Origin: an uncultured Pelagibacteraceae bacterium
Lineage (GTDB): Bacteria > Pseudomonadota > Alphaproteobacteria > Pelagibacterales > Pelagibacteraceae
Direction: 5' to 3'
Assembly: GCA_902591535.1 (NCBI GenBank)
Contig: CACJBA010000001.1
Coordinates: forward strand, 124,001-188,000
Length of the DNA stretch: 64,000 nucleotides
Positions 1 through 64,000 of this stretch are shown here, piece after piece. The notes below the pieces were generated by a model. That model worked only from the letters and a program-made list of their open reading frames with translations, did no database searches and was not told where the DNA came from. How positions within the stretch are numbered: the first letter of the stretch is position 1; each line of letters starts with the position of its first letter. The translations under genes and the position numbers were made by a program.

Positions 1-1011
1 TGCTAAAGCCATAAATCCAGTAAAAGCTCTTGCAGGCACATCTGATAAATCTCTTCCACCAGAATGTGTTTTAAAAAGATCATTTACAGTTCCGATCATA
101 GGAATAGTTTTAGCTAAGTCGGTGTTAAAAGGTGATCTTGTGATCACACCTTCGGCTTTACTTCCCATCGTATCTATAAACTTAGGATCTGTGTAACCAG
201 CATTTTGAGCTACTAAAAGCTTAGGATTGTAATCAAGCTCTTTAGCAGTATTTAAAAACAAATAAGCATCTGCTGTATAAGAAGAAGGCAATAAAACATC
301 AGGGTTTTTTGCTTTTAATCTTTGAACTTCAGAACTTAAAGTTGTTGTTTTTGCTTTGTAGCTAATTTTTTCTATAACTTTATAACCTTGCTCCTTAGCC
401 ATTTTATCTTGAGTTCCACCACTGTCTGATCCCCAAAGAGTATCTTCATGAATAATACCAACAGTATTTAATTTGTTGCTATTTTTTTTATTGAAGTCAT
501 TCATGAATTCAAACATTAATTGAGTGAACTCGCCATCGTGTGGAGTAACTCTAAAGAAATATTTAAATCCTCTTGTTGTAAGTTTTGGAGATGTAGATTC
601 ACCATTAACCCATGGTATTCCAGCTCTTTCAGAAACTTGGCTTGCTGCACCTGTTACAGATGAATAGTAAGCTCCAAACATTGCATGAACCTTATCAGAA
701 TTTAACATTTTTTCTGTTTCACCAACACCCACATCAGGTTTTCCACCATGGTCACCGACAACGATAGATATTTTTCCACCACCTAAGCCTTTTAAACCAG
801 CATCTTTAGCTAAAGGCATTCCAGGAATGTTATGACTGTTGTTAATTATATCTAAAGCAGTTTTTACAGCAGCAACTGCATCTTTACCAACTTGTGCCAC
901 AGGGCCAGTTAGCGGATATAGTACTCCGATTTTAACATCTTGTGCGTAACTGATTGCAGGTGCACAAACTAATGATAAAAAAGCGAATACTGTAAGAATA
1001 GATTTTCTCAT
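1..1011 (-). CDS. livK: Branched-chain amino acid-type ABC transporter substrate-binding protein (C-terminus beyond the window)
   Basis: Periplasmic ligand-binding component of a HAAT-family (Liv) importer. The frame is open from the ATG at 1011 down to base 1, giving 337 codons, so only the C-terminal end is missing. The first ~23 residues are a clear Sec signal peptide (MRKSILTVFAFLSLVCAPA, cleavage near SYA-Q), followed by the typical opening KIGVLYPLTGPVAQVGKD and GVGETEKML, which are type I periplasmic-binding-fold features. A GAGGGG Shine-Dalgarno-like stretch lies just upstream of the ATG. It is divergent from the cognate permease and ATPase genes, an arrangement that lets binding protein and membrane parts be expressed at different levels. 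The ligand (branched-chain amino acids, amides or urea) cannot be told from the sequence. Confidence 0.9.
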   Translation of the reverse strand, partial: MRKSILTVFAFLSLVCAPAISYAQDVKIGVLYPLTGPVAQVGKDAVAAVKTALDIINNSHNIPGMPLAKDAGLKGLGGGKISIVVGDHGGKPDVGVGETEKMLNSDKVHAMFGAYYSSVTGAASQVSERAGIPWVNGESTSPKLTTRGFKYFFRVTPHDGEFTQLMFEFMNDFNKKNSNKLNTVGIIHEDTLWGSDSGGTQDKMAKEQGYKVIEKISYKAKTTTLSSEVQRLKAKNPDVLLPSSYTADAYLFLNTAKELDYNPKLLVAQNAGYTDPKFIDTMGSKAEGVITRSPFNTDLAKTIPMIGTVNDLFKTHSGGRDLSDVPARAFTGFMALA

Positions 1012-1127
1012 TTATTTCCCCTCGTATTTGTTTTTTAAAACAACATTTTAATACCAAATGAGAAACCAATTCAATGATTTACTTTTATATATATAATTGT
1101 CTATATATAGATAATTAATTTATTTAA
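1012..1127. promoter_or_regulatory. Divergent promoter region between livK and livHMGF with a 22-base palindrome
   Basis: This 116-base gap carries the control region for both directions. Bases 1095-1116 form a near-perfect palindrome (AATT-TCTATATATAGA-AATT with one non-complementary pair), a possible operator. A TATAAT match lies at 1092-1097 on the plus strand and overlaps the palindrome; no good -35 was found for it. On the minus strand, a TTGAAT and a TATTAA about 15 bases apart lie upstream of livK. The promoter calls are weak because the whole region is A/T-rich. Confidence 0.35.
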
Positions 1128-1994
1128 ATGACATCTGAAATAATTCTTCAAGCACTAGTTACTGGATTAATGATGGGTTTGATTTATGCATTAATTGCAG
1201 CTGGCTTAAGTTTAATTTTTGGATTAATGGAAATAGTAAATTTTGCACATGGAGAACACTTGATGCTTTCTATGTTTTCTTCCTTTTGGCTTTGGTCTCT
1301 TTTTGGTTTAGATCCACTTTTTTCTATACCAATAACAATATTGCTTTTAGCTTTTTGTGGAATACTCACCCATTATTTTTTAATACGATATATTTTAAAA
1401 GCTAAAATGTTAATCCAAATATGTGCTACATTTGGATTATCAATTTTTATAAGATCTATCGCTCAATTATTATGGACACCAGATTTCAGAAATGTAGACA
1501 AACCTATATTAGAAGGTCGAATAGAGGTCGGATCAGTATTTATTGGACAACCACAACTTTATGCAAGTCTTGTGTGTTTGCTAGCCTTTATTGGTTTGTA
1601 CTTATTTGTTACTAAAACTGAAACTGGACTAGCTTTACAAGCTACAGCTCAAGATAGACACGCTGCAGAAGTTCTAGGAATACCATCAAATAAAATGTTT
1701 GCAATAGGTTGGGCAATAGGGCTTGGATGTGTAGGTGTTGCAGGTGGAATGATGGCAAATTATTTTTTCATTTTTACTGACGTAGGTATTAATTTTGCTC
1801 TATTTGCTTTTGTAGCTGTAGCGTTAGGTGGATTTGGAAGTATCATTGGATGTCTGTATGCTGGAATAATAATAGGATTAGTGGAGTCTTTAGGTGGACT
1901 TCTTATAGATCCTTCATTTAAACTTTTATATGTTTTTGTGATTTATTTACTAGTTGTAATTTATAAACCTCAAGGATTGTTTGGTAGGTATTGA
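1128..1994 (+). CDS. livH: Branched-chain amino acid-type ABC transporter permease LivH
   Basis: Inner-membrane permease of the HAAT family, 288 residues, the usual LivH length, with about eight hydrophobic segments. The early IYALIAAGLSLIFGLMEIVNFAHG segment region matches the family's conserved N-terminal motif (A-x-G-L-x-x-I-F-G-x-x-x-x-x-N-F-A-H-G), and the C-terminal half has the EAA-like stretch followed by VAVALGGFGSIIG and PQGLFG. The ATG at 1128 follows the palindromic intergenic region. It is translationally coupled to livM through a TGATG overlap. With LivM it forms the heteromeric channel energised by LivG and LivF. Confidence 0.92.
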   Translation: MTSEIILQALVTGLMMGLIYALIAAGLSLIFGLMEIVNFAHGEHLMLSMFSSFWLWSLFGLDPLFSIPITILLLAFCGILTHYFLIRYILKAKMLIQICATFGLSIFIRSIAQLLWTPDFRNVDKPILEGRIEVGSVFIGQPQLYASLVCLLAFIGLYLFVTKTETGLALQATAQDRHAAEVLGIPSNKMFAIGWAIGLGCVGVAGGMMANYFFIFTDVGINFALFAFVAVALGGFGSIIGCLYAGIIIGLVESLGGLLIDPSFKLLYVFVIYLLVVIYKPQGLFGRY

Positions 1995-3007
1995 TGGAAA
2001 GCAAATTAATAGCAGCAAAATCTGAACCACTTTGGAACACAAATAATAAGGTGATATCTATTGTTTGTGGTTTGGTTATTCTTTTATTTGCTCTTCCTTT
2101 GTTTGGTTTAAATTCATTTTATCTTCACTTGTTCATAATGATTTTTATGCATGCTGTTATGGCGCAATCCTGGAATGTAATAGCTGGTTTTTCTGGACAA
2201 ATAAGTTTAGGTCATGGGGCTTTCTTTGGAATTGGCGCTTATGCAACTTCATTTTTTTATATGCAGTACGGGATTACACCGTGGATAAGTATTTTTTTTG
2301 GAATGTTTATTTCTGCAATATTTGCAGTTTTAATTGGTATACCAATGCTTCGTTTAAGTGGTCACTACTTTGCAATTGCTACACTGTTAATTGGTATTAG
2401 CTTTCAAGTTGTTTTTCAACGATGGGATTTAGTAGGAGCAGCATCAGGACTGTGGGTTACAATGACACCTGAAGACTCTTGGATAGCTCTTCAATTTCAT
2501 AGCAGCAAGGTACCTTATTATTATGTTTTTTTAATTTTTTTTCTAATTACTTTTTTTGTAGTTTGGCTCTTAAGTAGATCAAAATTGGGCTACAAACTTA
2601 GAGCTGTAAGAGACGATCCACAAGCTGCGTTAAGTTTATGCATTAATGTTTCAAATTATAAAATTATTGCATATGTAATTTCAGCAATGATCATGGCACC
2701 AATGGGCAGTTTATTTGCTCAATATATTTTAATTATTGATCCTGATAGAGTTTTTAATATTGAGATTTCAATAATAGTTTTACTGATCACAGTACTTGGA
2801 GGCATAGGGAATGTTTGGGGCCCAATTATTGGAGCTTCTATACTTATTCCTATTTCAGAATATTCAAGAATTTATTTAGGAGGAACAGGAGGAGCAGTCG
2901 ATTTAATATTTTATGGTTTAATTTTAATGATCATTTGTATTTTTAGACCTAATGGACTGATATCTTTTATTCCTAAGGATATCTTAGAAAGAAAGAAACA
3001 AAGATGA
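1994..3007 (+). CDS. livM: Branched-chain amino acid-type ABC transporter permease LivM
   Basis: Second permease of the transporter, 337 residues and strongly hydrophobic. The family landmarks are visible: SWNVIAGFSGQISLGHGAFFGIGAY in the first third (split here as the conserved G-x-x-G-Q-I-S-L-G-H-G motif), AVRDDPQAALSLCINV in the cytoplasmic coupling region, and VLGGIGNVWGPIIGA with a final FRPNGLI. The ATG at 1994 overlaps the livH stop by one base (TGATG). A TTG three bases earlier would add only one residue and is less likely. The stop overlaps the livG start by four bases, indicating strict translational coupling. Confidence 0.92.
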   Translation: MESKLIAAKSEPLWNTNNKVISIVCGLVILLFALPLFGLNSFYLHLFIMIFMHAVMAQSWNVIAGFSGQISLGHGAFFGIGAYATSFFYMQYGITPWISIFFGMFISAIFAVLIGIPMLRLSGHYFAIATLLIGISFQVVFQRWDLVGAASGLWVTMTPEDSWIALQFHSSKVPYYYVFLIFFLITFFVVWLLSRSKLGYKLRAVRDDPQAALSLCINVSNYKIIAYVISAMIMAPMGSLFAQYILIIDPDRVFNIEISIIVLLITVLGGIGNVWGPIIGASILIPISEYSRIYLGGTGGAVDLIFYGLILMIICIFRPNGLISFIPKDILERKKQR

Positions 3008-3726
3008 AAATATTATCAGTTGAAAATTTAAGCAGATCATTTGGAGGAATTAAAGCAAACGATAATATTTCATTTGAAGTTGAACAAGGTAGCATACTTG
3101 GAATAATAGGGCCTAATGGAGCAGGAAAATCAACTTTATTTGACTTAATTACCGGTTACACAAAAGCAGATAAAGGAAAGGTAAAATTTTTTGAAAAAAA
3201 TATTTTCGGATTAAGCCCTGACAAAATAAGCAATTTAGGGGTTGGGAGAACGTTCCAAAAACTTAAACCTTTTGCTGATCAAACTTTACTTGAAAATGTG
3301 ATGATAGGAGCTTTTGTCAAAGAACAGAATATTAAAAAAGCAAGAGATAAAGCTCTTGAGATAATTGATTTTGTAGATCTGATAGAAAAAAGACATCATT
3401 TTGCAAAAGAACTATCAACCGGACAAAGAAAAAGATTAGAAATGGCGAGAGCTATGGCAATCGAACCAAAGTTACTTTTGATGGATGAGGTTACAGGTGG
3501 AGTTGATCAAAAAACAATTCCTGGATTGGTTGAGCTTATAAAGAAATTAAAAAAAACTGGAGTAACTATAATCACTATTGAACACAATATTAATATAATA
3601 ATGGAAATTTCTGATAATGTTTTAGCATTAGATCAAGGCAAAAGAATAGCTTTTGGTCCTCCAAAAGAGATACAAAAAAATAAACAAGTAATAGACGCCT
3701 ACCTTGGAACATTTGATGCTGCTTGA
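3004..3726 (+). CDS. livG: Branched-chain amino acid-type ABC transporter ATP-binding protein LivG
   Basis: Cytoplasmic ATPase of the Liv importer, 240 residues. The Walker A motif GPNGAGKST is at residues 36-44, the ABC signature reads STGQRKRLEMARAMA near residue 140, Walker B is LLLMDEVTGGV, and the switch histidine lies in TIEHNIN. The family usually has LSxGQ..LE..RAL and a D-E-P-x-A-G Walker B; here the latter is DEVTGG, a modest deviation also seen in some LivG relatives. The ATG overlaps the livM stop (ATGA). The gene ends 11 bases inside livF. Confidence 0.9.
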   Translation: MKILSVENLSRSFGGIKANDNISFEVEQGSILGIIGPNGAGKSTLFDLITGYTKADKGKVKFFEKNIFGLSPDKISNLGVGRTFQKLKPFADQTLLENVMIGAFVKEQNIKKARDKALEIIDFVDLIEKRHHFAKELSTGQRKRLEMARAMAIEPKLLLMDEVTGGVDQKTIPGLVELIKKLKKTGVTIITIEHNINIIMEISDNVLALDQGKRIAFGPPKEIQKNKQVIDAYLGTFDAA

Positions 3727-4423
3727 TATAAAAAATATTGATGTTTTGTATGATGATTTTCAAGTTATTTGGGATGTTTCAATAAATGTAGAAAAATCAG
3801 AAATGGTCGCTCTTCTTGGTCCTAATGGTTCTGGTAAAAGTACAATTTTAAACACTATAAGTAATTTAGTTGAGCATAGAAACGGAACAATTAATTTTGA
3901 AGATAATTTAATTTCTAACATTCCAACTTACAAAAGGACTGAATTAGGGATATCTCATGTGCTTGAGAGAAGAAGAGTTTTTCCTCATTTGACGGTGAAG
4001 CAAAATCTATTGCTTGGAGCTTGGCACCCGAAAGCAAAGGACGAACTATTCAATTCTTTGGAAAAAATTTACAAAATTTTTCCTAAATTGGAGACTAGAT
4101 CAAATCAGCTAGCAAAAACTATGTCAGGTGGAGAACAACAAATGCTTGCAATTGCAAGAGGAATGATGGGTTTGCCAAAGCTATTGATGGTTGATGAACC
4201 TTTTTTAGGACTATCCCCATTGGTAATGAAAGATCTAATCAAGATATTTAAAAATATTGTTAATGAGGGAATTTCAATTCTTTTTGTTGAGCAAAATGTG
4301 AGACTTGCATTAAGTATGGCTGATAGAGGTTATGTGCTTGAAAGTGGAAGATTAGTTATTGATGGAAAATCAGAGGATCTAATTGATAACGAAAAAGTAA
4401 CAAAAGTATTTTTAGGAAACTAA
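3716..4423 (+). CDS. livF: Branched-chain amino acid-type ABC transporter ATP-binding protein LivF
   Basis: Second ATPase of the transporter, 235 residues. The Walker A motif GPNGSGKST, the signature MSGGEQQMLAIARGM, the Walker B MVDEPFLGLSP and the switch FVEQN are all intact, and the spacing is that of LivF (short helical domain, E-Q-N after the switch). The ATG at 3716 is preferred because it gives the normal family start M-L-x-I-x-N-I; an in-frame TTG at 3704 would add four residues. It overlaps livG by 11 bases. Its stop abuts the stop of the convergent DUF1445 gene with no intervening base and no obvious terminator. Confidence 0.9.
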   Translation: MLLDIKNIDVLYDDFQVIWDVSINVEKSEMVALLGPNGSGKSTILNTISNLVEHRNGTINFEDNLISNIPTYKRTELGISHVLERRRVFPHLTVKQNLLLGAWHPKAKDELFNSLEKIYKIFPKLETRSNQLAKTMSGGEQQMLAIARGMMGLPKLLMVDEPFLGLSPLVMKDLIKIFKNIVNEGISILFVEQNVRLALSMADRGYVLESGRLVIDGKSEDLIDNEKVTKVFLGN

Positions 4424-5209
4424 TTAAAAAGCAGCCAAATCATTATTTAGTTTATCAGTGATAAGCATTTTTCCTGGACTATGAGTAATACAAAAATCAG
4501 GTTTAGAATTTTCTAAAACTGATTGAGGGGTTACACCACAAGCCCAAAAAACAGGTATCTCATCATTCGCTATAGCTCTTGGTGGATCACCATATTCTGG
4601 TTTCATTATGTCTTTTATACCTATTTCATCTGGATTACCTAAATGTATTGGTGCGCCATGCACTGCTGGAAATCTTGAACTAATCTGAATTGATCTTATC
4701 GTGTCTTTTGCATTTAATGGTCTCATAGATACAACAAGTTTACCAGAAAATTGTCCAGCTGGTTCACAATCTATTGAAGTTCTATACATTGGAACAATGG
4801 TATTATTTTCTATATGTTGTATAGGTATTCCAGCTTCAATTAATGGTAGCTCAAATGACATAGAACAACCCAGAACAAACGTAGTTAAATCCTCACTCCA
4901 ATATTTTTTAATATCATAAGGTTCATCAACTAGTTTTCCTTTTTCCCAAACTCTATATTGAGGCACATCTGTTCTTATATCGATATCACCTAAATCTTTT
5001 AATGAAGGATCTCCTTTAGTTCCAAAACCTATTAATGGACAAGGTTTAGGATTTTTTTGACAAAAAGATGCAAAATCAATAGCGTACTTACTTGGGAGAA
5101 TGCAAAGATTTCCTTGAACATACTTATTCGCAGACCCAGCTGTTTGTTCAGTATAATTATTTTCTCTTATAACCTTACGAGCTTCAACCGGATCTTGAAT
5201 ATCAAGCAT
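4424..5209 (-). CDS. D-glutamate cyclase-like protein (DUF1445 / YcsI family)
   Basis: A 261-residue cytoplasmic protein of the DUF1445 (UPF0317, 'putative hydro-lyase') family. The family landmarks are a conserved [15 protein letters not shown] stretch, the PMYRTSIDC segment, the VVSMRPL block and a C-terminal F-W-A-C-G-V-T-P-Q followed by [11 protein letters not shown]. The mitochondrial member of this family has been shown to cyclise D-glutamate to 5-oxo-D-proline. Here it sits beside the pxpABC 5-oxoprolinase genes, which fits a route that detoxifies or recycles D-glutamate and pyroglutamate. It is the last gene of a three-gene minus-strand run, 5 bases after a TPR protein gene. The family assignment is firm; the reaction is inferred. 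Confidence 0.82.
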
Positions 5210-5214
5210 ATAAA

Positions 5215-5700
5215 TTAATATTTAGATTTTTTAGTGCCCTGAATAATTTCTTTTAACTCATTATACTCTTCACAGTTACAACTTTCTAACACTTTTAATC
5301 GTTCTTTTGCTAAATTTATTCTATTAGTAGCTACATATAATTCACCTAAATACTCATTTATACCAACGTGACTTGGATTAATTTCTAAACCTAACAGGTA
5401 GTATTTTTCTCCATTTTCATAATCACCAAGCTTTCTTGTAGTGAAACCAAGATAATTTAAAGTATCGGCTTGAAGTGGTTTTTCTTTATTAGATTTTAAA
5501 AGAAGTTTTTGAGCCTTTGCATATCTTTTTTTTGCTTTTTCAAGTTTTCCTTTTGCTTCATATTTTTTTGCGAACTTTATTGATTGTACTGCCTTATCAT
5601 AATTAGATTTAACTTTTGCAGGAGTAGAATCTGATCCTGCAGAAAAAGAATTTGTTGTAAATAATGTTAAAAACAAAATTACAAATATTTTTTTAATCAT
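5215..5700 (-). CDS. Secreted tetratricopeptide-repeat protein
   Basis: A 161-residue protein with a clear signal peptide ([21 protein letters not shown], cleavage around residue 21), a Lys-rich helical segment (about 30-75), and about two TPR-like helix pairs: [32 protein letters not shown] is the best match (split by its core LGxxxxxLGxYxxAxxYYxxxLxINP pattern), followed by [18 protein letters not shown] triplet lies near the C-terminus. It overlaps pxpA by 8 bases and precedes the D-glutamate cyclase gene by 5, so the three are probably one transcript. The function is unknown; TPR proteins of this type usually bind other proteins in the periplasm. Confidence 0.72.
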
Positions 5701-6472
5701 TTATAAATTTCTCCATTTTATTTAAAGGTTTTAATTTCATTCCATTCTCTATCAGGTTTTCTTTTATAGATTTTGCTGTAGATAACGAACTCTCGTTATC
5801 CCCATGTATGCACACAGAGTCTATTTCACAAGGTATCTGCTTCCCACTGTGACAATTAAGTGACTGATTTTTAACCATACTTAATACGTGTTTTTTTGCC
5901 TCTTCTGGGTCAGTTATAAGAGCATGAGGTTTTTTCCTTGAAACCAAGTTTCCATCATCTTCATAATTCCTGTCCGCAAAAATTTCACAGGCTATTCTCA
6001 TATTTAATTTTTTTGCAGCTTCTTCCATTTTAGAACCTGTAGGAACCAAATATATTAAATCTTTACTAATATCATTGATTGCACTAGCCAGCGTTGTGGC
6101 TAATTCAATATCCTCACATGCCATATTATTTAGAGCCCCATGAGGTTTAATATGTGTTACGTTTTCTCCATGCTGAATAGAAATATTTTGCAATATATTA
6201 TATTGATCATAAATTAATTTTTTAATTTCTGAGTTTGATAGATTCATTCTTTCTCTTCCAAAATTTTCAGGATCATTGAACGAAGGATGAGCACCTATAC
6301 TTACACCATTTTTTTTGGAAATTTGAACCACATCATGCATAGTGGCAACATCTCCAGCATGATATCCACAAGCAACATTTGCTGAATTAACTATTTTTAA
6401 TAAATCTGGATCATGCTTATTTGAATGATGTTTTGATTTTTCCCCTAAATCACAATTTATATTAATTTCCAT
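5693..6472 (-). CDS. pxpA: 5-oxoprolinase subunit A (LamB/YcsF family)
   Basis: Subunit A of the ATP-dependent prokaryotic 5-oxoprolinase, which opens 5-oxoproline (pyroglutamate) to glutamate together with PxpB and PxpC. The family signatures are present: INCDLGE at the N-terminus, NVACGYHAGD, GAHPSFND, IKPHGALNNM and CIHGDN near the end. The ATG at 6472 gives MEININCDLGE, the usual family N-terminus; an ATG at 6496 would add eight untypical residues. It is divergent from pxpB with only 27 bases between, so the two promoters must overlap or lie inside the coding sequences. Confidence 0.9.
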   Translation of the reverse strand: MEININCDLGEKSKHHSNKHDPDLLKIVNSANVACGYHAGDVATMHDVVQISKKNGVSIGAHPSFNDPENFGRERMNLSNSEIKKLIYDQYNILQNISIQHGENVTHIKPHGALNNMACEDIELATTLASAINDISKDLIYLVPTGSKMEEAAKKLNMRIACEIFADRNYEDDGNLVSRKKPHALITDPEEAKKHVLSMVKNQSLNCHSGKQIPCEIDSVCIHGDNESSLSTAKSIKENLIENGMKLKPLNKMEKFIND

Positions 6473-6499
6473 ACTCTTTAATGTTGAGTATAACATGGC

Positions 6500-7177
6500 A
6501 TGATAAAAAATATATCAAATCTTGGTGACGCAGCAGTATACTGCGATTTTGGTATTGAGGTAAATAAATCAATTAATTCAAATGTAATAAAATACTTTAA
6601 TTCAATTAAAGAAAAAAAATTTAAAGGAATTAATAATTTAACACCTTCGTATAATAAATTAATAATATCATATGATTTAAAGTTAACAAATTTTAATGAA
6701 GTTAAAAGTTATGTTGAAAGCATTAACGTTACAGACTCTATAACTTCTGTTTCTAAAAAAATAGAAATACCTGTATGTTGCCATGAAATGTTTTCAATGG
6801 ATATTAAACGAGTAGAAGAAAAATTAAATTTAAGTAGAGAAAAAATTTTAGATAACTTTTTAAATAAAGAATATTTTTGCTATATGACAGGTTTCATTGC
6901 AGGAATGCCGTTTTTAGGAGACCTGGATAAAAATATGAGAGTACAGCGTTTAGAAACTCCTAGAGTAAAAGTTCCCAAGGGTTCTGTAGCGTTAACTGAG
7001 CAATTTGCAAATATATATACTTTTGAAAGTCCAGGAGGATGGAATGTAATAGGAAATACTCCAATTGATGTATTTGACAGTTCGAAAGAAGATAAACCAA
7101 ATCTAATTAATCCTGGAGATACTGTAATTTTTAAAGAAATAACCTTAGATCAATATAAGAATTTTAATGAGCAATAA
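6500..7177 (+). CDS. pxpB: 5-oxoprolinase subunit B (KipI-like, cyclophilin-like fold)
   Basis: A 225-residue protein of the KipI / allophanate hydrolase subunit 1 family. The hallmark blocks are seen: an opening LGDAAVYCDFG, the central IPVCCHE followed by MTGFIAGMPFLGDLD, and TPRVKVPKGSVAL ending in SPGGWNVIGNTP. With PxpA and PxpC it forms the 5-oxoprolinase complex; the older KipI 'kinase inhibitor' name reflects a Bacillus phenotype. The gene overlaps pxpC by 11 bases, indicating coupled translation of the two partner subunits. In alphaproteobacteria the B/C pair can also be part of urea carboxylase-type systems, but pxpA next door favours 5-oxoprolinase. Confidence 0.88.
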   Translation: MIKNISNLGDAAVYCDFGIEVNKSINSNVIKYFNSIKEKKFKGINNLTPSYNKLIISYDLKLTNFNEVKSYVESINVTDSITSVSKKIEIPVCCHEMFSMDIKRVEEKLNLSREKILDNFLNKEYFCYMTGFIAGMPFLGDLDKNMRVQRLETPRVKVPKGSVALTEQFANIYTFESPGGWNVIGNTPIDVFDSSKEDKPNLINPGDTVIFKEITLDQYKNFNEQ

Positions 7178-8111
7178 CTATTTTGATATAATCAGGTCAG
7201 GTATCAACAGTACTTTTCAAGATAAAGGTAGAGAGCACCTTTATCACATTGGTATTCCATTTAGTGGTGCTATGGACAATAGAAATTATCTCATGGCTAA
7301 CAAACTTGTTGGTAATAAATTAGATTCAGCGGTGATAGAGTTTGCTTATCAAGGTCCTCACATTAAGTATTCAGGAGAAAAAATTAATTTTGCTATTACT
7401 GGAGACGTGATTTTTAAAATAAAAAAAGAACATACTGAAATTGAAGGTAATTGTTATGAGAGCTATCAAATTGAAAATGGAGATGAAATAAATATTATTT
7501 CTACAAATAAATCAGTTTATGGCTATTTAGCATTTGGTGGTGAATTTGATATAAAATTTCAATGGAATAGTTGCTCTATAAATACGAAAGCTAATATCGG
7601 AGCTAATAATGGAAAAAAATTAGATACAGGGCAAAGAATTAATTTAAAAAAAATTAATTCAAATATGGATATTAAAAAGATTAATTACATAAATACAAAA
7701 ATAGAAAATATAAGAGTCATAAAAGGTACTAATTTTGATTATTTCTCAGAAGAAGGAAAAAAAATATTTTATGAAAAAGAATTTATAGTATCAAAACTTT
7801 CAGACAGAATGGGGATGAGGTTAGAAGGGCCAAAAATAGAAAATATTGTGAATACCAACATAAAATCAGAGGGATTGATCAAAGGCGTAATTCAGGTACC
7901 TGCAGATGGAAATCCAATCATAATGCTTTCAGATCACGGCACTATCGGTGGCTATCCAAAAATTGGAGTTGTGGCTAGTGTTGATTATGACCGATTAGTG
8001 CAAATGTCTCCAGGTTCAAAAGTAAAATTTAAAGAAATTAATTTATCTGATGCACAGACACTTTTTAAGTTATATGAAATGGAAACTCAAAATTTGCTAT
8101 CACAAATTTAA
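7167..8111 (+). CDS. pxpC: 5-oxoprolinase subunit C (KipA-like)
   Basis: A 314-residue protein of the KipA / allophanate hydrolase subunit 2 family, the partner of PxpB. The family N-terminus is clear (RSGINSTFQDKGRE followed by HIGIPFSGAMD), as are the later SDRMGMRLEG and the block GLIKGVIQVPADGNPI with LSDHGTIGGYPKI. The length is normal. It begins inside pxpB and its TAA overlaps the ATG of the following permease by one base. The overlap points to one transcript, pxpB-pxpC-DMT permease. Confidence 0.88.
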   Translation: MSNNYFDIIRSGINSTFQDKGREHLYHIGIPFSGAMDNRNYLMANKLVGNKLDSAVIEFAYQGPHIKYSGEKINFAITGDVIFKIKKEHTEIEGNCYESYQIENGDEINIISTNKSVYGYLAFGGEFDIKFQWNSCSINTKANIGANNGKKLDTGQRINLKKINSNMDIKKINYINTKIENIRVIKGTNFDYFSEEGKKIFYEKEFIVSKLSDRMGMRLEGPKIENIVNTNIKSEGLIKGVIQVPADGNPIIMLSDHGTIGGYPKIGVVASVDYDRLVQMSPGSKVKFKEINLSDAQTLFKLYEMETQNLLSQI

Positions 8112-8983
8112 TGAATTTTTTAACAAAAATACCAGGACCTTTTTTAGTTTTTTTGGGAGCATGTGCATTAAGTTTTGGGGGCTTAATCGTTAAGTCTTTT
8201 GATGGATCTACACTTTGGCAAATATTATTCTGGAGATCACTTTTCTTTATTGCAGTAATTACAATTTTTTTAATATTCACTTACAAAGGAAAAATTTTCA
8301 GCGCTCTTTATAAATCTGGGATACCAGGATTTATAGGCGGAATAATTTTATCTATTGGATTTGCTAGCTATGTATTTGCTATGTACGAAACAACAGTAGC
8401 AAATGCAAACTTTATAATACAAACGCAAGCTTTGTTTTTAGCAATTTTTGGTTATGTATTTTTAAAAGAAAAAATTTCTAAGCTTACGTTAACTTGTATT
8501 ATTACAGCAGTGGTTGGTATAATTTTAATGTTAGGAAGCTCAGTGACAGTAGGTCAAATGACTGGAAATCTAGTTGCATTTATTATGCCAATCTCATTTG
8601 CAATATTAATTTTAATTGTTAGAAAATATCCTAAAGTCGATATGATACCTTTGCAACTAGTTGCTGGGATTTTTGCAACATTAATAGGCTTGTTCATGTC
8701 ACCAAGTATTATTGTTTCTTCAAATGATATTTTTTTAGGTTTTGTTGCGGGATTTTTTCAAGTTGGGCTTGGCTTTATACTTATAACAATTGGTGCGAGA
8801 TCAACTGCCTCAGCAATTGTTGGAATAATTATGTTAACTGAAGCAGTTTTAGGACCTTTTTGGGCGTGGATGTTTGCAAATGAGGATCCGCCACTTTCAG
8901 TATTATTTGGGGGCGCTGTAGTTATAACCGCTGTAGTTATACAGTCTTTATCTCCATTAATTGTTAAAAAGTTAGCTAAATAA
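8111..8983 (+). CDS. DMT superfamily permease (EamA family)
   Basis: A 290-residue inner-membrane protein with ten predicted hydrophobic segments arranged as two EamA repeats (each begins with a short loop and contains a conserved internal FLKEKIS-type turn after the fourth helix). EamA proteins export or import small metabolites such as amino acids; the substrate here is unknown. Its start overlaps the pxpC stop (TAATG), so it is likely cotranslated with the 5-oxoprolinase subunits and may move a related compound such as 5-oxoproline or glutamate. That link is inference from position only. Confidence 0.82.
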   Translation: MNFLTKIPGPFLVFLGACALSFGGLIVKSFDGSTLWQILFWRSLFFIAVITIFLIFTYKGKIFSALYKSGIPGFIGGIILSIGFASYVFAMYETTVANANFIIQTQALFLAIFGYVFLKEKISKLTLTCIITAVVGIILMLGSSVTVGQMTGNLVAFIMPISFAILILIVRKYPKVDMIPLQLVAGIFATLIGLFMSPSIIVSSNDIFLGFVAGFFQVGLGFILITIGARSTASAIVGIIMLTEAVLGPFWAWMFANEDPPLSVLFGGAVVITAVVIQSLSPLIVKKLAK

Positions 8984-9009
8984 ATTCCACATTAAAATTT
9001 AAAATGTGC

Positions 9010-9015
9010 TATAAA
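9010..9015 (+). promoter_or_regulatory. Probable -10 element of the gcvT-gcvH-gcvP promoter
   Basis: TATAAA lies 7 bases before the first paired base of the glycine riboswitch, which would put the transcript start near base 9021-9022, exactly at the foot of aptamer 1. No convincing -35 hexamer is visible upstream. A short inverted repeat (CACATT at 8988-8993, AATGTG at 9003-9008) immediately precedes it and could be an operator. The call rests mainly on this position. Confidence 0.4.
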
Positions 9016-9021
9016 TTCTCA

Positions 9022-9160
9022 TACGGGAGAGACTATTTTTTAGCGCCGAAGGAGCAACCACCCCGGAAACTCTCAGGCAAAAGGACCGTACATATTAACT
9101 CTGGAAAGAGAATTATTCTCGCCGAAGGAGCAAATCTCTCAGGCACCAAGACAGAGGGGG
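9022..9160 (+). ncRNA. Tandem glycine riboswitch (two aptamers) upstream of gcvT
   Basis: Two glycine aptamers in series. Aptamer 1 spans about 9022-9090: closing stem TACGG/CCGTA (9022-9026 with 9086-9090), the conserved GCCGAAGGAGCAA and ACTCTCAGGCAAAAGGACC cores. Aptamer 2 spans about 9099-9156: closing stem CTCTG/CAGAG (9099-9103 with 9152-9156), GCCGAAGGAGCAA and CTCTCAGGCACCAAGACAG. The two share an 8-base linker (9091-9098). This is the textbook arrangement for glycine sensing ahead of gcvT and has been reported from SAR11 genomes. The output domain is described in the next entry; no intrinsic terminator is present between the aptamers and the start codon. Confidence 0.95.
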
Positions 9161-9178
9161 CACAGAAGAGTTAATATG
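9091..9178 (+). promoter_or_regulatory. Expression platform of the glycine switch: helix hiding the gcvT ribosome-binding site and start codon
   Basis: Bases 9091-9102 (CATATTAACTCT, the linker plus the first four bases of aptamer 2) are perfectly complementary to 9167-9178 (AGAGTTAATATG, which contains most of the ribosome-binding purines and the gcvT AUG at 9176-9178). This 12-pair helix and the closing stem of aptamer 2 (9099-9103 with 9152-9156) need the same bases CTCT, so they exclude each other in part. Glycine binding should close the aptamer stem and free the purine stretch AGAAGAG (9164-9170). That makes it a translational ON switch by inference; the complementarity itself is read directly. 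Confidence 0.65.
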
Positions 9179-10279
9179 GAAATAAAAAAAACATCTCTAA
9201 ATAAACTTCATCAAAGTAATAACGCTAAGTTTGTTGAGTTTGCCGGTTATGAAATGCCTATACAGTATAGCAAGGGCATTATTGAAGAACATAAATTCAC
9301 AAGATCACACTCTGGAATATTTGATGTGTCTCATATGGGACAGTTATTTATATATGGCGATGAAAACTTAACAGAGGAATTAGAAAAAATTTTTCCATTA
9401 GATTTAAAAAACTTAAAACAGAATTGCTCTAAGTATAGTTTTTTAATGAATGAAGATGCAGGAATTTATGACGATTTAATAATAACTAGAATTGAGGAGG
9501 GTTATTTAATAATCTTAAATGCTGCATGTAAAGATAAAGATTTTGAGATTTTATCCAAATTATTAGGTAAGAAATTTAAAATGAATTTAGATAATAATAG
9601 ATCCTTGATAGCAATTCAGGGACCTAAGTCAGTTGAAATTTTAAATTCAATTATTGATGGAGTTGATCAACTAAAATTTATGACAGGAAATTGGTTCGAT
9701 TCTGGTAATCAAAAATTATTTGTTACAAGATCAGGATATACAGGAGAAGATGGATTTGAAATTTCAATTTCCAACGATAATGCTGAAAAATTTGTACAAA
9801 ATTTAATAGAAAAGGGAGCACAACTTATAGGACTTGGGGCAAGAGATACCTTGAGATTAGAAGCCGGATTGTGTTTATATGGTCACGAACTAGATACAAA
9901 TAAAACACCAGTAGAGGCAAACCTTAGATGGGCAATCTCAAAATCTAGATTATCAAATGGAGGTTTTATTGGATCGAAAAAAATTATGAACCAAATGCAA
10001 GATGGAGTAAAACAAATAAGAGTAGGGATTAAACCTGAAGGCAGATTAATTGCTAGAGAAAAAACAAAAATATTTAATGATGCAGATACACAAATCGGTG
10101 AGATAACTAGTGGAACGTTTGGACCAAGTGTAAATGGACCTATAGCGATGGGTTATGTTGATAGTGAGTTTTCAAAAGTTAATACTAAAATTTTGCTTGA
10201 GGTCAGAGGAAAAAAATATCCAGCAAATGTTTGTGGATTACCATTTTATAAAAAAAATTATGTGAAAGGAGTAAATTAA
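9176..10279 (+). CDS. gcvT: Aminomethyltransferase, glycine cleavage system T protein
   Basis: T protein of the glycine cleavage complex: it transfers the methylene carbon from the aminomethyl-lipoyl group of GcvH to tetrahydrofolate and releases ammonia. At 367 residues it has the normal length. Visible family motifs are [28 protein letters not shown], the [14 protein letters not shown] stretch and [19 protein letters not shown] (the folate-site arginine region). The ATG follows the riboswitch directly and is itself part of the putative sequestering helix. The stop overlaps the gcvH start by one base (TAATG), so the switch should govern the whole T-H-P operon by coupling. Confidence 0.95.
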
Positions 10280-10659
10280 TGAGCGAAGTAAAATTTTCAA
10301 AAGAACATGAGTGGATTACTCTAGAGGGAGATGTGGCCACAATAGGAATTACAAAGCATGCAACAGAAATGCTTGGTGATATAGTTTTTGCTGAACTTCC
10401 TGAAAAAGGATCTAATGTTGAAAAAGATGGTACTGCAGGAGTAGTAGAGTCCACAAAAGCTGCTAGCGATGTTTATACTCCAGTTAGTGGTGAAGTAGTT
10501 GATACCAATCAAGCTATTGTAGATGATCCTTCTAAAATTAATGAAGATCCAGAGGGTTCAGCATGGTTTTTTAAACTTAAAATGAAGGATCAATCTGAAA
10601 TGGATGGTCTCATGAACAAAGAAGAATACGATAAATTTGCAAAGGAGAGTGCCAGCTAA
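10279..10659 (+). CDS. gcvH: Glycine cleavage system H protein (lipoyl carrier)
   Basis: A 126-residue carrier protein that shuttles the aminomethyl group from GcvP to GcvT and is reoxidised by lipoamide dehydrogenase. The lipoylated lysine is Lys60 in the conserved [16 protein letters not shown] segment; the N-terminal KEHEWI and the C-terminal GSAWFFKLK blocks are also standard. It overlaps gcvT and gcvP by one base each, so the three proteins are made in a coupled way. No lpd gene is nearby, so the L protein must be supplied from another locus. Confidence 0.96.
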
Positions 10660-13529
10660 TGTTACATAATTCTCAAAAAGATTTTTTAAAAAGACACATT
10701 GGACCTTCAAATGAAGATCAAAATAAAATGCTCAAAGAGCTTAATTACAAATCACTAGATGATTTAATTAAAAGTACAGTTCCAGAAAAGATTCAATTGA
10801 AAGATGAATTAAATATTGGTGAATCAAACTCAGAATATGAAGCATTAAGAAAACTAAAAGCAATTTCAAAAAAAAATCAAATTTACTCAAACTTTATAGG
10901 GATGGGTTATTATGGTACTTACACACCATACGTAATTCTAAGAAATATTTTAGAAAACCCTGGTTGGTACACCTCTTATACACCCTATCAACCTGAAGTA
11001 GCTCAAGGAAGATTGGAAATGCTACTTAATTTCCAACAAATGATAGTTGATTTTACAGGAATGGATATTGCAAATGCATCTTTATTAGATGAAGGAACAG
11101 CAGCTGCAGAAGCCATGGGATTAAGTCATAGATTAAATAAAAAAGATAGCAATTTAGTTTTTGTATCAGAAAATTGTCATCCACAAACAATTGATGTAAT
11201 TCAAACACGAGCAGAACCAATGGGATTAAAAGTACTTGTTGGTGATGAAGATAAAGTATTAGACCAATTAAAAGAAGATATGGTTTGTGGTATTTTGCAA
11301 TATCCAGGAACATTAGGCGACATTAAAGATCCAAGTGAAGCAATTAGTAAAATTCACAAAAAAAATGGTAAAGCAATATTAGCTTGTGATTTATTAGCAC
11401 TTGCTAAGTTAAAAACACCAAGAGAATTAGGAGCAGATATCGCTGTAGGAAGCTCACAAAGATTTGGAATACCAATGGGATACGGCGGGCCCCATGCAGC
11501 TTTCTTTGCAACTAAAGATGAATATAAAAGATCTATGCCAGGAAGAATTGTAGGTGTCTCTGTTGATAGAAACGGAAACAAAGCATATAGATTATCATTA
11601 CAAACAAGGGAACAACATATAAGAAGAGACAAAGCTACAAGTAATATTTGTACTGCACAAGCTTTATTAGCAATTGTGTCAGCAGCATATGCTATTTATC
11701 ACGGTCCAGAAGGCATCAAAACTATTGCCGAAAGAGTTTCTCAATTAGCTAAAAATTTTGCTGATAAATTGAAGCAATCAGGATATGAGATTTATTCAGA
11801 TCATTTCTTTGATACTGTTACAATTGTAACTAAGGACAAAACAGATCAAATCTACAAAAATGCTTTAGACCAAAAAGTAAATATCAGAAAAGTAAATTCT
11901 GAAATGCTAGCAGTTTCTTTCGACGAAAAGAAAAATGTTTATAGGGTTAATCAGTTATTAAAAATTTTTAATGCAGCAGAATCAATCAAAAAAGAAGATC
12001 CAACAGTAAGTTTACCTAATTTACCAAAAAATTTGTTAAGAACTTCAAAATATTTAGAACACCCTGTTTTTAATTTGTATCATTCTGAAACTGAGATGCT
12101 TAGATATTTAAAAAAATTAGAAGATAAAGATATAGCTCTTAACAGAACTATGATTGCACTTGGCTCATGTACTATGAAATTAAATGCCACTGCAGAGATG
12201 ATACCTATTTCATGGAGAGAATTAGCAGAGCCTCATCCATTTGTGCCTGTTGAACAGATGGAAGGATATAGAGATTTATTCACTGATCTTAAAAATTGGC
12301 TAAGATCAATTACTGGATTTTCTGGAGTTTCACTTCAACCAAATGCAGGCGCTCAAGGGGAATATGCAGGATTAATGGTAATTAGAAAGTATCATTTAGA
12401 TAGAGGTGAGGAAAATAGGAATATATGTTTAATACCAAGCTCGGCACATGGAACCAATCCTGCTAGTGCACAAATGGTTGGAATGAAAGTTGTTGTTGTT
12501 GATTGTGATAAAGAAGGAAATGTTGATTTTGAAGATTTAAAGAAAAAAGCAGAAATGCATTCTGAAAATCTCGGAGCATTAATGGTAACTTACCCGTCTA
12601 CTCATGGCGTATTTGAAGAAAAAATTACAGATATATGTGAGTTAATTCATAAACACGGTGGTCAAGTTTATATGGATGGTGCAAATTTAAATGCACTTGT
12701 TGGTATAGCAAGACCTGGAAATTTTGGTCCAGACGTCTGTCACATAAACTTACACAAAACATTCTGTATTCCACATGGCGGTGGAGGACCTGGAATGGGA
12801 CCAATTGCATGTAAAAGACATTTACAGGTTTATCTGCCTAATCATCCAGTTGTTAAAGATTGTGGACCAGCCACAGGAATAGGAGCGGTTTCAGCGGCAC
12901 CTTGGGGAAGCTCAAGTATTTTATCAATTTCTTGGATGTATATAAAAATGATGGGTTCTGAGGGTTTGAAACTGGCTACTCAAGTTGCAATATTAAATGC
13001 AAATTATATTGCTCATAGACTTAAAGATCATTATCCAATTCTTTATAAAGGCTCAAACGGAAATGTAGCTCATGAATGTATAATCGATATACGTTCTATT
13101 AAAAGTGAAACAGGCATTACCGAAGAAGATATAGCTAAAAGATTGATTGATTATGGTTTTCATGCACCAACAATGTCATGGCCAGTAGCAGGTACAATGA
13201 TGATTGAACCAACTGAAAGTGAAAGTTTATCTGAGTTGGATAGATTTTGTGATACTTTGATTAGTATAAAATCAGAAATAGATATGATCAATTCAGGAAA
13301 ATTTGATAAAGTTGATAACCCAATTAAAAATGCACCTCATACTGATATTGAATTAGCCTCAAATGAATGGGGTCATAAGTATTCAAGAGAGCAAGCTGCA
13401 TATCCAGCAAAATTCTTAAAAGCAAATAAATTTTGGCCTCCTGTTGCAAGAGTTGATAATGTATATGGAGATAAAAATATTTTTTGTACTTGTCCAAGTA
13501 TGGATGAGTTTAAAGAAGATGCAGCATAA
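10659..13529 (+). CDS. gcvP: Glycine dehydrogenase (decarboxylating), P protein
   Basis: PLP-dependent decarboxylase of the glycine cleavage system, 956 residues, the single-chain form in which the two half-domains (GcvPA-like and GcvPB-like) are fused. The N-terminal RHIGPS and the FIGMGYY and TPYQPEVAQGRLE motifs are present; the PLP lysine is Lys700 within HINLHKTFCIPHGGGGPG. The protein is complete with no frameshift. It is the last gene of the riboswitch-controlled operon; the next gene starts only six bases downstream on the same strand, and no terminator is visible, so read-through into the lipid-modification cluster is possible. Confidence 0.96.
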   Translation: MLHNSQKDFLKRHIGPSNEDQNKMLKELNYKSLDDLIKSTVPEKIQLKDELNIGESNSEYEALRKLKAISKKNQIYSNFIGMGYYGTYTPYVILRNILENPGWYTSYTPYQPEVAQGRLEMLLNFQQMIVDFTGMDIANASLLDEGTAAAEAMGLSHRLNKKDSNLVFVSENCHPQTIDVIQTRAEPMGLKVLVGDEDKVLDQLKEDMVCGILQYPGTLGDIKDPSEAISKIHKKNGKAILACDLLALAKLKTPRELGADIAVGSSQRFGIPMGYGGPHAAFFATKDEYKRSMPGRIVGVSVDRNGNKAYRLSLQTREQHIRRDKATSNICTAQALLAIVSAAYAIYHGPEGIKTIAERVSQLAKNFADKLKQSGYEIYSDHFFDTVTIVTKDKTDQIYKNALDQKVNIRKVNSEMLAVSFDEKKNVYRVNQLLKIFNAAESIKKEDPTVSLPNLPKNLLRTSKYLEHPVFNLYHSETEMLRYLKKLEDKDIALNRTMIALGSCTMKLNATAEMIPISWRELAEPHPFVPVEQMEGYRDLFTDLKNWLRSITGFSGVSLQPNAGAQGEYAGLMVIRKYHLDRGEENRNICLIPSSAHGTNPASAQMVGMKVVVVDCDKEGNVDFEDLKKKAEMHSENLGALMVTYPSTHGVFEEKITDICELIHKHGGQVYMDGANLNALVGIARPGNFGPDVCHINLHKTFCIPHGGGGPGMGPIACKRHLQVYLPNHPVVKDCGPATGIGAVSAAPWGSSSILSISWMYIKMMGSEGLKLATQVAILNANYIAHRLKDHYPILYKGSNGNVAHECIIDIRSIKSETGITEEDIAKRLIDYGFHAPTMSWPVAGTMMIEPTESESLSELDRFCDTLISIKSEIDMINSGKFDKVDNPIKNAPHTDIELASNEWGHKYSREQAAYPAKFLKANKFWPPVARVDNVYGDKNIFCTCPSMDEFKEDAA

Positions 13530-13535
13530 TAATTA

Positions 13536-14774
13536 ATGAAAATTGCTGTTGTTGGGTCAGGGATTTCTGGACTGAGTGCTGCTTATTATTTATCTAAAAA
13601 ACATCATGTAGATCTTTTTGAACGTGAAGATCATTTTGGGGGACACTCTCACACAATAGATTTATTTTTTGATGAAAAAAAAGTTTCAGTAGATATTGGT
13701 TTTATTGTTTTTAATTTTCAAACTTATCCAAATTTAATTAATTTTTTTAAGGAAAATGATATTCAAATTGAAAAAAGCAATATGTCTTTTTCAGTTTCAG
13801 TAGATAATACAAATTTTGAATATTGTGGAAAAGGATTAAGTGGAATTTTCTCAAATAAATCAAATTTATTAAACATACAGTTCTTAAAAATGTTTTTTGA
13901 TATAATTAAATTCTATAAAAAAAGTGATCAAGTAAGTATATCCAATGATAAAATTACTTTAGGTGAATATTTAAAAATTAATAAATTATCTAAAACATTT
14001 GTCGATTATCATATAATACCAATGGTATCTGCAATTTGGTCTATGCCTCCTTATGAAGCGAGCAAGATGCCAATTAGTTTTTTTCTTAGATTTTTCCAAA
14101 ATCATGGTTTGTTTAAATTAAAAAATAGACCACAGTGGTACACAGTAACCAATAGAAGCAAAACTTATGTATGCAAAATACTTTCTCAAATAAGTGGTGA
14201 ACATTATAAAAATTATAAAATTACAAAAATAAAAAGGAAATCATCAGGATTAGATTTATATTATGGTGGAGAAAGTGAGTTTTTTGATTATGATAAAGTA
14301 GTTTTAGCGACTCATGCTGATGAAGCATTAAAGTTAATTGAAAATCCAACTGATGATGAAAATAATATTCTTTCGAATTTTAGTTATAAAGAAAATATAG
14401 CTTATATACATACAGATCAGCGGGCTATGCCAAAAAATAAAAAAGCTTGGTCATCTTGGAATTCATCAATAGATGACAAGAACCTGGAGAAAAATTCAAT
14501 TACATATTGGTTAAATTTATTGCAGAATTTAAAGTGTGACGAAAATATTTTCTTAACATTAAATCCTTACTTCAAAATTGACGAGAAAAAAATATTGAGA
14601 AAAGTAAAATTCACACATCCTTATTATGATCAAAAAGCATTAGATGCTCAATCAGAGCTTATTAAAATACAAAATCAAAAAGATTTACTTTTTTGTGGCA
14701 GTTATTTTGGTTACGGATTTCATGAAGATGGAATAAAATCATCTATTGAAATGCTTAAAAACCTTAATGATTAA
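13536..14774 (+). CDS. FAD-dependent oxidoreductase (COG2907-type, amine-oxidase fold)
   Basis: A 412-residue flavoprotein with an N-terminal dinucleotide-binding motif GSGISGLSAAYYLSKKH and the FEREDHFGGHSHT loop; the C-terminal FCGSYFGYGFHEDGIKSS is the FAD-closing motif of this family. It belongs to the group annotated as 'NAD/FAD-binding protein' that is almost always found with a DUF1365 protein and a CFA-synthase-like methyltransferase, as here. In Rhodobacter such genes have been tied to oxidative modification of methylated membrane fatty acids. The exact reaction here is not known. It overlaps DUF1365 by 8 bases. Confidence 0.8.
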   Translation: MKIAVVGSGISGLSAAYYLSKKHHVDLFEREDHFGGHSHTIDLFFDEKKVSVDIGFIVFNFQTYPNLINFFKENDIQIEKSNMSFSVSVDNTNFEYCGKGLSGIFSNKSNLLNIQFLKMFFDIIKFYKKSDQVSISNDKITLGEYLKINKLSKTFVDYHIIPMVSAIWSMPPYEASKMPISFFLRFFQNHGLFKLKNRPQWYTVTNRSKTYVCKILSQISGEHYKNYKITKIKRKSSGLDLYYGGESEFFDYDKVVLATHADEALKLIENPTDDENNILSNFSYKENIAYIHTDQRAMPKNKKAWSSWNSSIDDKNLEKNSITYWLNLLQNLKCDENIFLTLNPYFKIDEKKILRKVKFTHPYYDQKALDAQSELIKIQNQKDLLFCGSYFGYGFHEDGIKSSIEMLKNLND

Positions 14775-15531
14775 TTCTTGTATATATAACGGAAGTGTAA
14801 TCCATAAAAGATTTAAACCTAAAATACATTTTTTTAAATATAAAGTATTTTCACTATTTATTGATCTTTCAGAACTTAATGAGCTAAATAAAAAATTAAG
14901 ATTTTTTTCGTCAAATAAATTTAATCTAATTAGTTTTTATGAGAAAGATCATGGTGAGCGTGATGGCTCATCTCTTTTTGAGTGGGTAAAAAAAAATCTA
15001 ATTAATAACGAAATCAATACAGATAGTATAAAGGTTAAACTTTTGTGTTATCCAAGAATATTAGGTTATGTTTTTAATCCACTGAGTATTTTTTTTGTAT
15101 ACGATAAAAATGATAATTTAATATCTATTTTATATGAGGTTAAAAATACATTTGGCGAGCAACATACATACGTTTTTAAAGTGGAAGGACAAAATAAATT
15201 AATTCAAAATAATTGCTCAAAGAAATTTCATGTTTCACCATTTATTGAAATGGATTGTAATTATTTTTTTAGGATATTAAATCCACAACAGAAGTTATCA
15301 GTTGTAATAGATCAATATGATCGAGAAGGAAAAATTCTTTTCGCATCCCAAGACGGTGAAAGATCTGATTTGACAAGTAAAAACTTAATGAATTCTTATT
15401 TAAAACACCCTTTAATGACATTTAAAATTATCTCTGCGATACATTTTGAAGCGTTTAAATTATGGATTAAAGGAATTAAATTTATTAAGAAAAAATTTAA
15501 AATTAAAAATAATATAACAATAGAAAATTAA
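14767..15531 (+). CDS. DUF1365 family protein
   Basis: A 254-residue cytoplasmic protein of the DUF1365 family (COG3496), recognised from the early VIHKRFKPKIHFFKYKVF, the CYPRILGYVFNPLSIFFVYD block and the later HVSPFIEMDCNYFF. The biochemical role is not established, but the family is a constant partner of the FAD protein and CFA-like enzyme found on either side here. The ATG at 14767 is preferred (it overlaps the preceding stop by 8 bases); another ATG 21 bases earlier lies deeper in the upstream gene and adds residues unlike the family. The TAA overlaps the next ATG by one base. Confidence 0.8.
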   Translation: MINSCIYNGSVIHKRFKPKIHFFKYKVFSLFIDLSELNELNKKLRFFSSNKFNLISFYEKDHGERDGSSLFEWVKKNLINNEINTDSIKVKLLCYPRILGYVFNPLSIFFVYDKNDNLISILYEVKNTFGEQHTYVFKVEGQNKLIQNNCSKKFHVSPFIEMDCNYFFRILNPQQKLSVVIDQYDREGKILFASQDGERSDLTSKNLMNSYLKHPLMTFKIISAIHFEAFKLWIKGIKFIKKKFKIKNNITIEN

Positions 15532-16709
15532 TGTTTTTAAACAATGCAGCAGATAAAATAGTTTTTAAATTTCTGAATAAAATAAGCCATGGTTATCTTG
15601 AGCTAACAACATATGACGGAAAAGTTTTAAAGTTTGGAAATCCAAATGAAAAATTGTATGCAAATATTTTAATCAAAAAACCAGATTTTAATTATAATTT
15701 AATTAGAGGCGGTAGTATTGGATTTGCTGAAAGTTATATGAGAGGTGAATTTGAAACTGATAACTTATCAAATTTAATTGAATTAACTGCAAGAAACATA
15801 GAAGTTATATATAAATTCTCCGGTCTTCTCGATTTTCCAATAATCAATTTTGTTAAAAATAAAATAATCAAAAATACAAAAAGCCGAAGCAAAGAAAATA
15901 TTGCCAAACATTATGATCTGGGTAATGATTTTTTTTCTCTTTGGTTAGACGATACACTTACTTACTCAAGTGCTATTTTTGATGATAAGTCGAAAAATCT
16001 TTCTGATGCTCAAAATAACAAATATCAAAAATTAATTGATCTAATTAAACCAAATAATGGTGACAAAGTTTTAGAAATAGGATGTGGTTGGGGAGGTTTT
16101 GCTGAGTACTTAGGTAAAAAATACGATGTTAAACTAGACTGTATTACAATATCAAAAAAACAATTTGAATACGCAAAAGAAAGAATTTTTAATTGTGGTT
16201 TAAACGAAAAAGTAAATATTGAAATAAAGGATTACAGAGATCTTAAAGGCAAATACAATTCTATAGCCTCTATAGAGATGATTGAGGCTGTTGGTCAAAA
16301 TTATTTAGAGGGTTATTTTAAAACTATTAAAACTAATTTATCTGATGGTGGTAAAGCAGCTATTCAAGCAATTACCATCGATGATAAGCTGTTTGATAGA
16401 TACAAAAACAAACAAGATTTTATTCAAAAATACATTTTTCCAGGTGGTTTCTTACCAAATAAAAATAGTATTAATCGATATGTTTCTGACAACGGTTTAA
16501 CTATAAATTCATATATTTCTTATGCTGACCATTATGCGAATACATTGGCTATATGGCGAAAAGATTTTTTAAAAAAATGGAATTTAATTAAAAATCAAGG
16601 TTTTGACTTAACATTTAAAAGAATGTGGGAGTTTTACCTTTCTTATTGTGAAGCAGGATTTAAATCAAAAAATATTGATCTGATTCAATTTTCAATGCAG
16701 AACAAATAA
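15531..16709 (+). CDS. Cyclopropane-fatty-acyl-phospholipid synthase-like methyltransferase
   Basis: A 392-residue SAM-dependent enzyme acting on unsaturated acyl chains of membrane phospholipids. The SAM-binding motif VLEIGCGWGGFAEYL is at residues 180-194, preceded by AKHYDLGNDFFSLWLDD and followed by KYIFPGGFLPN and ADHYANTLAIW. Compared with E. coli Cfa, three positions of the bicarbonate site can be aligned by eye: Cys139 is Ser147, Glu239 is kept as Glu252, and His266 appears to be Gln279; Tyr317 is kept as Tyr335. These changes suggest a methylase that stops at a methylated or methylene product rather than a normal cyclopropane synthase, but COG2230 is diverse and this is inference. 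Confidence 0.85.
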   Translation: MFLNNAADKIVFKFLNKISHGYLELTTYDGKVLKFGNPNEKLYANILIKKPDFNYNLIRGGSIGFAESYMRGEFETDNLSNLIELTARNIEVIYKFSGLLDFPIINFVKNKIIKNTKSRSKENIAKHYDLGNDFFSLWLDDTLTYSSAIFDDKSKNLSDAQNNKYQKLIDLIKPNNGDKVLEIGCGWGGFAEYLGKKYDVKLDCITISKKQFEYAKERIFNCGLNEKVNIEIKDYRDLKGKYNSIASIEMIEAVGQNYLEGYFKTIKTNLSDGGKAAIQAITIDDKLFDRYKNKQDFIQKYIFPGGFLPNKNSINRYVSDNGLTINSYISYADHYANTLAIWRKDFLKKWNLIKNQGFDLTFKRMWEFYLSYCEAGFKSKNIDLIQFSMQNK

Positions 16710-16725
16710 AATAATGGAGATATTT

Positions 16726-17274
16726 ATGCGACATATAAAAATAATTAAGTCAATTTCATTGATAATTTCGTTAATCTTAATTACAAGTTGCTCAAACAAT
16801 AGTGCTATGAAACCAGAAGACTTTAAAAATAAAGAACCAAGATTAATTATTGAAGAATATTTATCTGGAAATGTTAAGGCATGGGGAGTTCTACAAAATA
16901 GGTCAGGGAAAGTCACAAGACAATTTTCTGCAGATTTAAATGGTACCTGGGATGGAAAACAATTAATTCTAAAAGAAAAATTTAATTGGGACGATGGTGA
17001 AATTCAAGACCGAGAATGGACAATAAATAAAATTGATGAGCACAATTATGAAGGAACAGCAGGAGATGTTGTAGGTAAAGCAATAGGATATTCTTATGGG
17101 CCAGCGTTTAAATTTGAATATGTTTTATTAGTTCCAGTCAAAGGCAAAGAATTAAAAATAACTTTTGACGATTGGATTTTTAAACAAGATGATAGAGTTG
17201 CAATTAATAGAGCAACAATGACTAAATTTGGTTTTAAAGTAGCTGAATTAACAGTTGTATTTGTAAAAGATTAA
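16726..17274 (+). CDS. DUF3833 family lipoprotein
   Basis: A 182-residue protein with an N-terminal signal ending in the lipobox ILITSC (Cys near residue 22), so probably anchored in the outer or inner membrane. The rest, rich in beta-strand patterns such as FSADLNGTWDGKQLILKEKF and GTAGDVVGKAIGYSYGPAF, matches the DUF3833 family, which is regularly found next to CFA/DUF1365 clusters. The ATG at 16726 is chosen because GGAGA (16716-16720) lies six bases before it; an ATG at 16714 would include that ribosome-binding site. Its stop abuts the stop of the convergent SDR gene. Confidence 0.8.
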   Translation: MRHIKIIKSISLIISLILITSCSNNSAMKPEDFKNKEPRLIIEEYLSGNVKAWGVLQNRSGKVTRQFSADLNGTWDGKQLILKEKFNWDDGEIQDREWTINKIDEHNYEGTAGDVVGKAIGYSYGPAFKFEYVLLVPVKGKELKITFDDWIFKQDDRVAINRATMTKFGFKVAELTVVFVKD

Positions 17275-18033
17275 TTATTTTTTTTGATATTTCGTTAGTT
17301 TTCCAAGCAAACTAAAGTAAATTTTACTTGGTAGAAAACTCAATAGTTTTAATGTAATTGTAAGTGATTTTGGAAAATGTATCTCAAATACATTTTTGTT
17401 AATTAAACCTTCATAAATTTTATCTGCAGCATACTCAGGAGTTTTTAAAAAAGGCATTTTAAAATCATTTTTATCCGTCATTGGTGTTTTAATAAATCCA
17501 GGAGACACTAAGCAAACACGCACATTGTACCTTTTAAAATCAAAGTACAAACTTTCAGCTAAGTTATTTAATGCAGATTTGGATGGTCCATACCCAGTTG
17601 AATTAGGTAATCCCCTATATCCTGCAATTGATGAAACAATCGTAATTATACCATTTTTTTTATCTCTAAAGTATTTTTCAACTGCTTTGATACTATTTAC
17701 AGTCCCAAAAAAATTTACTTTAAATACATCTTCCATTTGTTCTACATCAATTTCTTTTTCTTTTTTGGGATCCCATGTTCCTGTTGAAAAAAAACAAATA
17801 TCTATATTTTCATATTTGTTTTTAATTTCATTAAATACTTCTTTGCACTTTTCTCTGTCGGTTACATCTAATGGAAAACTTGAAATATTTTCATATGAAT
17901 TTGAAAGCTCATTTAATAATTCAGCTCTTCTTGCAGATATTGCAACATTCCATCCTTTACTTGCAAACTTAATTGCTAAAGCTTTACCAATACCAGTGCT
18001 ACCGCCTGTAATCCAAATAGTTTTTTTACTCAT
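17275..18033 (-). CDS. Short-chain dehydrogenase/reductase (SDR)
   Basis: A 252-residue classical SDR. The cofactor motif TGGSTGIGKA is at the N-terminus, the NNAG-like segment is replaced by FFSTGTW, and the catalytic Tyr/Lys pair appears in STGYGPSKSAL, with the catalytic Ser in IVSSIAGYRG. The C-terminal part has a hydrophobic stretch (LTITLKLLSFLPSKIYFSLL) typical of membrane-associated SDRs that act on lipid substrates. Together with the neighbouring CFA/DUF1365/DUF3833 genes it may belong to the same lipid-modification set. The substrate is unknown. It is divergent from tspO with almost no space between. Confidence 0.82.
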   Translation of the reverse strand: MSKKTIWITGGSTGIGKALAIKFASKGWNVAISARRAELLNELSNSYENISSFPLDVTDREKCKEVFNEIKNKYENIDICFFSTGTWDPKKEKEIDVEQMEDVFKVNFFGTVNSIKAVEKYFRDKKNGIITIVSSIAGYRGLPNSTGYGPSKSALNNLAESLYFDFKRYNVRVCLVSPGFIKTPMTDKNDFKMPFLKTPEYAADKIYEGLINKNVFEIHFPKSLTITLKLLSFLPSKIYFSLLGKLTKYQKK

Positions 18034-18056
18034 TTTTTGTTATGTATATATCTAAC

Positions 18057-18524
18057 ATGTTTAAAAATAAATTTTTAACATTTATATTGTTTCTTGCTAT
18101 CACATTCTCCGCTTCATTGATTGGTGGTTTGGCTACCATTACATTTAAAGAGCCATGGTACTCATTACTAAATAAACCAACTTTTAATCCCCCAGATTGG
18201 ATATTCGGACCTGTTTGGACTACTTTGTATACATTGATGGCAGTTGCAATATGGCTTTACTGGCATACAAAAAATAGAGATATGAATACAGTTTATATTT
18301 ATTTTATTCATTTAATATTCAATACAACTTGGAGTGTAGTTTTCTTTGTTTTTCATAATATGGTTTTAGCACTTTTAGTATTAATCGCTCTAATAGCATT
18401 GATAATTAATCTTATTTTAAGATTTAAACGCGTCAAGATGTTGTGTGTCTACTTAATGATTCCATATTTACTTTGGTGTAGCTTTGCACTAATCCTAAAT
18501 ATAACCTTGATAATATTAAATTAG
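18057..18524 (+). CDS. tspO: TspO/MBR family tryptophan-rich sensory protein
   Basis: A 155-residue five-helix membrane protein that binds porphyrins and related ligands. The family signature is obvious: EPWYSLLNKPTFNPPDWIFGP (in two parts: W-Y-x-x-L-x-K-P and N-P-P-x-W-x-F-G-P), VWTTLYTLMAVAIWLYW, NTTWSVVFFVFHN and the LLWCSFALILN final helix. In Rhodobacter TspO affects the oxygen-dependent expression of pigment genes; here no photosynthesis genes are seen. The ATG at 18057 gives the usual short N-terminus; an ATG at 18042 would add five residues and cannot be excluded. It precedes the FAD oxidoreductase gene by two bases. Confidence 0.85.
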   Translation: MFKNKFLTFILFLAITFSASLIGGLATITFKEPWYSLLNKPTFNPPDWIFGPVWTTLYTLMAVAIWLYWHTKNRDMNTVYIYFIHLIFNTTWSVVFFVFHNMVLALLVLIALIALIINLILRFKRVKMLCVYLMIPYLLWCSFALILNITLIILN

Positions 18525-18526
18525 AT

Positions 18527-19630
18527 ATGGATGACGTTGTAGTAATCGGTGGTGGAATAATAGGAGCAGCAACAGCTTATTTTTTATCGAAAGAAGGTAG
18601 AAAAGTAAAAGTTATTGAAAGGGATCCTACTTATAAAACAGCTTCATTTCCATTGTCTCTTGGTGGTTTTAGAAGACAATTTTTCCAAAAAGAGAATATT
18701 TTGTTAGGAAAATTTGCAAGAGAATTTATTTTTCAAATACCAGAATTATTAAAAACAGAAAAAAATCCTAATCCTACAGCTAGTATGGTAACCAATGGAT
18801 ATCTTTTAATGTTTGGTCCTGAACATGCTGAAGAACAATATAGAGCATTAGAAAATCATAAAGAATGTGATGCAGGAACAAAAAATATTAAAGGATCAGA
18901 ATTATCAAAAGTTTTTCCTTATGTTAACAGTGAGGGAATAGAGACAGCAACTTATACAGATAATCAAAGTGAAGGATGGATTGATCCATTTATGTTTCAT
19001 AGCGCTCTTAAAAGTAAAGCAATAGAGCTTGGAGCTGAATTTGTTAAAGGTGAAGTAAAAAGTATTTCTGAGATAAATGCTAAAACAATTGTTTCTGCAG
19101 CTGGTTGTTGGACAAAAGAGTTGTTAGAAGATGTTCCTGTAGTTCCTCAAAAGCATACTGTTTTTAGGGTTAAATGCCCAAAATATATAAAAGAGATGCC
19201 ACTAAGTGGAGACTTAACAACAGGTGTTTATTGGAGACCAGAAGGAGGAGAATATTTAGCAGGATCACCTATTTCTGTATTTGATGCAGAAGATTTAGAG
19301 CCTGCTTGGAATGATTTTGAAGAATTAGTGTGGCCAGCTCTTGCCAAGAGAATACCAGCCTTTGAAGAATTAAAACTAACTGGTGGATGGGCAGGTTACT
19401 ATGATTGTAATATATTAGATAACAATGCAGTCGTTGGTAAACATCCAAAATATGATAATGTTTACATGGCATCTGGATTTACAGGTCGAGGGTTAATGCA
19501 AGCACCAGGCATAGGTAGAGCATTGACTGAATTAATTACAACAGGAACTTACCAAACAATTGATATAAGTGATTTTGCGGTTGAAAGAGTACTGGGTAAA
19601 ACAGCTAGACCAGAACCATATGTTCTTTAA
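18527..19630 (+). CDS. FAD-dependent oxidoreductase (DadA/sarcosine-oxidase-like)
   Basis: A 367-residue D-amino-acid-oxidase-fold enzyme. The FAD motif VVIGGGIIGAATAYFLSKEGR starts at residue 5 (G-x-G-x-x-G), followed by ERDPTYKTAS; the C-terminal MASGFTGRGLMQAPGIGRAL closes the FAD site. Members oxidise secondary or tertiary amines (sarcosine, dimethylglycine) or D-amino acids; which of these applies here is not visible. The whole-protein pattern is close to the FOXRED1-like group. The gene lies in a plus-strand pair with tspO. An N-demethylase would give formaldehyde and link to the formate oxidation genes further on, but that is speculation. Confidence 0.8.
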   Translation: MDDVVVIGGGIIGAATAYFLSKEGRKVKVIERDPTYKTASFPLSLGGFRRQFFQKENILLGKFAREFIFQIPELLKTEKNPNPTASMVTNGYLLMFGPEHAEEQYRALENHKECDAGTKNIKGSELSKVFPYVNSEGIETATYTDNQSEGWIDPFMFHSALKSKAIELGAEFVKGEVKSISEINAKTIVSAAGCWTKELLEDVPVVPQKHTVFRVKCPKYIKEMPLSGDLTTGVYWRPEGGEYLAGSPISVFDAEDLEPAWNDFEELVWPALAKRIPAFEELKLTGGWAGYYDCNILDNNAVVGKHPKYDNVYMASGFTGRGLMQAPGIGRALTELITTGTYQTIDISDFAVERVLGKTARPEPYVL

Positions 19631-19647
19631 AAAAAAAAATTATTAAA

Positions 19648-20157
19648 ATGAAATTAAATATTGGGGGACACATAGTTAAAGAGGGTTGGAAAATATTAAA
19701 TATCCAAAATAGAGAAGGAGTTGATTTTAAAGGGGATATTTCTGACCTAAGCCAGTTTGAGGATAATTCAATAGACGAGATATATGCAAGTCATGTAGTT
19801 GAGCATGTTCCACGTAATAAAATAGATATTACATTAAAAGGAATCCATAGAGTCCTTAAAAGTTCTGGAAAATTTTATATTTCTGTTCCAGATTTAGATA
19901 TATTATTCCATACTTTTAGAAGCTCTATAGCACCCATGAAAATAAAAAAACATATATTGACTATGATTTTTGGCGGGCAGGTTGATCAATATGATTATCA
20001 TTATTATGGTTACAGTTTTGATATTTTGGAGGACTATTTAAAATCTGCTGGTTTCACTGTGATTAAAAAAGTTGAAAGCTTTGGTTTATACAATGATACT
20101 AGTGAATTTAAACCTTATGGGTTTCCTATAAGTCTAAACGTAATAGCAAAAAAATAA
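19648..20157 (+). CDS. Small SAM-dependent methyltransferase-like protein
   Basis: A 169-residue Rossmann-type protein. It opens with LNIGGHIVKEGWKILNIQ, a variant of the L-N-L-G-x-G-x-x-x-x-x-G-W-x-N-x-D motif found in small methyltransferases of cell-surface glycan loci, then has GDISDLSQFEDNSIDEIYASHVVEHVP (acidic loop and post-II motif), and ENLYISVPDLD-like VPDLDIL. The SAM-binding glycine motif is altered (GGH instead of GxG), so activity is uncertain. The start follows a long A-run after the preceding stop. Substrate unknown. Confidence 0.7.
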   Translation: MKLNIGGHIVKEGWKILNIQNREGVDFKGDISDLSQFEDNSIDEIYASHVVEHVPRNKIDITLKGIHRVLKSSGKFYISVPDLDILFHTFRSSIAPMKIKKHILTMIFGGQVDQYDYHYYGYSFDILEDYLKSAGFTVIKKVESFGLYNDTSEFKPYGFPISLNVIAKK

Positions 20158-20167
20158 CTTCAAAAAT

Positions 20168-21613
20168 CTACGTTCCACAAAAAGTTTTGTAATTTTTTTC
20201 AGAAGCAGGTGGAAGTTTTTGAAATTCATAAAGATTTCCGTTATTCGAATAAGGATAGCGTAAAACATTTAATAATTTATTCATTTTATCTAAATTTCCC
20301 TTATCAGCTTCATCTAATGCTTCTTCTACTTTATGATTCCTGGGGATTACTACAGGGTTATTTTTTTTCATAAGTTCAATTTGCTTTTCTTTTGTTGGGT
20401 TATTTAATTTAGATCTTTTTTTCCATTTATTTTTCCAATTAATAAAATCCTTATTTTTGTAAACTTCATCAGAATTAATATTCATTAAATGGCAAAAAGT
20501 ATTTGTATAATCTACTTTATTTTTTTCCATCCAATCAAATAGTTCATTAATTAAATTTTTATCATTTTTATCTTCACCAAAAAGACCAAGCTTATCTCTG
20601 ATCATATTTAACCATTTATCTTCATAAATATTTTGAAAATTATCTATTAAATCTGTCGCTAATTTAATTGCGTTATCCTCATTTTTATCAATTAAAGGGA
20701 TTAAACATTCTGCAAATCTTGCCAAATTCCATTTTGTAATTGGTGGCTGATTTGAAAAGGCATATCTACCAAATTTATCTATTGAACTGAATACTGTTTT
20801 TGGATCGTAATTATTCATAAAAGCACAGGGACCATAATCAATGGTCTCACCTGAAATTGCCATATTATCAGTATTCATAACTCCATGAATAAATCCAACA
20901 CGCATCCAATTTATTACTAGCTGACATTGCTTTTCCATAACAAGATTTAAGAAGTCTAACGCCTTTGATTTTGAGTTTTTAATTTCAGGATAATGCCTGT
21001 TTATTGTGTAGTCGACTAGAGTATTTAAATTTTCAATGTTTTGAGTTGCGGCAATATATTGAAATGTACCAACCCTAACATGACTTGATGCAACTCTTGT
21101 TAATATAGCACCCTGTAAAAGATTTTCTCTTACAACTTTTTCTCCAGTTTTTACTACAGCTAGGCTTCTTGTAGTTGGAATATTCAATGAGTGTATTGCT
21201 TCACTGATTATGTATTCTCTAAGCATAGGTCCTAGTGCAGCTCTCCCATCACCACCCCTAGAAAAAGAAGTTCTTCCTGAACCTTTAAACTGAATATCAA
21301 AACGATTTTCATTGTTAACTAAATGCTCACCTAATAAAACTGCCCTACCATCTCCTAACATAGTAAAGTGTCCAAATTGATGACCTGCATATGCTTGAGC
21401 AATAGTATTAGTTTCCTCTGGTATAGAGTTTCCAGAAAATATTTCTGCTAATTTTTTTTTGTCTGTTTTTGAAAAATTTAAATTTAAAGTAGACGCTAGT
21501 TCTTCATTTAAAATTACTAATTCAGGATCATGAACAGGAGTTGGTTTAATATTTTCTTTAAAAGTATTTGATAACTTTGAATACGTATTATCAAAATGCC
21601 AACCAATGGTCAT
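20168..21613 (-). CDS. selO: Protein adenylyltransferase SelO (YdiU/UPF0061 family)
   Basis: A 481-residue pseudokinase-fold enzyme that transfers AMP to protein hydroxyl groups, linked in E. coli to redox stress. The family blocks are present: GHQFGHFTMLGDGRAVLLGE, FKGSGRTSFSRGGDGRAALGPMLRE (two adjacent conserved blocks), PTTRSLAVV, VGTFQYIAA, FIHGVMNTDNMAISG (catalytic Asn/Asp) and IDYGPCAFM. The C-terminus ends in T-F-C-G-T, with cysteine at the place where some homologues carry selenocysteine or cysteine. Length and order are normal for a bacterial SelO. It is 5 bases downstream of fdsA on the same strand and may share its transcript. Confidence 0.92.
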   Translation of the reverse strand: MTIGWHFDNTYSKLSNTFKENIKPTPVHDPELVILNEELASTLNLNFSKTDKKKLAEIFSGNSIPEETNTIAQAYAGHQFGHFTMLGDGRAVLLGEHLVNNENRFDIQFKGSGRTSFSRGGDGRAALGPMLREYIISEAIHSLNIPTTRSLAVVKTGEKVVRENLLQGAILTRVASSHVRVGTFQYIAATQNIENLNTLVDYTINRHYPEIKNSKSKALDFLNLVMEKQCQLVINWMRVGFIHGVMNTDNMAISGETIDYGPCAFMNNYDPKTVFSSIDKFGRYAFSNQPPITKWNLARFAECLIPLIDKNEDNAIKLATDLIDNFQNIYEDKWLNMIRDKLGLFGEDKNDKNLINELFDWMEKNKVDYTNTFCHLMNINSDEVYKNKDFINWKNKWKKRSKLNNPTKEKQIELMKKNNPVVIPRNHKVEEALDEADKGNLDKMNKLLNVLRYPYSNNGNLYEFQKLPPASEKNYKTFCGT

Positions 21614-21618
21614 TTTAA

Positions 21619-24387
21619 TTAACTAACTTCAGCTTGATGTTCTTTAGGTTTAACCTCTGTTTTGAACTGATTAGAAATTTTTTGAACTTCTACTGATGAA
21701 ACTTTGTATTCAGCACACATTGTTTCTTCATCTTTACCATGACCTGTAACCATATTAACCATATGCTCTGGGAAATGGAACGTAGTAAACACTATTCCTT
21801 CTTTAACTTTATCTGTTACCTCTACTTTTAAAGCAACTTCACCTCTGCCTGAATAAAGTCTTCCAATATCACCTGTATTTAGATCTCTGTACTCCGCATC
21901 CTTAGGATGAATTAACAAAACATCTTCATCAACAATATTTATATTTTTTGTTCTTCTGGTCATTGTTGCTGCGTTGTAATGTTGTAAAACTCTACTTGTT
22001 GTTAAAATTAAAGGATAATCTTTTTTATTAGCCTCAATTTCAGAAGATTCTTTCCAATCAAAATTTTTAAGTCTACCTTTTCCTAACTTAAATGTTTCAG
22101 TGTGTAAAATTTTGGTATCTGTTCCGTCTTCCTGAACTGGCCATTGTAATCCAAATTTTCCAAGTCTTTCTCTTGTCACTCCTTTAAAGAAAGGAACTAT
22201 GTCAGCAATCTCTCCTAAAACTTGATCAGCGTCATAAGTTGGTTGATCAAAACCTAATTTCTGCATCATCTCAGTAACAATTAATCCATCTGGTTTAGTA
22301 CCAGGAAGAGGAGCTACAGCTCTGTTCACTCTTTGAATTCTTCTTTCAGTATTTGTAAATGTTCCATCTTTCTCTAAGAAAGTTGTACCTGGCAGAACAA
22401 CAGTTGCTAATTTTGCTGTTTCACTCATAAATATTTCTTGAACCACTAAAAGCTCTAATGAGTTCATAGCTTCAATAACATGAGCGCTATTAGGATCAGT
22501 TTGAACAATGTCTTCACCGATAATCCATAAACCTTTCAGTTCTTTATCTATTGCTGCCTCAAACATTTGAGGAATTTTTAACCCTGGTTTTGTTGGATGA
22601 GTTACTCCATATTTTTCAGTATAGAATTCTTGATGTTTTTCATCAGCCACAGGGAAATATCCTGCACCTTGGTGTGGTTGACATCCCATATCCGCTGCGC
22701 CTTGAACATTGTTTTGACCTCTCAAAGGATTAACTCCAACACCTTTTCGTCCAATGTTACCAGTAATCATTGCTAGATCAGCAATTAACATTACGGTTTT
22801 AGATCCTTGTTCGTGTTCAGTAACTCCTAAACCATGGAACTCCATTGAATTTCTTGCAGTTGCATATGCGATCGCTGCTTCTTTAACTAATTGTTTATCT
22901 ACACCAGCTACTTTTGCTAAATGATCTACATCTTGTCTTTCAATTTCTTTTAAGAAATTATCAAATCCCTCAGTTCTATCTCGTACAAAATCTGAGTTAT
23001 AAAGTTTTGATTTAATAATAAAGTGTAACATCATGTTAAGAACCGCAACGTTAGTTCCAGGTCTTAGTTTAATATGGTAATCAGCAAGTTTTGCTAGTTC
23101 AGTTGTGATAGGATCAAGTACAATTAATTTTTTACCTTTCATAACTTGTTGTTTTATTTTTGCACCTGTAACCGGGTGAGCGTTTGTTGGATTAGCTCCA
23201 ATTACCAAAAATAAGTCTGCGTGGTAAATATCCTCCGTAGAATTAGTTGCTGCTCCAGTTCCAAAAGTTTGTTGCATTCCCCATGCTGTAGGTGAATGAC
23301 AAATTCTTGCGCAACAATCTACACTGTTAGTTCCTACAGCTGCTCTAATCATTTTTTGAAAAACGTAATTTTCTTCATTTGTACATCTTGCAGAGGAAAT
23401 TCCAGCAAAGGCATCTGGACCATTTTCTTTTGTAATTCTGTTCATTTCTTTTTTAATAAAATCATATGCTTCATCCCAAGAAGCTTCTTCAAATTTTCCA
23501 TTTCTTTTTATTAATGGTGTTTTTAATCTGTCTGGATGATCATAAAAACTAAATGCATATCTTCCTTTAATACATGTATGTCCAGCATTAACTTCAGTTT
23601 GTTTAGGTGTATCGATAGCAACAACTTTATCATCTTTAATTGAAGCTTCTAAATTACAACCAACACCACAGTATGAACATGTTGTTCTAACTTTTTTATC
23701 TACTGCAGCAGACTTTGATTGAAAAACATCTGAGATAGCATCTGTTGGACAAGTGTGAGCACATGCACCACAAGAAACACAAGATGAGTCACCAAACATC
23801 ATATCGTTATCAGTTGTTATTCTGGACTCAAATCCTCTCCCGCTCATTGTTAAAACAAATGAACCTTGAATTTCATCACAAGCTCTGACACATCTTCCAC
23901 AATTGATACAATTGTCTAGATTCATTCTCATGTAATCATGAGATGTATCTCTTGGAATTCCTTTGTGTTGTTTTGGGCTGTTATATCTGTGATCAGAAAC
24001 ACCTAAATCATTTGCAACAGTTTGAAGTTCGCAATTATTATTCACTTCACAACTATCACATTCCATTGGATGATCTGTTAATACTAATTCTACAATATTT
24101 TTTCTTAGATCTTTCAAAGATTTATTTGATGTAAATATATGTTGATTTTCGGCAACTGGGGTATGGCAAGAAGCAACTACTCTTGTTGGACCATCTTTTT
24201 CTAATGCAACTTCAACTGAACAAACTCTACATGCACCATAGGGAGCTAAATTTGGATCATCACACAAAGTAGGAACTTTTTTTTCTCCTACATAGCTTTT
24301 TACAAATTTTAAAATCGAAGAGTGATTAGGACCGATTTCATACGGTTTTCCATCAATATATGCAATTTTTCTTTTTTCTGAGCTCAT
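21619..24387 (-). CDS. fdsA: NAD-dependent formate dehydrogenase, molybdenum alpha subunit
   Basis: Catalytic subunit of a soluble NAD-reducing formate dehydrogenase (formate to CO2), 922 residues. Read in order: an N-terminal NuoG-like 2Fe-2S domain (Cys42, Cys53, Cys56, Cys74), a His/Cys3 4Fe-4S site (His106, Cys110, Cys113, Cys119), two further 4Fe-4S motifs (Cys160-Cys170 region and Cys203-Cys213 region), the CSYCGVGC cluster at about 237-244, and the bis-MGD domain. The Mo ligand is Cys363, followed by His364 (R-I-C-H), so this is the cysteine, not the selenocysteine, form. The stop of fdsGB overlaps this start by one base. fdhD, mobA and moeA nearby support cofactor insertion. Confidence 0.94.
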   Translation of the reverse strand: MSSEKRKIAYIDGKPYEIGPNHSSILKFVKSYVGEKKVPTLCDDPNLAPYGACRVCSVEVALEKDGPTRVVASCHTPVAENQHIFTSNKSLKDLRKNIVELVLTDHPMECDSCEVNNNCELQTVANDLGVSDHRYNSPKQHKGIPRDTSHDYMRMNLDNCINCGRCVRACDEIQGSFVLTMSGRGFESRITTDNDMMFGDSSCVSCGACAHTCPTDAISDVFQSKSAAVDKKVRTTCSYCGVGCNLEASIKDDKVVAIDTPKQTEVNAGHTCIKGRYAFSFYDHPDRLKTPLIKRNGKFEEASWDEAYDFIKKEMNRITKENGPDAFAGISSARCTNEENYVFQKMIRAAVGTNSVDCCARICHSPTAWGMQQTFGTGAATNSTEDIYHADLFLVIGANPTNAHPVTGAKIKQQVMKGKKLIVLDPITTELAKLADYHIKLRPGTNVAVLNMMLHFIIKSKLYNSDFVRDRTEGFDNFLKEIERQDVDHLAKVAGVDKQLVKEAAIAYATARNSMEFHGLGVTEHEQGSKTVMLIADLAMITGNIGRKGVGVNPLRGQNNVQGAADMGCQPHQGAGYFPVADEKHQEFYTEKYGVTHPTKPGLKIPQMFEAAIDKELKGLWIIGEDIVQTDPNSAHVIEAMNSLELLVVQEIFMSETAKLATVVLPGTTFLEKDGTFTNTERRIQRVNRAVAPLPGTKPDGLIVTEMMQKLGFDQPTYDADQVLGEIADIVPFFKGVTRERLGKFGLQWPVQEDGTDTKILHTETFKLGKGRLKNFDWKESSEIEANKKDYPLILTTSRVLQHYNAATMTRRTKNINIVDEDVLLIHPKDAEYRDLNTGDIGRLYSGRGEVALKVEVTDKVKEGIVFTTFHFPEHMVNMVTGHGKDEETMCAEYKVSSVEVQKISNQFKTEVKPKEHQAEVS

Positions 24388-26042
24388 TAATTATCTTTTA
24401 CCATATCATTTTTCATTTCATCCCCAAAGTATTTTAGAATGTTTTGAATCGGGGTAGGGATTGCTCCACATAAAGCACACAAGCATCCTTTTTTCATTGT
24501 AACAAGCAGTTCTTCAAGTAATTTCAAAGGTATTTTGGCAGTCTTTTTCTTAGCTTGGTCAAACATTTCTTTACCTCGGTAAGACCCTAATCTTCCTGGG
24601 AAACATTTTCCACATGATTCTTCTGCTGAAAATTCAAATAGATGATGAATGTATTCAGCCATAGAAAAATCTTTAGGTATACTTACCACACTCGCATGAC
24701 CTAACATGAAACCTTTTGCTGTAAACTCTTGGAAATCTAAATTCAAATTATCAATTTCACTTAAAGGCACCACACCACCCAATGGTCCTCCTATTTGAAA
24801 TGCTTTAAGAGGTTCTTTGTATCCTCCACCAATTTCATTAAATATTTTTTTCATTGGTGTTCCCATATCTATCTCATAAACTCCTGGATTTTTAAAGAAA
24901 CTGTCCAAACAAACCAGTTTAGTACCTGCAGATTTTTTATTTCCTATAGATGAAAATTTTTCAGAACCATTTATTAAAATTCCCGTAGCAGCTGCTAAAG
25001 TTTCAACATTATTAACAACAGTTGGTTTTTTATATAATCCCTCTGTAACTGGGAAGGGAGGTCTAACATCAACCTCTGCTCGTCTTCCCTCGATAGAAGC
25101 AATTAAAGCTGTTTCTTCTCCACAAATATATGCACCTTGTCCGATACAAATCCCAAGATCAAATGAAAAATTAGTTCCCAAAATATTTTCACCCAAAAGA
25201 CCTAACTTTTTGAGTTCATTGATACTACCATTTATAGCTTCAATAGATTTTGGATATTCTCCTCTAATGTATAAAACTCCTTCATCACTTCCAATTACAA
25301 AACCACACATTACCATTCCAAATATAACTTTAAGAGGCTGATCTTCTAATAAATATCTATCTGAAAAAGCACCAGAGTCACCTTCATCTGCATTACAGAT
25401 AACATATTTTTTATCTCCTTTTGCTTTGCTGCAAAAATCCCATTTCATTCCCGTTGGAAATCCTGCACCACCTCGTCCTGTTAAATTTGAATCTAAAAGT
25501 GATTTAACAATTTCTTTTTTATCAGTTTTTAAAAATTTATTTAACTGATCTTTAAATTGATCTGTAGATGAAAGTTTGTCATCCATTAAGAAACTTGTAG
25601 TAGCAAAACTTTTTGAGAAAAATTTTTCTTGTTTAATTTCTTCACCATTAATTATTTGGTCAATCTTTTCTATATCTTTCCCAGCATAATTTTCTCCATC
25701 GTAATGAAATGCATGGTTTTCATAACAATGTCCTAGGCAAAACATTTCTCCAACTTTATCGTCACCAAGTTTTTCTTTTAAGGTATCTTTTAATTTTTCT
25801 TGTGTGCCAGCACACATACATGCGCTACCGTTACAAACAAATGCTTTCTTTTCTCTATGAGATGGCCTTAAAAATTCATAAAAAGACTCAGCTCCATGAA
25901 GTGTTGAAACCCCAAGGTTATGTTTTTTAGCAATTTCTTTTATATCTTGCGGTTTATCGCTCAATGTATTTTCAGATATTTGCTTAAACAGGTTTTCCTT
26001 AAGCCCAATTCTACCTGATAGATTACTTATATTTTTTGACAA
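24387..26042 (-). CDS. fdsB: Formate dehydrogenase beta/gamma fusion: NuoE-like plus NuoF-like flavoprotein
   Basis: A 551-residue diaphorase subunit that passes electrons from formate to NAD. Residues 1-140 form a NuoE/FdsG-like thioredoxin-fold 2Fe-2S domain (Cys70, Cys75/77, Cys102, Cys106); residues 150-551 are NuoF/FdsB-like with LTGRGGAGFPTGMKW (NADH site), GAYICGEETALIASIEG (FMN site) and the 4Fe-4S motif ESCGKCFPGR with a later CLCALCG. In many bacteria these are two genes; here they are fused, as in several alphaproteobacteria. The start is a TTG at 26042 preceded by two GGGTAAA repeats that could serve as ribosome-binding site; no ATG lies near. It precedes fdsA with one base of overlap. 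Confidence 0.92.
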   Translation of the reverse strand: MSKNISNLSGRIGLKENLFKQISENTLSDKPQDIKEIAKKHNLGVSTLHGAESFYEFLRPSHREKKAFVCNGSACMCAGTQEKLKDTLKEKLGDDKVGEMFCLGHCYENHAFHYDGENYAGKDIEKIDQIINGEEIKQEKFFSKSFATTSFLMDDKLSSTDQFKDQLNKFLKTDKKEIVKSLLDSNLTGRGGAGFPTGMKWDFCSKAKGDKKYVICNADEGDSGAFSDRYLLEDQPLKVIFGMVMCGFVIGSDEGVLYIRGEYPKSIEAINGSINELKKLGLLGENILGTNFSFDLGICIGQGAYICGEETALIASIEGRRAEVDVRPPFPVTEGLYKKPTVVNNVETLAAATGILINGSEKFSSIGNKKSAGTKLVCLDSFFKNPGVYEIDMGTPMKKIFNEIGGGYKEPLKAFQIGGPLGGVVPLSEIDNLNLDFQEFTAKGFMLGHASVVSIPKDFSMAEYIHHLFEFSAEESCGKCFPGRLGSYRGKEMFDQAKKKTAKIPLKLLEELLVTMKKGCLCALCGAIPTPIQNILKYFGDEMKNDMVKDN

Positions 26043-26069
26043 TTTACCCTTTACCCTTTTTTTAATAGC

Positions 26070-26912
26070 TTAAGTATTTATGACAATTCTATCTTTATTA
26101 CTATAAATATTAAAGCTATCATCTTTTACAAAACCAACCAATGTCATGTCAAACTTATTTGCTAAATCAATAGCAAGACTAGTTGGCGCACCAACACCTA
26201 TTAAAATCCCAATATTTGCCATAAGTGCTTTTTGTACCAGGTCAAAATTAAGTCTGCCGGAGCAAGCTAAAAATTGTGATGTGTTATCAAGTAAATTTTC
26301 TTTTAAAGCATACCCAATAAGTTTATCCAAAGCATTATGACGACCAACATCCTCCTTAATGGCAACTATATCTCCTTGAGCTGTAAATAATCCACTTGCA
26401 TGAATACCTCCAGTTTTGGAAAACTCTGATTGATTTTGACGAAGTTTATTTGGAGAGCTCATCAAAACCTCTTTGGATATTTTTGGATTAGATTCTAAAA
26501 TTTTATCTTTTTTAATTATTTCTAATGCATCTAAGGAGCTTTTACCACAAACGCCACAAGATGAGTTTGTTAGAAAATTTCTTTTTATTTTATCGATATC
26601 AATATTATTCGAATTATTTATTGTTACAGTAATTTTATTTTTTAGACCATATTGCTCTGTAGGTTTTCCAGAAAAATCGATTTTCTCTATATAATCAATT
26701 TTTTCAATTATTTTTTCATTAAAAAGAAATCCCCTTACTAAATCTTCATCATCTCCTGGTGTTCTCATTGTAACTGAAATAGTTTTTTCAACCCAAATTT
26801 CTTTTTCCTTATATTTAATTATTATTTCAACAGGTTCTTCTATGGATATTTGATCATTAAAATTATCTAAATTATTAGATTTAAATTTAAATACTTTATA
26901 TTCAGAATTCAT
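26070..26912 (-). CDS. fdhD: Formate dehydrogenase accessory sulfurtransferase FdhD
   Basis: A 280-residue protein required for formate dehydrogenase activity: it carries sulfur from a cysteine desulfurase to the molybdenum cofactor. The hallmark CxxC pair is Cys119 and Cys122 in NSSCGVCGKSS. Other family motifs are TMRTPGDDEDLVRGFLFNE, TGGIHASGLF, KEDVGRHNALDKLIG and ACSGRLNFDLVQKA. It lies 27 bases upstream of fdsGB on the same strand, so the order of the operon is fdhD-fdsGB-fdsA(-selO). Confidence 0.95.
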   Translation of the reverse strand: MNSEYKVFKFKSNNLDNFNDQISIEEPVEIIIKYKEKEIWVEKTISVTMRTPGDDEDLVRGFLFNEKIIEKIDYIEKIDFSGKPTEQYGLKNKITVTINNSNNIDIDKIKRNFLTNSSCGVCGKSSLDALEIIKKDKILESNPKISKEVLMSSPNKLRQNQSEFSKTGGIHASGLFTAQGDIVAIKEDVGRHNALDKLIGYALKENLLDNTSQFLACSGRLNFDLVQKALMANIGILIGVGAPTSLAIDLANKFDMTLVGFVKDDSFNIYSNKDRIVINT

Positions 26913-26991
26913 TCATTCAGTATATTTTAACTTTTAAAATTTGAAAGAATGAAAAAAATAAGTTTATTAATTATTAATGTCGATTTTCTTT

Positions 26992-27028
26992 AAAAAAGCG
27001 ACTTATAAAAGATATAAATCGCTTTTTT
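26992..27028 (-). terminator. Intrinsic terminator after the NAD formate dehydrogenase gene
   Basis: AAAAAAGCGA (26992-27001) and TCGCTTTTTT (27019-27028) form a 10-pair stem with a 17-base loop, with A/T runs on both sides. Read on the minus strand it ends 10 bases after the fdh stop at 27038 and before fdhD, and the stem itself supplies the T-run. It would separate fdh from the fdhD-fdsGB-fdsA operon. Only four G/C pairs hold the stem, so termination may be partial. Confidence 0.6.
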
Positions 27029-27037
27029 ATAATATAT

Positions 27038-28237
27038 TTATTTTTTTTGATATTTTACCGCTTCCTCTGAACCGTCAGTAGAAGTACCTTTACTATAAGA
27101 GTGAGCGCCCATACCCGCAAGTTCTCCATCTTTGACTATGAGATACTGATTTCTTATTTCTTTTTTCTCAAAAAAACATTCTAGTATTTCTCTCACACCA
27201 TCTGCATATCTAGTTTGTGCAGATAGAGATGTTCCAGAAGTATGTGGTGTCATCCCATGATGAGGCATTGATCTCCAAGGATGATCATTTGGTGCAGGCT
27301 GAGGAAACCATACGTCTCCAGCATAACCACTTAATTGACCAGATTTAAGAGCTGCAGCTATTGCATCTTTGTCACAAATTTTTCCTCTAGCAGTATTTAC
27401 GATATAAGCACCTTTTTTCATCTTATTAATCATTGTTTCATCAAAAAGATGTTCAGTTTCAGGATGTAGTGGACAATTAATAGTAACAACATCGCAAACT
27501 TTAACCATAGATTCAACTGAATCATGAAAAGTTAAATTTAACTCTTTTTCAACTTTTTCTGGCAATCTATGTCTATCAAAATAATGGAGATGAACGTCAA
27601 ATGGCTTCATTTTTCTTAAAGCATCTAAACCAATTCTTCCTGCTGCCACTGTACCAATATGCATTCCTTCAACATCATAAGATCTCTGAACAGCATCAGC
27701 TATATTCCAGCCACCATTATTTACTATCGCATATTGTGAATGGTAATCTCTAACCATAGATACAATCATCATAACTATATGTTCAGCAACTGATCTAGAG
27801 TTACAGTAGGTAACTTCAACTACATCAATTTTATGTTCCATCGCAGCTTGCAAATCAACGTGATCAGATCCAATACCTGCTGTAATTGCCATTTTAAGAT
27901 TTGGAGCAGACTCCATTTTTTTTCTTGTAAGATAATATGGAAAGAAAGGCTGTGAAATAACTACATCCGCGTCCACTAGTTCTTTATCAGCAGTGCAACC
28001 ATCTCCATCTTTATCAGAGGTAACAACTAATTGGTGACCATTACTCTCTAAGAATTTTCTTAAGCCTAATTCTCCTGAAACACATCCTAATAACTCACCA
28101 GGTTTAAAATCTCTTCCATTTGGCGAAGGAAGAGTCATGCCGTCAGGATATTTATCTATTTTTGGAAGACTCCCTAATGGATAATTTTTGGGCATCCCAT
28201 TTATAGGGTCGTCGTATAATACACAAAGTATTTTCAT
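27038..28237 (-). CDS. fdh: NAD-dependent formate dehydrogenase, metal-free (D-2-hydroxyacid dehydrogenase family)
   Basis: A 399-residue enzyme of the Pseudomonas sp. 101 / plant FDH type, which oxidises formate by direct hydride transfer to NAD with no metal. The catalytic residues fall at the numbering known for the Pseudomonas enzyme: Asn146 (in TYCNSRSV), Arg284 (in NTARGKICDK) and His332 (in TPHTSGTSL); Asp221 in HYFDRHRL marks NAD rather than NADP preference. The formate-site PFFPYYLT and the C-terminal HSYSKGTSTDGSEEA are further diagnostic blocks. It is separated from the molybdenum enzyme operon by a terminator and has its own A/T-rich leader. Confidence 0.95.
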   Translation of the reverse strand: MKILCVLYDDPINGMPKNYPLGSLPKIDKYPDGMTLPSPNGRDFKPGELLGCVSGELGLRKFLESNGHQLVVTSDKDGDGCTADKELVDADVVISQPFFPYYLTRKKMESAPNLKMAITAGIGSDHVDLQAAMEHKIDVVEVTYCNSRSVAEHIVMMIVSMVRDYHSQYAIVNNGGWNIADAVQRSYDVEGMHIGTVAAGRIGLDALRKMKPFDVHLHYFDRHRLPEKVEKELNLTFHDSVESMVKVCDVVTINCPLHPETEHLFDETMINKMKKGAYIVNTARGKICDKDAIAAALKSGQLSGYAGDVWFPQPAPNDHPWRSMPHHGMTPHTSGTSLSAQTRYADGVREILECFFEKKEIRNQYLIVKDGELAGMGAHSYSKGTSTDGSEEAVKYQKK

Positions 28238-28360
28238 TTTTATTTTTTCTCATTTCTTTACCCTTATGGTTATTTACCCTATTTTTTTTCTCTACATTCC
28301 TAATTTATTAAAAATTTTTTATTCCTTCAATAATATTTTTTAATAATTTAAAAACATAAT
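28238..28360 (-). promoter_or_regulatory. Leader and probable promoter of the NAD formate dehydrogenase gene
   Basis: This 123-base gap separates the HPP gene (stop at 28361) from fdh (start at 28237), both on the minus strand. Read on the minus strand, a TTGAAG and a TAAATT 17 bases apart give a weak promoter match. Further down are two GGGTAAA repeats (between 28257 and 28280), the same heptamer that is tandemly repeated before fdsGB. No terminator hairpin for the HPP gene was seen. Confidence 0.35.
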
Positions 28361-28834
28361 TTATTTAGATGGATAATTTTTTTTCAGAATTAATTTGTTA
28401 ACCAATATAGCTAATCCTAAGATAATAATACATCCGAATATTATTGGATTTATTAAGTACTCAAATGACGCACTTCCAATAATAACCATAATTGGATTAC
28501 CACCAGCTGGCGGATGAACAATATTTAATAAAATCATAAAGAAAACACCAGCGCCTACAGCTAAGGCAATATTTATGTATATGGGTAAAGGTATAAAGTT
28601 AACAAACATAACACCAACGAGCGCAGTACACAAATGACCAAAAAAAACATTTTTTGGTTGTGCAAATGGACTTTCTGGAAAACCAAACAATAGAACCATT
28701 GATGAACCAAAGGATCCAGCTATGAAATATCCCAAAGAACTTTTGTAAGTTAAAACAGTTAAAACACCAATTGTAATTGTTGAAAAAAAACCTGCAATCA
28801 AAGCTTTTTGTAAAGTGGATTTTTCTATTTTCAT
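28361..28834 (-). CDS. HPP family integral membrane protein
   Basis: A 157-residue protein with four hydrophobic segments and the family-defining His-Pro-Pro in NIVHPPAGGNPIM, preceded by GSFGSSMVLLFGFPESPFAQP, the second conserved block. HPP proteins have been linked to nitrite or anion transport in a few organisms; the function here is not established. It overlaps the NifU-like gene upstream by four bases (ATGA type), so the two are translationally coupled. Placed between a formate dehydrogenase and molybdenum cofactor genes, an anion such as formate is a conceivable substrate, but this is inference. Confidence 0.82.
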   Translation of the reverse strand: MKIEKSTLQKALIAGFFSTITIGVLTVLTYKSSLGYFIAGSFGSSMVLLFGFPESPFAQPKNVFFGHLCTALVGVMFVNFIPLPIYINIALAVGAGVFFMILLNIVHPPAGGNPIMVIIGSASFEYLINPIIFGCIIILGLAILVNKLILKKNYPSK

Positions 28835-29232
28835 TTATTTTCCAAAGCCTTTTGAACTGTTTTTAATGGTAAAAGCAAACATTCTTTTCTACTGATGTTT
28901 TTTTTATTTAATATTTCTTTGAAGCTTTTCCATTCGTTATCTATTTTAGATTTTATGTCATCAAATAATTTTTCTCCATGCGTTATAAATGCCAATATTT
29001 GATTAATCTTTTTATCTTTAATTTTTCTAGACAATAAGCTCACTGAAGCCTGACAATAAACACATGATTTGCACTGATAAGCCATGTCTTTTACAACCTC
29101 ATCTTTGACAATTAAGCTTATTTCCATTTCATCTCCACATAATTGATTTTTGTGTTTGTATCTATGTGTATAGTTCTCAAGAACTTTGTTATTTTCAGTG
29201 TGTGAGGCGATTTCTAAAATTCTTAAGTCCAT
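28831..29232 (-). CDS. NifU/IscU-like iron-sulfur scaffold protein
   Basis: A 133-residue protein with the NifU N-terminal fold: CGDEMEISL (Cys32) near the start, AYQCKSCVYCQASVSLLS (Cys54, Cys57, Cys60) in the middle, and Cys118 in KECLLLPLKTVQ near the end, giving the three cluster-binding positions expected of an IscU/SufU-type scaffold plus two extra cysteines. It is not a canonical IscU (the LPPVK chaperone motif is missing). The neighbouring formate dehydrogenase contains many Fe-S clusters, so a dedicated role in its assembly is possible. It is divergent from mobA with 43 bases between. Confidence 0.78.
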   Translation of the reverse strand: MDLRILEIASHTENNKVLENYTHRYKHKNQLCGDEMEISLIVKDEVVKDMAYQCKSCVYCQASVSLLSRKIKDKKINQILAFITHGEKLFDDIKSKIDNEWKSFKEILNKKNISRKECLLLPLKTVQKALENK

Positions 29233-29275
29233 TTAATTTCTTTTATTCAAGTTTTAATGTTTTATATTTTGATAA

Positions 29276-29884
29276 ATGCATCATAACAATATTTTAGGCA
29301 CAGTACTAGCAGGCGGAAAGTCACAAAGATTTGGCGAAGATAAGTCTCAAGTAAACTTAGCAAACAAGCTATTAATAGATTATGTATTGTCAGAAATAAT
29401 TGATCAATTTAAAGAAGTTTTAATTGTTTCAAATAATTCGATAAATTTTCAAAATTCAGAAAAAATTACAAAAATAGAAGACCATGAAAAAGGACTTGGT
29501 CCTTTAGGTGGAGTTTTGTCTGCTATGAAATGGATTAAAGCAAACAAAAGAGATTACCAATGGATAGCAACCTTTCCGGTTGATACTCCTTTTTTTAAAA
29601 AGGAAATATTAACAGATTTTATTAAAAATATTAATTTCAATGAAAGTGATTTATTTTTTATAAAATCAAATAATACCAGGCATAATATATTTGGCTTATG
29701 GTCAATAAAGTTATTAGATAGATTAGAAAATGACTTAAATAATGGAGAAAGAAAAGTAGAGTTATGGGCAAATAATGTTGGAGTTAAAATAATTAATATG
29801 GAGTTTCCAAACAAAGATCCTTTCTTTAATATAAATACTAAAGATGATTTAGAAAAAGCAAAAGAAATATTGAAAAATGATTAG
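29276..29884 (+). CDS. mobA: Molybdenum cofactor guanylyltransferase MobA
   Basis: A 202-residue nucleotidyltransferase that attaches GMP to Mo-molybdopterin to make the MGD cofactor needed by FdsA. The family signature LAGGKSQRFGEDKSQ near the N-terminus binds GTP, and EKGLGPLGGVLSAM and FPVDTPFF (the D-T-P metal site) follow. The length is normal. The stop overlaps the moeA start by eight bases. The gene is divergent from the NifU-HPP-fdh run; the placement ties molybdenum cofactor maturation to formate oxidation. Confidence 0.92.
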   Translation: MHHNNILGTVLAGGKSQRFGEDKSQVNLANKLLIDYVLSEIIDQFKEVLIVSNNSINFQNSEKITKIEDHEKGLGPLGGVLSAMKWIKANKRDYQWIATFPVDTPFFKKEILTDFIKNINFNESDLFFIKSNNTRHNIFGLWSIKLLDRLENDLNNGERKVELWANNVGVKIINMEFPNKDPFFNINTKDDLEKAKEILKND

Positions 29885-31130
29885 TTACGAACGATCTAAG
29901 AAAATATTAAAAAAAGCAAAAATTAAGATTAAAGATGAGACTATTAATAGTATTAATTCTATAAATAGACTTGTTTCTAGAAATGTTTATTCAACTATAA
30001 ATTATCCAACTGGTGATAATGCTGCTTTTGATGGATATGCAATTAATTCAAAAGATACTATTCGATTAAAAAAAAATTTATATAGGCAATTTAAGATAAT
30101 TGGCTCTATCGCTGCTGGCTCCAAACCATTGAAGAAAAAAATTAAAAAATTTGATGCAATTGAGATTATGACAGGAGGGATTATTCCAAAAGGTTTTGAT
30201 ACAATAATCCCGATTGAGCAAATAAAATTTTATCCAAACAGAACTAATAAAAAATTTATTTTAATAGATCAAAAAATTAAGAAACATAATCATATAAGAT
30301 TTGCTGGCTCTGATTTTAAAAAAGGTGAAGTTATTCTTAGAAAAAATACTATTATTCAACCAAATCATATTTTGGCTTTCAAAACTTTGGGTATTAAGAA
30401 AATTAAAGTTAAAAAAAAAATTAATATTCTTTTTTTTTCAACTGGTAATGAAATTACAAACAAAGATAATATTCCAAATTGGAAGGTTAGAAACTCAAAT
30501 AGCCATTATATAAAAAATTTAAATGAAAATTTTTTATTTCATTTTGAAAATGGAGGAATATTAAAAGATAACCATCAAAGAATTTTTAAAAATAATATAA
30601 AGAAAATGTTAAACAATAAAACTGATATTTTAATTACCTCAGGTGCAGTTTCAGCTGGTAAGTATGATTATATTCCGAGCGTTGTAAAAACCTTTAAATT
30701 ATCTGATTATTTTAAAAGTGTAGCAATTAGACCAGGAAAACCAATTTTATTTGCAAAAATTAAATCTAAACAAAAAGTAATTTTTGGTCTTCCAGGCAAT
30801 CCAATGTCTTCCTCAGCATGTTTTAGGTTTTTTGTAATTCCTTTCATAGCAAATACACTAGGTTTAAATACTGAGATACCAGTTCGTGGTATTTTAAAAA
30901 ATAGTTTTATTAAAAAAAAGCAATTCACTCGTTTTGCTAAAAGTAAATTAAGCACAACTAAAGATGGAAAAATAGAAATAGAAATATTAAAAGGACAAGA
31001 ATCTTTTAGAGTTAAATCTTTCATAAAATCAAATATTTGGGCTTTGTTGCCTGCTGGTAAATCTAAATTTAAAAAAGGGGAGATAGTGGATTGTTTTTTC
31101 CCCAACCAATATAATCAAACTTTAATTTAA
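29877..31130 (+). CDS. moeA: Molybdopterin molybdotransferase MoeA
   Basis: A 417-residue enzyme that inserts molybdate into adenylylated molybdopterin. Recognisable blocks are NYPTGDNAAFDGYA, IGSIAAGSKP, IMTGGIIPKGFD, STGNEI, ITSGAVSAGKYDY and FGLPGNPMSSSACF. Lysine content is very high, as in the other genes of this genome. It overlaps mobA by eight bases, indicating cotranslation. It is followed by 49 bases with a small weak hairpin before a DMT permease gene that begins the next operon. Confidence 0.92.
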   Translation: MISYERSKKILKKAKIKIKDETINSINSINRLVSRNVYSTINYPTGDNAAFDGYAINSKDTIRLKKNLYRQFKIIGSIAAGSKPLKKKIKKFDAIEIMTGGIIPKGFDTIIPIEQIKFYPNRTNKKFILIDQKIKKHNHIRFAGSDFKKGEVILRKNTIIQPNHILAFKTLGIKKIKVKKKINILFFSTGNEITNKDNIPNWKVRNSNSHYIKNLNENFLFHFENGGILKDNHQRIFKNNIKKMLNNKTDILITSGAVSAGKYDYIPSVVKTFKLSDYFKSVAIRPGKPILFAKIKSKQKVIFGLPGNPMSSSACFRFFVIPFIANTLGLNTEIPVRGILKNSFIKKKQFTRFAKSKLSTTKDGKIEIEILKGQESFRVKSFIKSNIWALLPAGKSKFKKGEIVDCFFPNQYNQTLI

Positions 31131-31179
31131 AAACGTATTTTTGTTGTAGAAAAATCTTTTTAGATTTAGATTTCGGGAT

Positions 31180-32085
31180 ATGTTAGAGCTAAGAAATCCA
31201 AGAATTGCTATTCCAGTTGTACTATTTGCAGGACTTCTTTGGTCTTTTGGTCCATTGGTTGTAAGATATATGGACAATCCTCAATTAGTACCTTGGCAAT
31301 ATATTTTTGGGAGAGGCTTAACAATCTTTATTTTATTAAATCTTTATTTATTTTTTGAAGAAGGGAAAAATTTTTATAAAAACTATTACAAAATAGGTTT
31401 ATCAGGAGTAATTGGTGGGTCTGGTTTAGGGATCGCTATGATTACCTTTATTTATTCTATTACCAACACTAGCGCTGCGGTTACATTACTTTGCTTAGCA
31501 GCAATGCCTTTTTTTACAGCTTTATTAGCTTTTCTATTTTTAAGAGAAAAGATTTCTTTGAGCGTATGGATCTCAATACTAATTGCTTCAGTTGGTATTA
31601 TTATTATGGCTCTTGGTAATACTGGTGAAAAATCATTTACAGGTTTTGTTTTTGGTCTAACTTCTTCACTTGGTTTTTCAGTTTTCTCAGTAACTTTAAG
31701 ATGGAGAAAAGAAACACCAAAATTTACGACTGTTGCTTTCTCTGGATTATTTTGTTTTGTTTTTGCTTCAGTTATTATTTTATCAAATGACTTAAAATTT
31801 TTTTCTACAAGTTATAATGGTGCATTATTTTCACTTCACGGAACTTTAGTTTGTTTTGGACTAATTTTATATTCAATTGGATCTAAAGCAATCCCTGCAG
31901 CTGAACTAACACTGCTATCTTTAACAGAAGTTGTGGGTGGAATTTTTTGGGTTTGGGTGCCAATATTTGGCATTAATGAAGTACCATCTACGAATACTAT
32001 TATCGGTGGTTTTTTTCTTTTTGTATCTTTGTTTTACTATAGTCTCATTATGAGATGGAACAAAAGATATATAGCTTTGAATTAA
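31180..32085 (+). CDS. DMT superfamily permease (EamA family)
   Basis: A 301-residue, ten-helix inner-membrane protein of the EamA group, with the two repeats each containing a short FLREKIS-like loop after helix four. It lies one base upstream of the creatinase gene and is probably its transport partner, for instance exporting or importing a guanidino compound, amino acid or urea; this is a context inference. The start ATG at 31180 follows CGGGAT. The protein differs from the pxp-linked and gsh-linked permeases in this window. Confidence 0.8.
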   Translation: MLELRNPRIAIPVVLFAGLLWSFGPLVVRYMDNPQLVPWQYIFGRGLTIFILLNLYLFFEEGKNFYKNYYKIGLSGVIGGSGLGIAMITFIYSITNTSAAVTLLCLAAMPFFTALLAFLFLREKISLSVWISILIASVGIIIMALGNTGEKSFTGFVFGLTSSLGFSVFSVTLRWRKETPKFTTVAFSGLFCFVFASVIILSNDLKFFSTSYNGALFSLHGTLVCFGLILYSIGSKAIPAAELTLLSLTEVVGGIFWVWVPIFGINEVPSTNTIIGGFFLFVSLFYYSLIMRWNKRYIALN

Positions 32086-32086
32086 T

Positions 32087-33304
32087 ATGGAACGACCAGA
32101 TTTTTTTGAGCTTAAAAATGGTGACAAGGTAAAACTTCCCTTTTCTAAACAAGAGTATGATCAACGCGTAAATAAACTTAGATCAGTTATGGATAAAAAT
32201 AACCTAGATATGGTTATTTTAACTTCAATGCATAATGTTGCCTATTATACAGGTTTTATTTATTGCTCATTTGGTAGACCCTACGGATGCATCGTTACAA
32301 AAAATAAAATATCAACAATTTCTGCAAATATTGACGCCAGTCAGCCTTGGCGAAGATCTCATTGTAATAATGTGATTTACACTGATTGGAAAAGGGATAA
32401 TTTCTTGAGAGCAATAGTTTCAATTATTGGAAGAGATGAACCCCCAAAAAGTATTGGTCTTGAATATGATCATATAACTATAGAGATGAGGGAGAAATTA
32501 GGATCTATTTTTACTTTCTCTGTTTTTAGCGATATTTCAAAAGATTTGATGAAACTAAGAATGATAAAATCAAATGAAGAAATAGAAATTATTAAAAATG
32601 GTGCAAGGATTGCAGATATTGGAGGTGAAGAAATAGTAAAAAATATCAGAGAAGGAAATACCGAAATCGAAGTAGCAATTGCTGGAAGAGATAAAATGGA
32701 GAGAGAGATAGCTAAAACTTATCCAGATGCTGAATATATGGATACTTGGGTATGGTTTCAGTCGGGCATAAACACTGATGGAGCTCATAATCCGAAAACA
32801 AATAGAAAATTAATGAAAGGTGATATTTTATCTTTAAACACATTTCCAATGATCTCTGGATACTATACAGCCTTAGAAAGGACTTTGTTTTTAGATCATG
32901 CAGATGATGCATCACACAAAGCTTGGGAAGCAAATGTTAAAGTTCATAAAAGAGGTTTAGAGCTAATCAAACCTGGAGCTAAGTGTTCTAATATTTGTCA
33001 TGAGCTAAATGAACTTTTCGCTGAGCTAGGTTACCTTCAGTATAGAACTTTTGGTTATGGACATTCATTTGGTATGCTCTCACATTTTTATGGAAGAGAG
33101 GCTGGATTAGAATTAAGAGAAGATATAGATACTGTGCTTGAGGAAAATATGGTGGTTTCAATGGAACCAATGATTATGATCCCAGAAGGAAATCCTGGTG
33201 CAGGTGGATATAGAGAACACGATATTTTAGTGATAGCCAAAAATGGAGCAGAAAATATTACGAAATTTCCTTTTGGTCCTGAACATAATATTATTAGAGG
33301 TTAA
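32087..33304 (+). CDS. Creatinase (creatine amidinohydrolase), M24 fold
   Basis: A 405-residue enzyme closely matching Pseudomonas creatinase, which splits creatine into sarcosine and urea. Creatinases have the M24 'pita-bread' fold but no metal. The creatinase-specific residues are all present: Arg64 (CSFGRPY), catalytic His234 (TDGAHNP), Glu264 (YYTALERT), Arg337 (FYGREAG) and Glu360 (VVSMEPM), matching Pseudomonas Arg64, His232, Glu262, Arg335 and Glu358. The Asp ligands of metallopeptidases are absent (ILSLNTFP). Since the next gene but one makes guanidinoacetate, the true substrate could be creatine or guanidinoacetate. The gene is second in the operon. Confidence 0.9.
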   Translation: MERPDFFELKNGDKVKLPFSKQEYDQRVNKLRSVMDKNNLDMVILTSMHNVAYYTGFIYCSFGRPYGCIVTKNKISTISANIDASQPWRRSHCNNVIYTDWKRDNFLRAIVSIIGRDEPPKSIGLEYDHITIEMREKLGSIFTFSVFSDISKDLMKLRMIKSNEEIEIIKNGARIADIGGEEIVKNIREGNTEIEVAIAGRDKMEREIAKTYPDAEYMDTWVWFQSGINTDGAHNPKTNRKLMKGDILSLNTFPMISGYYTALERTLFLDHADDASHKAWEANVKVHKRGLELIKPGAKCSNICHELNELFAELGYLQYRTFGYGHSFGMLSHFYGREAGLELREDIDTVLEENMVVSMEPMIMIPEGNPGAGGYREHDILVIAKNGAENITKFPFGPEHNIIRG

Positions 33305-33310
33305 ATCAAA

Positions 33311-35023
33311 TTGGCAGATAACGATAATTTTAAAGAGATTTTTGATGAAATAAACAAAAATTTGAGTAGCAGAAATTTTGTTTCTGCTGAAGCAAATCTT
33401 AATAAAATTTTAGAGGTAGATCCAAATAATATAAAAGCTCTTTTTTTGTTAGGATCTATTTTTCTTGAAATTAAAGAATTTGATAGGTCAAAAAAAATTT
33501 TAAAAAAAGTAATCGATTTAGATCCTAATATTGCAAATGCTAATAGTAATCTTGGTGTTGTATATATAAATTTGAGAGAGTTTGATTTTGCAAAAAAATA
33601 TATTTTAAAAGCTATTGAAATAAACCCAAAACATCTAGATGCTTATAACTACCTTGGGCTTATTTATAGTGAATTAGGTCAGTTTGAAAAAGCATTGAGT
33701 AGTACAAAAAAAGCTTTGGAATTAAATGAAAGCTATTTTCAAGGTTATAACAACTTAGGTTTGATATATAAAAAATTTAATTTTTTTACCGAAGCAGAAT
33801 TTAATTTTAAGCAAGCAATTACAATTAATTCTAAGTTTACTCAATCTTATTACAATTTAATGGAACTTTATGAGAAATCTAATGAAAATAAAAAATTAGA
33901 AAATATCATTAGAGATTTTGAAAAAATATTTAATAAAAATTCTATTTCAACACTTTATGAAGGACACATATTATATAAAAAAGAATTTTTCTTAGATGTA
34001 ATTGAAAATTTAAAATCTTTTATAATTAAAAATGATAATAAACTTGAAATAGATAGAGTAAATCTTTTAGCCAAAAGTTATGACAAGATTGATGATATTG
34101 AAAATGCTTTTTTACACTTTGAAAAAACTAATATATTGAACTTAAATTCTAAAAATAAAGAAATAGATAAAAATAATTTTTTAATAAAAATTAATAACAG
34201 AATTAATGTTTTTAAAAAAATTAAAGATGATAATTCTTTAGTAGCTGAAACGAATTATGACTATAAACCTGTATTTATGATAGGTTTTCCAAGATCCGGA
34301 ACTACTCTGCTAGATACTATACTGAGAAGCCATCAAATGATCGAGGTAATTGAAGAAAAACATATGATGGAAAAATTAATTAATTCATTAAATAGACTTA
34401 CAAATAATTCGATTGAAAAAATTCATAATATTGACGATCAGCATATTAAACAATTAGGAAAAAATTATTTTAAAGAATTACATTCTTATTCTAAAAATTT
34501 TGACACATCAAAAGTTTATATTGATAAGTTACCATTCAATATAATCTATATCGCAGAGATAATCAGAGTTTTTCCTAATGCAAAATTTATAATTTCTATT
34601 AGACATCCTTGTGACTGTGTTCTTAGTTGTTATATGCAGAATTTTAATTTAAATGACTCAATGTCAAATTTTCTTAATTTAAATGATGCAGCAAATATTT
34701 ACAATGTGGTAATGAATTTACTAAAAATATATAAGAAAAATTTTGTGTTTAACTTTAAAGAAATTAAATACGAAAATATAATCTCAAATTTCAACTTTGA
34801 GATAAAAAATGTGCTAGATTTTCTGGATCTACCATGGGATGATAAAGTGATTGAATATCAAAAAACTGCTATAAGTAGAGAACGTATCTTTACTCCTAGC
34901 TATGATCAGGTTATAAAACCTCTTTATTCACAATCAATAGCTAGATGGGAAAAATATAAAAATAAATTATCAAAAGTTTATCCGATACTAGAACCTTGGA
35001 TTAAAGAATTTAATTATGAATAA
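33311..35023 (+). CDS. TPR-repeat protein with C-terminal sulfotransferase domain
   Basis: A 570-residue protein. Residues about 10-310 hold a series of TPR helix pairs (for example AYNYLGLIYSELGQFEKAL, GYNNLGLIYKKFNFFTEA), and residues about 318-570 are a PAPS-dependent sulfotransferase: the 5'-phosphosulfate loop FMIGFPRSGTTLLDT near residue 322 and the 3'-phosphate motif IISIRHPCDCVLSC. The start is TTG at 33311, seven bases after the creatinase stop; no ATG is near, so the N-terminus is less certain. It overlaps the amidinotransferase gene by eight bases. Sulfotransferases of this type are known in marine bacteria; the acceptor is unknown. Confidence 0.85.
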   Translation: MADNDNFKEIFDEINKNLSSRNFVSAEANLNKILEVDPNNIKALFLLGSIFLEIKEFDRSKKILKKVIDLDPNIANANSNLGVVYINLREFDFAKKYILKAIEINPKHLDAYNYLGLIYSELGQFEKALSSTKKALELNESYFQGYNNLGLIYKKFNFFTEAEFNFKQAITINSKFTQSYYNLMELYEKSNENKKLENIIRDFEKIFNKNSISTLYEGHILYKKEFFLDVIENLKSFIIKNDNKLEIDRVNLLAKSYDKIDDIENAFLHFEKTNILNLNSKNKEIDKNNFLIKINNRINVFKKIKDDNSLVAETNYDYKPVFMIGFPRSGTTLLDTILRSHQMIEVIEEKHMMEKLINSLNRLTNNSIEKIHNIDDQHIKQLGKNYFKELHSYSKNFDTSKVYIDKLPFNIIYIAEIIRVFPNAKFIISIRHPCDCVLSCYMQNFNLNDSMSNFLNLNDAANIYNVVMNLLKIYKKNFVFNFKEIKYENIISNFNFEIKNVLDFLDLPWDDKVIEYQKTAISRERIFTPSYDQVIKPLYSQSIARWEKYKNKLSKVYPILEPWIKEFNYE

Positions 35024-36131
35024 ATCAAATGTTATTGTTAACAGTTGGAATGAGTGGGATCCATTAAAACATGTAATCGTTGGAAAGGCTGACGGAACTT
35101 GTATACCAGCACCTGAACCAGCATTAGATGCAAAAGTTCCAGAAGACAGCGATATGAGAGGACAGTTTGGACCTAGAACAAAAGACACTGTCGATAAAGC
35201 AAACCAATTGCTAGATGATTTTTCTAACATTCTTCAAAAAAGAGGAATTAAAGTTGATCGACCAATGCCAATAGAATTTAATCAAAAAACATCTACACCT
35301 GATTGGGAGGCTGAGACGATGTTTGGTTGTATGCCTCCAAGAGATGTTTTGTTAACTGTTGGTAATGAAATTTTGGAAGCTACAATGAGTTATCGTTGTC
35401 GGTGGTTTGAATACTTATGTTACCGACCACTTTTAAAAGATTATTACAATCAAGATCCAAATATGAGACATGAGTCTGCTCCCAAGCCAAGATTAACAGA
35501 TGCAGATTATAGAAAGGATTACTTATCAGATAAAATAGGTGTTCAAAAAAGATTAGAGTGGACTGAAAAAAAATATTTTGTAACCACAGAAGAAGAACCG
35601 TTATTTGATGCAGCGGACGTATTAAGATTTGGGAAGGATTTAGTTGTTCAACATGGATTTACAACAAATCTGAAAGGAATTGATTGGCTAAAGAGACATT
35701 ATAAAAATCATAGAGTTCATGCAGTTAATTTCCCAGGTGATCCTTATCCAATTCACATTGATGCAACATTTACACCAATTAAAGAGGGTTTAATTATCAA
35801 TAACCCTCAAAGAAGACTCCCAAAAGATCAGAGAAAATTATTTGAAGATAATGGTTGGGAAATTGTAGATAGTGCACAACCAGCACATAACGAACCACCA
35901 CCATTATGTTATTCATCAACTTGGTTATCAATGAATGTTTTAGTTTTAGATCCTAAAACTGTATGTGTAGAAAAAAGTGAAGTTTATCAAGCTGAACAAT
36001 TAGATAAATTAGGTATGGAAGTTGTACCAGTAGAGCTTAGAGATGCCTATGCTTTTGGTGGAGGTATACATTGTTGTACAGCAGACGTTTACCGAGAAGG
36101 TGAACTAAAAGATTACTTCCCGAAACAATAA
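35016..36131 (+). CDS. Glycine amidinotransferase (arginine:glycine amidinotransferase-like)
   Basis: A 371-residue enzyme of the AGAT family, which moves the amidino group of arginine to glycine, giving guanidinoacetate and ornithine. It matches the vertebrate enzyme along its whole length: SWNEWDPLKHVIVG, MPPRDVLLTVGNEILEA, FEYLCYR, the FDAAD acid, His248 in YPIHIDATF and the nucleophile Cys353 in GGGIHCCTADV. Cyanobacterial toxin-pathway amidinotransferases and other acceptors (lysine, taurine-like amines) are related, so glycine as acceptor is probable rather than certain. It follows the sulfotransferase with eight bases overlap and precedes threonine aldolase by two. Confidence 0.92.
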   Translation: MNKSNVIVNSWNEWDPLKHVIVGKADGTCIPAPEPALDAKVPEDSDMRGQFGPRTKDTVDKANQLLDDFSNILQKRGIKVDRPMPIEFNQKTSTPDWEAETMFGCMPPRDVLLTVGNEILEATMSYRCRWFEYLCYRPLLKDYYNQDPNMRHESAPKPRLTDADYRKDYLSDKIGVQKRLEWTEKKYFVTTEEEPLFDAADVLRFGKDLVVQHGFTTNLKGIDWLKRHYKNHRVHAVNFPGDPYPIHIDATFTPIKEGLIINNPQRRLPKDQRKLFEDNGWEIVDSAQPAHNEPPPLCYSSTWLSMNVLVLDPKTVCVEKSEVYQAEQLDKLGMEVVPVELRDAYAFGGGIHCCTADVYREGELKDYFPKQ

Positions 36132-36133
36132 TT

Positions 36134-37186
36134 ATGGCAAAAATAAAAATTAAAAGAGAGCGTATTAAATTCGCCTCAGACAATGTAGCTGGTGCTTGTC
36201 CTGAAGTATTAGATGCAATTTTAAAAGCTAATGACGGAGACAGTACCCCTTATGGTAACGATCCAATTTCAACTGAATTGCAAAATAAGTTTTCAGAAAT
36301 ATTTGAAAAAGAAGTAATTGTTTTTCCTACTGCTTCAGGAACAGCGGCTAATGCTTTAGCTTTATCTACAATGACACCTTCTTATGGAAATATTTATTGT
36401 CATAAGATGTCCCATATAAATACTGATGAATGTGGTGCGCCTGAATTTTATACAGGAGGAGGAAAATTAGTTACTTTAAACGGAATAATGGGAAAAATTA
36501 CTGCAGAGGAGTTAGATCAGTCAATAGGGGGAAAAGGAATTGTTCATCATACCCAACCTTCATCAGTTAGTATTACACAAGTTTGTGAGACAGGTGAAGT
36601 TTATCAACTAGATGAAATTAAAAAGATATCTGATATAGCGCACAAGCATAACCTAAATATTCATATGGATGGAGCAAGATTTGCCAATGCATTAGTTTCC
36701 TTAGATACAACACCTGCAGAAATGACATGGAAATCAGGTATTGATGTATTATCTTTTGGAGCAACAAAAAATGGTTGTCTAGCAGCAGAGGCAATTATCT
36801 TTTTTAAAAAAGAATTAGTCGGAGATATTGCTTTTTTAATGAAAAGAGCGGGGCATTTATTATCTAAAATGCGTTTTGTATCAGCACAATTGGATGCTTA
36901 TATTTCAAATGATGTGTGGTTAAGAAATGCAAAACATGCAAATAAAATGGGTAAAAAACTTAGTGATGGATTAAGTAAACATAATGATATTGAAATTGCT
37001 TATCCAACAGAGGCGAATGAAGTATTTGCGAAATTTCCAAGAAATAAGATAGAACATTTAAATTCTGAGGGTTACAAAATGAATGAAGAAGAATTAGACG
37101 GAAAAGCTGTCAGATTAGTTGCTGCATGGAACACTAAAGATAGTGATGTAGATCAATTATTAGATACTTTAAAAAATTCTAACTAG
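36134..37186 (+). CDS. ltaE: L-threonine aldolase (low-specificity, beta-eliminating lyase family)
   Basis: A 350-residue PLP enzyme that splits threonine or allo-threonine into glycine and acetaldehyde. The PLP lysine is Lys212 in the motif SFGATKNG; FPTASGTAANALAL, HINTDECGAPEF and HMDGARFANAL are the other family blocks. It starts three bases after the amidinotransferase stop and would supply the glycine that enzyme uses. The last codons overlap the end of the convergent 75-residue gene by eight bases, and there is no terminator between the two operons. Confidence 0.9.
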   Translation: MAKIKIKRERIKFASDNVAGACPEVLDAILKANDGDSTPYGNDPISTELQNKFSEIFEKEVIVFPTASGTAANALALSTMTPSYGNIYCHKMSHINTDECGAPEFYTGGGKLVTLNGIMGKITAEELDQSIGGKGIVHHTQPSSVSITQVCETGEVYQLDEIKKISDIAHKHNLNIHMDGARFANALVSLDTTPAEMTWKSGIDVLSFGATKNGCLAAEAIIFFKKELVGDIAFLMKRAGHLLSKMRFVSAQLDAYISNDVWLRNAKHANKMGKKLSDGLSKHNDIEIAYPTEANEVFAKFPRNKIEHLNSEGYKMNEEELDGKAVRLVAAWNTKDSDVDQLLDTLKNSN

Positions 37187-37406
37187 GATTTTGTTTTAAG
37201 AACTCAATGTATTTTATTACTTCTGCATATTTTTCATCAGGAATATCCTTGTAACTTGCATTAAATTTGCTTTTCACACAAATAGCAACATGAGCGTAGG
37301 GGTTTCTGCCTTTAGGATGATTTGGATGATCGGGCAATTGTCCTACCAAATAATCGCCAGCTTCCTGAATAATTTTCCAGAGTTTACTTGCGTTTTCTTT
37401 GTTCAT
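37179..37406 (-). CDS. Small uncharacterised protein (75 residues)
   Basis: A short protein, not recognised, with a helical N-terminus (MNKENASKLWKIIQEAG), a polar middle PDHPNHPKGRNPYAHVAICVK containing a His/Pro-rich stretch, and a helical end (EKYAEVIKYIEFLKQNPS). There is no signal peptide or membrane segment. The ATG at 37406 sits one base after the stop of the secreted 582-residue protein, so expression is coupled to that gene. An upstream in-frame start at 37484 lies inside the neighbour and is rejected. The reading frame has codon use like the surrounding genes, which supports it being real. Confidence 0.65.
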   Translation of the reverse strand: MNKENASKLWKIIQEAGDYLVGQLPDHPNHPKGRNPYAHVAICVKSKFNASYKDIPDEKYAEVIKYIEFLKQNPS

Positions 37407-37407
37407 A

Positions 37408-39156
37408 TTATTGACCCAAAGACTCTTTTGCTTCCTCAACCGTATAATTTGTTCCATGTTCAGCATTATATGCAGCAACGGCATCTGCGAAACTACTGTA
37501 TCCTAAACCTTGAGCTGTTGCTTCTAGATCAACCGAAACACCAGCACTTGTTGCTGCCCTAATTGTATCAGCTACTTCTTGAAGGCTACTGTTGGCAGCA
37601 GAGGCAATTTGACCAGCATCAAAAGAACTTATAGAGCCAGATTGGAGAGCGTTAATGATATCTACATTATCTTGATATGCTGAAGCGTATTCTTCTACAG
37701 ACCAGTTAGCTCCATGTTGAGCGTTTGCTAAATCAGTTAAATCAGAATAGTTGTTAATATCTAATCCGTAAGTATCTCCAAAAGATCTAGCAAAATCATC
37801 AAGAGTAAAAGAAAATTCAAATGACTGTGTATTTAAATTTAAATCATTTTTAATCTGAGAAAAACTATCAGCATTTGAGTCAATTAAATTACTAAATTCC
37901 TCTAAATCTATTAATTCTTTAAAATTTTTCATTGCCAATTGTGCTTTTATTGACTCAATTTCATCTTCAGATAGGTTTACTTCAATTCCTGCTTCATTAA
38001 CTATTGATTTAGGGATTGGATTTTTCCAGGCATTTGCCCAATCACTCAGTTTCCATTTTTTCATTTCAGATGCTGAAGCAACCATTAAATTAATTGTTTC
38101 TAATTTTACGTTTAGCTCTTCCTTATATACATTTAAAAATCTATTTACTGGAATATCTGAATTTTCTAAATTTAATATATTTAGTTGAATCTCGTTTGAT
38201 TTAAGATTTTTATTAATTTTCATCGATTTAGTCACCATCCCTAGTATTTCTAATTCTTCCTGTTGAAAATCATCAAAATTTGCATTTGATAAATCTTGAT
38301 CAAATTTTTTTGGTATTTTGTCTTTTTTTATATTTTGAAGTACAAATTCTGAAATTTTATATCCACTTAATAACGCTTCAAGATTCTTATCTCTTAATTT
38401 TTCAATTTCTATCACAAATGAAGTTAAAAGCTCATAATCTTTATTATCTTTATTTTTTTTCAAATCTTTTGATAAAGCCTTAAAAATTTTATTATATTCT
38501 TTATTAAATTTTTTTTCATTCAATCTCATATTTTTTTTATCCTCAGTAAGAGATTTTAATTTAGAGATATTTTTGGAAATTTTGTTATGTGTTTTTATTA
38601 ATTTTTTTTCTTCTTTAGAAAGTTTTATAGTTTTAATTTCAGCTTGATTTAAAAGTTTATACAATGTGTAGTATCTTTTAATAGCTGTTTCAGGACTATC
38701 ATTTAATGACATGCCTAATGCTTCTCTCATAGACTTTTTTGCTTTGTTTAAACCATATAATTTTTTTATATTTTTTTTAGTTGCAGCATTTACTTTGGGA
38801 TATTTTCTCTCAAATGTTTCAAGAGATTTTTTGTTTTCTTTTAATTGTTGCATATAAAAATATTCAAAATATGCCATCCCTAAGATGACTCTATCTGTAT
38901 ATTTTTCCATTAATCCTTTTTGTGTTATAAATATTTCCACAAATTTTTTATTTGCAATTCTTTGCTTTTTATAAAAATCTGAAGCTACTTCAGGAAACAT
39001 CCCTATTGGAGAAAAGTCTATTTTTTCAAAACTACCTATATCATCAAGATCATCTAAAAATACACCTAATTTAATCTCTTTGTCTGACCTTTCACTGCCA
39101 TTGGCAATATTGAAAATTAAAAATACAAAAAAAAAGAAAAATATTTTGTTAATCAT
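37408..39156 (-). CDS. Secreted repeat protein with long helical N-terminal region (unknown function)
   Basis: A 582-residue protein not recognised as any family. It has a signal peptide (MINKIFFFFFVFLIFNIANG, cleavage near residue 20). Residues about 60-330 are Lys/Leu/Glu-rich and strongly helical, probably a coiled coil; residues about 440-582 are Ala/Asp/Asn-rich with few lysines. Two copies of a motif close to N-A-x-H-G-x-N-x-(S/T)-V-E-E occur, near residues 477-489 (NAQHGANWSVEEY) and 562-574 (NAEHGTNYTVEEA). Start overlaps the upstream Gfo/Idh/MocA stop by one base. The composition break suggests a two-part architecture. Confidence 0.75.
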   Translation of the reverse strand: MINKIFFFFFVFLIFNIANGSERSDKEIKLGVFLDDLDDIGSFEKIDFSPIGMFPEVASDFYKKQRIANKKFVEIFITQKGLMEKYTDRVILGMAYFEYFYMQQLKENKKSLETFERKYPKVNAATKKNIKKLYGLNKAKKSMREALGMSLNDSPETAIKRYYTLYKLLNQAEIKTIKLSKEEKKLIKTHNKISKNISKLKSLTEDKKNMRLNEKKFNKEYNKIFKALSKDLKKNKDNKDYELLTSFVIEIEKLRDKNLEALLSGYKISEFVLQNIKKDKIPKKFDQDLSNANFDDFQQEELEILGMVTKSMKINKNLKSNEIQLNILNLENSDIPVNRFLNVYKEELNVKLETINLMVASASEMKKWKLSDWANAWKNPIPKSIVNEAGIEVNLSEDEIESIKAQLAMKNFKELIDLEEFSNLIDSNADSFSQIKNDLNLNTQSFEFSFTLDDFARSFGDTYGLDINNYSDLTDLANAQHGANWSVEEYASAYQDNVDIINALQSGSISSFDAGQIASAANSSLQEVADTIRAATSAGVSVDLEATAQGLGYSSFADAVAAYNAEHGTNYTVEEAKESLGQ

Positions 39157-40229
39157 TATTCAGGTAACCAAGAATTATATAAAGCATTATATTTATCTAT
39201 TGGAAGTTTAATATTTTTATTTTGTCTAGATGAATCGTATACAGCAGTTACAAATTCTAAAGATTTTCTAGCATCAAGTAGTGACACTTCATCACTAGGA
39301 GATCCATCTAGTTTATTTGCAATCTCTTCAAACATTCCTGCATACCAGGATTTTGGTTCTTTTACTTTTGATAGCACTTCATCAATTTGAGTTTTGGTTA
39401 TAGGAGCTCTTGGTAAAAAATCCCATTTATCATCAGCTGGGTTATAAGGTTTATCAGGAGAAGCACTTGACTCAGCTGTAAATCCTTCAAAACAAAATCG
39501 AAGTCTACTAGTATCGTTTGCAGCACCTAAAGTAATAGAACTTGAAACTAGAGTTCCATTTTCCATTTCAATAGAGAGTGCAGCACAGTCCTCAACCTCA
39601 ATATCATTTACTCTAGTTGATAGCTTGGCAAAAACATTTGAAACAGGACCTAGGATCATACTCACTAAATCATGAATATGAATAGAGTGACTTAAAATTG
39701 CTCCACCTTGTTCACCTTCCCAAGTTCCTCTCCAAGGTTTTGAATAGTAATCTTTTCCTCTATTCCAATGAGTCTCTAAAGAAGCAACTAATGGTTTTCC
39801 TGCTAAATCTGATTTGATTAATGCCTTTAATTGAGAAAATCCTAGACCATATCGATATTGAAATACTGGGAAAATAATCTTACCAGTTTCTTTGCTAATT
39901 TTTTCTAATTCATCTACTTCTTTAAGACTTGAAACTAAAGGCTTTTCACAAATCACATGCTTTCCGGCTTCCATTGCTTTTTTACAAGCAGAAAAATGCA
40001 AATGGGGTGGGAGACAAATATCAATTATATCAATTTCTTTAATTTTTAATACATCGTCAAAGTTAAGAGAAACTTTTGTATCAGTATTTGAATTTAATAT
40101 TTTATCAATAGCTTCTCTAGTTAAACCACATAAAGTGTGAACTTTAAATCTCTCAGATATTTTTTGAAAACCTTCAAAATGTTTTGCCCCTATGTTGGTT
40201 CCAATTATAGCAACTTGATATTTTTTCAT
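39156..40229 (-). CDS. Gfo/Idh/MocA family NAD-dependent oxidoreductase
   Basis: A 357-residue dehydrogenase with the N-terminal Rossmann motif VAIIGTNIGAKHFEGF, the family motif CEKPLVSS (E-K-P, with the catalytic lysine), and the C-terminal alpha/beta domain with SHSIHIHDLVSMILGP. Members oxidise sugars, inositols or amino sugars. Its start overlaps the end of the second dehydrogenase by four bases and its stop overlaps the secreted protein's start by one base, making a single coupled operon. The two dehydrogenases are clearly different proteins, not a recent duplication. Confidence 0.87.
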   Translation of the reverse strand: MKKYQVAIIGTNIGAKHFEGFQKISERFKVHTLCGLTREAIDKILNSNTDTKVSLNFDDVLKIKEIDIIDICLPPHLHFSACKKAMEAGKHVICEKPLVSSLKEVDELEKISKETGKIIFPVFQYRYGLGFSQLKALIKSDLAGKPLVASLETHWNRGKDYYSKPWRGTWEGEQGGAILSHSIHIHDLVSMILGPVSNVFAKLSTRVNDIEVEDCAALSIEMENGTLVSSSITLGAANDTSRLRFCFEGFTAESSASPDKPYNPADDKWDFLPRAPITKTQIDEVLSKVKEPKSWYAGMFEEIANKLDGSPSDEVSLLDARKSLEFVTAVYDSSRQNKNIKLPIDKYNALYNSWLPE

Positions 40230-41236
40230 TTTTTTTCAGCTTGTTCTTGAGCTTTAATTGCAAGTTCCATTGAAAGGTATGTGAGTTTTTGAGAACATGC
40301 AGTTTCTGTTCTGTTTGTAACATCATTAATTAAATTACTAAAGTAGGGGAGTTTAACATTAGAACAATCTATATGTTTTACTTCATCATTATTTGCTAAA
40401 AACAAATGATTACCTTTCTCAGACTTTGCTAGGTCTGTATATTTTCTGATTTCTATAAAACCTTTGTCTCCAAGTATTAATAATCTGCCATCTCCCCAGG
40501 TAGGTAGGGCATCTGGAGTAAACCAATCCAATCTAATGTAACCATGGCCACCATTACCAGTTAGATTAACTTCTCCAAAATCTTGAAAACCAACCTTTTC
40601 CTTTTTGGTAGTGTTTTCTACAAGAGCATGATTAATTTTTGCTTCATTTGAATTTGTAAATACTAAAAATTGATGAATTTGATGTGAGCCTATATCAGTA
40701 ATTATGCCACCATAACTTTCTCGATCGTAAAACCAATCAGGCCTTTCATAGTTACCCTGTCTGTGTGGACCAGTACCAATTGTCTGTTTTACTTTGCCTA
40801 TTTTGCCTTCAGAAATTAATTCTTCAGCTTTTGCAACTGCTGCAACATGAAATCTTTCTGAAAAATTAACCGACCATATTTTTCCAGTTTCTTTTACTGT
40901 TTGTTTAAGCTTGTTTAATTGATCTAAAGTAGTGCAACCGGGTTTATCGACCATCACATCTTTTCCAGCTTTTAAAGCTTCTATTGAATTATGAGCTCTA
41001 TCTTTTGGAACTGAAGATATTAAAATCATATCAATAGATGGATCATTTAATATTTCTTTCTTATTTTCTTTCCTTTTAATTTTTGGATATTTTGAATTAA
41101 ATTCTTTTAAAGTTAACGGCTCACCCTCTGTCCAAAAATAATCACATTTACACCCTTCTTTTAACATTTCATCCAACATGTCGAAGATATGACCGTGATC
41201 GATACCTATCACTCCAAGATTAATAGTCTTTTCCAT
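40226..41236 (-). CDS. Gfo/Idh/MocA family NAD-dependent oxidoreductase
   Basis: A 336-residue member of the same superfamily, with N-terminal LGVIGIDHGHIFDML (the glycine motif is altered and has a histidine pair typical of one subgroup), the catalytic-type motif VDKPGCTT (D-K-P instead of E-K-P) and GGIITDIGSHQIHQF in the C-terminal domain. It follows the PhyH gene by four bases and overlaps the next dehydrogenase. The substrate is unknown; PhyH plus two Gfo/Idh/MocA enzymes suggest a catabolic route for a hydroxylated or sugar-like compound, which is inference. Confidence 0.85.
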   Translation of the reverse strand: MEKTINLGVIGIDHGHIFDMLDEMLKEGCKCDYFWTEGEPLTLKEFNSKYPKIKRKENKKEILNDPSIDMILISSVPKDRAHNSIEALKAGKDVMVDKPGCTTLDQLNKLKQTVKETGKIWSVNFSERFHVAAVAKAEELISEGKIGKVKQTIGTGPHRQGNYERPDWFYDRESYGGIITDIGSHQIHQFLVFTNSNEAKINHALVENTTKKEKVGFQDFGEVNLTGNGGHGYIRLDWFTPDALPTWGDGRLLILGDKGFIEIRKYTDLAKSEKGNHLFLANNDEVKHIDCSNVKLPYFSNLINDVTNRTETACSQKLTYLSMELAIKAQEQAEKK

Positions 41237-41240
41237 CTTG

Positions 41241-42065
41241 TTAATAAGTTCCTTGTTTTTCTGAACCGTTATAAAAAATTTCTTGTAAATATTTATTTTC
41301 TCTAATTCTTAAAGATTTGCCTTCTTCGCTCATTAATGAATTAGTACGATTAATAACCTTGTGATAATGATATTCATCTTTTCCTCTAGCAATTTGAACA
41401 CTATTTTTTCCTAAAATTTGTTTAACATTAGTTCCTATATAACTTTGAACTGCAAATCCTATTCTTCGGTCATTACTTTTATTTATACCTGAGCCGTGAA
41501 CTATTCTTGGGTGATGTAAAGACATTTGACCCGCTTTAAGCTCTACGGGTTTAACTTCATTTTCTGGCACCCCTTCTACTGTTTGACCACGCGTTAGTAG
41601 GTTTCCTTCATTAAACTTTTGGTTATGATCTTTTAGCTCAATATGAGATTTAGGCCACATTCTCATGCAACCATTTTCATTATTTGAATCTGTAATTGCT
41701 ATCCATGCAGTAACCCAATTATGTGGTTCTAATCCAATATATTTTGCATCTTGATGATAACTTACAAATCCCTCTTGTTTAGGGTTTTTAATAAATAAAG
41801 TAGTACTACAAACTAAAATATTTTTTCCAATAATGCTTTCAACTGCATCAAGAATTTTAGAGTTATGAACAATGGAATCTAGTTTAGGAGAGATTAAGTG
41901 AACATTGTATCTACCAGATTTATCAATTTCATTTGGCATTTCTTTTTCTATCAATTCTATTTCATTTCTTACTTCCAAAGCCTCTTCTTTAGTTAAAATA
42001 TCTAAAGGAGCAACATATCCTTCTTCATTGTACTGTTTCAGTTGATTTGAATTAAGATAAGTCAT
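41241..42065 (-). CDS. Phytanoyl-CoA dioxygenase family (PhyH) Fe(II)/2-oxoglutarate enzyme
   Basis: A 274-residue non-haem iron dioxygenase. The metal ligands are His104 and Asp106 (YHQDAKY) and His190 (PRIVHGSG), and Arg200 or Arg201 (SNDRRIGF) is the likely 2-oxoglutarate partner. The ACWIAIT-like segment WVTAWIAITDSNNENGCM is the family's core strand. PhyH proteins in marine bacteria hydroxylate a wide range of small molecules; the substrate is not predictable here. It is the first gene of a minus-strand operon and is divergent from the MOSC gene with 18 bases between. Confidence 0.87.
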   Translation of the reverse strand: MTYLNSNQLKQYNEEGYVAPLDILTKEEALEVRNEIELIEKEMPNEIDKSGRYNVHLISPKLDSIVHNSKILDAVESIIGKNILVCSTTLFIKNPKQEGFVSYHQDAKYIGLEPHNWVTAWIAITDSNNENGCMRMWPKSHIELKDHNQKFNEGNLLTRGQTVEGVPENEVKPVELKAGQMSLHHPRIVHGSGINKSNDRRIGFAVQSYIGTNVKQILGKNSVQIARGKDEYHYHKVINRTNSLMSEEGKSLRIRENKYLQEIFYNGSEKQGTY

Positions 42066-42083
42066 ATTATTTTTAAAGATTAT

Positions 42084-42872
42084 ATGAGTGCTATTATTAC
42101 TTCAATACATAACTGTCCTGTAAAATCTATTTCATTTCAAAATATTGAAAAATGTAAAATTAATAAAAACGTTGGGATAGAAGGGGATAGAGTTTTTGCT
42201 TTTTCTCAAAATCTTGATTTGGATCAATCTAAACAATTTGAAATAAACCCTGAAGCAAGAAAAGGAAAATGGAATAAAATTGTAACACTTAAAAATACTC
42301 CTGTGTTTAATAAGTATAATTTTTTATATGAGAATAATAAGTTAACTTTAACAATTAAAGATAAAGAAATTATTAATATTAATGTTAATGACTCTAATGA
42401 AAGAAACAATCTGGTAAAAAAATTAATTGAATTAGAGGGTTCTTTAAAAAATGATATTAGACTTATGAGAAATGATAAACACCCTTTTTATGACACTTCC
42501 ATATCTAACAAATCAATGTTTAGAAATTCAATTTCTCTTTTAAATATCAATAGCATCAAAGATTTTGAAAATAAAATTAATCAAAAAATTGAAAAATCCA
42601 TTTTTAGAGGCAATTTATATTTTGATGGAATTGAAGCTTGGGAAGAAAGAAATTGGATTGGCAAAACTATAAAAATAAATGACGTTTTGTTTAAAGTTGA
42701 AAAAAATATTCCAAGATGTGTTGCTATAAACTTAAAACCTGAAACAGATGACAATTCTTTTAATTTACTTAAAACTTTAAAAGAAACTTACGATCATTAT
42801 GATATGGGTGTTTATTTGACACCTGAAAATAATGGCGAAATAAATTTATCAGAAAAAATCCTTATAAAATAA
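42084..42872 (+). CDS. MOSC domain protein
   Basis: A 262-residue protein of the MOSC family (molybdenum-cofactor sulfurase C-terminal domain). The N-terminal beta-barrel part reads IHNCPVKSISFQNIEKCK with GIEGDRVFAF, and the MOSC domain proper has RGNLYFDGIEAWEERNWIGKTI and the conserved cysteine in NIPRCVAINLKPET. Such proteins are thought to carry sulfur or bind molybdenum cofactor, for instance in reduction of N-hydroxylated compounds or YcbX-type reactions. No Fe-S domain is fused. Its place in the window is apart from the main molybdenum genes. Confidence 0.8.
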   Translation: MSAIITSIHNCPVKSISFQNIEKCKINKNVGIEGDRVFAFSQNLDLDQSKQFEINPEARKGKWNKIVTLKNTPVFNKYNFLYENNKLTLTIKDKEIININVNDSNERNNLVKKLIELEGSLKNDIRLMRNDKHPFYDTSISNKSMFRNSISLLNINSIKDFENKINQKIEKSIFRGNLYFDGIEAWEERNWIGKTIKINDVLFKVEKNIPRCVAINLKPETDDNSFNLLKTLKETYDHYDMGVYLTPENNGEINLSEKILIK

Positions 42873-42971
42873 ATATTAGACAACTTAAGATTGAATAAAA
42901 TTATTTTAGGTGGGTGTACACAGCTTCTCTAATCTGTTTAACTTTATCAAAACATAACTAAGGGGTATATA

Positions 42972-43817
42972 ATGAGAAAAATATATAAGACTTTAACTGT
43001 TTTATTTGTTCTTCTGTTTAGTATTTCGACTGTTAATGCAAAAACATTAACGGAAAGGCTTGCGGATGGTCACAAATTAAGACTAGGTTTTGGTACTGCT
43101 GTGCCATGGGCATACGCTGGAGATAATGGTGAAGCATTAGGTTTCGTAAACATGATAGCTTTAACTGTTTTGGAAGAAATGGGGATTACTGAACATGAAA
43201 CTAAAGTTTTTGAGTGGTCAGGTCTTATTCCAGGAATAAATGCTGACAGATCAGATATGATTACTGGAGGTATGTATATTCTAAAAAGTAGATGTGAAAA
43301 TATTAATTTTTCAGATCCAATAGGAGTATTCGGTGATGCAATGTTAGTTCCTAAAGGAAATCCTAAAGGAATTAATAATTATGAAGACGTAATTAGAACT
43401 GGAGCTACTTTAGTTACTGGAACTGGTTTCAATACTGTAGAAGCAGCTAAAAAGTTTGGTGTTCCTGATAGTCAAATGCTACTAGTAGAAGGTGAAGTAG
43501 GAATACTTGCTGCTATGAAAGCAGGAAGAGCTGATGCTGCAGTACAAACTTTTTTTGGTGCAAAAGAGCATGAAGAAAAAACTGGTGGAGCATTTGAAGT
43601 GACTGATCCAAAACTAATGCCTAAAGAAACTGTCAATGTGGTTGGGATTGGTTTTAGAAAAAGTGACGACAAGTTTAGAGAAGCATTTAATGCTGCTTTA
43701 GCTAAGGTTTTAGCTAACCCAGGTAAAATGTTAGAGAGGGCTGGAAAGTATGGTTATGATAAAGCTCAACTTCCTCCACCTGACATGACTACTGAGTGGG
43801 CTTGCTCAACTAAATAA
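42972..43817 (+). CDS. ehuB: Polar amino acid/ectoine-type ABC transporter substrate-binding protein (EhuB-like)
   Basis: A 281-residue periplasmic binding protein with a signal peptide (MRKIYKTLTVLFVLLFSISTVNA, cleavage near residue 23). The type II binding-protein features are LRLGFGTAVPWAYAGDNGEALGFVN near the start, ITGGMYILKSRCENINFSDP, and VATGTGFN-like LVTGTGFNTVEAAKKFG. The pattern resembles EhuB of the ectoine/hydroxyectoine system, but amino acid binding is possible. The start has an AAGGGG ribosome-binding site seven bases upstream. It is followed by a strong hairpin and then the two permease genes. Confidence 0.8.
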   Translation: MRKIYKTLTVLFVLLFSISTVNAKTLTERLADGHKLRLGFGTAVPWAYAGDNGEALGFVNMIALTVLEEMGITEHETKVFEWSGLIPGINADRSDMITGGMYILKSRCENINFSDPIGVFGDAMLVPKGNPKGINNYEDVIRTGATLVTGTGFNTVEAAKKFGVPDSQMLLVEGEVGILAAMKAGRADAAVQTFFGAKEHEEKTGGAFEVTDPKLMPKETVNVVGIGFRKSDDKFREAFNAALAKVLANPGKMLERAGKYGYDKAQLPPPDMTTEWACSTK

Positions 43818-43836
43818 TTTAAATAATTAAAAAATT

Positions 43837-43868
43837 AAACCAGGCAACTTAATTGTTGCCTGGTTTTT
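43837..43868 (+). terminator. 12-pair hairpin with T-run between ehuB and ehuC (partial terminator or mRNA stabiliser)
   Basis: AAACCAGGCAAC (43837-43848) and GTTGCCTGGTTT (43855-43866) pair perfectly around a 6-base loop TTAATT, followed by TTT. It lies 19 bases after the ehuB stop and 20 bases before the ehuC start. A hairpin here usually limits read-through into the permease genes or protects the 3' end of the binding-protein message, giving excess binding protein. The stem is the most stable found in this window. Confidence 0.75.
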
Positions 43869-43888
43869 AAAATCTTAAGGTAATTACT

Positions 43889-44560
43889 TTGACATATTTT
43901 GAATTTTTAAATGAACATGGGGTTACACTTTTACTAGGAACAGTAACTACAGTAAAAGTTCTTGTTTGTTCTATGATCTTGTATGTAGTTATTTCTATGA
44001 TTTTTGGTTTAATGAGACTTTCCAAGAATCTGTTTATTCAAGGTATAGCAACAGTATATATAGAATTTTTTAGAGGAACTTCGCTTTTGGTTCAACTGTT
44101 TTGGGCATATTATGTATTACCTTTTTTTGGAATATCTTTAGAAGCTTTTACTGCAGGAGTAGTGGCTCTAGGTTTAAATTTTGGAGCATACGGTGCTGAA
44201 ATAGTAAGAGCTGGAATACTCGCAGTGCCTAGAGGACAGTGGGAAGCAGCTCATGCATTAAATTTTACACCTTCAAAAAGGATTAAAAGAATTATTATAC
44301 CACAAATTTTTCCAATAATTCTTCCACCAGCAGCAAATTTAACAGTGGAATTGTTGAAGGCAACAGCTTTGGTTGCTCTAGTTACAGTTGTTGATCTTAC
44401 TTTTGAAGCTAAACAAATTAATTCTATAACATGGTTGTCCGCTCAGTGTTTTGGGACAGCTTTATTAATTTATTACATAATGGCAAGATTTGCATTGGTA
44501 CCATTTTTAAGATGGTTAGAAGTTTTAGCAGCTAGAAAAGTTGGGAAGGAGAAAATCTAG
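43889..44560 (+). CDS. ehuC: Polar amino acid/ectoine-type ABC transporter permease (EhuC-like)
   Basis: A 223-residue inner-membrane permease of the HisMQ family with five hydrophobic segments. The EAA loop is IVRAGILAVPRGQWEAAHAL (E-x-x-R-x-x-x-x-x-x-x-x-G-Q-x-E-A-A), preceded by FFRGTSLLVQLFWAYYVLP. The start is TTG at 43889, preceded by TAAGG ten bases upstream; no ATG is near, so the TTG is believed. It is separated from ehuB by the hairpin and overlaps nothing; the next permease starts four bases downstream. Confidence 0.82.
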   Translation: MTYFEFLNEHGVTLLLGTVTTVKVLVCSMILYVVISMIFGLMRLSKNLFIQGIATVYIEFFRGTSLLVQLFWAYYVLPFFGISLEAFTAGVVALGLNFGAYGAEIVRAGILAVPRGQWEAAHALNFTPSKRIKRIIIPQIFPIILPPAANLTVELLKATALVALVTVVDLTFEAKQINSITWLSAQCFGTALLIYYIMARFALVPFLRWLEVLAARKVGKEKI

Positions 44561-44563
44561 ATC

Positions 44564-45241
44564 ATGGAAATGGGATGGAGATGGGATTTTGCTATAGAAA
44601 TATTGCCAAAAATGGCAGTAGCAACTTTTAATACTATTCTTGCGGCTGGTGTTGGTTATGCAATTGCTTTGGTCGTTGGATTGTTTTTTTTATTAGGACA
44701 AAGAACACCATCAAAAATAATTAATTGGATAAATAGAGAAATAGTAGAGTTTATTAGATCAACACCTCTTCTAATTCAATTATTTTTTGTTTATTTCGTC
44801 TTACCACAATTTGGTATTACTTTATCTGCTTGGGTGTGTGGGATGATAACAATTGGCCTTCATTTTGGAACTTATTTATCTGAAGTTTACAGAGGAGCGC
44901 TGGAAGGTGTTTCAAAAACTCAATGGGAAGCATGTAGAGCTCTTAATTTTTCAACATTATATACTTATCGAAGAATTGTTCTTCCACAAGCATTTCCAAT
45001 AGCAATACCAGGTATGGGAAATTATTTAGTAGGCATATTTAAAGATACCCCATTGCTTTCAACAATAGGTGTTGCAGAATTATTTCATGCTGCCACAGCT
45101 GTTGGTGGATATAATTATAGGTATTTAGAACCATACACTATAGTAGGAGTTATATTTTTAACATTATCTATACCTGCTGCAATGTGGGTTAGAAAACTTG
45201 AAAAAGATGTTAATAAGGCTCAAGGAAAAATAAAAAAATAA
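44564..45241 (+). CDS. ehuD: Polar amino acid/ectoine-type ABC transporter permease (EhuD-like)
   Basis: A 225-residue HisMQ-type permease, partner of EhuC. FIRSTPLLIQLFFVYFVLPQ is the family core (R-S-T-P-x-x-x-Q), and the EAA loop is VYRGALEGVSKTQWEACRAL, which interacts with the ATPase. It follows ehuC by 3 bases and precedes the ATPase gene by 3, so all three are coupled. A Lys-rich tail closes the protein. Confidence 0.82.
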   Translation: MEMGWRWDFAIEILPKMAVATFNTILAAGVGYAIALVVGLFFLLGQRTPSKIINWINREIVEFIRSTPLLIQLFFVYFVLPQFGITLSAWVCGMITIGLHFGTYLSEVYRGALEGVSKTQWEACRALNFSTLYTYRRIVLPQAFPIAIPGMGNYLVGIFKDTPLLSTIGVAELFHAATAVGGYNYRYLEPYTIVGVIFLTLSIPAAMWVRKLEKDVNKAQGKIKK

Positions 45242-45244
45242 ATT

Positions 45245-46033
45245 ATGAAAAATAATACTGACGAAATAATTGTAAAATTTGATCAGGTAACAAAACAATA
45301 TGGTGATTTAGTTGTTTTAGACAAATTAAACTTAGATATTAAAAAAAACGAAATGGTTTCAATAATTGGTCCCTCTGGGTCAGGCAAAACTACAGTTCTT
45401 AGAGTATTAATGACTTTAGAAAAAATAAATGGAGGAGTAATTCATTTAGATGGTGAGCCTCTAACTCATATGAATGAAAACAGCAAAATGATTGAAGCAA
45501 GTGAAAAATATTTAAGAGAAAGACGTTCTAAAATAGGAATGGTTTTTCAACAATTTAATTTGTTTCCTCATATGACAGCTTTACAAAATTGTATAGAGGC
45601 TCCAATTGAAGTTTTAGGTCTTAAAAAAGAAGAGGCTGAAGAAAGAGCTCTTGAGCTACTTGAGTTGGTAGGTTTGACTGATAAAAAAGATCAACACCCT
45701 AGTAGACTTTCTGGAGGTCAACAGCAAAGAGTTGCAATAGCCAGAGCTTTGGCTATGAGACCAAAAGTTATGCTCTTAGATGAAATAACTTCTGCACTTG
45801 ATCCTGAGGTCGTGGGAGAGGTATTGAACGTAATTCGTTCATTAAATAAAGAGCATAATTTAACAATGATTATGGTGACTCACCAAATGGGATTTGCGCG
45901 TGAAATTTCTGACAGAGTTTGTTTTTTCAATGAGGGTAAAATATTTGAGGAAGGACCACCAGAAAAACTATTTGGTGATCCACAAAATGAGAGAACTAAA
46001 CAGTTTCTTCATGCAGTTTTAGACTCACATTAA
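45245..46033 (+). CDS. ehuA: Polar amino acid/ectoine-type ABC transporter ATP-binding protein (EhuA-like)
   Basis: A 262-residue ATPase of the GlnQ/HisP group. Walker A is GPSGSGKTT, the Q-loop is [14 protein letters not shown], the ABC signature [17 protein letters not shown] is perfect, Walker B is [14 protein letters not shown] and the switch is VTHQMGF. A segment of about 20 extra residues around [20 protein letters not shown] before the Q-loop is common in this subgroup. The gene closes the operon; 14 bases separate its stop from the end of the convergent MFS gene. Confidence 0.85.
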
Positions 46034-46047
46034 TCTTAATAATTAAT

Positions 46048-47361
46048 TTATTTGTAATTTTGATCAGTTTCAATCATTGTAGAATTTTCTTCCAATGTAG
46101 CTGGGGCATCAGGATCTAATTCCAATCCAGCTGGTGTAATTGTTGCTGGAATTGATGTAAAAGTTGAGTCAGGATTCTCAACAGTATCTCTAACTTTCAT
46201 TCTATATAAACCAAATCCACCAATGATTGCATGAGTAAAAATTAAAAAAATAAATAAACCATTTATTCCAAACCACTCCATAAATATAGAACATAAAATA
46301 GGACCGCTAATTGCTCCAACGCCAAAAATAAACTGCAAACCACCACCTGCAGCTACGAATTTTGATTTAGGAACAAAGTCATTTGTATGAGCAAGATTTA
46401 GTGAAAATAAAGGAAGACATAAACTTGAATATAATCCAACTGAAATAAAAAATATAATTTTTCTAAAACTAAATTCATCCATATAATAAATATTTTGAAT
46501 AGGATCATTAGAAGTTAAAATTGAAATGAAAGCAAAAAAACAACTTCCAAAAGTTGTTACTACAATTACTTTTCTTCTATCAAAAGTATCTGAAAAATAA
46601 CCGATTGGACCTTGGCCAATTACTCCTGCAATTGTTGCAATAAATAAAAGTATCGAGGTTTCAGTTAAAGTAAATTTTGCAAGAGTTGCGTAAACAGAAA
46701 TTAGAGAAAAGAATGCAGCATGAATAATGCCAGTAAAGAATGAACTCAATGAACCAAGAGGAGAAATATTATACAATTCTTTAATACTTATTGTTTCTAT
46801 TTTTTTAAATTTAGGTGCAGGTCTTTTTGTCAATAAAATAGGGACGAGTGCCACTGAAAGTAAAATTGAAACTAAAATAAAAGGTTCATAATCCTCAGGT
46901 TTACTAACATTAAGTAGCAACATGCCAATAGCTAACCCAAAATAAATTACCATCATGTAGGCAGATAGTAATTGTCCTCTATTTCTATTAGTTGCTCTAT
47001 CATTTAACCAGCTTTCAGTAACAACATAACAACTAACTAAACTTATACCTGTTATAAATCTACTGATTGTCCACATAAATGGATTTACATAAACTACAGC
47101 CACTAACGCACTCAAAGATGCAAGTGAAGCAAATGCAGCAAATACTCTTATATGACCAACTTTTGAAACAAAATTAGGAGTAGTTTTTGAGCCCACAAAA
47201 TAACCAACAAAGTATCCAGACATAAAGATACCTGTTGTAAAAACACTAAAATTTTCAAGTACAGATCTAATACCCATAACCTGCATTTGTAATCCATGAG
47301 CGATCATCATTACTCCTATCCCAATAAATAGAGCCCAAGATTTTTTTACTTCTTTTTGCAT
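46048..47361 (-). CDS. Major facilitator superfamily transporter
   Basis: A 437-residue protein with twelve hydrophobic segments. MFS signs are the loop 2-3 region SKTTPNFVSKVGHIR, SRFITGISLVSCYVVTESWLNDRATNRNRGQ (typical of YcaD/COG0477-type members, in which a conserved E-S-W-L-N precedes an Arg-rich loop) and the loop 8-9 FSDTFDRRK. A hydrophilic C-terminal tail of about 45 residues follows the last helix. The substrate is not known. It is 31 bases downstream of the DMT permease gene on the same strand. Confidence 0.83.
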   Translation of the reverse strand: MQKEVKKSWALFIGIGVMMIAHGLQMQVMGIRSVLENFSVFTTGIFMSGYFVGYFVGSKTTPNFVSKVGHIRVFAAFASLASLSALVAVVYVNPFMWTISRFITGISLVSCYVVTESWLNDRATNRNRGQLLSAYMMVIYFGLAIGMLLLNVSKPEDYEPFILVSILLSVALVPILLTKRPAPKFKKIETISIKELYNISPLGSLSSFFTGIIHAAFFSLISVYATLAKFTLTETSILLFIATIAGVIGQGPIGYFSDTFDRRKVIVVTTFGSCFFAFISILTSNDPIQNIYYMDEFSFRKIIFFISVGLYSSLCLPLFSLNLAHTNDFVPKSKFVAAGGGLQFIFGVGAISGPILCSIFMEWFGINGLFIFLIFTHAIIGGFGLYRMKVRDTVENPDSTFTSIPATITPAGLELDPDAPATLEENSTMIETDQNYK

Positions 47362-47392
47362 TTATAATTTTTTAAATTTAAATAATTGCTGG

Positions 47393-48268
47393 CTAGGTAG
47401 TTTTGGTTTGTGTTTTTTTTATGGCCAGTAAAGAATGAACTGCTATCGTGATAATGATGACTATACCCCCAAAAATAGTCTCATTAGATGGCTGCTCCTT
47501 AATAACCATCCAAACCCATAATGGTCCAAGAATTGTCTCTAGAAGAAAAAAAAGATTAACTTCTGCAGCTGTAATAAATCTTGGCGCTATAGTAACTAAA
47601 ACAAAAGGTATAGCTACGCACATCACACACATTAGAGGTATATAAAAAAGGTCATTTCCTGCTAAAGAGAAGTCTTTAACAAAGAAAAAGGCAAATATAG
47701 CAACACAAGATTTTCCAATTACAGCAGCAGGTACCAAGTCAGTCGATTTTGCGTATCGTGCAATGTTAGCGTTACAGGCTAAGCCAAAAGAAGTTATTAA
47801 ACCAAATAAATCTCCATAAAAATTACCAATACTTAAAGAATCATAAAAAATATAAACACATGCAATAAATGTAATTATTATAGCAACCCAAGTTTTATTA
47901 TCTGGTTTTTCTTTCAAGAAAATAGCTCCTAATATTGCCGAAAGCATTGGAGCAAGAGCCACCATTAATAATGTATTAGCTACATTGGTATTTTGTATTG
48001 AGATAATAAAAGTAATATTACAAATAGAAAAACTAATTACATAAAATATACCAGGGTAACCAATTTTAAATAAGGCTTTAAAAAAATTATTTTTATAAAA
48101 TAAAATAAGTCCAAAAAGAACTACCACAAATGGTATTGCCCCTCTGTAAAAAAGCATTCCCCACGTGTCAATATTTGATAATCTAATTAGTAAAGAATCT
48201 GGAGTTATAAACATAACTCCTATAAAAGCCATCAACGAACCCTTTTGTTGATTTGTTAAATTGTTCAC
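47393..48268 (-). CDS. DMT superfamily permease (EamA family)
   Basis: A 291-residue ten-helix permease with the two EamA repeats, including a FLKEKPDNKTW loop after helix four. The start is placed at GTG 48268, whose GTGA overlaps the gshB stop by four bases, with GGAAAG about ten bases upstream; an ATG at 48286 inside gshB would add six residues and overlap it more. Coupling to the glutathione genes hints at transport of a sulfur or glutathione-related compound, but this is only from position. Confidence 0.78.
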   Translation of the reverse strand: MNNLTNQQKGSLMAFIGVMFITPDSLLIRLSNIDTWGMLFYRGAIPFVVVLFGLILFYKNNFFKALFKIGYPGIFYVISFSICNITFIISIQNTNVANTLLMVALAPMLSAILGAIFLKEKPDNKTWVAIIITFIACVYIFYDSLSIGNFYGDLFGLITSFGLACNANIARYAKSTDLVPAAVIGKSCVAIFAFFFVKDFSLAGNDLFYIPLMCVMCVAIPFVLVTIAPRFITAAEVNLFFLLETILGPLWVWMVIKEQPSNETIFGGIVIIITIAVHSLLAIKKTQTKTT

Positions 48269-49191
48269 GCCTTTAGTTCTTTCCAAAAAATTTTAGCTAA
48301 ATTTTTTCCTGAGAGATCAAAGAGTGTTTTAAGTCCAGTAGGAGATGTAACATTAATATCTCCATTGAGCTTCTGATCTATGAAATCAACTCCTGCAAAA
48401 AAAATATTTTCTTTTTTTAAATCGTGTGCAATTAATTTTGAAATTTTAGTTTCTATACTTGTTAATTTTATATTAGTCGGTTTTGCTCCTTTACTCATAT
48501 TACTTAAAAAAGACCCTTTTTTTGGAATCCTTGAAATTGCACCACATACTTTCCCATTAATAATAAATACTCTTTTATCTCCCTTACTTATTTTAGGAAG
48601 GAATTTTTGACACATAATATGATCATGTTTTTTTATAAATTTATTAAGTAATTTTGAGTTAAATTTAGTTAATAAATGAATGTCATTACCACTGAAACTA
48701 TGTATAGGTTTCAGTATTATTTTTTTATGTTTATTTATAAACATTTTAATTTCATTTAAATCTTGAGTGAAAATAGTACTAGGCATAAATCTTTGATATT
48801 TTGCTGAGTATAATTTTTCAGATATATTTCTTATAGAAGTTGGATTGTTTATTATTTTAACTTTACTTTTAATTCTATCTAAAATGTAAGTAGTTGATAC
48901 ATATTCAAGATTAAAAGGGGGATCTTGGCGAATTAAAATAAACTTACATTTTGTAAGATTTAGCTTTTGTTTTTTCAATATTTTAAAAAACTTTTTATTT
49001 TCATAATTAAATTTAACAAAAAAACCTTTAGCAATAACTTTTGAATTTAAAATTGAAAGATTTTTTGGATCATAATAGAAAATCTTATATTTTTTATTTT
49101 GTATTTCGTTTGCTAGAAAAACACTAGTATCAGTTAAAGGATTTAATTTAGAAGGATGATTTCCTTGTATCGCGATAATTTTACTGGTCAT
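48265..49191 (-). CDS. gshB: Glutathione synthetase
   Basis: A 308-residue ATP-grasp enzyme that joins glycine to gamma-glutamylcysteine. The order of blocks fits the bacterial GshB family: IIAIQGNHPSKLNPLTDTS at the start, IRQDPPFNLEYVSTTYIL, NPTSIRNISEKL, KPIHSFSGNDI, GDKRVFIINGKVCGAISRIP and the end DINVTSPTG (I-x-V-T-S-P-T-G, the ATP/Mg loop). It overlaps gshA by 11 bases, giving a coupled gshA-gshB pair that makes glutathione. Glycine is a substrate, linking it to the glycine theme of the window. Confidence 0.92.
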   Translation of the reverse strand: MTSKIIAIQGNHPSKLNPLTDTSVFLANEIQNKKYKIFYYDPKNLSILNSKVIAKGFFVKFNYENKKFFKILKKQKLNLTKCKFILIRQDPPFNLEYVSTTYILDRIKSKVKIINNPTSIRNISEKLYSAKYQRFMPSTIFTQDLNEIKMFINKHKKIILKPIHSFSGNDIHLLTKFNSKLLNKFIKKHDHIMCQKFLPKISKGDKRVFIINGKVCGAISRIPKKGSFLSNMSKGAKPTNIKLTSIETKISKLIAHDLKKENIFFAGVDFIDQKLNGDINVTSPTGLKTLFDLSGKNLAKIFWKELKA

Positions 49192-50476
49192 ATAATTCTT
49201 CTAAATTTTCATTATTTGAAAATTTATCAATCATATAATCTGCATTTGTTGATTTATTAAAAATGACTTTTCTTAAATGGTTTAAAAATAAAGTTTCGTT
49301 TTTACCTTTTTTACTTAAGGTATCTCTATTATTAAGACCTTTTCGGGAAAGATCTAATAAAGTTGAAGCCCAATAATGCAAATCTTTTCCCATTAGTTCC
49401 GTGTTAAAACCTTTTTTTGGAGACTCTAGATATGCATTAATAATTTTATTTTTATCCCATTTTTTAATCAATTCATGTGTTTCATCTAAATTACCGTAAA
49501 GCATTCCAATAAAAAAAGCTGGTCCAGAGCAAAGACAATCCCATCCGCAAGTATCCATAGATCTTAATTCTATATATTTTTTTAACCTATTTTCTGTAAA
49601 TATAGTGCTTAAATGAGTGGTTAAGTCATTTTCTGTTGGTAGTCTATTTCCTACTTCATTGATTTTGCCATTCATAAAATCACCAAATGTATAATTAGAT
49701 CCAGATATATATGTATCTTCATGTTCAATAAAAAGAATTGGAAATTCCATTACAAAGTCAGCATATTTTTCAAAATTTAAATTCTCAAAAAATAATTTTG
49801 GAAGTCCACCCCTAGAGGTGCTTTGCCATACTTTTGATCTGTAAGACAAATAATTACTATTTTTTTTTTCAACTATAGATGAATTAGCAAATAGAGCTAT
49901 TGTAACTGGAACTATTGAATTTGTTATTAGAAATTTTTTTTTAAAATCTTCTTCGGATTCATAATCGATATTTAATTGAGTACCACATGTTCTGTACATC
50001 ATATCTAAGCTTAATTCTCCACCCACAGGCATACTTTTAGTCATTAATTTATATCTTTCCTTGGGATTATTTGGAATCTCATCTAATTTAGAGAACGGAT
50101 CAAAGCCTGAGCTTACAATTTTGATATCTAGTTTCTTTGTTACTTGCTTAAGTTCAAATAAATAATCTTGTGATTCAGCACATGCTTCGTGCATATGGTT
50201 CAATTTGTCACCAGACAGTTCAATTTGATTACCTGGTTCAAGAGTAATATTTTTTCCTCCTTTATTTAATCCAATAATATTTTTCTTTTCAAATACTGGC
50301 TTCCAACCAAACTCTTGAAGAGCTTGAAACATTTCTTTTATTTTTGAATAATCAACTCTTTTATTATTTTTATTATTAAAAAGAAATTTTTCATGCTCAA
50401 TTCCAATTTTAAAACTTTTTGGTTTTTTAATACCTGATGAAAAATATTTTATAATTTTATCTTTTGTATCGATCAT
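49181..50476 (-). CDS. gshA: Glutamate-cysteine ligase (class 2, plant/alphaproteobacterial type)
   Basis: A 431-residue enzyme making gamma-glutamylcysteine. It belongs to the GCS2/plant-type class: the KIGIEHEKFLFN opening, LEPGNQIELSGD, MYRTCGTQLNIDYES, YRSKVWQSTSRGG and IELRSMDTCGWDC blocks are typical. The length matches alphaproteobacterial members. It lies 30 bases downstream of the HD-domain gene and immediately upstream of gshB on the same strand. Confidence 0.92.
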   Translation of the reverse strand: MIDTKDKIIKYFSSGIKKPKSFKIGIEHEKFLFNNKNNKRVDYSKIKEMFQALQEFGWKPVFEKKNIIGLNKGGKNITLEPGNQIELSGDKLNHMHEACAESQDYLFELKQVTKKLDIKIVSSGFDPFSKLDEIPNNPKERYKLMTKSMPVGGELSLDMMYRTCGTQLNIDYESEEDFKKKFLITNSIVPVTIALFANSSIVEKKNSNYLSYRSKVWQSTSRGGLPKLFFENLNFEKYADFVMEFPILFIEHEDTYISGSNYTFGDFMNGKINEVGNRLPTENDLTTHLSTIFTENRLKKYIELRSMDTCGWDCLCSGPAFFIGMLYGNLDETHELIKKWDKNKIINAYLESPKKGFNTELMGKDLHYWASTLLDLSRKGLNNRDTLSKKGKNETLFLNHLRKVIFNKSTNADYMIDKFSNNENLEELYDQ

Positions 50477-50505
50477 GTGCTTTAACTACTGGTTTATAAG
50501 TAAAT

Positions 50506-51063
50506 TTAAAGATGATAATAGGGCTCTTTTGAAAATATTTTTTTAACTAATGGCTTAAAATCATCTAAAGTCATACTTTTATAATCGGGATCAAAAGAAC
50601 ACTGATCATATTTTTCGCAAAAATCTATTGTATCTTGATAGTATTTATGGTCTTTAAATTGATCTCTTGCGTTTCTATCGCCACCTAAATGATGAGCACT
50701 GTAGTAAGTTTGAAAAAGTCCATGATGAAGAATGATCCAGTAAGTTCTTTCAGAAACATAAGGTCTTAAAATAGATGCAGCGTATTGAGAATGATTCATT
50801 GGCGCAAGATCATCTCCAATATCATGTAATAAAGTTGCAACGACCATTTCATCACTCTCTTTATTTTTAAATGCTCTTGTTGCAGCTTGTAAAGAATGTT
50901 CTAATCTAGTGATCTTATAACCTTCTAATGTCGTTGTTTGTTTAGACAAATAATTTAGAACTCTATCAGCAGTTTTTCTCTCAAAGTTTTTTTCAAATTT
51001 TTCGAGAAGTTCATAATCTTCTTTTGTTCCATTTTTCATTTCAGTAAAATTTACAGTTTTCAT
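50506..51063 (-). CDS. HD-domain protein, possibly a mixed-valence diiron oxygenase
   Basis: A 185-residue HD-fold protein. The metal-binding pattern read by eye is His56 (RLEHSLQAA), His80-Asp81 (LLHDIGDD), His91 (MNHSQYA), His113 or His114 (ILHHG) and Asp153 (KYDQCSFDPDY). Six ligands of this H..HD..H..H..D type are also found in the dinuclear iron oxygenases MIOX and PhnZ rather than in one-metal phosphohydrolases; PhnZ cleaves a 2-amino-1-hydroxyethylphosphonate to glycine and phosphate. The exact reaction is not known. It is 3 bases after purF, and thus part of a purine/glutathione transcript. Confidence 0.72.
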   Translation of the reverse strand: MKTVNFTEMKNGTKEDYELLEKFEKNFERKTADRVLNYLSKQTTTLEGYKITRLEHSLQAATRAFKNKESDEMVVATLLHDIGDDLAPMNHSQYAASILRPYVSERTYWIILHHGLFQTYYSAHHLGGDRNARDQFKDHKYYQDTIDFCEKYDQCSFDPDYKSMTLDDFKPLVKKIFSKEPYYHL

Positions 51064-51066
51064 ACT

Positions 51067-52515
51067 TTAATTATTTGAACCAGCACTTAATAAAGATAAT
51101 TGTGTTATTTTGTTATCTCCTAATTCGTCAACCAATTTAACAGGATAATCTCCAGTGAAATAATGGTCTGTTAATTGAGGATAAGTTTCATTTCTTTTTT
51201 CAAAACCGATAGCTCTATACAATCCGTCTATTGATAAAAATCTTAAAGATTTAGCTCCAATATATTCACAAATTTCATCATTTGTTTTATTTGCTGCTAG
51301 TAATTCTTTTTTAGTAGGAGTATCTACTCCATAAAAATCTGGATATCTTATTTCTGGACATGCAATCTTTACATGAATTTCTTTTGCACCGGCATCATAA
51401 AGCATTTTAACTATTTTGTACGATGTTGTGCCTCTTACAAGTGAGTCGTCAATTAGAATAATTTTTTTATTTTTAATTGTTGTTTGATTGGCATTAAGTT
51501 TTAATTTTACACCTAAGCTTCTTATTTTTTGACTTGGTTCAATAAAAGTTCTTCCCACATAATGATTTCTAATTAATCCATGTTCAAAATTCATTTTTAA
51601 TTCTTGTGCAAAACCCATGGCAGCAGCATTTCCAGAGTCTGGAACTGGAACTACTATATCCGCATCAGTATCATTTTCTTTTGCAAGTTCTTTACCAATA
51701 TTTTTTCTATGCTCATATGCTGTCTTACCACTTATTAAACTGTCTGGTCTTGAAAAATAAATATATTCAAATACACAAGGTCTAACTTTTTTAGCAGGGA
51801 AGGGCTTAATGCTTTTTAATTCATTATTTTCAATTAAAACAATCTCACCGTTTTCAACTTCTCTTAAAAATTTTGCTCCAATAATATCAAATGCACAGGT
51901 TTCTGATGCTAAAACATAACTGTTACCAAGTTTACCAATAACCAAAGGTCTAATACCATAAGGGTCTCTTACTCCAATTAGAGAATTTTGTGTTAGCATA
52001 ACCAAAGCATAGCCACCTTGAATCTGAAAAATTGCATCGATTACTTTGTCAATTGTCTTCGGTCTTTTTGATTTAGCAATTAGCTGAACAATCGTTTCAG
52101 TATCTGATGTAGTGTAAAATATAGCTCCTTCTTCAACTAGTTTATTCCTTAATGATATTGAATTTGTGAGATTTCCATTATGAGCCACTCCAATTCCACC
52201 TGCATTTGTGTCAGCAAAAAAGGGTTGAATATTCCTTAATATATTGTTCCCTGTTGTGCTATATCTGTTATGACCAATTGCAAAATTTCCCTTAAGATTA
52301 TTAAGCACTTTTTCTTTATTAAAATTATCACCAACTAAACCAAATCTTTTTTCTGAGTAATATTTTTCACCATCAAAAGTTACTATTCCACATCCTTCTT
52401 GTCCTCTGTGTTGAAGAGCATGAAGACCAAGAGCTGTAAGAGCTGATGCATCTTTTGAATTGCTTATTCCAAAAACACCGCACTCTTCTTTTAATTTAGG
52501 GTTATAATTCTTCAA
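51067..52515 (-). CDS. purF: Amidophosphoribosyltransferase
   Basis: First committed enzyme of purine synthesis: it makes phosphoribosylamine from PRPP and glutamine. The catalytic N-terminal nucleophile is the Cys of EECGVFGIS, exposed after removal of an 11-residue propeptide; the PRPP site is VVPVPDSGNAAAMGFA with IILIDDSLVRGTTS. The start is placed at TTG 52515 because AAGGAG (52525-52520 on this strand) is four bases upstream; an ATG at 52548 lies further inside cvpA and has no such site. The 482-residue length is normal. Confidence 0.9.
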   Translation of the reverse strand: MKNYNPKLKEECGVFGISNSKDASALTALGLHALQHRGQEGCGIVTFDGEKYYSEKRFGLVGDNFNKEKVLNNLKGNFAIGHNRYSTTGNNILRNIQPFFADTNAGGIGVAHNGNLTNSISLRNKLVEEGAIFYTTSDTETIVQLIAKSKRPKTIDKVIDAIFQIQGGYALVMLTQNSLIGVRDPYGIRPLVIGKLGNSYVLASETCAFDIIGAKFLREVENGEIVLIENNELKSIKPFPAKKVRPCVFEYIYFSRPDSLISGKTAYEHRKNIGKELAKENDTDADIVVPVPDSGNAAAMGFAQELKMNFEHGLIRNHYVGRTFIEPSQKIRSLGVKLKLNANQTTIKNKKIILIDDSLVRGTTSYKIVKMLYDAGAKEIHVKIACPEIRYPDFYGVDTPTKKELLAANKTNDEICEYIGAKSLRFLSIDGLYRAIGFEKRNETYPQLTDHYFTGDYPVKLVDELGDNKITQLSLLSAGSNN

Positions 52516-53047
52516 TTTTCTCCTTAGAGTCTTGATATGTTTTTTCATTAGGAAATTCTTTTATGAGATAACTACTACCTTTTTCTAAATATGGAAAGAC
52601 GTATGATTTGTCAAAATTAATTGGCCATTTATCGTAATTATAAACGATATGAACTCCTGAAAAGATACAAACCGAAATTATATATGCTCTTATGAAGCCA
52701 AAAAAGAATCCAAAAGTTGTATCCAATCCTCCAATTCCTGTATATCTCACTGCCTTGCTTACTCCTTTATTAATTAATAAAACCAGAAATATAACAACAA
52801 CAAAGATCGCCAAACCTAAGCTAACATCAAGCACATATTCGTTATCAATTATATCTTTCACAAAAGGTTTAATTTTTGGAAAAAGAATTAGAGTAATTAT
52901 GTAGGCTAACAGCCACTTTGCCATTGAAAGAATGCTTAATACAAATCCTTTTCTATAACAGCTTATTAAAGATAATAATGTTAAGACAATATAAATTAGA
53001 TCAATAATTGAAATTGCTTCATAAAAATCTTTTAATATTTCAAGCAT
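52502..53047 (-). CDS. cvpA: CvpA family membrane protein
   Basis: A 181-residue protein with four hydrophobic segments, the usual CvpA size, starting near ISIIDLIYIVLTLLSLISCYRKGFV and including the conserved YRKGFVLSI and GGLDTTFGFFFGFIRA motifs. CvpA was first named for colicin V production; it lies upstream of purF in many proteobacteria, as here, with overlapping genes. Its biochemical role is not clear. The stop overlaps the purF start by 14 bases. Confidence 0.87.
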   Translation of the reverse strand: MLEILKDFYEAISIIDLIYIVLTLLSLISCYRKGFVLSILSMAKWLLAYIITLILFPKIKPFVKDIIDNEYVLDVSLGLAIFVVVIFLVLLINKGVSKAVRYTGIGGLDTTFGFFFGFIRAYIISVCIFSGVHIVYNYDKWPINFDKSYVFPYLEKGSSYLIKEFPNEKTYQDSKEKIEEL

Positions 53048-55443
53048 TAAATAGATTTACCAAACGGTTTAATAACCAAAATTAATGATGGTAATAAAGT
53101 TAAAACAGATAACATTGCTAACAACATAGCAATTCCAGTAAATACACCAAAATAAATTGTAGGTATAAATTTAGATAGAACCAGAATAGAAAATCCAAAA
53201 ATAATCGTAATTGAGGTGTTTAATATAGCAATGCCTACAGTTGAATGGCATTTTTTTATAGTTTTATCATAGTTTTTTATTTTACTAAATTCTTCCTTAA
53301 ATCTATAGATGTAGTGAATACTATTATCTACTGCAATTCCAATAGTAATAGCTGCAATTGTAATAGTCATCATGTCTAGAGGTATTTCAAGCAATCCAAT
53401 AATTCCCAATATAAAAAAAGCAGCAATAAAATTTGGGACCACCCCAATCAATGAAAGTTTTATATTTCTAAATAAAAAAATAAACATTAAAAATATTCCA
53501 ATCATTACTAAACCTAAAGTCAATATTTGAGATTTAAATAAACTTTGTAATAAATTATTAAATAATATCAATACACCAGTAAGTTTGTAATCATTTTGTT
53601 CAAGGCCAATTTCATTTTTGAGATCAGAATTAATTTTATTAATTAAATCGTTTCTTCTTAAATTTTCTTGCGAGTCAATTATTCTTAAATTTATTCGAGC
53701 CTCATTATCCTTAATTGATAAATATGGATCAATAATTTCTGTTTTTATACTTTCAGGTATCTTAGAATAAAGAACACCCATTTCTAAGGTTCCTAAAGGC
53801 TTGTTGTTATTAAGTTGAGTAGCTACTTCAATTAATGATGAAAAAGATATAACTTTTCCTACTTGAGGTAGGCTATCTAAGTAATTATGAACAGAGGTGA
53901 TTAAATCAATTTTATCTTTAGTAAACCAATACTTTTCATTATCACTATCCTCTTCATCACCCCAATCGTCAAATTCATCGTCATCATTAGATTTTTGCTC
54001 TTTTTCTTTTTTTGGAAATTTTAGAATTACCTCTAATGGAGTTGTCCCTCCAAGTTTTTCATCTATAAGCTTCATACCTTTGTAGATTTCAGTATTTTTA
54101 TCAAAATAATTTATAAAACTATTTTCAACCTCAAGCTTACTTATCCCAATAAGACTTAAAATTATAACTAGACCGGTTGTTAAGAAAATTGAATTTTTAT
54201 TATTTAACGAAATTAAACTAAGAAAATTTGTAATTTTTGATTTTTGTTCTTTATTAACAGAAATGTTTTTTAATTGGGCAAAACTCAAAAGAGTTGGTAG
54301 TAAAGTAAATGTAATTACAAAAGAAGTAATCAACCCAAGTGTCATCATCAATCCAAAATCAATAATAGGTTTTATTTCACTAAAAATTAATGACAAAAAA
54401 GCGATTATAGTAGTGAGGACTGTGTACAATATTGGCCAAAACATTTTGGAGGTTGTCTGGGAAATTATTTCAAAATTATTTTTTGTAGGAAAATCTTTTT
54501 TAAGTTGGAGAAATCTTGTACTTATATGAATATTCATTGCCATTGTTAGAATTAACATTAGGGCAATAAAATTTGAGGATATAACAGTTACTTTCCAACC
54601 GAGTAGTCCTAAAAATCCAATCATTATAACCACAGAAAAAACACAACTACCAATTGGAACAATAATCCAAATAAGGCTTCTAAATACAACCCATAGAGTA
54701 GCAATAATAAACAACAAAACTCCTATACCAAAAACTACAATATCACTTTTGATAAAAGTCATCATGTCATCAGCAATCATTGGTATCCCTCCAAGATAAA
54801 TTTTTCCAACATCATCATAGCTTTGGATTACTTTTCTAATTTCTAATATGTTTTGATGATTTTGTTTTTTGATTTGATCTTTATAAATATCAATTTCTTT
54901 TTTGGATTTATTTTCAACATCTTCTAATTCTATATTTTTTTTTAAATTTACAATTATTCCACTCGTTTTTCCGTCTTCACTTATAACGAAATTTCTAAAT
55001 ACAGGACTATTTAAAATTTCTTTAAATCCTCGATCTCTATCTACACCCTCATCTTTCAAAGTTTTAAAACTTTTTAATCTTTCTTGAAGAGGTGCATCTG
55101 AATTATCTAATAACGGAACATCTAGTAAAGTTATGACACTATGGACCCAATTAAGACTTTGAATTTTATATTTTAAACTCAACAAATTATTTATTGAATT
55201 ATCAGTTACCATACTTTCATTTGGGGTATACGTAAGAATTAAAAATTCTTTTGATCCATATCTTTCAGAAACCTCATTTAAATAAGCTAAATCAGGATCA
55301 CCATCAATTAAAAGAGTTTCTGACGATGCATCTAACCTAAAATCTTTTGAAAAATAACTAAAACTAATAAATATTAAAACTAGTATAGCAAATATTGCTC
55401 TTGGATTTTTAAGAATAATTTTTTGATATAAATGAGCTATCAT
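53047..55443 (-). CDS. RND superfamily / MMPL-type exporter
   Basis: A 798-residue membrane protein with one helix, a large periplasmic loop, then five helices, repeated twice. Conserved RND features include DFGLMMTLGL and GIAVDNSIHYIYRFKEEF (GxxxD in helix 4 of the second half). It belongs to the COG1033-type group of predicted exporters (often called RND or HpnN-like) that move lipids or sterol-like molecules. An acidic stretch (DDDEFDDWGDEEDSD, near residues 485-500) interrupts the second periplasmic loop. It lies between dnaB and cvpA, where alphaproteobacteria often have alr and radA. Confidence 0.85.
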   Translation of the reverse strand: MIAHLYQKIILKNPRAIFAILVLIFISFSYFSKDFRLDASSETLLIDGDPDLAYLNEVSERYGSKEFLILTYTPNESMVTDNSINNLLSLKYKIQSLNWVHSVITLLDVPLLDNSDAPLQERLKSFKTLKDEGVDRDRGFKEILNSPVFRNFVISEDGKTSGIIVNLKKNIELEDVENKSKKEIDIYKDQIKKQNHQNILEIRKVIQSYDDVGKIYLGGIPMIADDMMTFIKSDIVVFGIGVLLFIIATLWVVFRSLIWIIVPIGSCVFSVVIMIGFLGLLGWKVTVISSNFIALMLILTMAMNIHISTRFLQLKKDFPTKNNFEIISQTTSKMFWPILYTVLTTIIAFLSLIFSEIKPIIDFGLMMTLGLITSFVITFTLLPTLLSFAQLKNISVNKEQKSKITNFLSLISLNNKNSIFLTTGLVIILSLIGISKLEVENSFINYFDKNTEIYKGMKLIDEKLGGTTPLEVILKFPKKEKEQKSNDDDEFDDWGDEEDSDNEKYWFTKDKIDLITSVHNYLDSLPQVGKVISFSSLIEVATQLNNNKPLGTLEMGVLYSKIPESIKTEIIDPYLSIKDNEARINLRIIDSQENLRRNDLINKINSDLKNEIGLEQNDYKLTGVLILFNNLLQSLFKSQILTLGLVMIGIFLMFIFLFRNIKLSLIGVVPNFIAAFFILGIIGLLEIPLDMMTITIAAITIGIAVDNSIHYIYRFKEEFSKIKNYDKTIKKCHSTVGIAILNTSITIIFGFSILVLSKFIPTIYFGVFTGIAMLLAMLSVLTLLPSLILVIKPFGKSI

Positions 55444-55464
55444 TCAAGCTCTTTATATTGGAAT

Positions 55465-56883
55465 TTAACTTAATTGAGTATCCTTAAATTTCGTAAATTG
55501 TTCTTCAAATTCAAGAGTTACTTTACCAACAGGTCCATGTCTTTGTTTACCAATTATAATTTCAGCTAAATGTGCTACTTCATTCATTTTTGCCTGCCAT
55601 TCAGCATGTTCAACTGTTGCTTCTCTAGGTTCTTTTCTTTGTAAATAATAACCTTCTCTATATACAAACATTACAACATCTGCATCTTGTTCAATAGAAC
55701 CTGATTCTCTTAAATCTGATAGTTGTGGTTTATGATCATCTCTTTGTTCAACTTGTCTGGATAACTGAGATAAAGCAACCACAGGAATTGATAATTCTTT
55801 TGCTATTGCTTTTAAACCTTGTGTTATTTGTGAAATTTCTTGAACTCTACCATCTTTATTTACACTTGCTCCTCTCATTAATTGAATATAGTCAACAATA
55901 ATCATATCTAAACCGAATAGTCTTTTTATTCTCCTTGCCCTGTTGCTTAACGCAGCGATACTAATTGCAGGTGTTTCATCAATATAAAGAGGTAATTCAG
56001 AGATATTTTTCGATGTTTCCAAAAATTTATCAAATTGCTCATCAGAAATTCTTCCTCGTCGTATATCGTTTGATCTAATTCTAGCTTGCTCTGCTAAAAT
56101 TCTTGTTGAGAGTTGTTCAGATGACATCTCTAGTGAAAAAAAAGCTATTGTAGATTTTTTTCCACTTTCTTGTAATTTTGAAGCAGCATTAAAAGCTATG
56201 TTTGTTGCAAGTGATGTTTTACCCATTGAGGGTCGACCTGCGATAATAATCAAATCAGATTGGTGCAACCCTCCAAGACGGTCATCTAAATCCCTTAAGC
56301 CAGTAGGAACTCCAACGATACCTTCTTCATTTTTATATGCAGCTGAAGCCATCTCAATAGTTTGTTTCATTGCATCATCAAATTTAATCAATGAAGAATT
56401 AAAAGAACCTTTTTCTGCTAAATCAAACAACAGTCTTTCAGAATTTTCTATTATGATTTGGCCATTAGTGTCTAAATCATTTAATTTAGCACTATCAATA
56501 GTTTGTTCAGAGATTTTAATTAATTCTCTTCTTACAAACATATCATAAATAATTTTAGAATATTCTATAGCTTGCCTTACAGATGTAGAAAATTTCGTAA
56601 TTTTTACAAGGTATTCTGGAACATTGATATCATCTTTTTCATCTTCAAAATAATTTTTTAATGTAATTGGATTAGCAAGCATTCCTTTGTAAATTAGACT
56701 TTCTACAGCCTCAAAAATTTTTTGATGCATGGGATCATAAAAATTTAAACTTGAAATAATTGTATTAATTTCATCAAATATATCATTGCTTACAAGGATA
56801 GAGCCAATGACAGCTTGCTCGGCCTCAACATTATTTGGTAATTCTTTGAATTGGTTTTTTACAATACTTAAATTGTTTTCCAT
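55465..56883 (-). CDS. dnaB: Replicative DNA helicase DnaB
   Basis: A 472-residue hexameric helicase that unwinds DNA at the fork. The N-terminal domain begins LPNNVEAEQAVIGSILVS, the RecA-like domain has the Walker A site IIAGRPSMGKTSLA and Walker B DMIIVDYIQLM, with the FSLEMS and DLRESGSIEQDADVV motifs. The length is normal. No intein is visible. It lies 67 bases after rplI on the same strand in the common alphaproteobacterial order. The short spacer has no obvious terminator. Confidence 0.96.
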   Translation of the reverse strand: MENNLSIVKNQFKELPNNVEAEQAVIGSILVSNDIFDEINTIISSLNFYDPMHQKIFEAVESLIYKGMLANPITLKNYFEDEKDDINVPEYLVKITKFSTSVRQAIEYSKIIYDMFVRRELIKISEQTIDSAKLNDLDTNGQIIIENSERLLFDLAEKGSFNSSLIKFDDAMKQTIEMASAAYKNEEGIVGVPTGLRDLDDRLGGLHQSDLIIIAGRPSMGKTSLATNIAFNAASKLQESGKKSTIAFFSLEMSSEQLSTRILAEQARIRSNDIRRGRISDEQFDKFLETSKNISELPLYIDETPAISIAALSNRARRIKRLFGLDMIIVDYIQLMRGASVNKDGRVQEISQITQGLKAIAKELSIPVVALSQLSRQVEQRDDHKPQLSDLRESGSIEQDADVVMFVYREGYYLQRKEPREATVEHAEWQAKMNEVAHLAEIIIGKQRHGPVGKVTLEFEEQFTKFKDTQLS

Positions 56884-56950
56884 AACTTAAATTTATAGAT
56901 TTAATTTCTAAATAAAATTCTTAAATATTCCTGGGGAAAAAAATGTATAA

Positions 56951-57409
56951 TTATTGAATAGTATCAGCAGAAGACACATTAATTGTTATTTCTGCATCAA
57001 CTTCAGAGTGTAAAGATATTTTTACTTTAAATTTTCCTAAAGATTTAATTTCTTCAACTGGTTGAATCATTGAAGGTTTAATTTCTATTTTATTTATTTC
57101 ATAAATAAGTTTAGAAATTTCTGTTGGTTTAACTGAACCATATAACTCATTGTTTTCTGTGCTTAATTTTTTAACAAAATAATCTTTTCCATGAAGTTGT
57201 TCCAAAATTTCTAGGGCTGCTTTCTTTTTTTCATTATCTTTTTTAGACAGTTCAGATTTAATTTTTTCAACTTCTTTTATATTTTCTTTTGATGCGTACA
57301 GAGCTTTCTTGTTAGCTATCAAGAAATTTCTTGCGAACCCCCTCTTAACATCAATTACCTCACCAATTGATCCAATCCTTTTGACGTTTTCTAATAGTAT
57401 TACTTTCAT
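56951..57409 (-). CDS. rplI: 50S ribosomal protein L9
   Basis: A 152-residue protein binding 23S rRNA, with the classical N-terminal VILLENVKRIGSIGEVIDVKRGFARNFL (G-x-x-G-x-x-V-x-V-x-x-G-Y/F-A-R-N-x-L), a long connecting helix and a C-terminal domain ending in SLHSEVDAEITINV. It abuts rpsR with no gap, and the order rpsF-rpsR-rplI is the usual ribosomal operon. The first ATG after the rpsR stop is the obvious start. Confidence 0.97.
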   Translation of the reverse strand: MKVILLENVKRIGSIGEVIDVKRGFARNFLIANKKALYASKENIKEVEKIKSELSKKDNEKKKAALEILEQLHGKDYFVKKLSTENNELYGSVKPTEISKLIYEINKIEIKPSMIQPVEEIKSLGKFKVKISLHSEVDAEITINVSSADTIQ

Positions 57410-57682
57410 TTATATTAATGCTAAGTTTCTAGCTCTTTTTATTGATAGAGATAATTCTCTTTGTTTTTTTTGTGACACGTTAGTAATTCTTGATGGTAAT
57501 ATTTTACCATTTTCAGAAACATATTTTTTTAATAATTTTATATTTTTATAATCTACTTCTGGCGCACCTTTAGCTGAAAGAGGGCATGTTTTTTTAAATT
57601 TATATTTATTTGGTTGAAAAATACTTAATTTTGCAAAGTTACTTTGTTTACCTTTTTTATTTCCAGTTTGTTTTTTTGGCAT
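57410..57682 (-). CDS. rpsR: 30S ribosomal protein S18
   Basis: A 90-residue basic protein that pairs with S6 in the platform of the small subunit. The signature is [28 protein letters not shown]-like (seen as [18 protein letters not shown] and [28 protein letters not shown]), the latter being the C-terminal rRNA-binding block. It overlaps the rpsF stop by one base. The N-terminal 25 residues are Lys-rich and longer than in E. coli. Confidence 0.96.
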
Positions 57683-58035
57683 TAGTTTTTAGCACTTTCT
57701 TTTTTTTCACTATCTTCTTTTTTTCCAAAATAATTAGTTTCTAAATCAAATTTTTTAACTTTAACTGTAAGGTATCTTAGTAGCTTCTTATCAATAGCTT
57801 CGCTTTTTTCTAATTCATCTATAACATTACCTTTACCTTTTATTTTAAAATGAATGTAGCTTCCTTTTCTATTTTTTTTGATTAAATATGACAAATTGAT
57901 TAAACCCCAGTTTTCAGTCTTTACAACTTCACCATCATTTTTTTCTACAATTTTTGAATATTTCTCAGTTAATTGCTTTAATTCACTAGGTGAAGTGTCT
58001 TGCCTGGCAATAATGGTATGTTCGTATAAATTCAT
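57682..58035 (-). CDS. rpsF: 30S ribosomal protein S6
   Basis: A 117-residue protein. The opening [21 protein letters not shown] (Y-E-x-x-x-I-x-R-x-D-x-S), [21 protein letters not shown] and the YLTVKVKKF end identify S6. A Glu/Lys-rich tail is common. It is the first gene of the rpsF-rpsR-rplI-dnaB run and is divergent from fabD. On its strand a perfect TATAAT (58073-58068) is placed to start the message about 25 bases before the ATG. Confidence 0.96.
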
Positions 58036-58120
58036 TATAGTTCTTTAATAAAAAGTGAGGATATACTATTATAAAAGTTCAATTACAATAGTTAAAAAGA
58101 CAAAATATTTAGTTTTTTAT
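58036..58120. promoter_or_regulatory. Divergent promoter region for rpsF and fabD
   Basis: This 85-base gap drives the ribosomal operon to the left and fatty-acid genes to the right. On the minus strand, TATAAT (58073-58068) is a perfect -10 for rpsF, with only weak -35 matches (TTTAAC region). On the plus strand, TATACT (58062-58067), TATTAT (58066-58071) and TACAAT (58084-58089) are candidate -10 boxes for fabD. The A/T richness makes the right-hand choice uncertain. Confidence 0.45.
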
Positions 58121-59047
58121 ATGTTTTCAGTAGTATTTCCAGGTCAAGGGTCTCAGTTAGTGGGGATGGGAAAAGAGTTTTACGATAAATATCAAACAGT
58201 AAAAAATCTTTTTAAAGAAGCAGATGAAACACTTAATTTTCCACTTACAAAGCTAATTTTTGAAGGCCCAAAAGATGAATTAGATTTAACTTCGAATACT
58301 CAACCAGCAATATTTCTCGTCAGCTACTCTATTTTCAACGTAATTAAAAATGAATTTGATATTAATTTAAGTGAAGCAAGGTATTTTGCAGGACATTCTT
58401 TAGGTGAATATTCTGCATTATCTTGTGCAGGATATTTAAATTTTACAGATACATTAAAAATCTTAAGGGTCAGGGGTGAAGCTATGCAGAATGCAGTTCC
58501 AAAAGGTCAGGGAGGTATGGTTGCTGTTTTAGGTTCAACTGTAGATGTTATTGAGGAATTACTTAAAAATAACAAAGAAAATTTTAAAGCACAAATAGCA
58601 AATGATAATTCTGAGGGTCAAATAGTATTAAGTGGAAAAATTGAGGATTTAGAAAAATTAATTATAACTCTAAAAGACAAACATATTAAAAATGTAAAAC
58701 TACCAGTTAGTGCTCCATTTCATTGTTCGCTGATGAATAATGCTACAAAAACTATGACAGAGGAATTAAATAAATTAAATTTTAAAAACTCATCAAATAA
58801 ATTAATATCTAATGTTACAGCTAAAGAAATTTTTGATGAGAAAAACTTAAAAGAATTATTGATAAAGCAAATAGAAAATAGGGTTAGATGGAGAGAAAGT
58901 ATTTTAAATATGATTAAAAATGATGTAAATCATTTTATAGAAATAGGTCCAGGAAAAGTTTTATCTGGCTTAATAAAAAGAATTAATAGAGAAGTAAAAA
59001 TTGATACAATTAATAATCAAACCGATATTGAAAATTTAAGTATATGA
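58121..59047 (+). CDS. fabD: Malonyl-CoA:ACP transacylase
   Basis: A 308-residue enzyme loading malonyl groups on acyl carrier protein. The N-terminal VVFPGQGSQLVGMG, the nucleophile Ser93 in AGHSLGEYSAL, the EAMQNAVPKGQGGM block and the catalytic His in PFHCSLM (the 'VSAPFHCSL' motif) are present. The ATG at 58121 gives the usual M-x-x-V-F-P-G-Q-G-S-Q start; a GTG 66 bases earlier would add 22 unlikely residues. It overlaps fabG by four bases (ATGA). Confidence 0.94.
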   Translation: MFSVVFPGQGSQLVGMGKEFYDKYQTVKNLFKEADETLNFPLTKLIFEGPKDELDLTSNTQPAIFLVSYSIFNVIKNEFDINLSEARYFAGHSLGEYSALSCAGYLNFTDTLKILRVRGEAMQNAVPKGQGGMVAVLGSTVDVIEELLKNNKENFKAQIANDNSEGQIVLSGKIEDLEKLIITLKDKHIKNVKLPVSAPFHCSLMNNATKTMTEELNKLNFKNSSNKLISNVTAKEIFDEKNLKELLIKQIENRVRWRESILNMIKNDVNHFIEIGPGKVLSGLIKRINREVKIDTINNQTDIENLSI

Positions 59048-59781
59048 TAGATTTAAAAAATAAAAATATTATCGTAACAGGCGCATCAGGAGGAATTGGA
59101 AATTCAATAATTGAAAAACTTAGTGATATTGGTGCAAACATATTAGCATCAGGAACTAAAATTGAAAAATTAGAGGCTTTAAAAAAAAAATTTGAAAATG
59201 TAAAAATATTAAAGTTTGATATATCTCAAAGTCAAAAAATTGATGAGTTTATAGAAAATGCAACTAAAGAATTAGGTGGAAGTTTAGACTGCTTAATAAA
59301 TAATGCTGGTATAACTCAAGACAATTTAGCTATTAGAATGAATTATGAGGAATGGAAAAAAGTAATAGACATTAACTTAACATCAGTTTTTTTAACGAGT
59401 AAATTTGCAATCAAGAAAATGTTAAAAAATAAATCTGGTAAAATTGTAAATATTACATCAGTTGTTGGTCATACAGGAAATATTGGACAAGCTAATTATA
59501 CAGCTTCAAAAGCAGGAGTAGTTGCGATGTCAAAAAGCTTGGCAATTGAATATGCAAAAAAAAATATCAATATCAATTGCATCTCTCCTGGTTTTATTAA
59601 AACAGCTATGACAGATAAATTAGATGAAAATTTCAAAGAAGCTATTATCTCAAAAATTCCATCTGCGCGTTTAGGTGAGCCAAATGACATAGCAAATGCT
59701 GTAGTTTTTTTATGCTCTAATCAATCAAACTATATTAATGGAGAAACTTTGCACGTAAATGGTGGAATGTATATGGCTTGA
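59044..59781 (+). CDS. fabG: 3-oxoacyl-ACP reductase
   Basis: A 245-residue SDR reducing the keto group in fatty acid elongation with NADPH. VTGASGGIGNS is the cofactor motif, NNAGITQD follows, and the catalytic residues are in ITSVVGHTGNIGQANYTASKAGV (Ser, Tyr, Lys). The final SNYINGETLHVNGGMYMA is the family's C-terminal block. Its TGA is followed at once by acpP; the -35 of the acpP promoter overlaps the end of this gene. Confidence 0.94.
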   Translation: MIDLKNKNIIVTGASGGIGNSIIEKLSDIGANILASGTKIEKLEALKKKFENVKILKFDISQSQKIDEFIENATKELGGSLDCLINNAGITQDNLAIRMNYEEWKKVIDINLTSVFLTSKFAIKKMLKNKSGKIVNITSVVGHTGNIGQANYTASKAGVVAMSKSLAIEYAKKNININCISPGFIKTAMTDKLDENFKEAIISKIPSARLGEPNDIANAVVFLCSNQSNYINGETLHVNGGMYMA

Positions 59782-59805
59782 CAAAAAAAGTTTTTGAACT
59801 ATTAA
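59778..59805 (+). promoter_or_regulatory. Promoter of acpP overlapping the fabG stop codon
   Basis: TTGACA (59778-59783, a perfect -35 that includes the fabG stop TGA) and TATTAA (59800-59805, four of six matches to the -10) are separated by 16 bases. The predicted start is near 59812, and AAGGA precedes the acpP ATG at 59830. A separate strong promoter fits the high demand for acyl carrier protein. It is the best sigma-70-like pair seen in this window. Confidence 0.65.
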
Positions 59806-59829
59806 GATTTTATAACAAAAAGGATCAAT

Positions 59830-60069
59830 ATGTCAGAAGACGTTTCAAGCAAAGTAAAAAAAATTGTAGCTGATCACCTAGGTATTGATGAAGCGAAAGT
59901 AACTGAGGAATCAAGTTTTATAGACGATTTAGGAGCCGATAGTTTGGATACTGTGGAATTGGTGATGGCTTTTGAAGAAGAGTTTGGATCTGAAATTTCA
60001 GATAGTGAAGCAGAGAAAATTTTAACTGTGGGAGATGCAGTTAAATTCATCGAAGGAAAAGCAAACTAA
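59830..60069 (+). CDS. acpP: Acyl carrier protein
   Basis: A 79-residue acidic protein that carries the growing fatty acyl chain on 4'-phosphopantetheine at Ser38 of the invariant [18 protein letters not shown] (D-S-L). The length and acidic profile are normal. An AAGGA ribosome-binding site precedes the ATG. It follows fabG by 48 bases and is followed directly by gmk, with no fabF in between, which is unusual for alphaproteobacteria. Confidence 0.97.
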
Positions 60070-60076
60070 TAAAATA

Positions 60077-60709
60077 ATGCCCTCGAAAAATGATGGGGTA
60101 ATGATAATTTTATCTTCTCCATCAGGAGCAGGTAAAACCACTTTGGTTAAGGAATTATCTAAATTAGAAAATTATGAAATTTCTATTTCACACACCACAA
60201 GAAAACCCAGATCATATGAACATAATGATGAACATTATTTTTTTGTTAATGATAATGATTTTCAAAGACTAATTAATAATGGAGAGTTTTTAGAATATGC
60301 AAAAGTTTTTAATAACTTTTATGGCACTACCAGGACTCCAGTAATAGATAAACTCAATAAAGGTAAACATGTACTGTTTGATATTGATTGGCAGGGAGCA
60401 GATCAAATTAAAAATAAAAAATTAGATTATAAATTAATCACTTTTTTTATTTTACCTCCAACCAAAGAAGTTTTATTTGAGAGATTATCAAAGAGACATG
60501 TGAGTGAAAAATTTATTGCTGAAGAGAGGATTAAGCAGTTTGAAAGAGATGTGCTTCATTGGATAAATTATGATTACGTGGTTATAAATGATAATTTAGA
60601 AAGCTGTTATTCAAGAATTAAAAATTTAATTGAAGCAGAAATAAACAATGGTTCAAAAGATTATGACGAGAAATATATTAGGAAACATGTTGAAAAGTTA
60701 ACTATTTAG
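60077..60709 (+). CDS. gmk: Guanylate kinase
   Basis: A 210-residue kinase converting GMP to GDP. The P-loop is [15 protein letters not shown], the GMP-binding block is [13 protein letters not shown] followed by [10 protein letters not shown], and [12 protein letters not shown] is the Walker B region. The ATG at 60077 is chosen; one at 60035 would lie inside acpP and another at 60098 would shorten the protein by seven residues. No gene for fabF, mltG or YicC lies between acpP and gmk. The gene ends 12 bases inside the convergent rsmA. Confidence 0.93.
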
Positions 60710-61480
60710 TTTTTCATACTCGTTAGTTAATTTGTAATAAGTTTCAAAATCTAAATTTTGAGGTCTCAAATTTAAATCAATTTTTAATTTTTTTGATATA
60801 TTTAAATTTCCATTAAAAATTTTATTATAAGGTTTTTTTAACATTTTTCTTCGTTGATTAAAAAAAGTTCTTGTTATATTTTCTAGATTTTTTGGATCTA
60901 TTTCATAGAAATTATTTTTAGGGGTAAAAATTAATAGTGTACTGTCAATTTTAGGCTTAGGTAAAAAAGATCCCGGCTTAATATCACAAATTTTTTTTAT
61001 TTTTAGCTTCCAATTACTTAAAATAGATAGCCGTCCATAATTAGATGAATTAGTTTTTGAAATTATTCTATCAGCCACCTCTTTTTGAAACATTAATATT
61101 AAATGATCAAACCAAAAATTCTGTTTCAAAGATATAATCCATTTGCTTAGTATCTCTGTTGAAATGTTGTATGGAAGATTGCCAAAAACTATTAATTTTT
61201 CCTGAGATAATAAACTTTCATTAACTTCAAGAATATCTTTGTTAATTAAAATTATTTTGTTTTTAAAAATATTTTTAAGATGTTCTGCTAAATTATTATC
61301 TTTTTCAATTACAATGACTTTTTTTGGTTTTTGTTTTAAAATATATGAGGTTAGATTTCCTGTGCCAGGTCCAACTTCTAAAATGGTTCTATTTTTTATA
61401 TCTGTATAGCGAACAATTTTCTCCAAGATATTTTTATCAATTAAAAAATTTTGTCCTAAACTTTTTTTTGCTTTAATCAA
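60698..61480 (-). CDS. rsmA: 16S rRNA dimethyladenosine transferase RsmA (KsgA)
   Basis: A 260-residue SAM-dependent enzyme that dimethylates two adjacent adenosines near the 3' end of 16S rRNA. The opening [19 protein letters not shown], motif [15 protein letters not shown], and motif IV NLPYNIS are all standard, as is [11 protein letters not shown] near the end. It overlaps pdxA by four bases. The convergent gmk overlap of 12 bases means no terminator separates the two operons. Confidence 0.94.
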
Positions 61481-62442
61481 TGTTTATCTAAAAATTTTAA
61501 AGCTTTAATTAAACTTAGTGGATTTGATAAGTTTTTTCCCATCATTTTTTCATTAGGACCATGATCAGGAGATATTCTTAAAAAAGGCAAACCTAGAGTA
61601 ATATTTATAGCGTCATACTCAAAAAGCGTTTTAATAGGTGTCAGTACTTGATCGTGATACATGCCTATGATTACATCATAATTTTTACGATTATTTTTCA
61701 AAAAGATAGTATCCGCAGGGAGAGGACCATTGATCTTATAACCAATTTTTCTCATTTTTAAAACTATAGGCTTAATTATTTTTTCGTCCTCGTTATATTT
61801 CAGGACACTTTCGCAATGAGGATTAAGGCCCAATATTCCTATTCTAGGAACTTTATTAAAATTTTTCCAAAAAAATCTTTGAATCAAAACAATTTTATTT
61901 TGTATATTTTTTTTATTAATTTTTTTTGAAACTAATTTTAGTGGTAAATGAGTAGTAACAGGACAAACAGACAATTTTTTATTAAATATTAACATACAAG
62001 TATTTTTTTCTTTAAAATGTTTAGATATATATTCTGTTATTCCTAAATACTTTTTATTTAAAAAATATTTTTTAGAAATTGGTCCATTTATAAATCTAAA
62101 GACTTTTTCTTTTTTAATTATTTTGAATGCCATTTTAAAAGAATCTTGGATAAATTTTTTTGATTTATTAGATATTTTATCAAAAGCTTTTTGCTGGTTA
62201 AAATCTATATTTATTAAATTAATTGATTTGTTATCTAGTTGGTAATTTTGTAAATTTTTATGATCTAATAATCTTATTTTTTTATTAAAATTTAACTTTT
62301 CTAACTGTTTTATTAATAATTTTTTTGAAGAAATTACGATAATAGGTTTTTTTATTTTAATTTTATTTATTGATTTTATTAAAATTTCAGAAAAGATACT
62401 ATTTGGCTCTCCTGTAAAAATGAGTATTGGTTTAAATTTCAT
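61477..62442 (-). CDS. pdxA: 4-hydroxythreonine-4-phosphate dehydrogenase (PdxA)
   Basis: A 321-residue enzyme of vitamin B6 (PLP) synthesis. The identifying blocks are the PIVLKMRKIGYKINGPLPADTIF region, GMYHDQVLTPIK (metal-binding His and Asp), NITLGLPFLRISPDHGP (third metal His) and CPVTTHLPLKLV. The C-terminus is shorter and more divergent than in E. coli. The order lptD-surA-pdxA-rsmA is the usual one. It overlaps surA by 11 bases. The gene is intact, so de novo PLP synthesis may be partly encoded. Confidence 0.88.
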   Translation of the reverse strand: MKFKPILIFTGEPNSIFSEILIKSINKIKIKKPIIVISSKKLLIKQLEKLNFNKKIRLLDHKNLQNYQLDNKSINLINIDFNQQKAFDKISNKSKKFIQDSFKMAFKIIKKEKVFRFINGPISKKYFLNKKYLGITEYISKHFKEKNTCMLIFNKKLSVCPVTTHLPLKLVSKKINKKNIQNKIVLIQRFFWKNFNKVPRIGILGLNPHCESVLKYNEDEKIIKPIVLKMRKIGYKINGPLPADTIFLKNNRKNYDVIIGMYHDQVLTPIKTLFEYDAINITLGLPFLRISPDHGPNEKMMGKNLSNPLSLIKALKFLDKH

Positions 62443-63358
62443 TAAATTGGATGTTTTTTTTCAATTTATTTATATAGATATTTGAAAATCTATTTAATTG
62501 ATCATTAGTTTTTTTCTCAACTATATTTATTATTTCTTTTTCTACATCTACATTTTTATCAGTTTCTTTAATGTTTTCTATATTCAGGATCAAAAACCCT
62601 CCTGGTATTACTATAGGCTTGGTAAATTTACCAACTGAAGTAATTTTTATTTCATTTTTAATTTTACTATTTAATATTTCTTCTTTGATCCAACCTAGTT
62701 TCCCCCCATTGCTGGCTGTATCTGAAATACTATAGTTTAACGCAGCTTCTGAAAAATTTTTTTCATTAATAATTTTCTTAATTAATTTTATTTTTTCTTT
62801 TAAATTTTCATCATTATCAACAGTAAATACAATTTCAGACAACAAATATTCTTTTTGTTTTTTTTTATTTTTTATATCTTTTTCAATTTCATCTTTGTTT
62901 ATTTTAACATTCTTAGAAAATTTTTTATAAATAAGTTGGTTCCAATATGTATTTATACTTATTTTTTCTCTTACAAATTCTGTATTCAAGTTTTCTTTTT
63001 TAAAAAAACTTTCAAAGGTTTTAATATTATTTACATTTATATTTTTAAAATAATTTTTAATAATTTTTTCAAAAATATCATCTTCTAAATTTATATTATT
63101 TTCAAATTTCGAAATCTCAATCAACTTTATTTTTTGTTTTATTAACGAGTTTTTGGCTATTTCTATTTTCTTATTTTTTTCTATATTTTTAAATTCACTG
63201 TTCATAATTGATAGAAATTTGATTTCATTTAAAATATCCACTGTTGTAATGATTTCATTATTTAGTTTTAATAATATTTTATTTTCTTTACTAAATGCAT
63301 GATTTGAAAAAAACATTAAACAAAATAAAAGTAAGTAAATAATTCTACTAGATCTCAT
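62432..63358 (-). CDS. surA: SurA-like periplasmic peptidyl-prolyl isomerase / chaperone
   Basis: A 308-residue periplasmic chaperone for outer-membrane proteins. The ATG at 63358 gives a good signal peptide (MRSSRIIYLLLFCLMFFSNHAFS); an ATG at 63406 would place 16 extra residues ahead and overlap the upstream gene. The SurA N-terminal domain includes KLNNEIITTVDILNEIKFLS, and one parvulin-type PPIase domain is seen from about residue 175 (LLSEIVF, DTASNGGKLGWI, GGFLILNIENI). E. coli SurA has two parvulin domains; only one is present here. It is 16 bases after the lptD stop. Confidence 0.83.
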   Translation of the reverse strand: MRSSRIIYLLLFCLMFFSNHAFSKENKILLKLNNEIITTVDILNEIKFLSIMNSEFKNIEKNKKIEIAKNSLIKQKIKLIEISKFENNINLEDDIFEKIIKNYFKNINVNNIKTFESFFKKENLNTEFVREKISINTYWNQLIYKKFSKNVKINKDEIEKDIKNKKKQKEYLLSEIVFTVDNDENLKEKIKLIKKIINEKNFSEAALNYSISDTASNGGKLGWIKEEILNSKIKNEIKITSVGKFTKPIVIPGGFLILNIENIKETDKNVDVEKEIINIVEKKTNDQLNRFSNIYINKLKKNIQFNEI

Positions 63359-63374
63359 TTTTTTAATAATTTGT

Positions 63375-64000
63375 TTAATTGACCAAATCTTCTGCATTAT
63401 GTTCATAAGTTGTCAATGGAAATAAGGTTATTGTGAATAATAAATTTTCATTGGGTTTTATGTCTCTATCTGAATAATATGATTTTTTATATTTTACTCC
63501 TGCTGTCAAACAATCAATCTTATATTCATAAACTAGATCATAATATTCGGTAAGATTAATCTTTCTATTTCTTCTTGTTTTAAAAGTTAAATTATTATTT
63601 TCATCAAAATTATATGAAATTGAACTCTGCAAAACATTTGAGTCACCCCTCTTTCCATTTTCCTCTAAAAAACTAAATGATGTCTCAAAATTATTAAATA
63701 AAAAAGTTGTGTCTATTTGGTTGTATTCAAATGTATTTAAATCATTATCCAACGAAAATTTATATCCCAATTTTAAATTGTCATATAGATGATTAGTTAT
63801 TGAACCAAATATATTAGAGGTTTTTTGATGTAATGTACTTGTATTAGGTATGAATTCTTCTGCTTTATCTCTGAAAACTGTAGCTAAATTTATTTCAAAA
63901 AATTTATTTACTTCTTCCATATCTTCTTGCATGTCATTTTCTACATTTTCTTTTTCTTTTTCTTTTTTAAAATTTAACCCTAAAGTTAACGATCTACCTG
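63375..64000 (-). CDS. lptD: LPS-assembly protein LptD, C-terminal part (N-terminus beyond the window)
   Basis: The frame is open to base 64000, giving 208 codons of the C-terminal end. It reads as alternating polar and aromatic strands typical of an outer-membrane beta-barrel (for example NLKLGYKFSLDNDLN, FETSFSFLEENGKRGDSNVLQSSISYNF split by turns, YYDLVYEYKIDCLTAGVKYKKSYYSD). A Cys in the last third (DCLTAGVKYKKSYYSDRD) matches the conserved C-terminal cysteine region of LptD. Position upstream of surA-pdxA-rsmA supports the name. The N-terminal part and its disulfide cysteines are not in view. Confidence 0.82.
   Translation of the reverse strand, partial: GRSLTLGLNFKKEKEKENVENDMQEDMEEVNKFFEINLATVFRDKAEEFIPNTSTLHQKTSNIFGSITNHLYDNLKLGYKFSLDNDLNTFEYNQIDTTFLFNNFETSFSFLEENGKRGDSNVLQSSISYNFDENNNLTFKTRRNRKINLTEYYDLVYEYKIDCLTAGVKYKKSYYSDRDIKPNENLLFTITLFPLTTYEHNAEDLVN

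Follow-up and report, generated by a model that had tools for sequence, protein, structure and literature searches.

We identified a 582-residue protein encoded in the window – the 64,000-nucleotide stretch of Pelagibacteraceae DNA analyzed here – that sequence comparison strongly supports as a natural fusion of two proteins, named A and B, which are encoded by adjacent genes in other Pelagibacteraceae. The gene, delimited by its open reading frame and by nine orthologue loci (L001-L009), occupies 37408..39156 on the minus strand (582 codons plus stop). From its N terminus, the protein runs through a signal-peptide-like hydrophobic stretch (residues 1-20; 39097..39156, minus strand), a basic A domain defined by single-sequence matches to separate A proteins and by alignment (approximately residues 21-216; 38509..39096, minus strand), a B core defined by single-sequence and iterated profile matches (residues 212-416; 37909..38523, minus strand), and an acidic, clade-specific C-terminal tail recognized in alignments (residues 440-582; 37411..37839, minus strand). 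On these matches, the A-B family is characterized by an A domain followed by a B core, fused or in adjacent genes. The target has both, and we put the probability that it belongs to this family at roughly 95%.

The length, strand and ATG start of the open reading frame were as originally predicted, and the same start position is used in seven of seven complete aligned orthologues. Median dN/dS across 28 pairs from eight sequences was 0.173 for A, 0.115 for B and 0.115 for the tail, low values that mark it as a real gene under purifying selection. The split composition attributed to the protein was borne out: residues 21-216 are 19% Lys with a net charge of +17, while residues 440-582 are 1% Lys and 16% Ala with a net charge of -18. 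A comparison of codon usage between the parts found codon choice to be alike in all of them (measured against the usage of the window itself, z is 0.84 in A, 0.95 in B and -0.95 in the tail; 59 window genes range from -2.21 to 2.14). By this measure, nothing indicates that the tail was recently acquired from a foreign source. The tail has a higher GC content (38% versus 24%), which we attribute to its amino acid composition because GC3 is similar among the parts (0.175 in the tail versus 0.158 and 0.151).

Matches to the whole protein were present in 28 of 297 Pelagibacteraceae genomes, and in five of these 28 (the window's own, G290, G127, G207 and G050) they were full-length or nearly so. 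Most other matches were confined to all or some of the first ~220 target residues, often within separate proteins 217-295 amino acids long, and three covered later residues alone (228-509, 244-402 and 254-434), in large separate frames. Inspection of the neighborhoods of these partial matches revealed that the two kinds are adjacent genes. Consistent with the target containing both, single-sequence comparisons matched it to separate A proteins with E values down to 2e-25 (L017) and to separate B proteins at 3.9e-9 (L031) and 4.4e-6 (L030). Starting from the B protein of L052, an iterated profile reached target residues 175-413 with an iE of 7.5e-64, a value that refers to a small set already enriched for the family; the later A1, A3 and A2 profiles include the target, whose own matches to them arise by construction. 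The Lys-rich N-terminal half had been read as a coiled-coil stalk: its A part is basic and the protein is mostly helical, but this half comprises two separate conserved domains that are two genes elsewhere.

A B-core profile gave 35 strong matches (E of 2.3e-26 or better) in the same 297 genomes, and A was fused to (9 cases, target included) or directly upstream of (26 cases) every one of them. Twelve weak rows (E from 1.9e-4 to 8.1e-4), limited to the first 59-70 profile positions, were dropped; 11 were the sole match of their genome, which reduced the number of positive genomes from 40 to 29. An A search in 247 genomes of the order, with matches in 21, contributed four further split loci and two further fused ones (a G353 match was left unread). 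A precedes B on the same strand in 30 of 30 split loci, and with gaps computed from the first start codon of each frame the two are separated by -41 to +5 bp in 29 (16 overlapping) and by 204 bp in one. At L042 an A gene (13477-14190) has no B following it; within 13477-15793 there is instead a B-like upstream frame, cut by the contig end, whose sole match is to the B profile seeded with the target (iE 2.4e-31) and which was unflagged in the locus reading.

In a 47-row tree built from A together with the B core (a quick, unrooted reconstruction with SH-aLRT support only and several long branches), the fused proteins fall into two clades apart from each other, one of 13 rows and one of 4, each with an SH-aLRT of 100. 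At least two changes between the fused and split states are required, which, in a tree with no true root, could represent either two fusions or a fusion plus a fission. Genes that always sit side by side and have been joined repeatedly offer good evidence of products that act together, and on this basis we expect A and B to do so.

SAR11 genomes are strongly reduced. Despite this reduction, approximately one in ten sampled Pelagibacteraceae genomes (29 of 297) retains at least one copy of the A-B pair. Among the 127 genomes with a completeness of 90% or more, 13 have a strong B-core match; missing data therefore do not fully account for the patchiness. Judged by these profile searches, A-B is an accessory family seen only in Pelagibacteraceae in the samples searched. 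The window's genome was alone in matching A among 289 genomes of the class, and alone also in matching the tail in draws of 270 genomes from the class and 279 from the phylum – samples that include few Pelagibacteraceae and in which a limited number of candidates was scored per genome. The tail profile found no match in viral contigs, nor did the whole protein in phages and plasmids. Within Pelagibacteraceae, the profile of the target's tail, which we refer to as the HGxN tail after its repeated motif, matched 5 of 297 genomes, including the window's own; a match in G004 (E 0.0068) looked by eye like an autotransporter passenger and was dropped. The window's genome also encodes a second A-B pair (G000:C1:82930-86036; L060:4931-8037), whose 819-residue B protein has a Met/Gly/Ala-rich tail (Met 16%, Gly 22%).

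The pair is also present in the cultured Ca. Pelagibacter ubique strain HTCC1062, where its function is testable, as two overlapping genes (G026:C1:1117612-1119218). Two papers describe a 445-nt space between SAR11_1164 and SAR11_1165 (1120412-1120856; PMC2704228) and a spacing of 248 nt below SAR11_1163 (PMC5069961); because these exactly equal the gaps in G026, the second being the gap to A, we assign A to SAR11_1162 and B to SAR11_1161 (L119:13613-14572; G026:C1:1117612-1118571). An excerpt of PMC2217521 lists SAR11_1162-1173 as hypervariable region 3, composed of 'unknowns', which places the pair at the edge of that region. An excerpt of PMC2864753 names SAR11_1161 'sbcC, ATPase involved in DNA repair' – a probable misannotation, as the protein has no P-loop and a signal-like N terminus. 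With the A-B assignment, two genes at the region's edge that had been listed as unknown or misnamed acquire a concrete identity; one of them, according to the latter excerpt, rose under iron limitation. SAR11_1162 and SAR11_1161 resemble the target in being A and B of the same family, and differ from it in being two overlapping genes rather than one, in a short Cys-ended B tail, in a Cys pair in A and in the lack of an HGxN tail.

Tails vary in kind with clade and in length from 72 to 1406 residues, with B proteins reaching 1648 residues. HGxN tails occur in 13 fused proteins, target included, and the acidic HGxN kind is confined to this fused clade; the other four fused proteins carry a ~480-residue tail with terminal cysteines. 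Short Cys-bearing tails are found at 6 loci and Met/Gly-rich tails of 566-638 residues at 14 (including the second pair in the window's genome). The 10 remaining loci have tails of other kinds (116 to 1406 residues), among them several long ones made of coiled coil or repeats. In the L056 B protein (7685-9331), the tail appears by eye to hold several ~31-residue helical-looking repeats. Whole-protein Pfam matches of this protein to DUF6074 (55.0 vs a cut-off of 27.2), RuvA_C (34.9 vs 24) and UBA_6 (25.4 vs 23.5) were rejected because no single stretch passes the cut-off and many weak repeats are summed; PADLOC and NCBIfam matches of long B proteins were set aside as coiled-coil artefacts.

Charge polarity is common to all of these forms. 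A is net positive and the tail net negative in 47 of 47 loci, although contig ends or the choice of start truncate some A and tail pieces (at L050, at L134 and in part of the Met/Gly clade). Per 100 residues, A ranges from +6.1 to +15.7 and tails from -2.7 to -17.8; HGxN tails lie between -10.6 and -15.2, and many tails outside the target's clade are mildly acidic (-2.7 to -8). Judged by the distribution among window proteins (mean 1.3, sd 3.6 per 100 residues; of 60, none at -10 or below and four at +8 or above), HGxN and short tails stand out in charge while the milder tails alone do not. Cysteines were present in both A and tail at 15 of 46 loci (L050 omitted as cut), in neither at 20, in A only at 10 and in the tail only at 1; these loci are related to each other, and we claim no link between the two.

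The HGxN tail contains exactly two copies of the predicted motif N-A-x-H-G-x-N-x-(S/T)-V-E-E, which pattern search placed at residues 478-489 (37690..37725, minus strand) and 564-575 (37432..37467, minus strand), one to two residues away from the original prediction of 477-489 and 562-574. The tail's own composition would yield 4.5e-9 copies, and local alignment of residues 445-507 with 508-582 scored 63, a value reached in 0 of 5000 shuffles (shuffle maximum 57). The C terminus is a distinct module. The repeat is present in relatives: copy 2 reads (H/Y)-G-T-N-Y-T in 13 of 13 HGxN tails (and H-G-T-D-Y-T in L003, a cut orthologue outside the 13), while copy 1 varies among HGAN, YGAN, HNAN and YGTN in seven aligned rows.

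Structure prediction rendered the target helical throughout, with very low overall confidence (full-length pLDDT 43.8) and a reliable, well-predicted portion comprising approximately the last 35-40 residues. Around copy 1 the predicted helix breaks off at residue 481 and restarts at 487, and around copy 2 it breaks off at 567 and restarts at 573, with pLDDT values of 56-62 around copy 1 and 87-89 around copy 2. Helices are classically stopped by a following glycine and started by a preceding S/T-V-E-E. Given these signals and the predicted helix ends, HGxN in the model reads best as a helix-turn-helix joint, used twice, with H-G closing one helix and S/T-V-E-E capping the next, rather than as an active site.

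As originally suggested, the protein does not belong to a familiar family: no Pfam, NCBIfam, PHROG or PDB sequence or fold match to the target stands, and profile and structure searches with the C-terminal region likewise returned neither family nor fold. A weak Pfam DAXX match at residues 205-262 (E 7e-4; 19.9 bits vs a cut-off of 27) was rejected as a probable artefact of charged helices. Hits against PDB sequences were ascribed to composition, both for the tail (best E 0.032, to FakB3) and for the B core (best E 0.0048; hits to designed helical proteins, to colicin and to haemagglutinin stems), and PHROG matches had E values of 0.019 or worse. In fold searches, no hit reached an E of 0.001, a result that is not evidence of a new fold. 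Closer comparison with 110 chains produced a best Z of 4.7 over 79 residues (rmsd 3.4; alanyl-tRNA synthetase), rejected as within the range of unrelated helical models. SHOCT scored 22.6 bits in L059 and 18.0 bits in the L042 A protein, both under the Pfam cut-off of 27, and was unreported for the target. A literature search, mostly beyond subscription journals, found no description of the A-B family.

We next considered what the family might do. The target has a signal-like N terminus, as judged by hydropathy (12-residue Kyte-Doolittle mean of 2.76, with no transmembrane-like stretch further on), and is probably exported. Hydrophobic N termini recur in 16 of the 17 fused proteins and in 29 of the 30 separate B proteins. 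Of 31 separate A proteins, nine lack one by this test; eight of the nine belong to the clade with Met/Gly tails, in which a misplaced start call or a truncated contig may be the reason. From the observed fusion, linkage, polarity, tail variety, patchiness and mosaicism, we infer a model of export, complex formation, a base-and-tail arrangement and an envelope or surface role. A and B would both be exported and form one complex outside the cytoplasm, in which the B core pairs with A. The basic A domain might hold the negatively charged envelope, or fold or dock B, and the acidic helical tail would be an extended, exchangeable end facing the periplasm or the outside. Clade-specific tails could then reflect a diversifying envelope or surface trait (toward phages, grazers or neighbors) or stress-dependent envelope protection. 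We regard this whole mechanism – a helical assembly, exported and associated with the envelope or surface, whose acidic end can be exchanged – as our leading proposal, at somewhat under even odds.

Known variable-tail exported envelope proteins have a constant front, a variable repetitive end and patchy presence. A-B proteins are alike in these respects and unlike in that their constant part spans two genes and lacks an anchor or barrel; no sequence or fold relation was found.

The alternative that survives best, which we nonetheless consider unlikely, is a periplasmic stress or holding protein (chaperone-like, or an envelope spacer) with no surface role, its tails being disordered or helical spacers. 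The protein is helical, highly charged and unanchored, and its dN/dS is low. The PMC2864753 excerpt, moreover, reports a 4.59-fold increase of the SAR11_1161 protein in iron-limited cells on day 28 (P 0.011). The same excerpt does not include SAR11_1161 in its day-18 rows, and its passage on early iron-stress transcripts names 1157, 1158, 1163 and 1164 but not 1161 or 1162; nor does SAR11_1161 occur in the main text of the sulfur-limitation study (PMC5069961). Clade-specific tails of up to 1406 residues, patchiness and variable neighborhoods would also go unexplained.

A further version of our proposal, which we hold only tentatively, is a lineage-specific, modular SAR11 surface or envelope system in which an exported A plus B base displays one of several unrelated acidic tails, exchanged by recombination and gene fusion, as part of a variable outer identity toward phages and neighbors in some of the most abundant bacteria of the ocean. 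For the leading proposal, too, the lack of a recognized route across the outer membrane counts against the surface, since no lipobox, membrane anchor or barrel was seen. Cysteine is absent from its first 30 residues, and among the seven complete aligned orthologues occurs only in L002, at residue 7 within the hydrophobic stretch; Pfam gave no match at E up to 1 to a C-terminal beta-barrel translocator of the type V autotransporter kind. A tail dN/dS of 0.115 is also lower than strong diversifying selection on this tail would give, and the very low confidence of the full-length structure model likewise counts against the leading proposal.

The original prediction raised the possibility that a module binding carbohydrate or a surface had been added to a coiled-coil stalk; such a protein, acting together with the sugar-type dehydrogenases next to it, we now find improbable. 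The C-terminal module is indeed distinct, and in the window the neighboring genes adjoin with a one-base overlap. Coupling to two dehydrogenases and a dioxygenase is not a conserved arrangement, however. With neighbors named by eye or by match to window genes, such genes were found in L001 (two dehydrogenases upstream, across a 208-bp gap), in L004 and L008 (one extra gene between dehydrogenases and target orthologue) and in L007 (two extra genes); dehydrogenases are not beside the orthologue in L002, L005 or L006, and L003 and L009 are truncated where their contigs end. The distant relatives L057, L058 and L059 have other neighbors, and the L058 gene overlaps another dioxygenase-like gene. 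The tail matched no carbohydrate-binding family or fold in Pfam, NCBIfam or a PDB fold search made with a weak structure model, and motif copy 1 is not strict (YGAN, HNAN, YGTN).

More doubtful again is a released antagonistic protein in which a constant A-B front delivers a variable effector end, as in polymorphic toxins. The constant front, variable end and patchy distribution fit, but no toxin family scored above the Pfam cut-off in the scanned proteins, the two toxin models that match L056 repeats fall below it, and the tails examined are long, repetitive or low-complexity. Finally, a DNA-repair ATPase of the SbcC kind has almost no chance of being correct, despite the published name of SAR11_1161 and the coiled-coil character that long B tails share with such ATPases (L041 matches SMC, Rad50 and SbcC models far below cut-offs), since A-B proteins have a hydrophobic N terminus and are probably exported, a Walker-A motif ([AG]x4GK[ST]) occurs in one of 78 A/B proteins (L127, in its Met/Gly tail), the target, outside that set, has no G-K pair, and NCBIfam matches are absent for the target and the short B protein.

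Recombination inside the gene and variable neighborhoods were both seen. The L002 orthologue (L002:5977-7713) is a mosaic that is 98-100% identical to the window over codons 31-150 and near-identical to L005 from approximately codon 271; L005 itself is 94-100% identical to the window over codons 271-582. By these identities, the L002 orthologue is a recombinant with a window-like 5' part and an L005-like 3' part. Both flanks differ among the nine orthologue loci. Downstream, and outside the protein, a 75-amino acid gene (37179..37406, minus strand) is called in eight of nine loci (not L005): it lies directly next to the orthologue in the window, L001, L003, L006 and L008, and farther off, with other genes between, in L002, L004, L007 and L009. 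A separate observation concerns a gene at 33311-35023 of the window, TPR-sulfotransferase-like by eye, which lies between 405- and 371-amino acid genes that are directly adjacent in L001, L003, L006, L007, L008 and L009; it was either gained in the window or lost in the others. We also observed in L006 (1414-2361) genes of 124 and 190 amino acids, with starts that by eye resemble SAR11_1163 and SAR11_1164, which are stress-responsive genes of HTCC1062; the two L006 genes lie on the opposite strand to the target orthologue, ~3.6 kb away from it.
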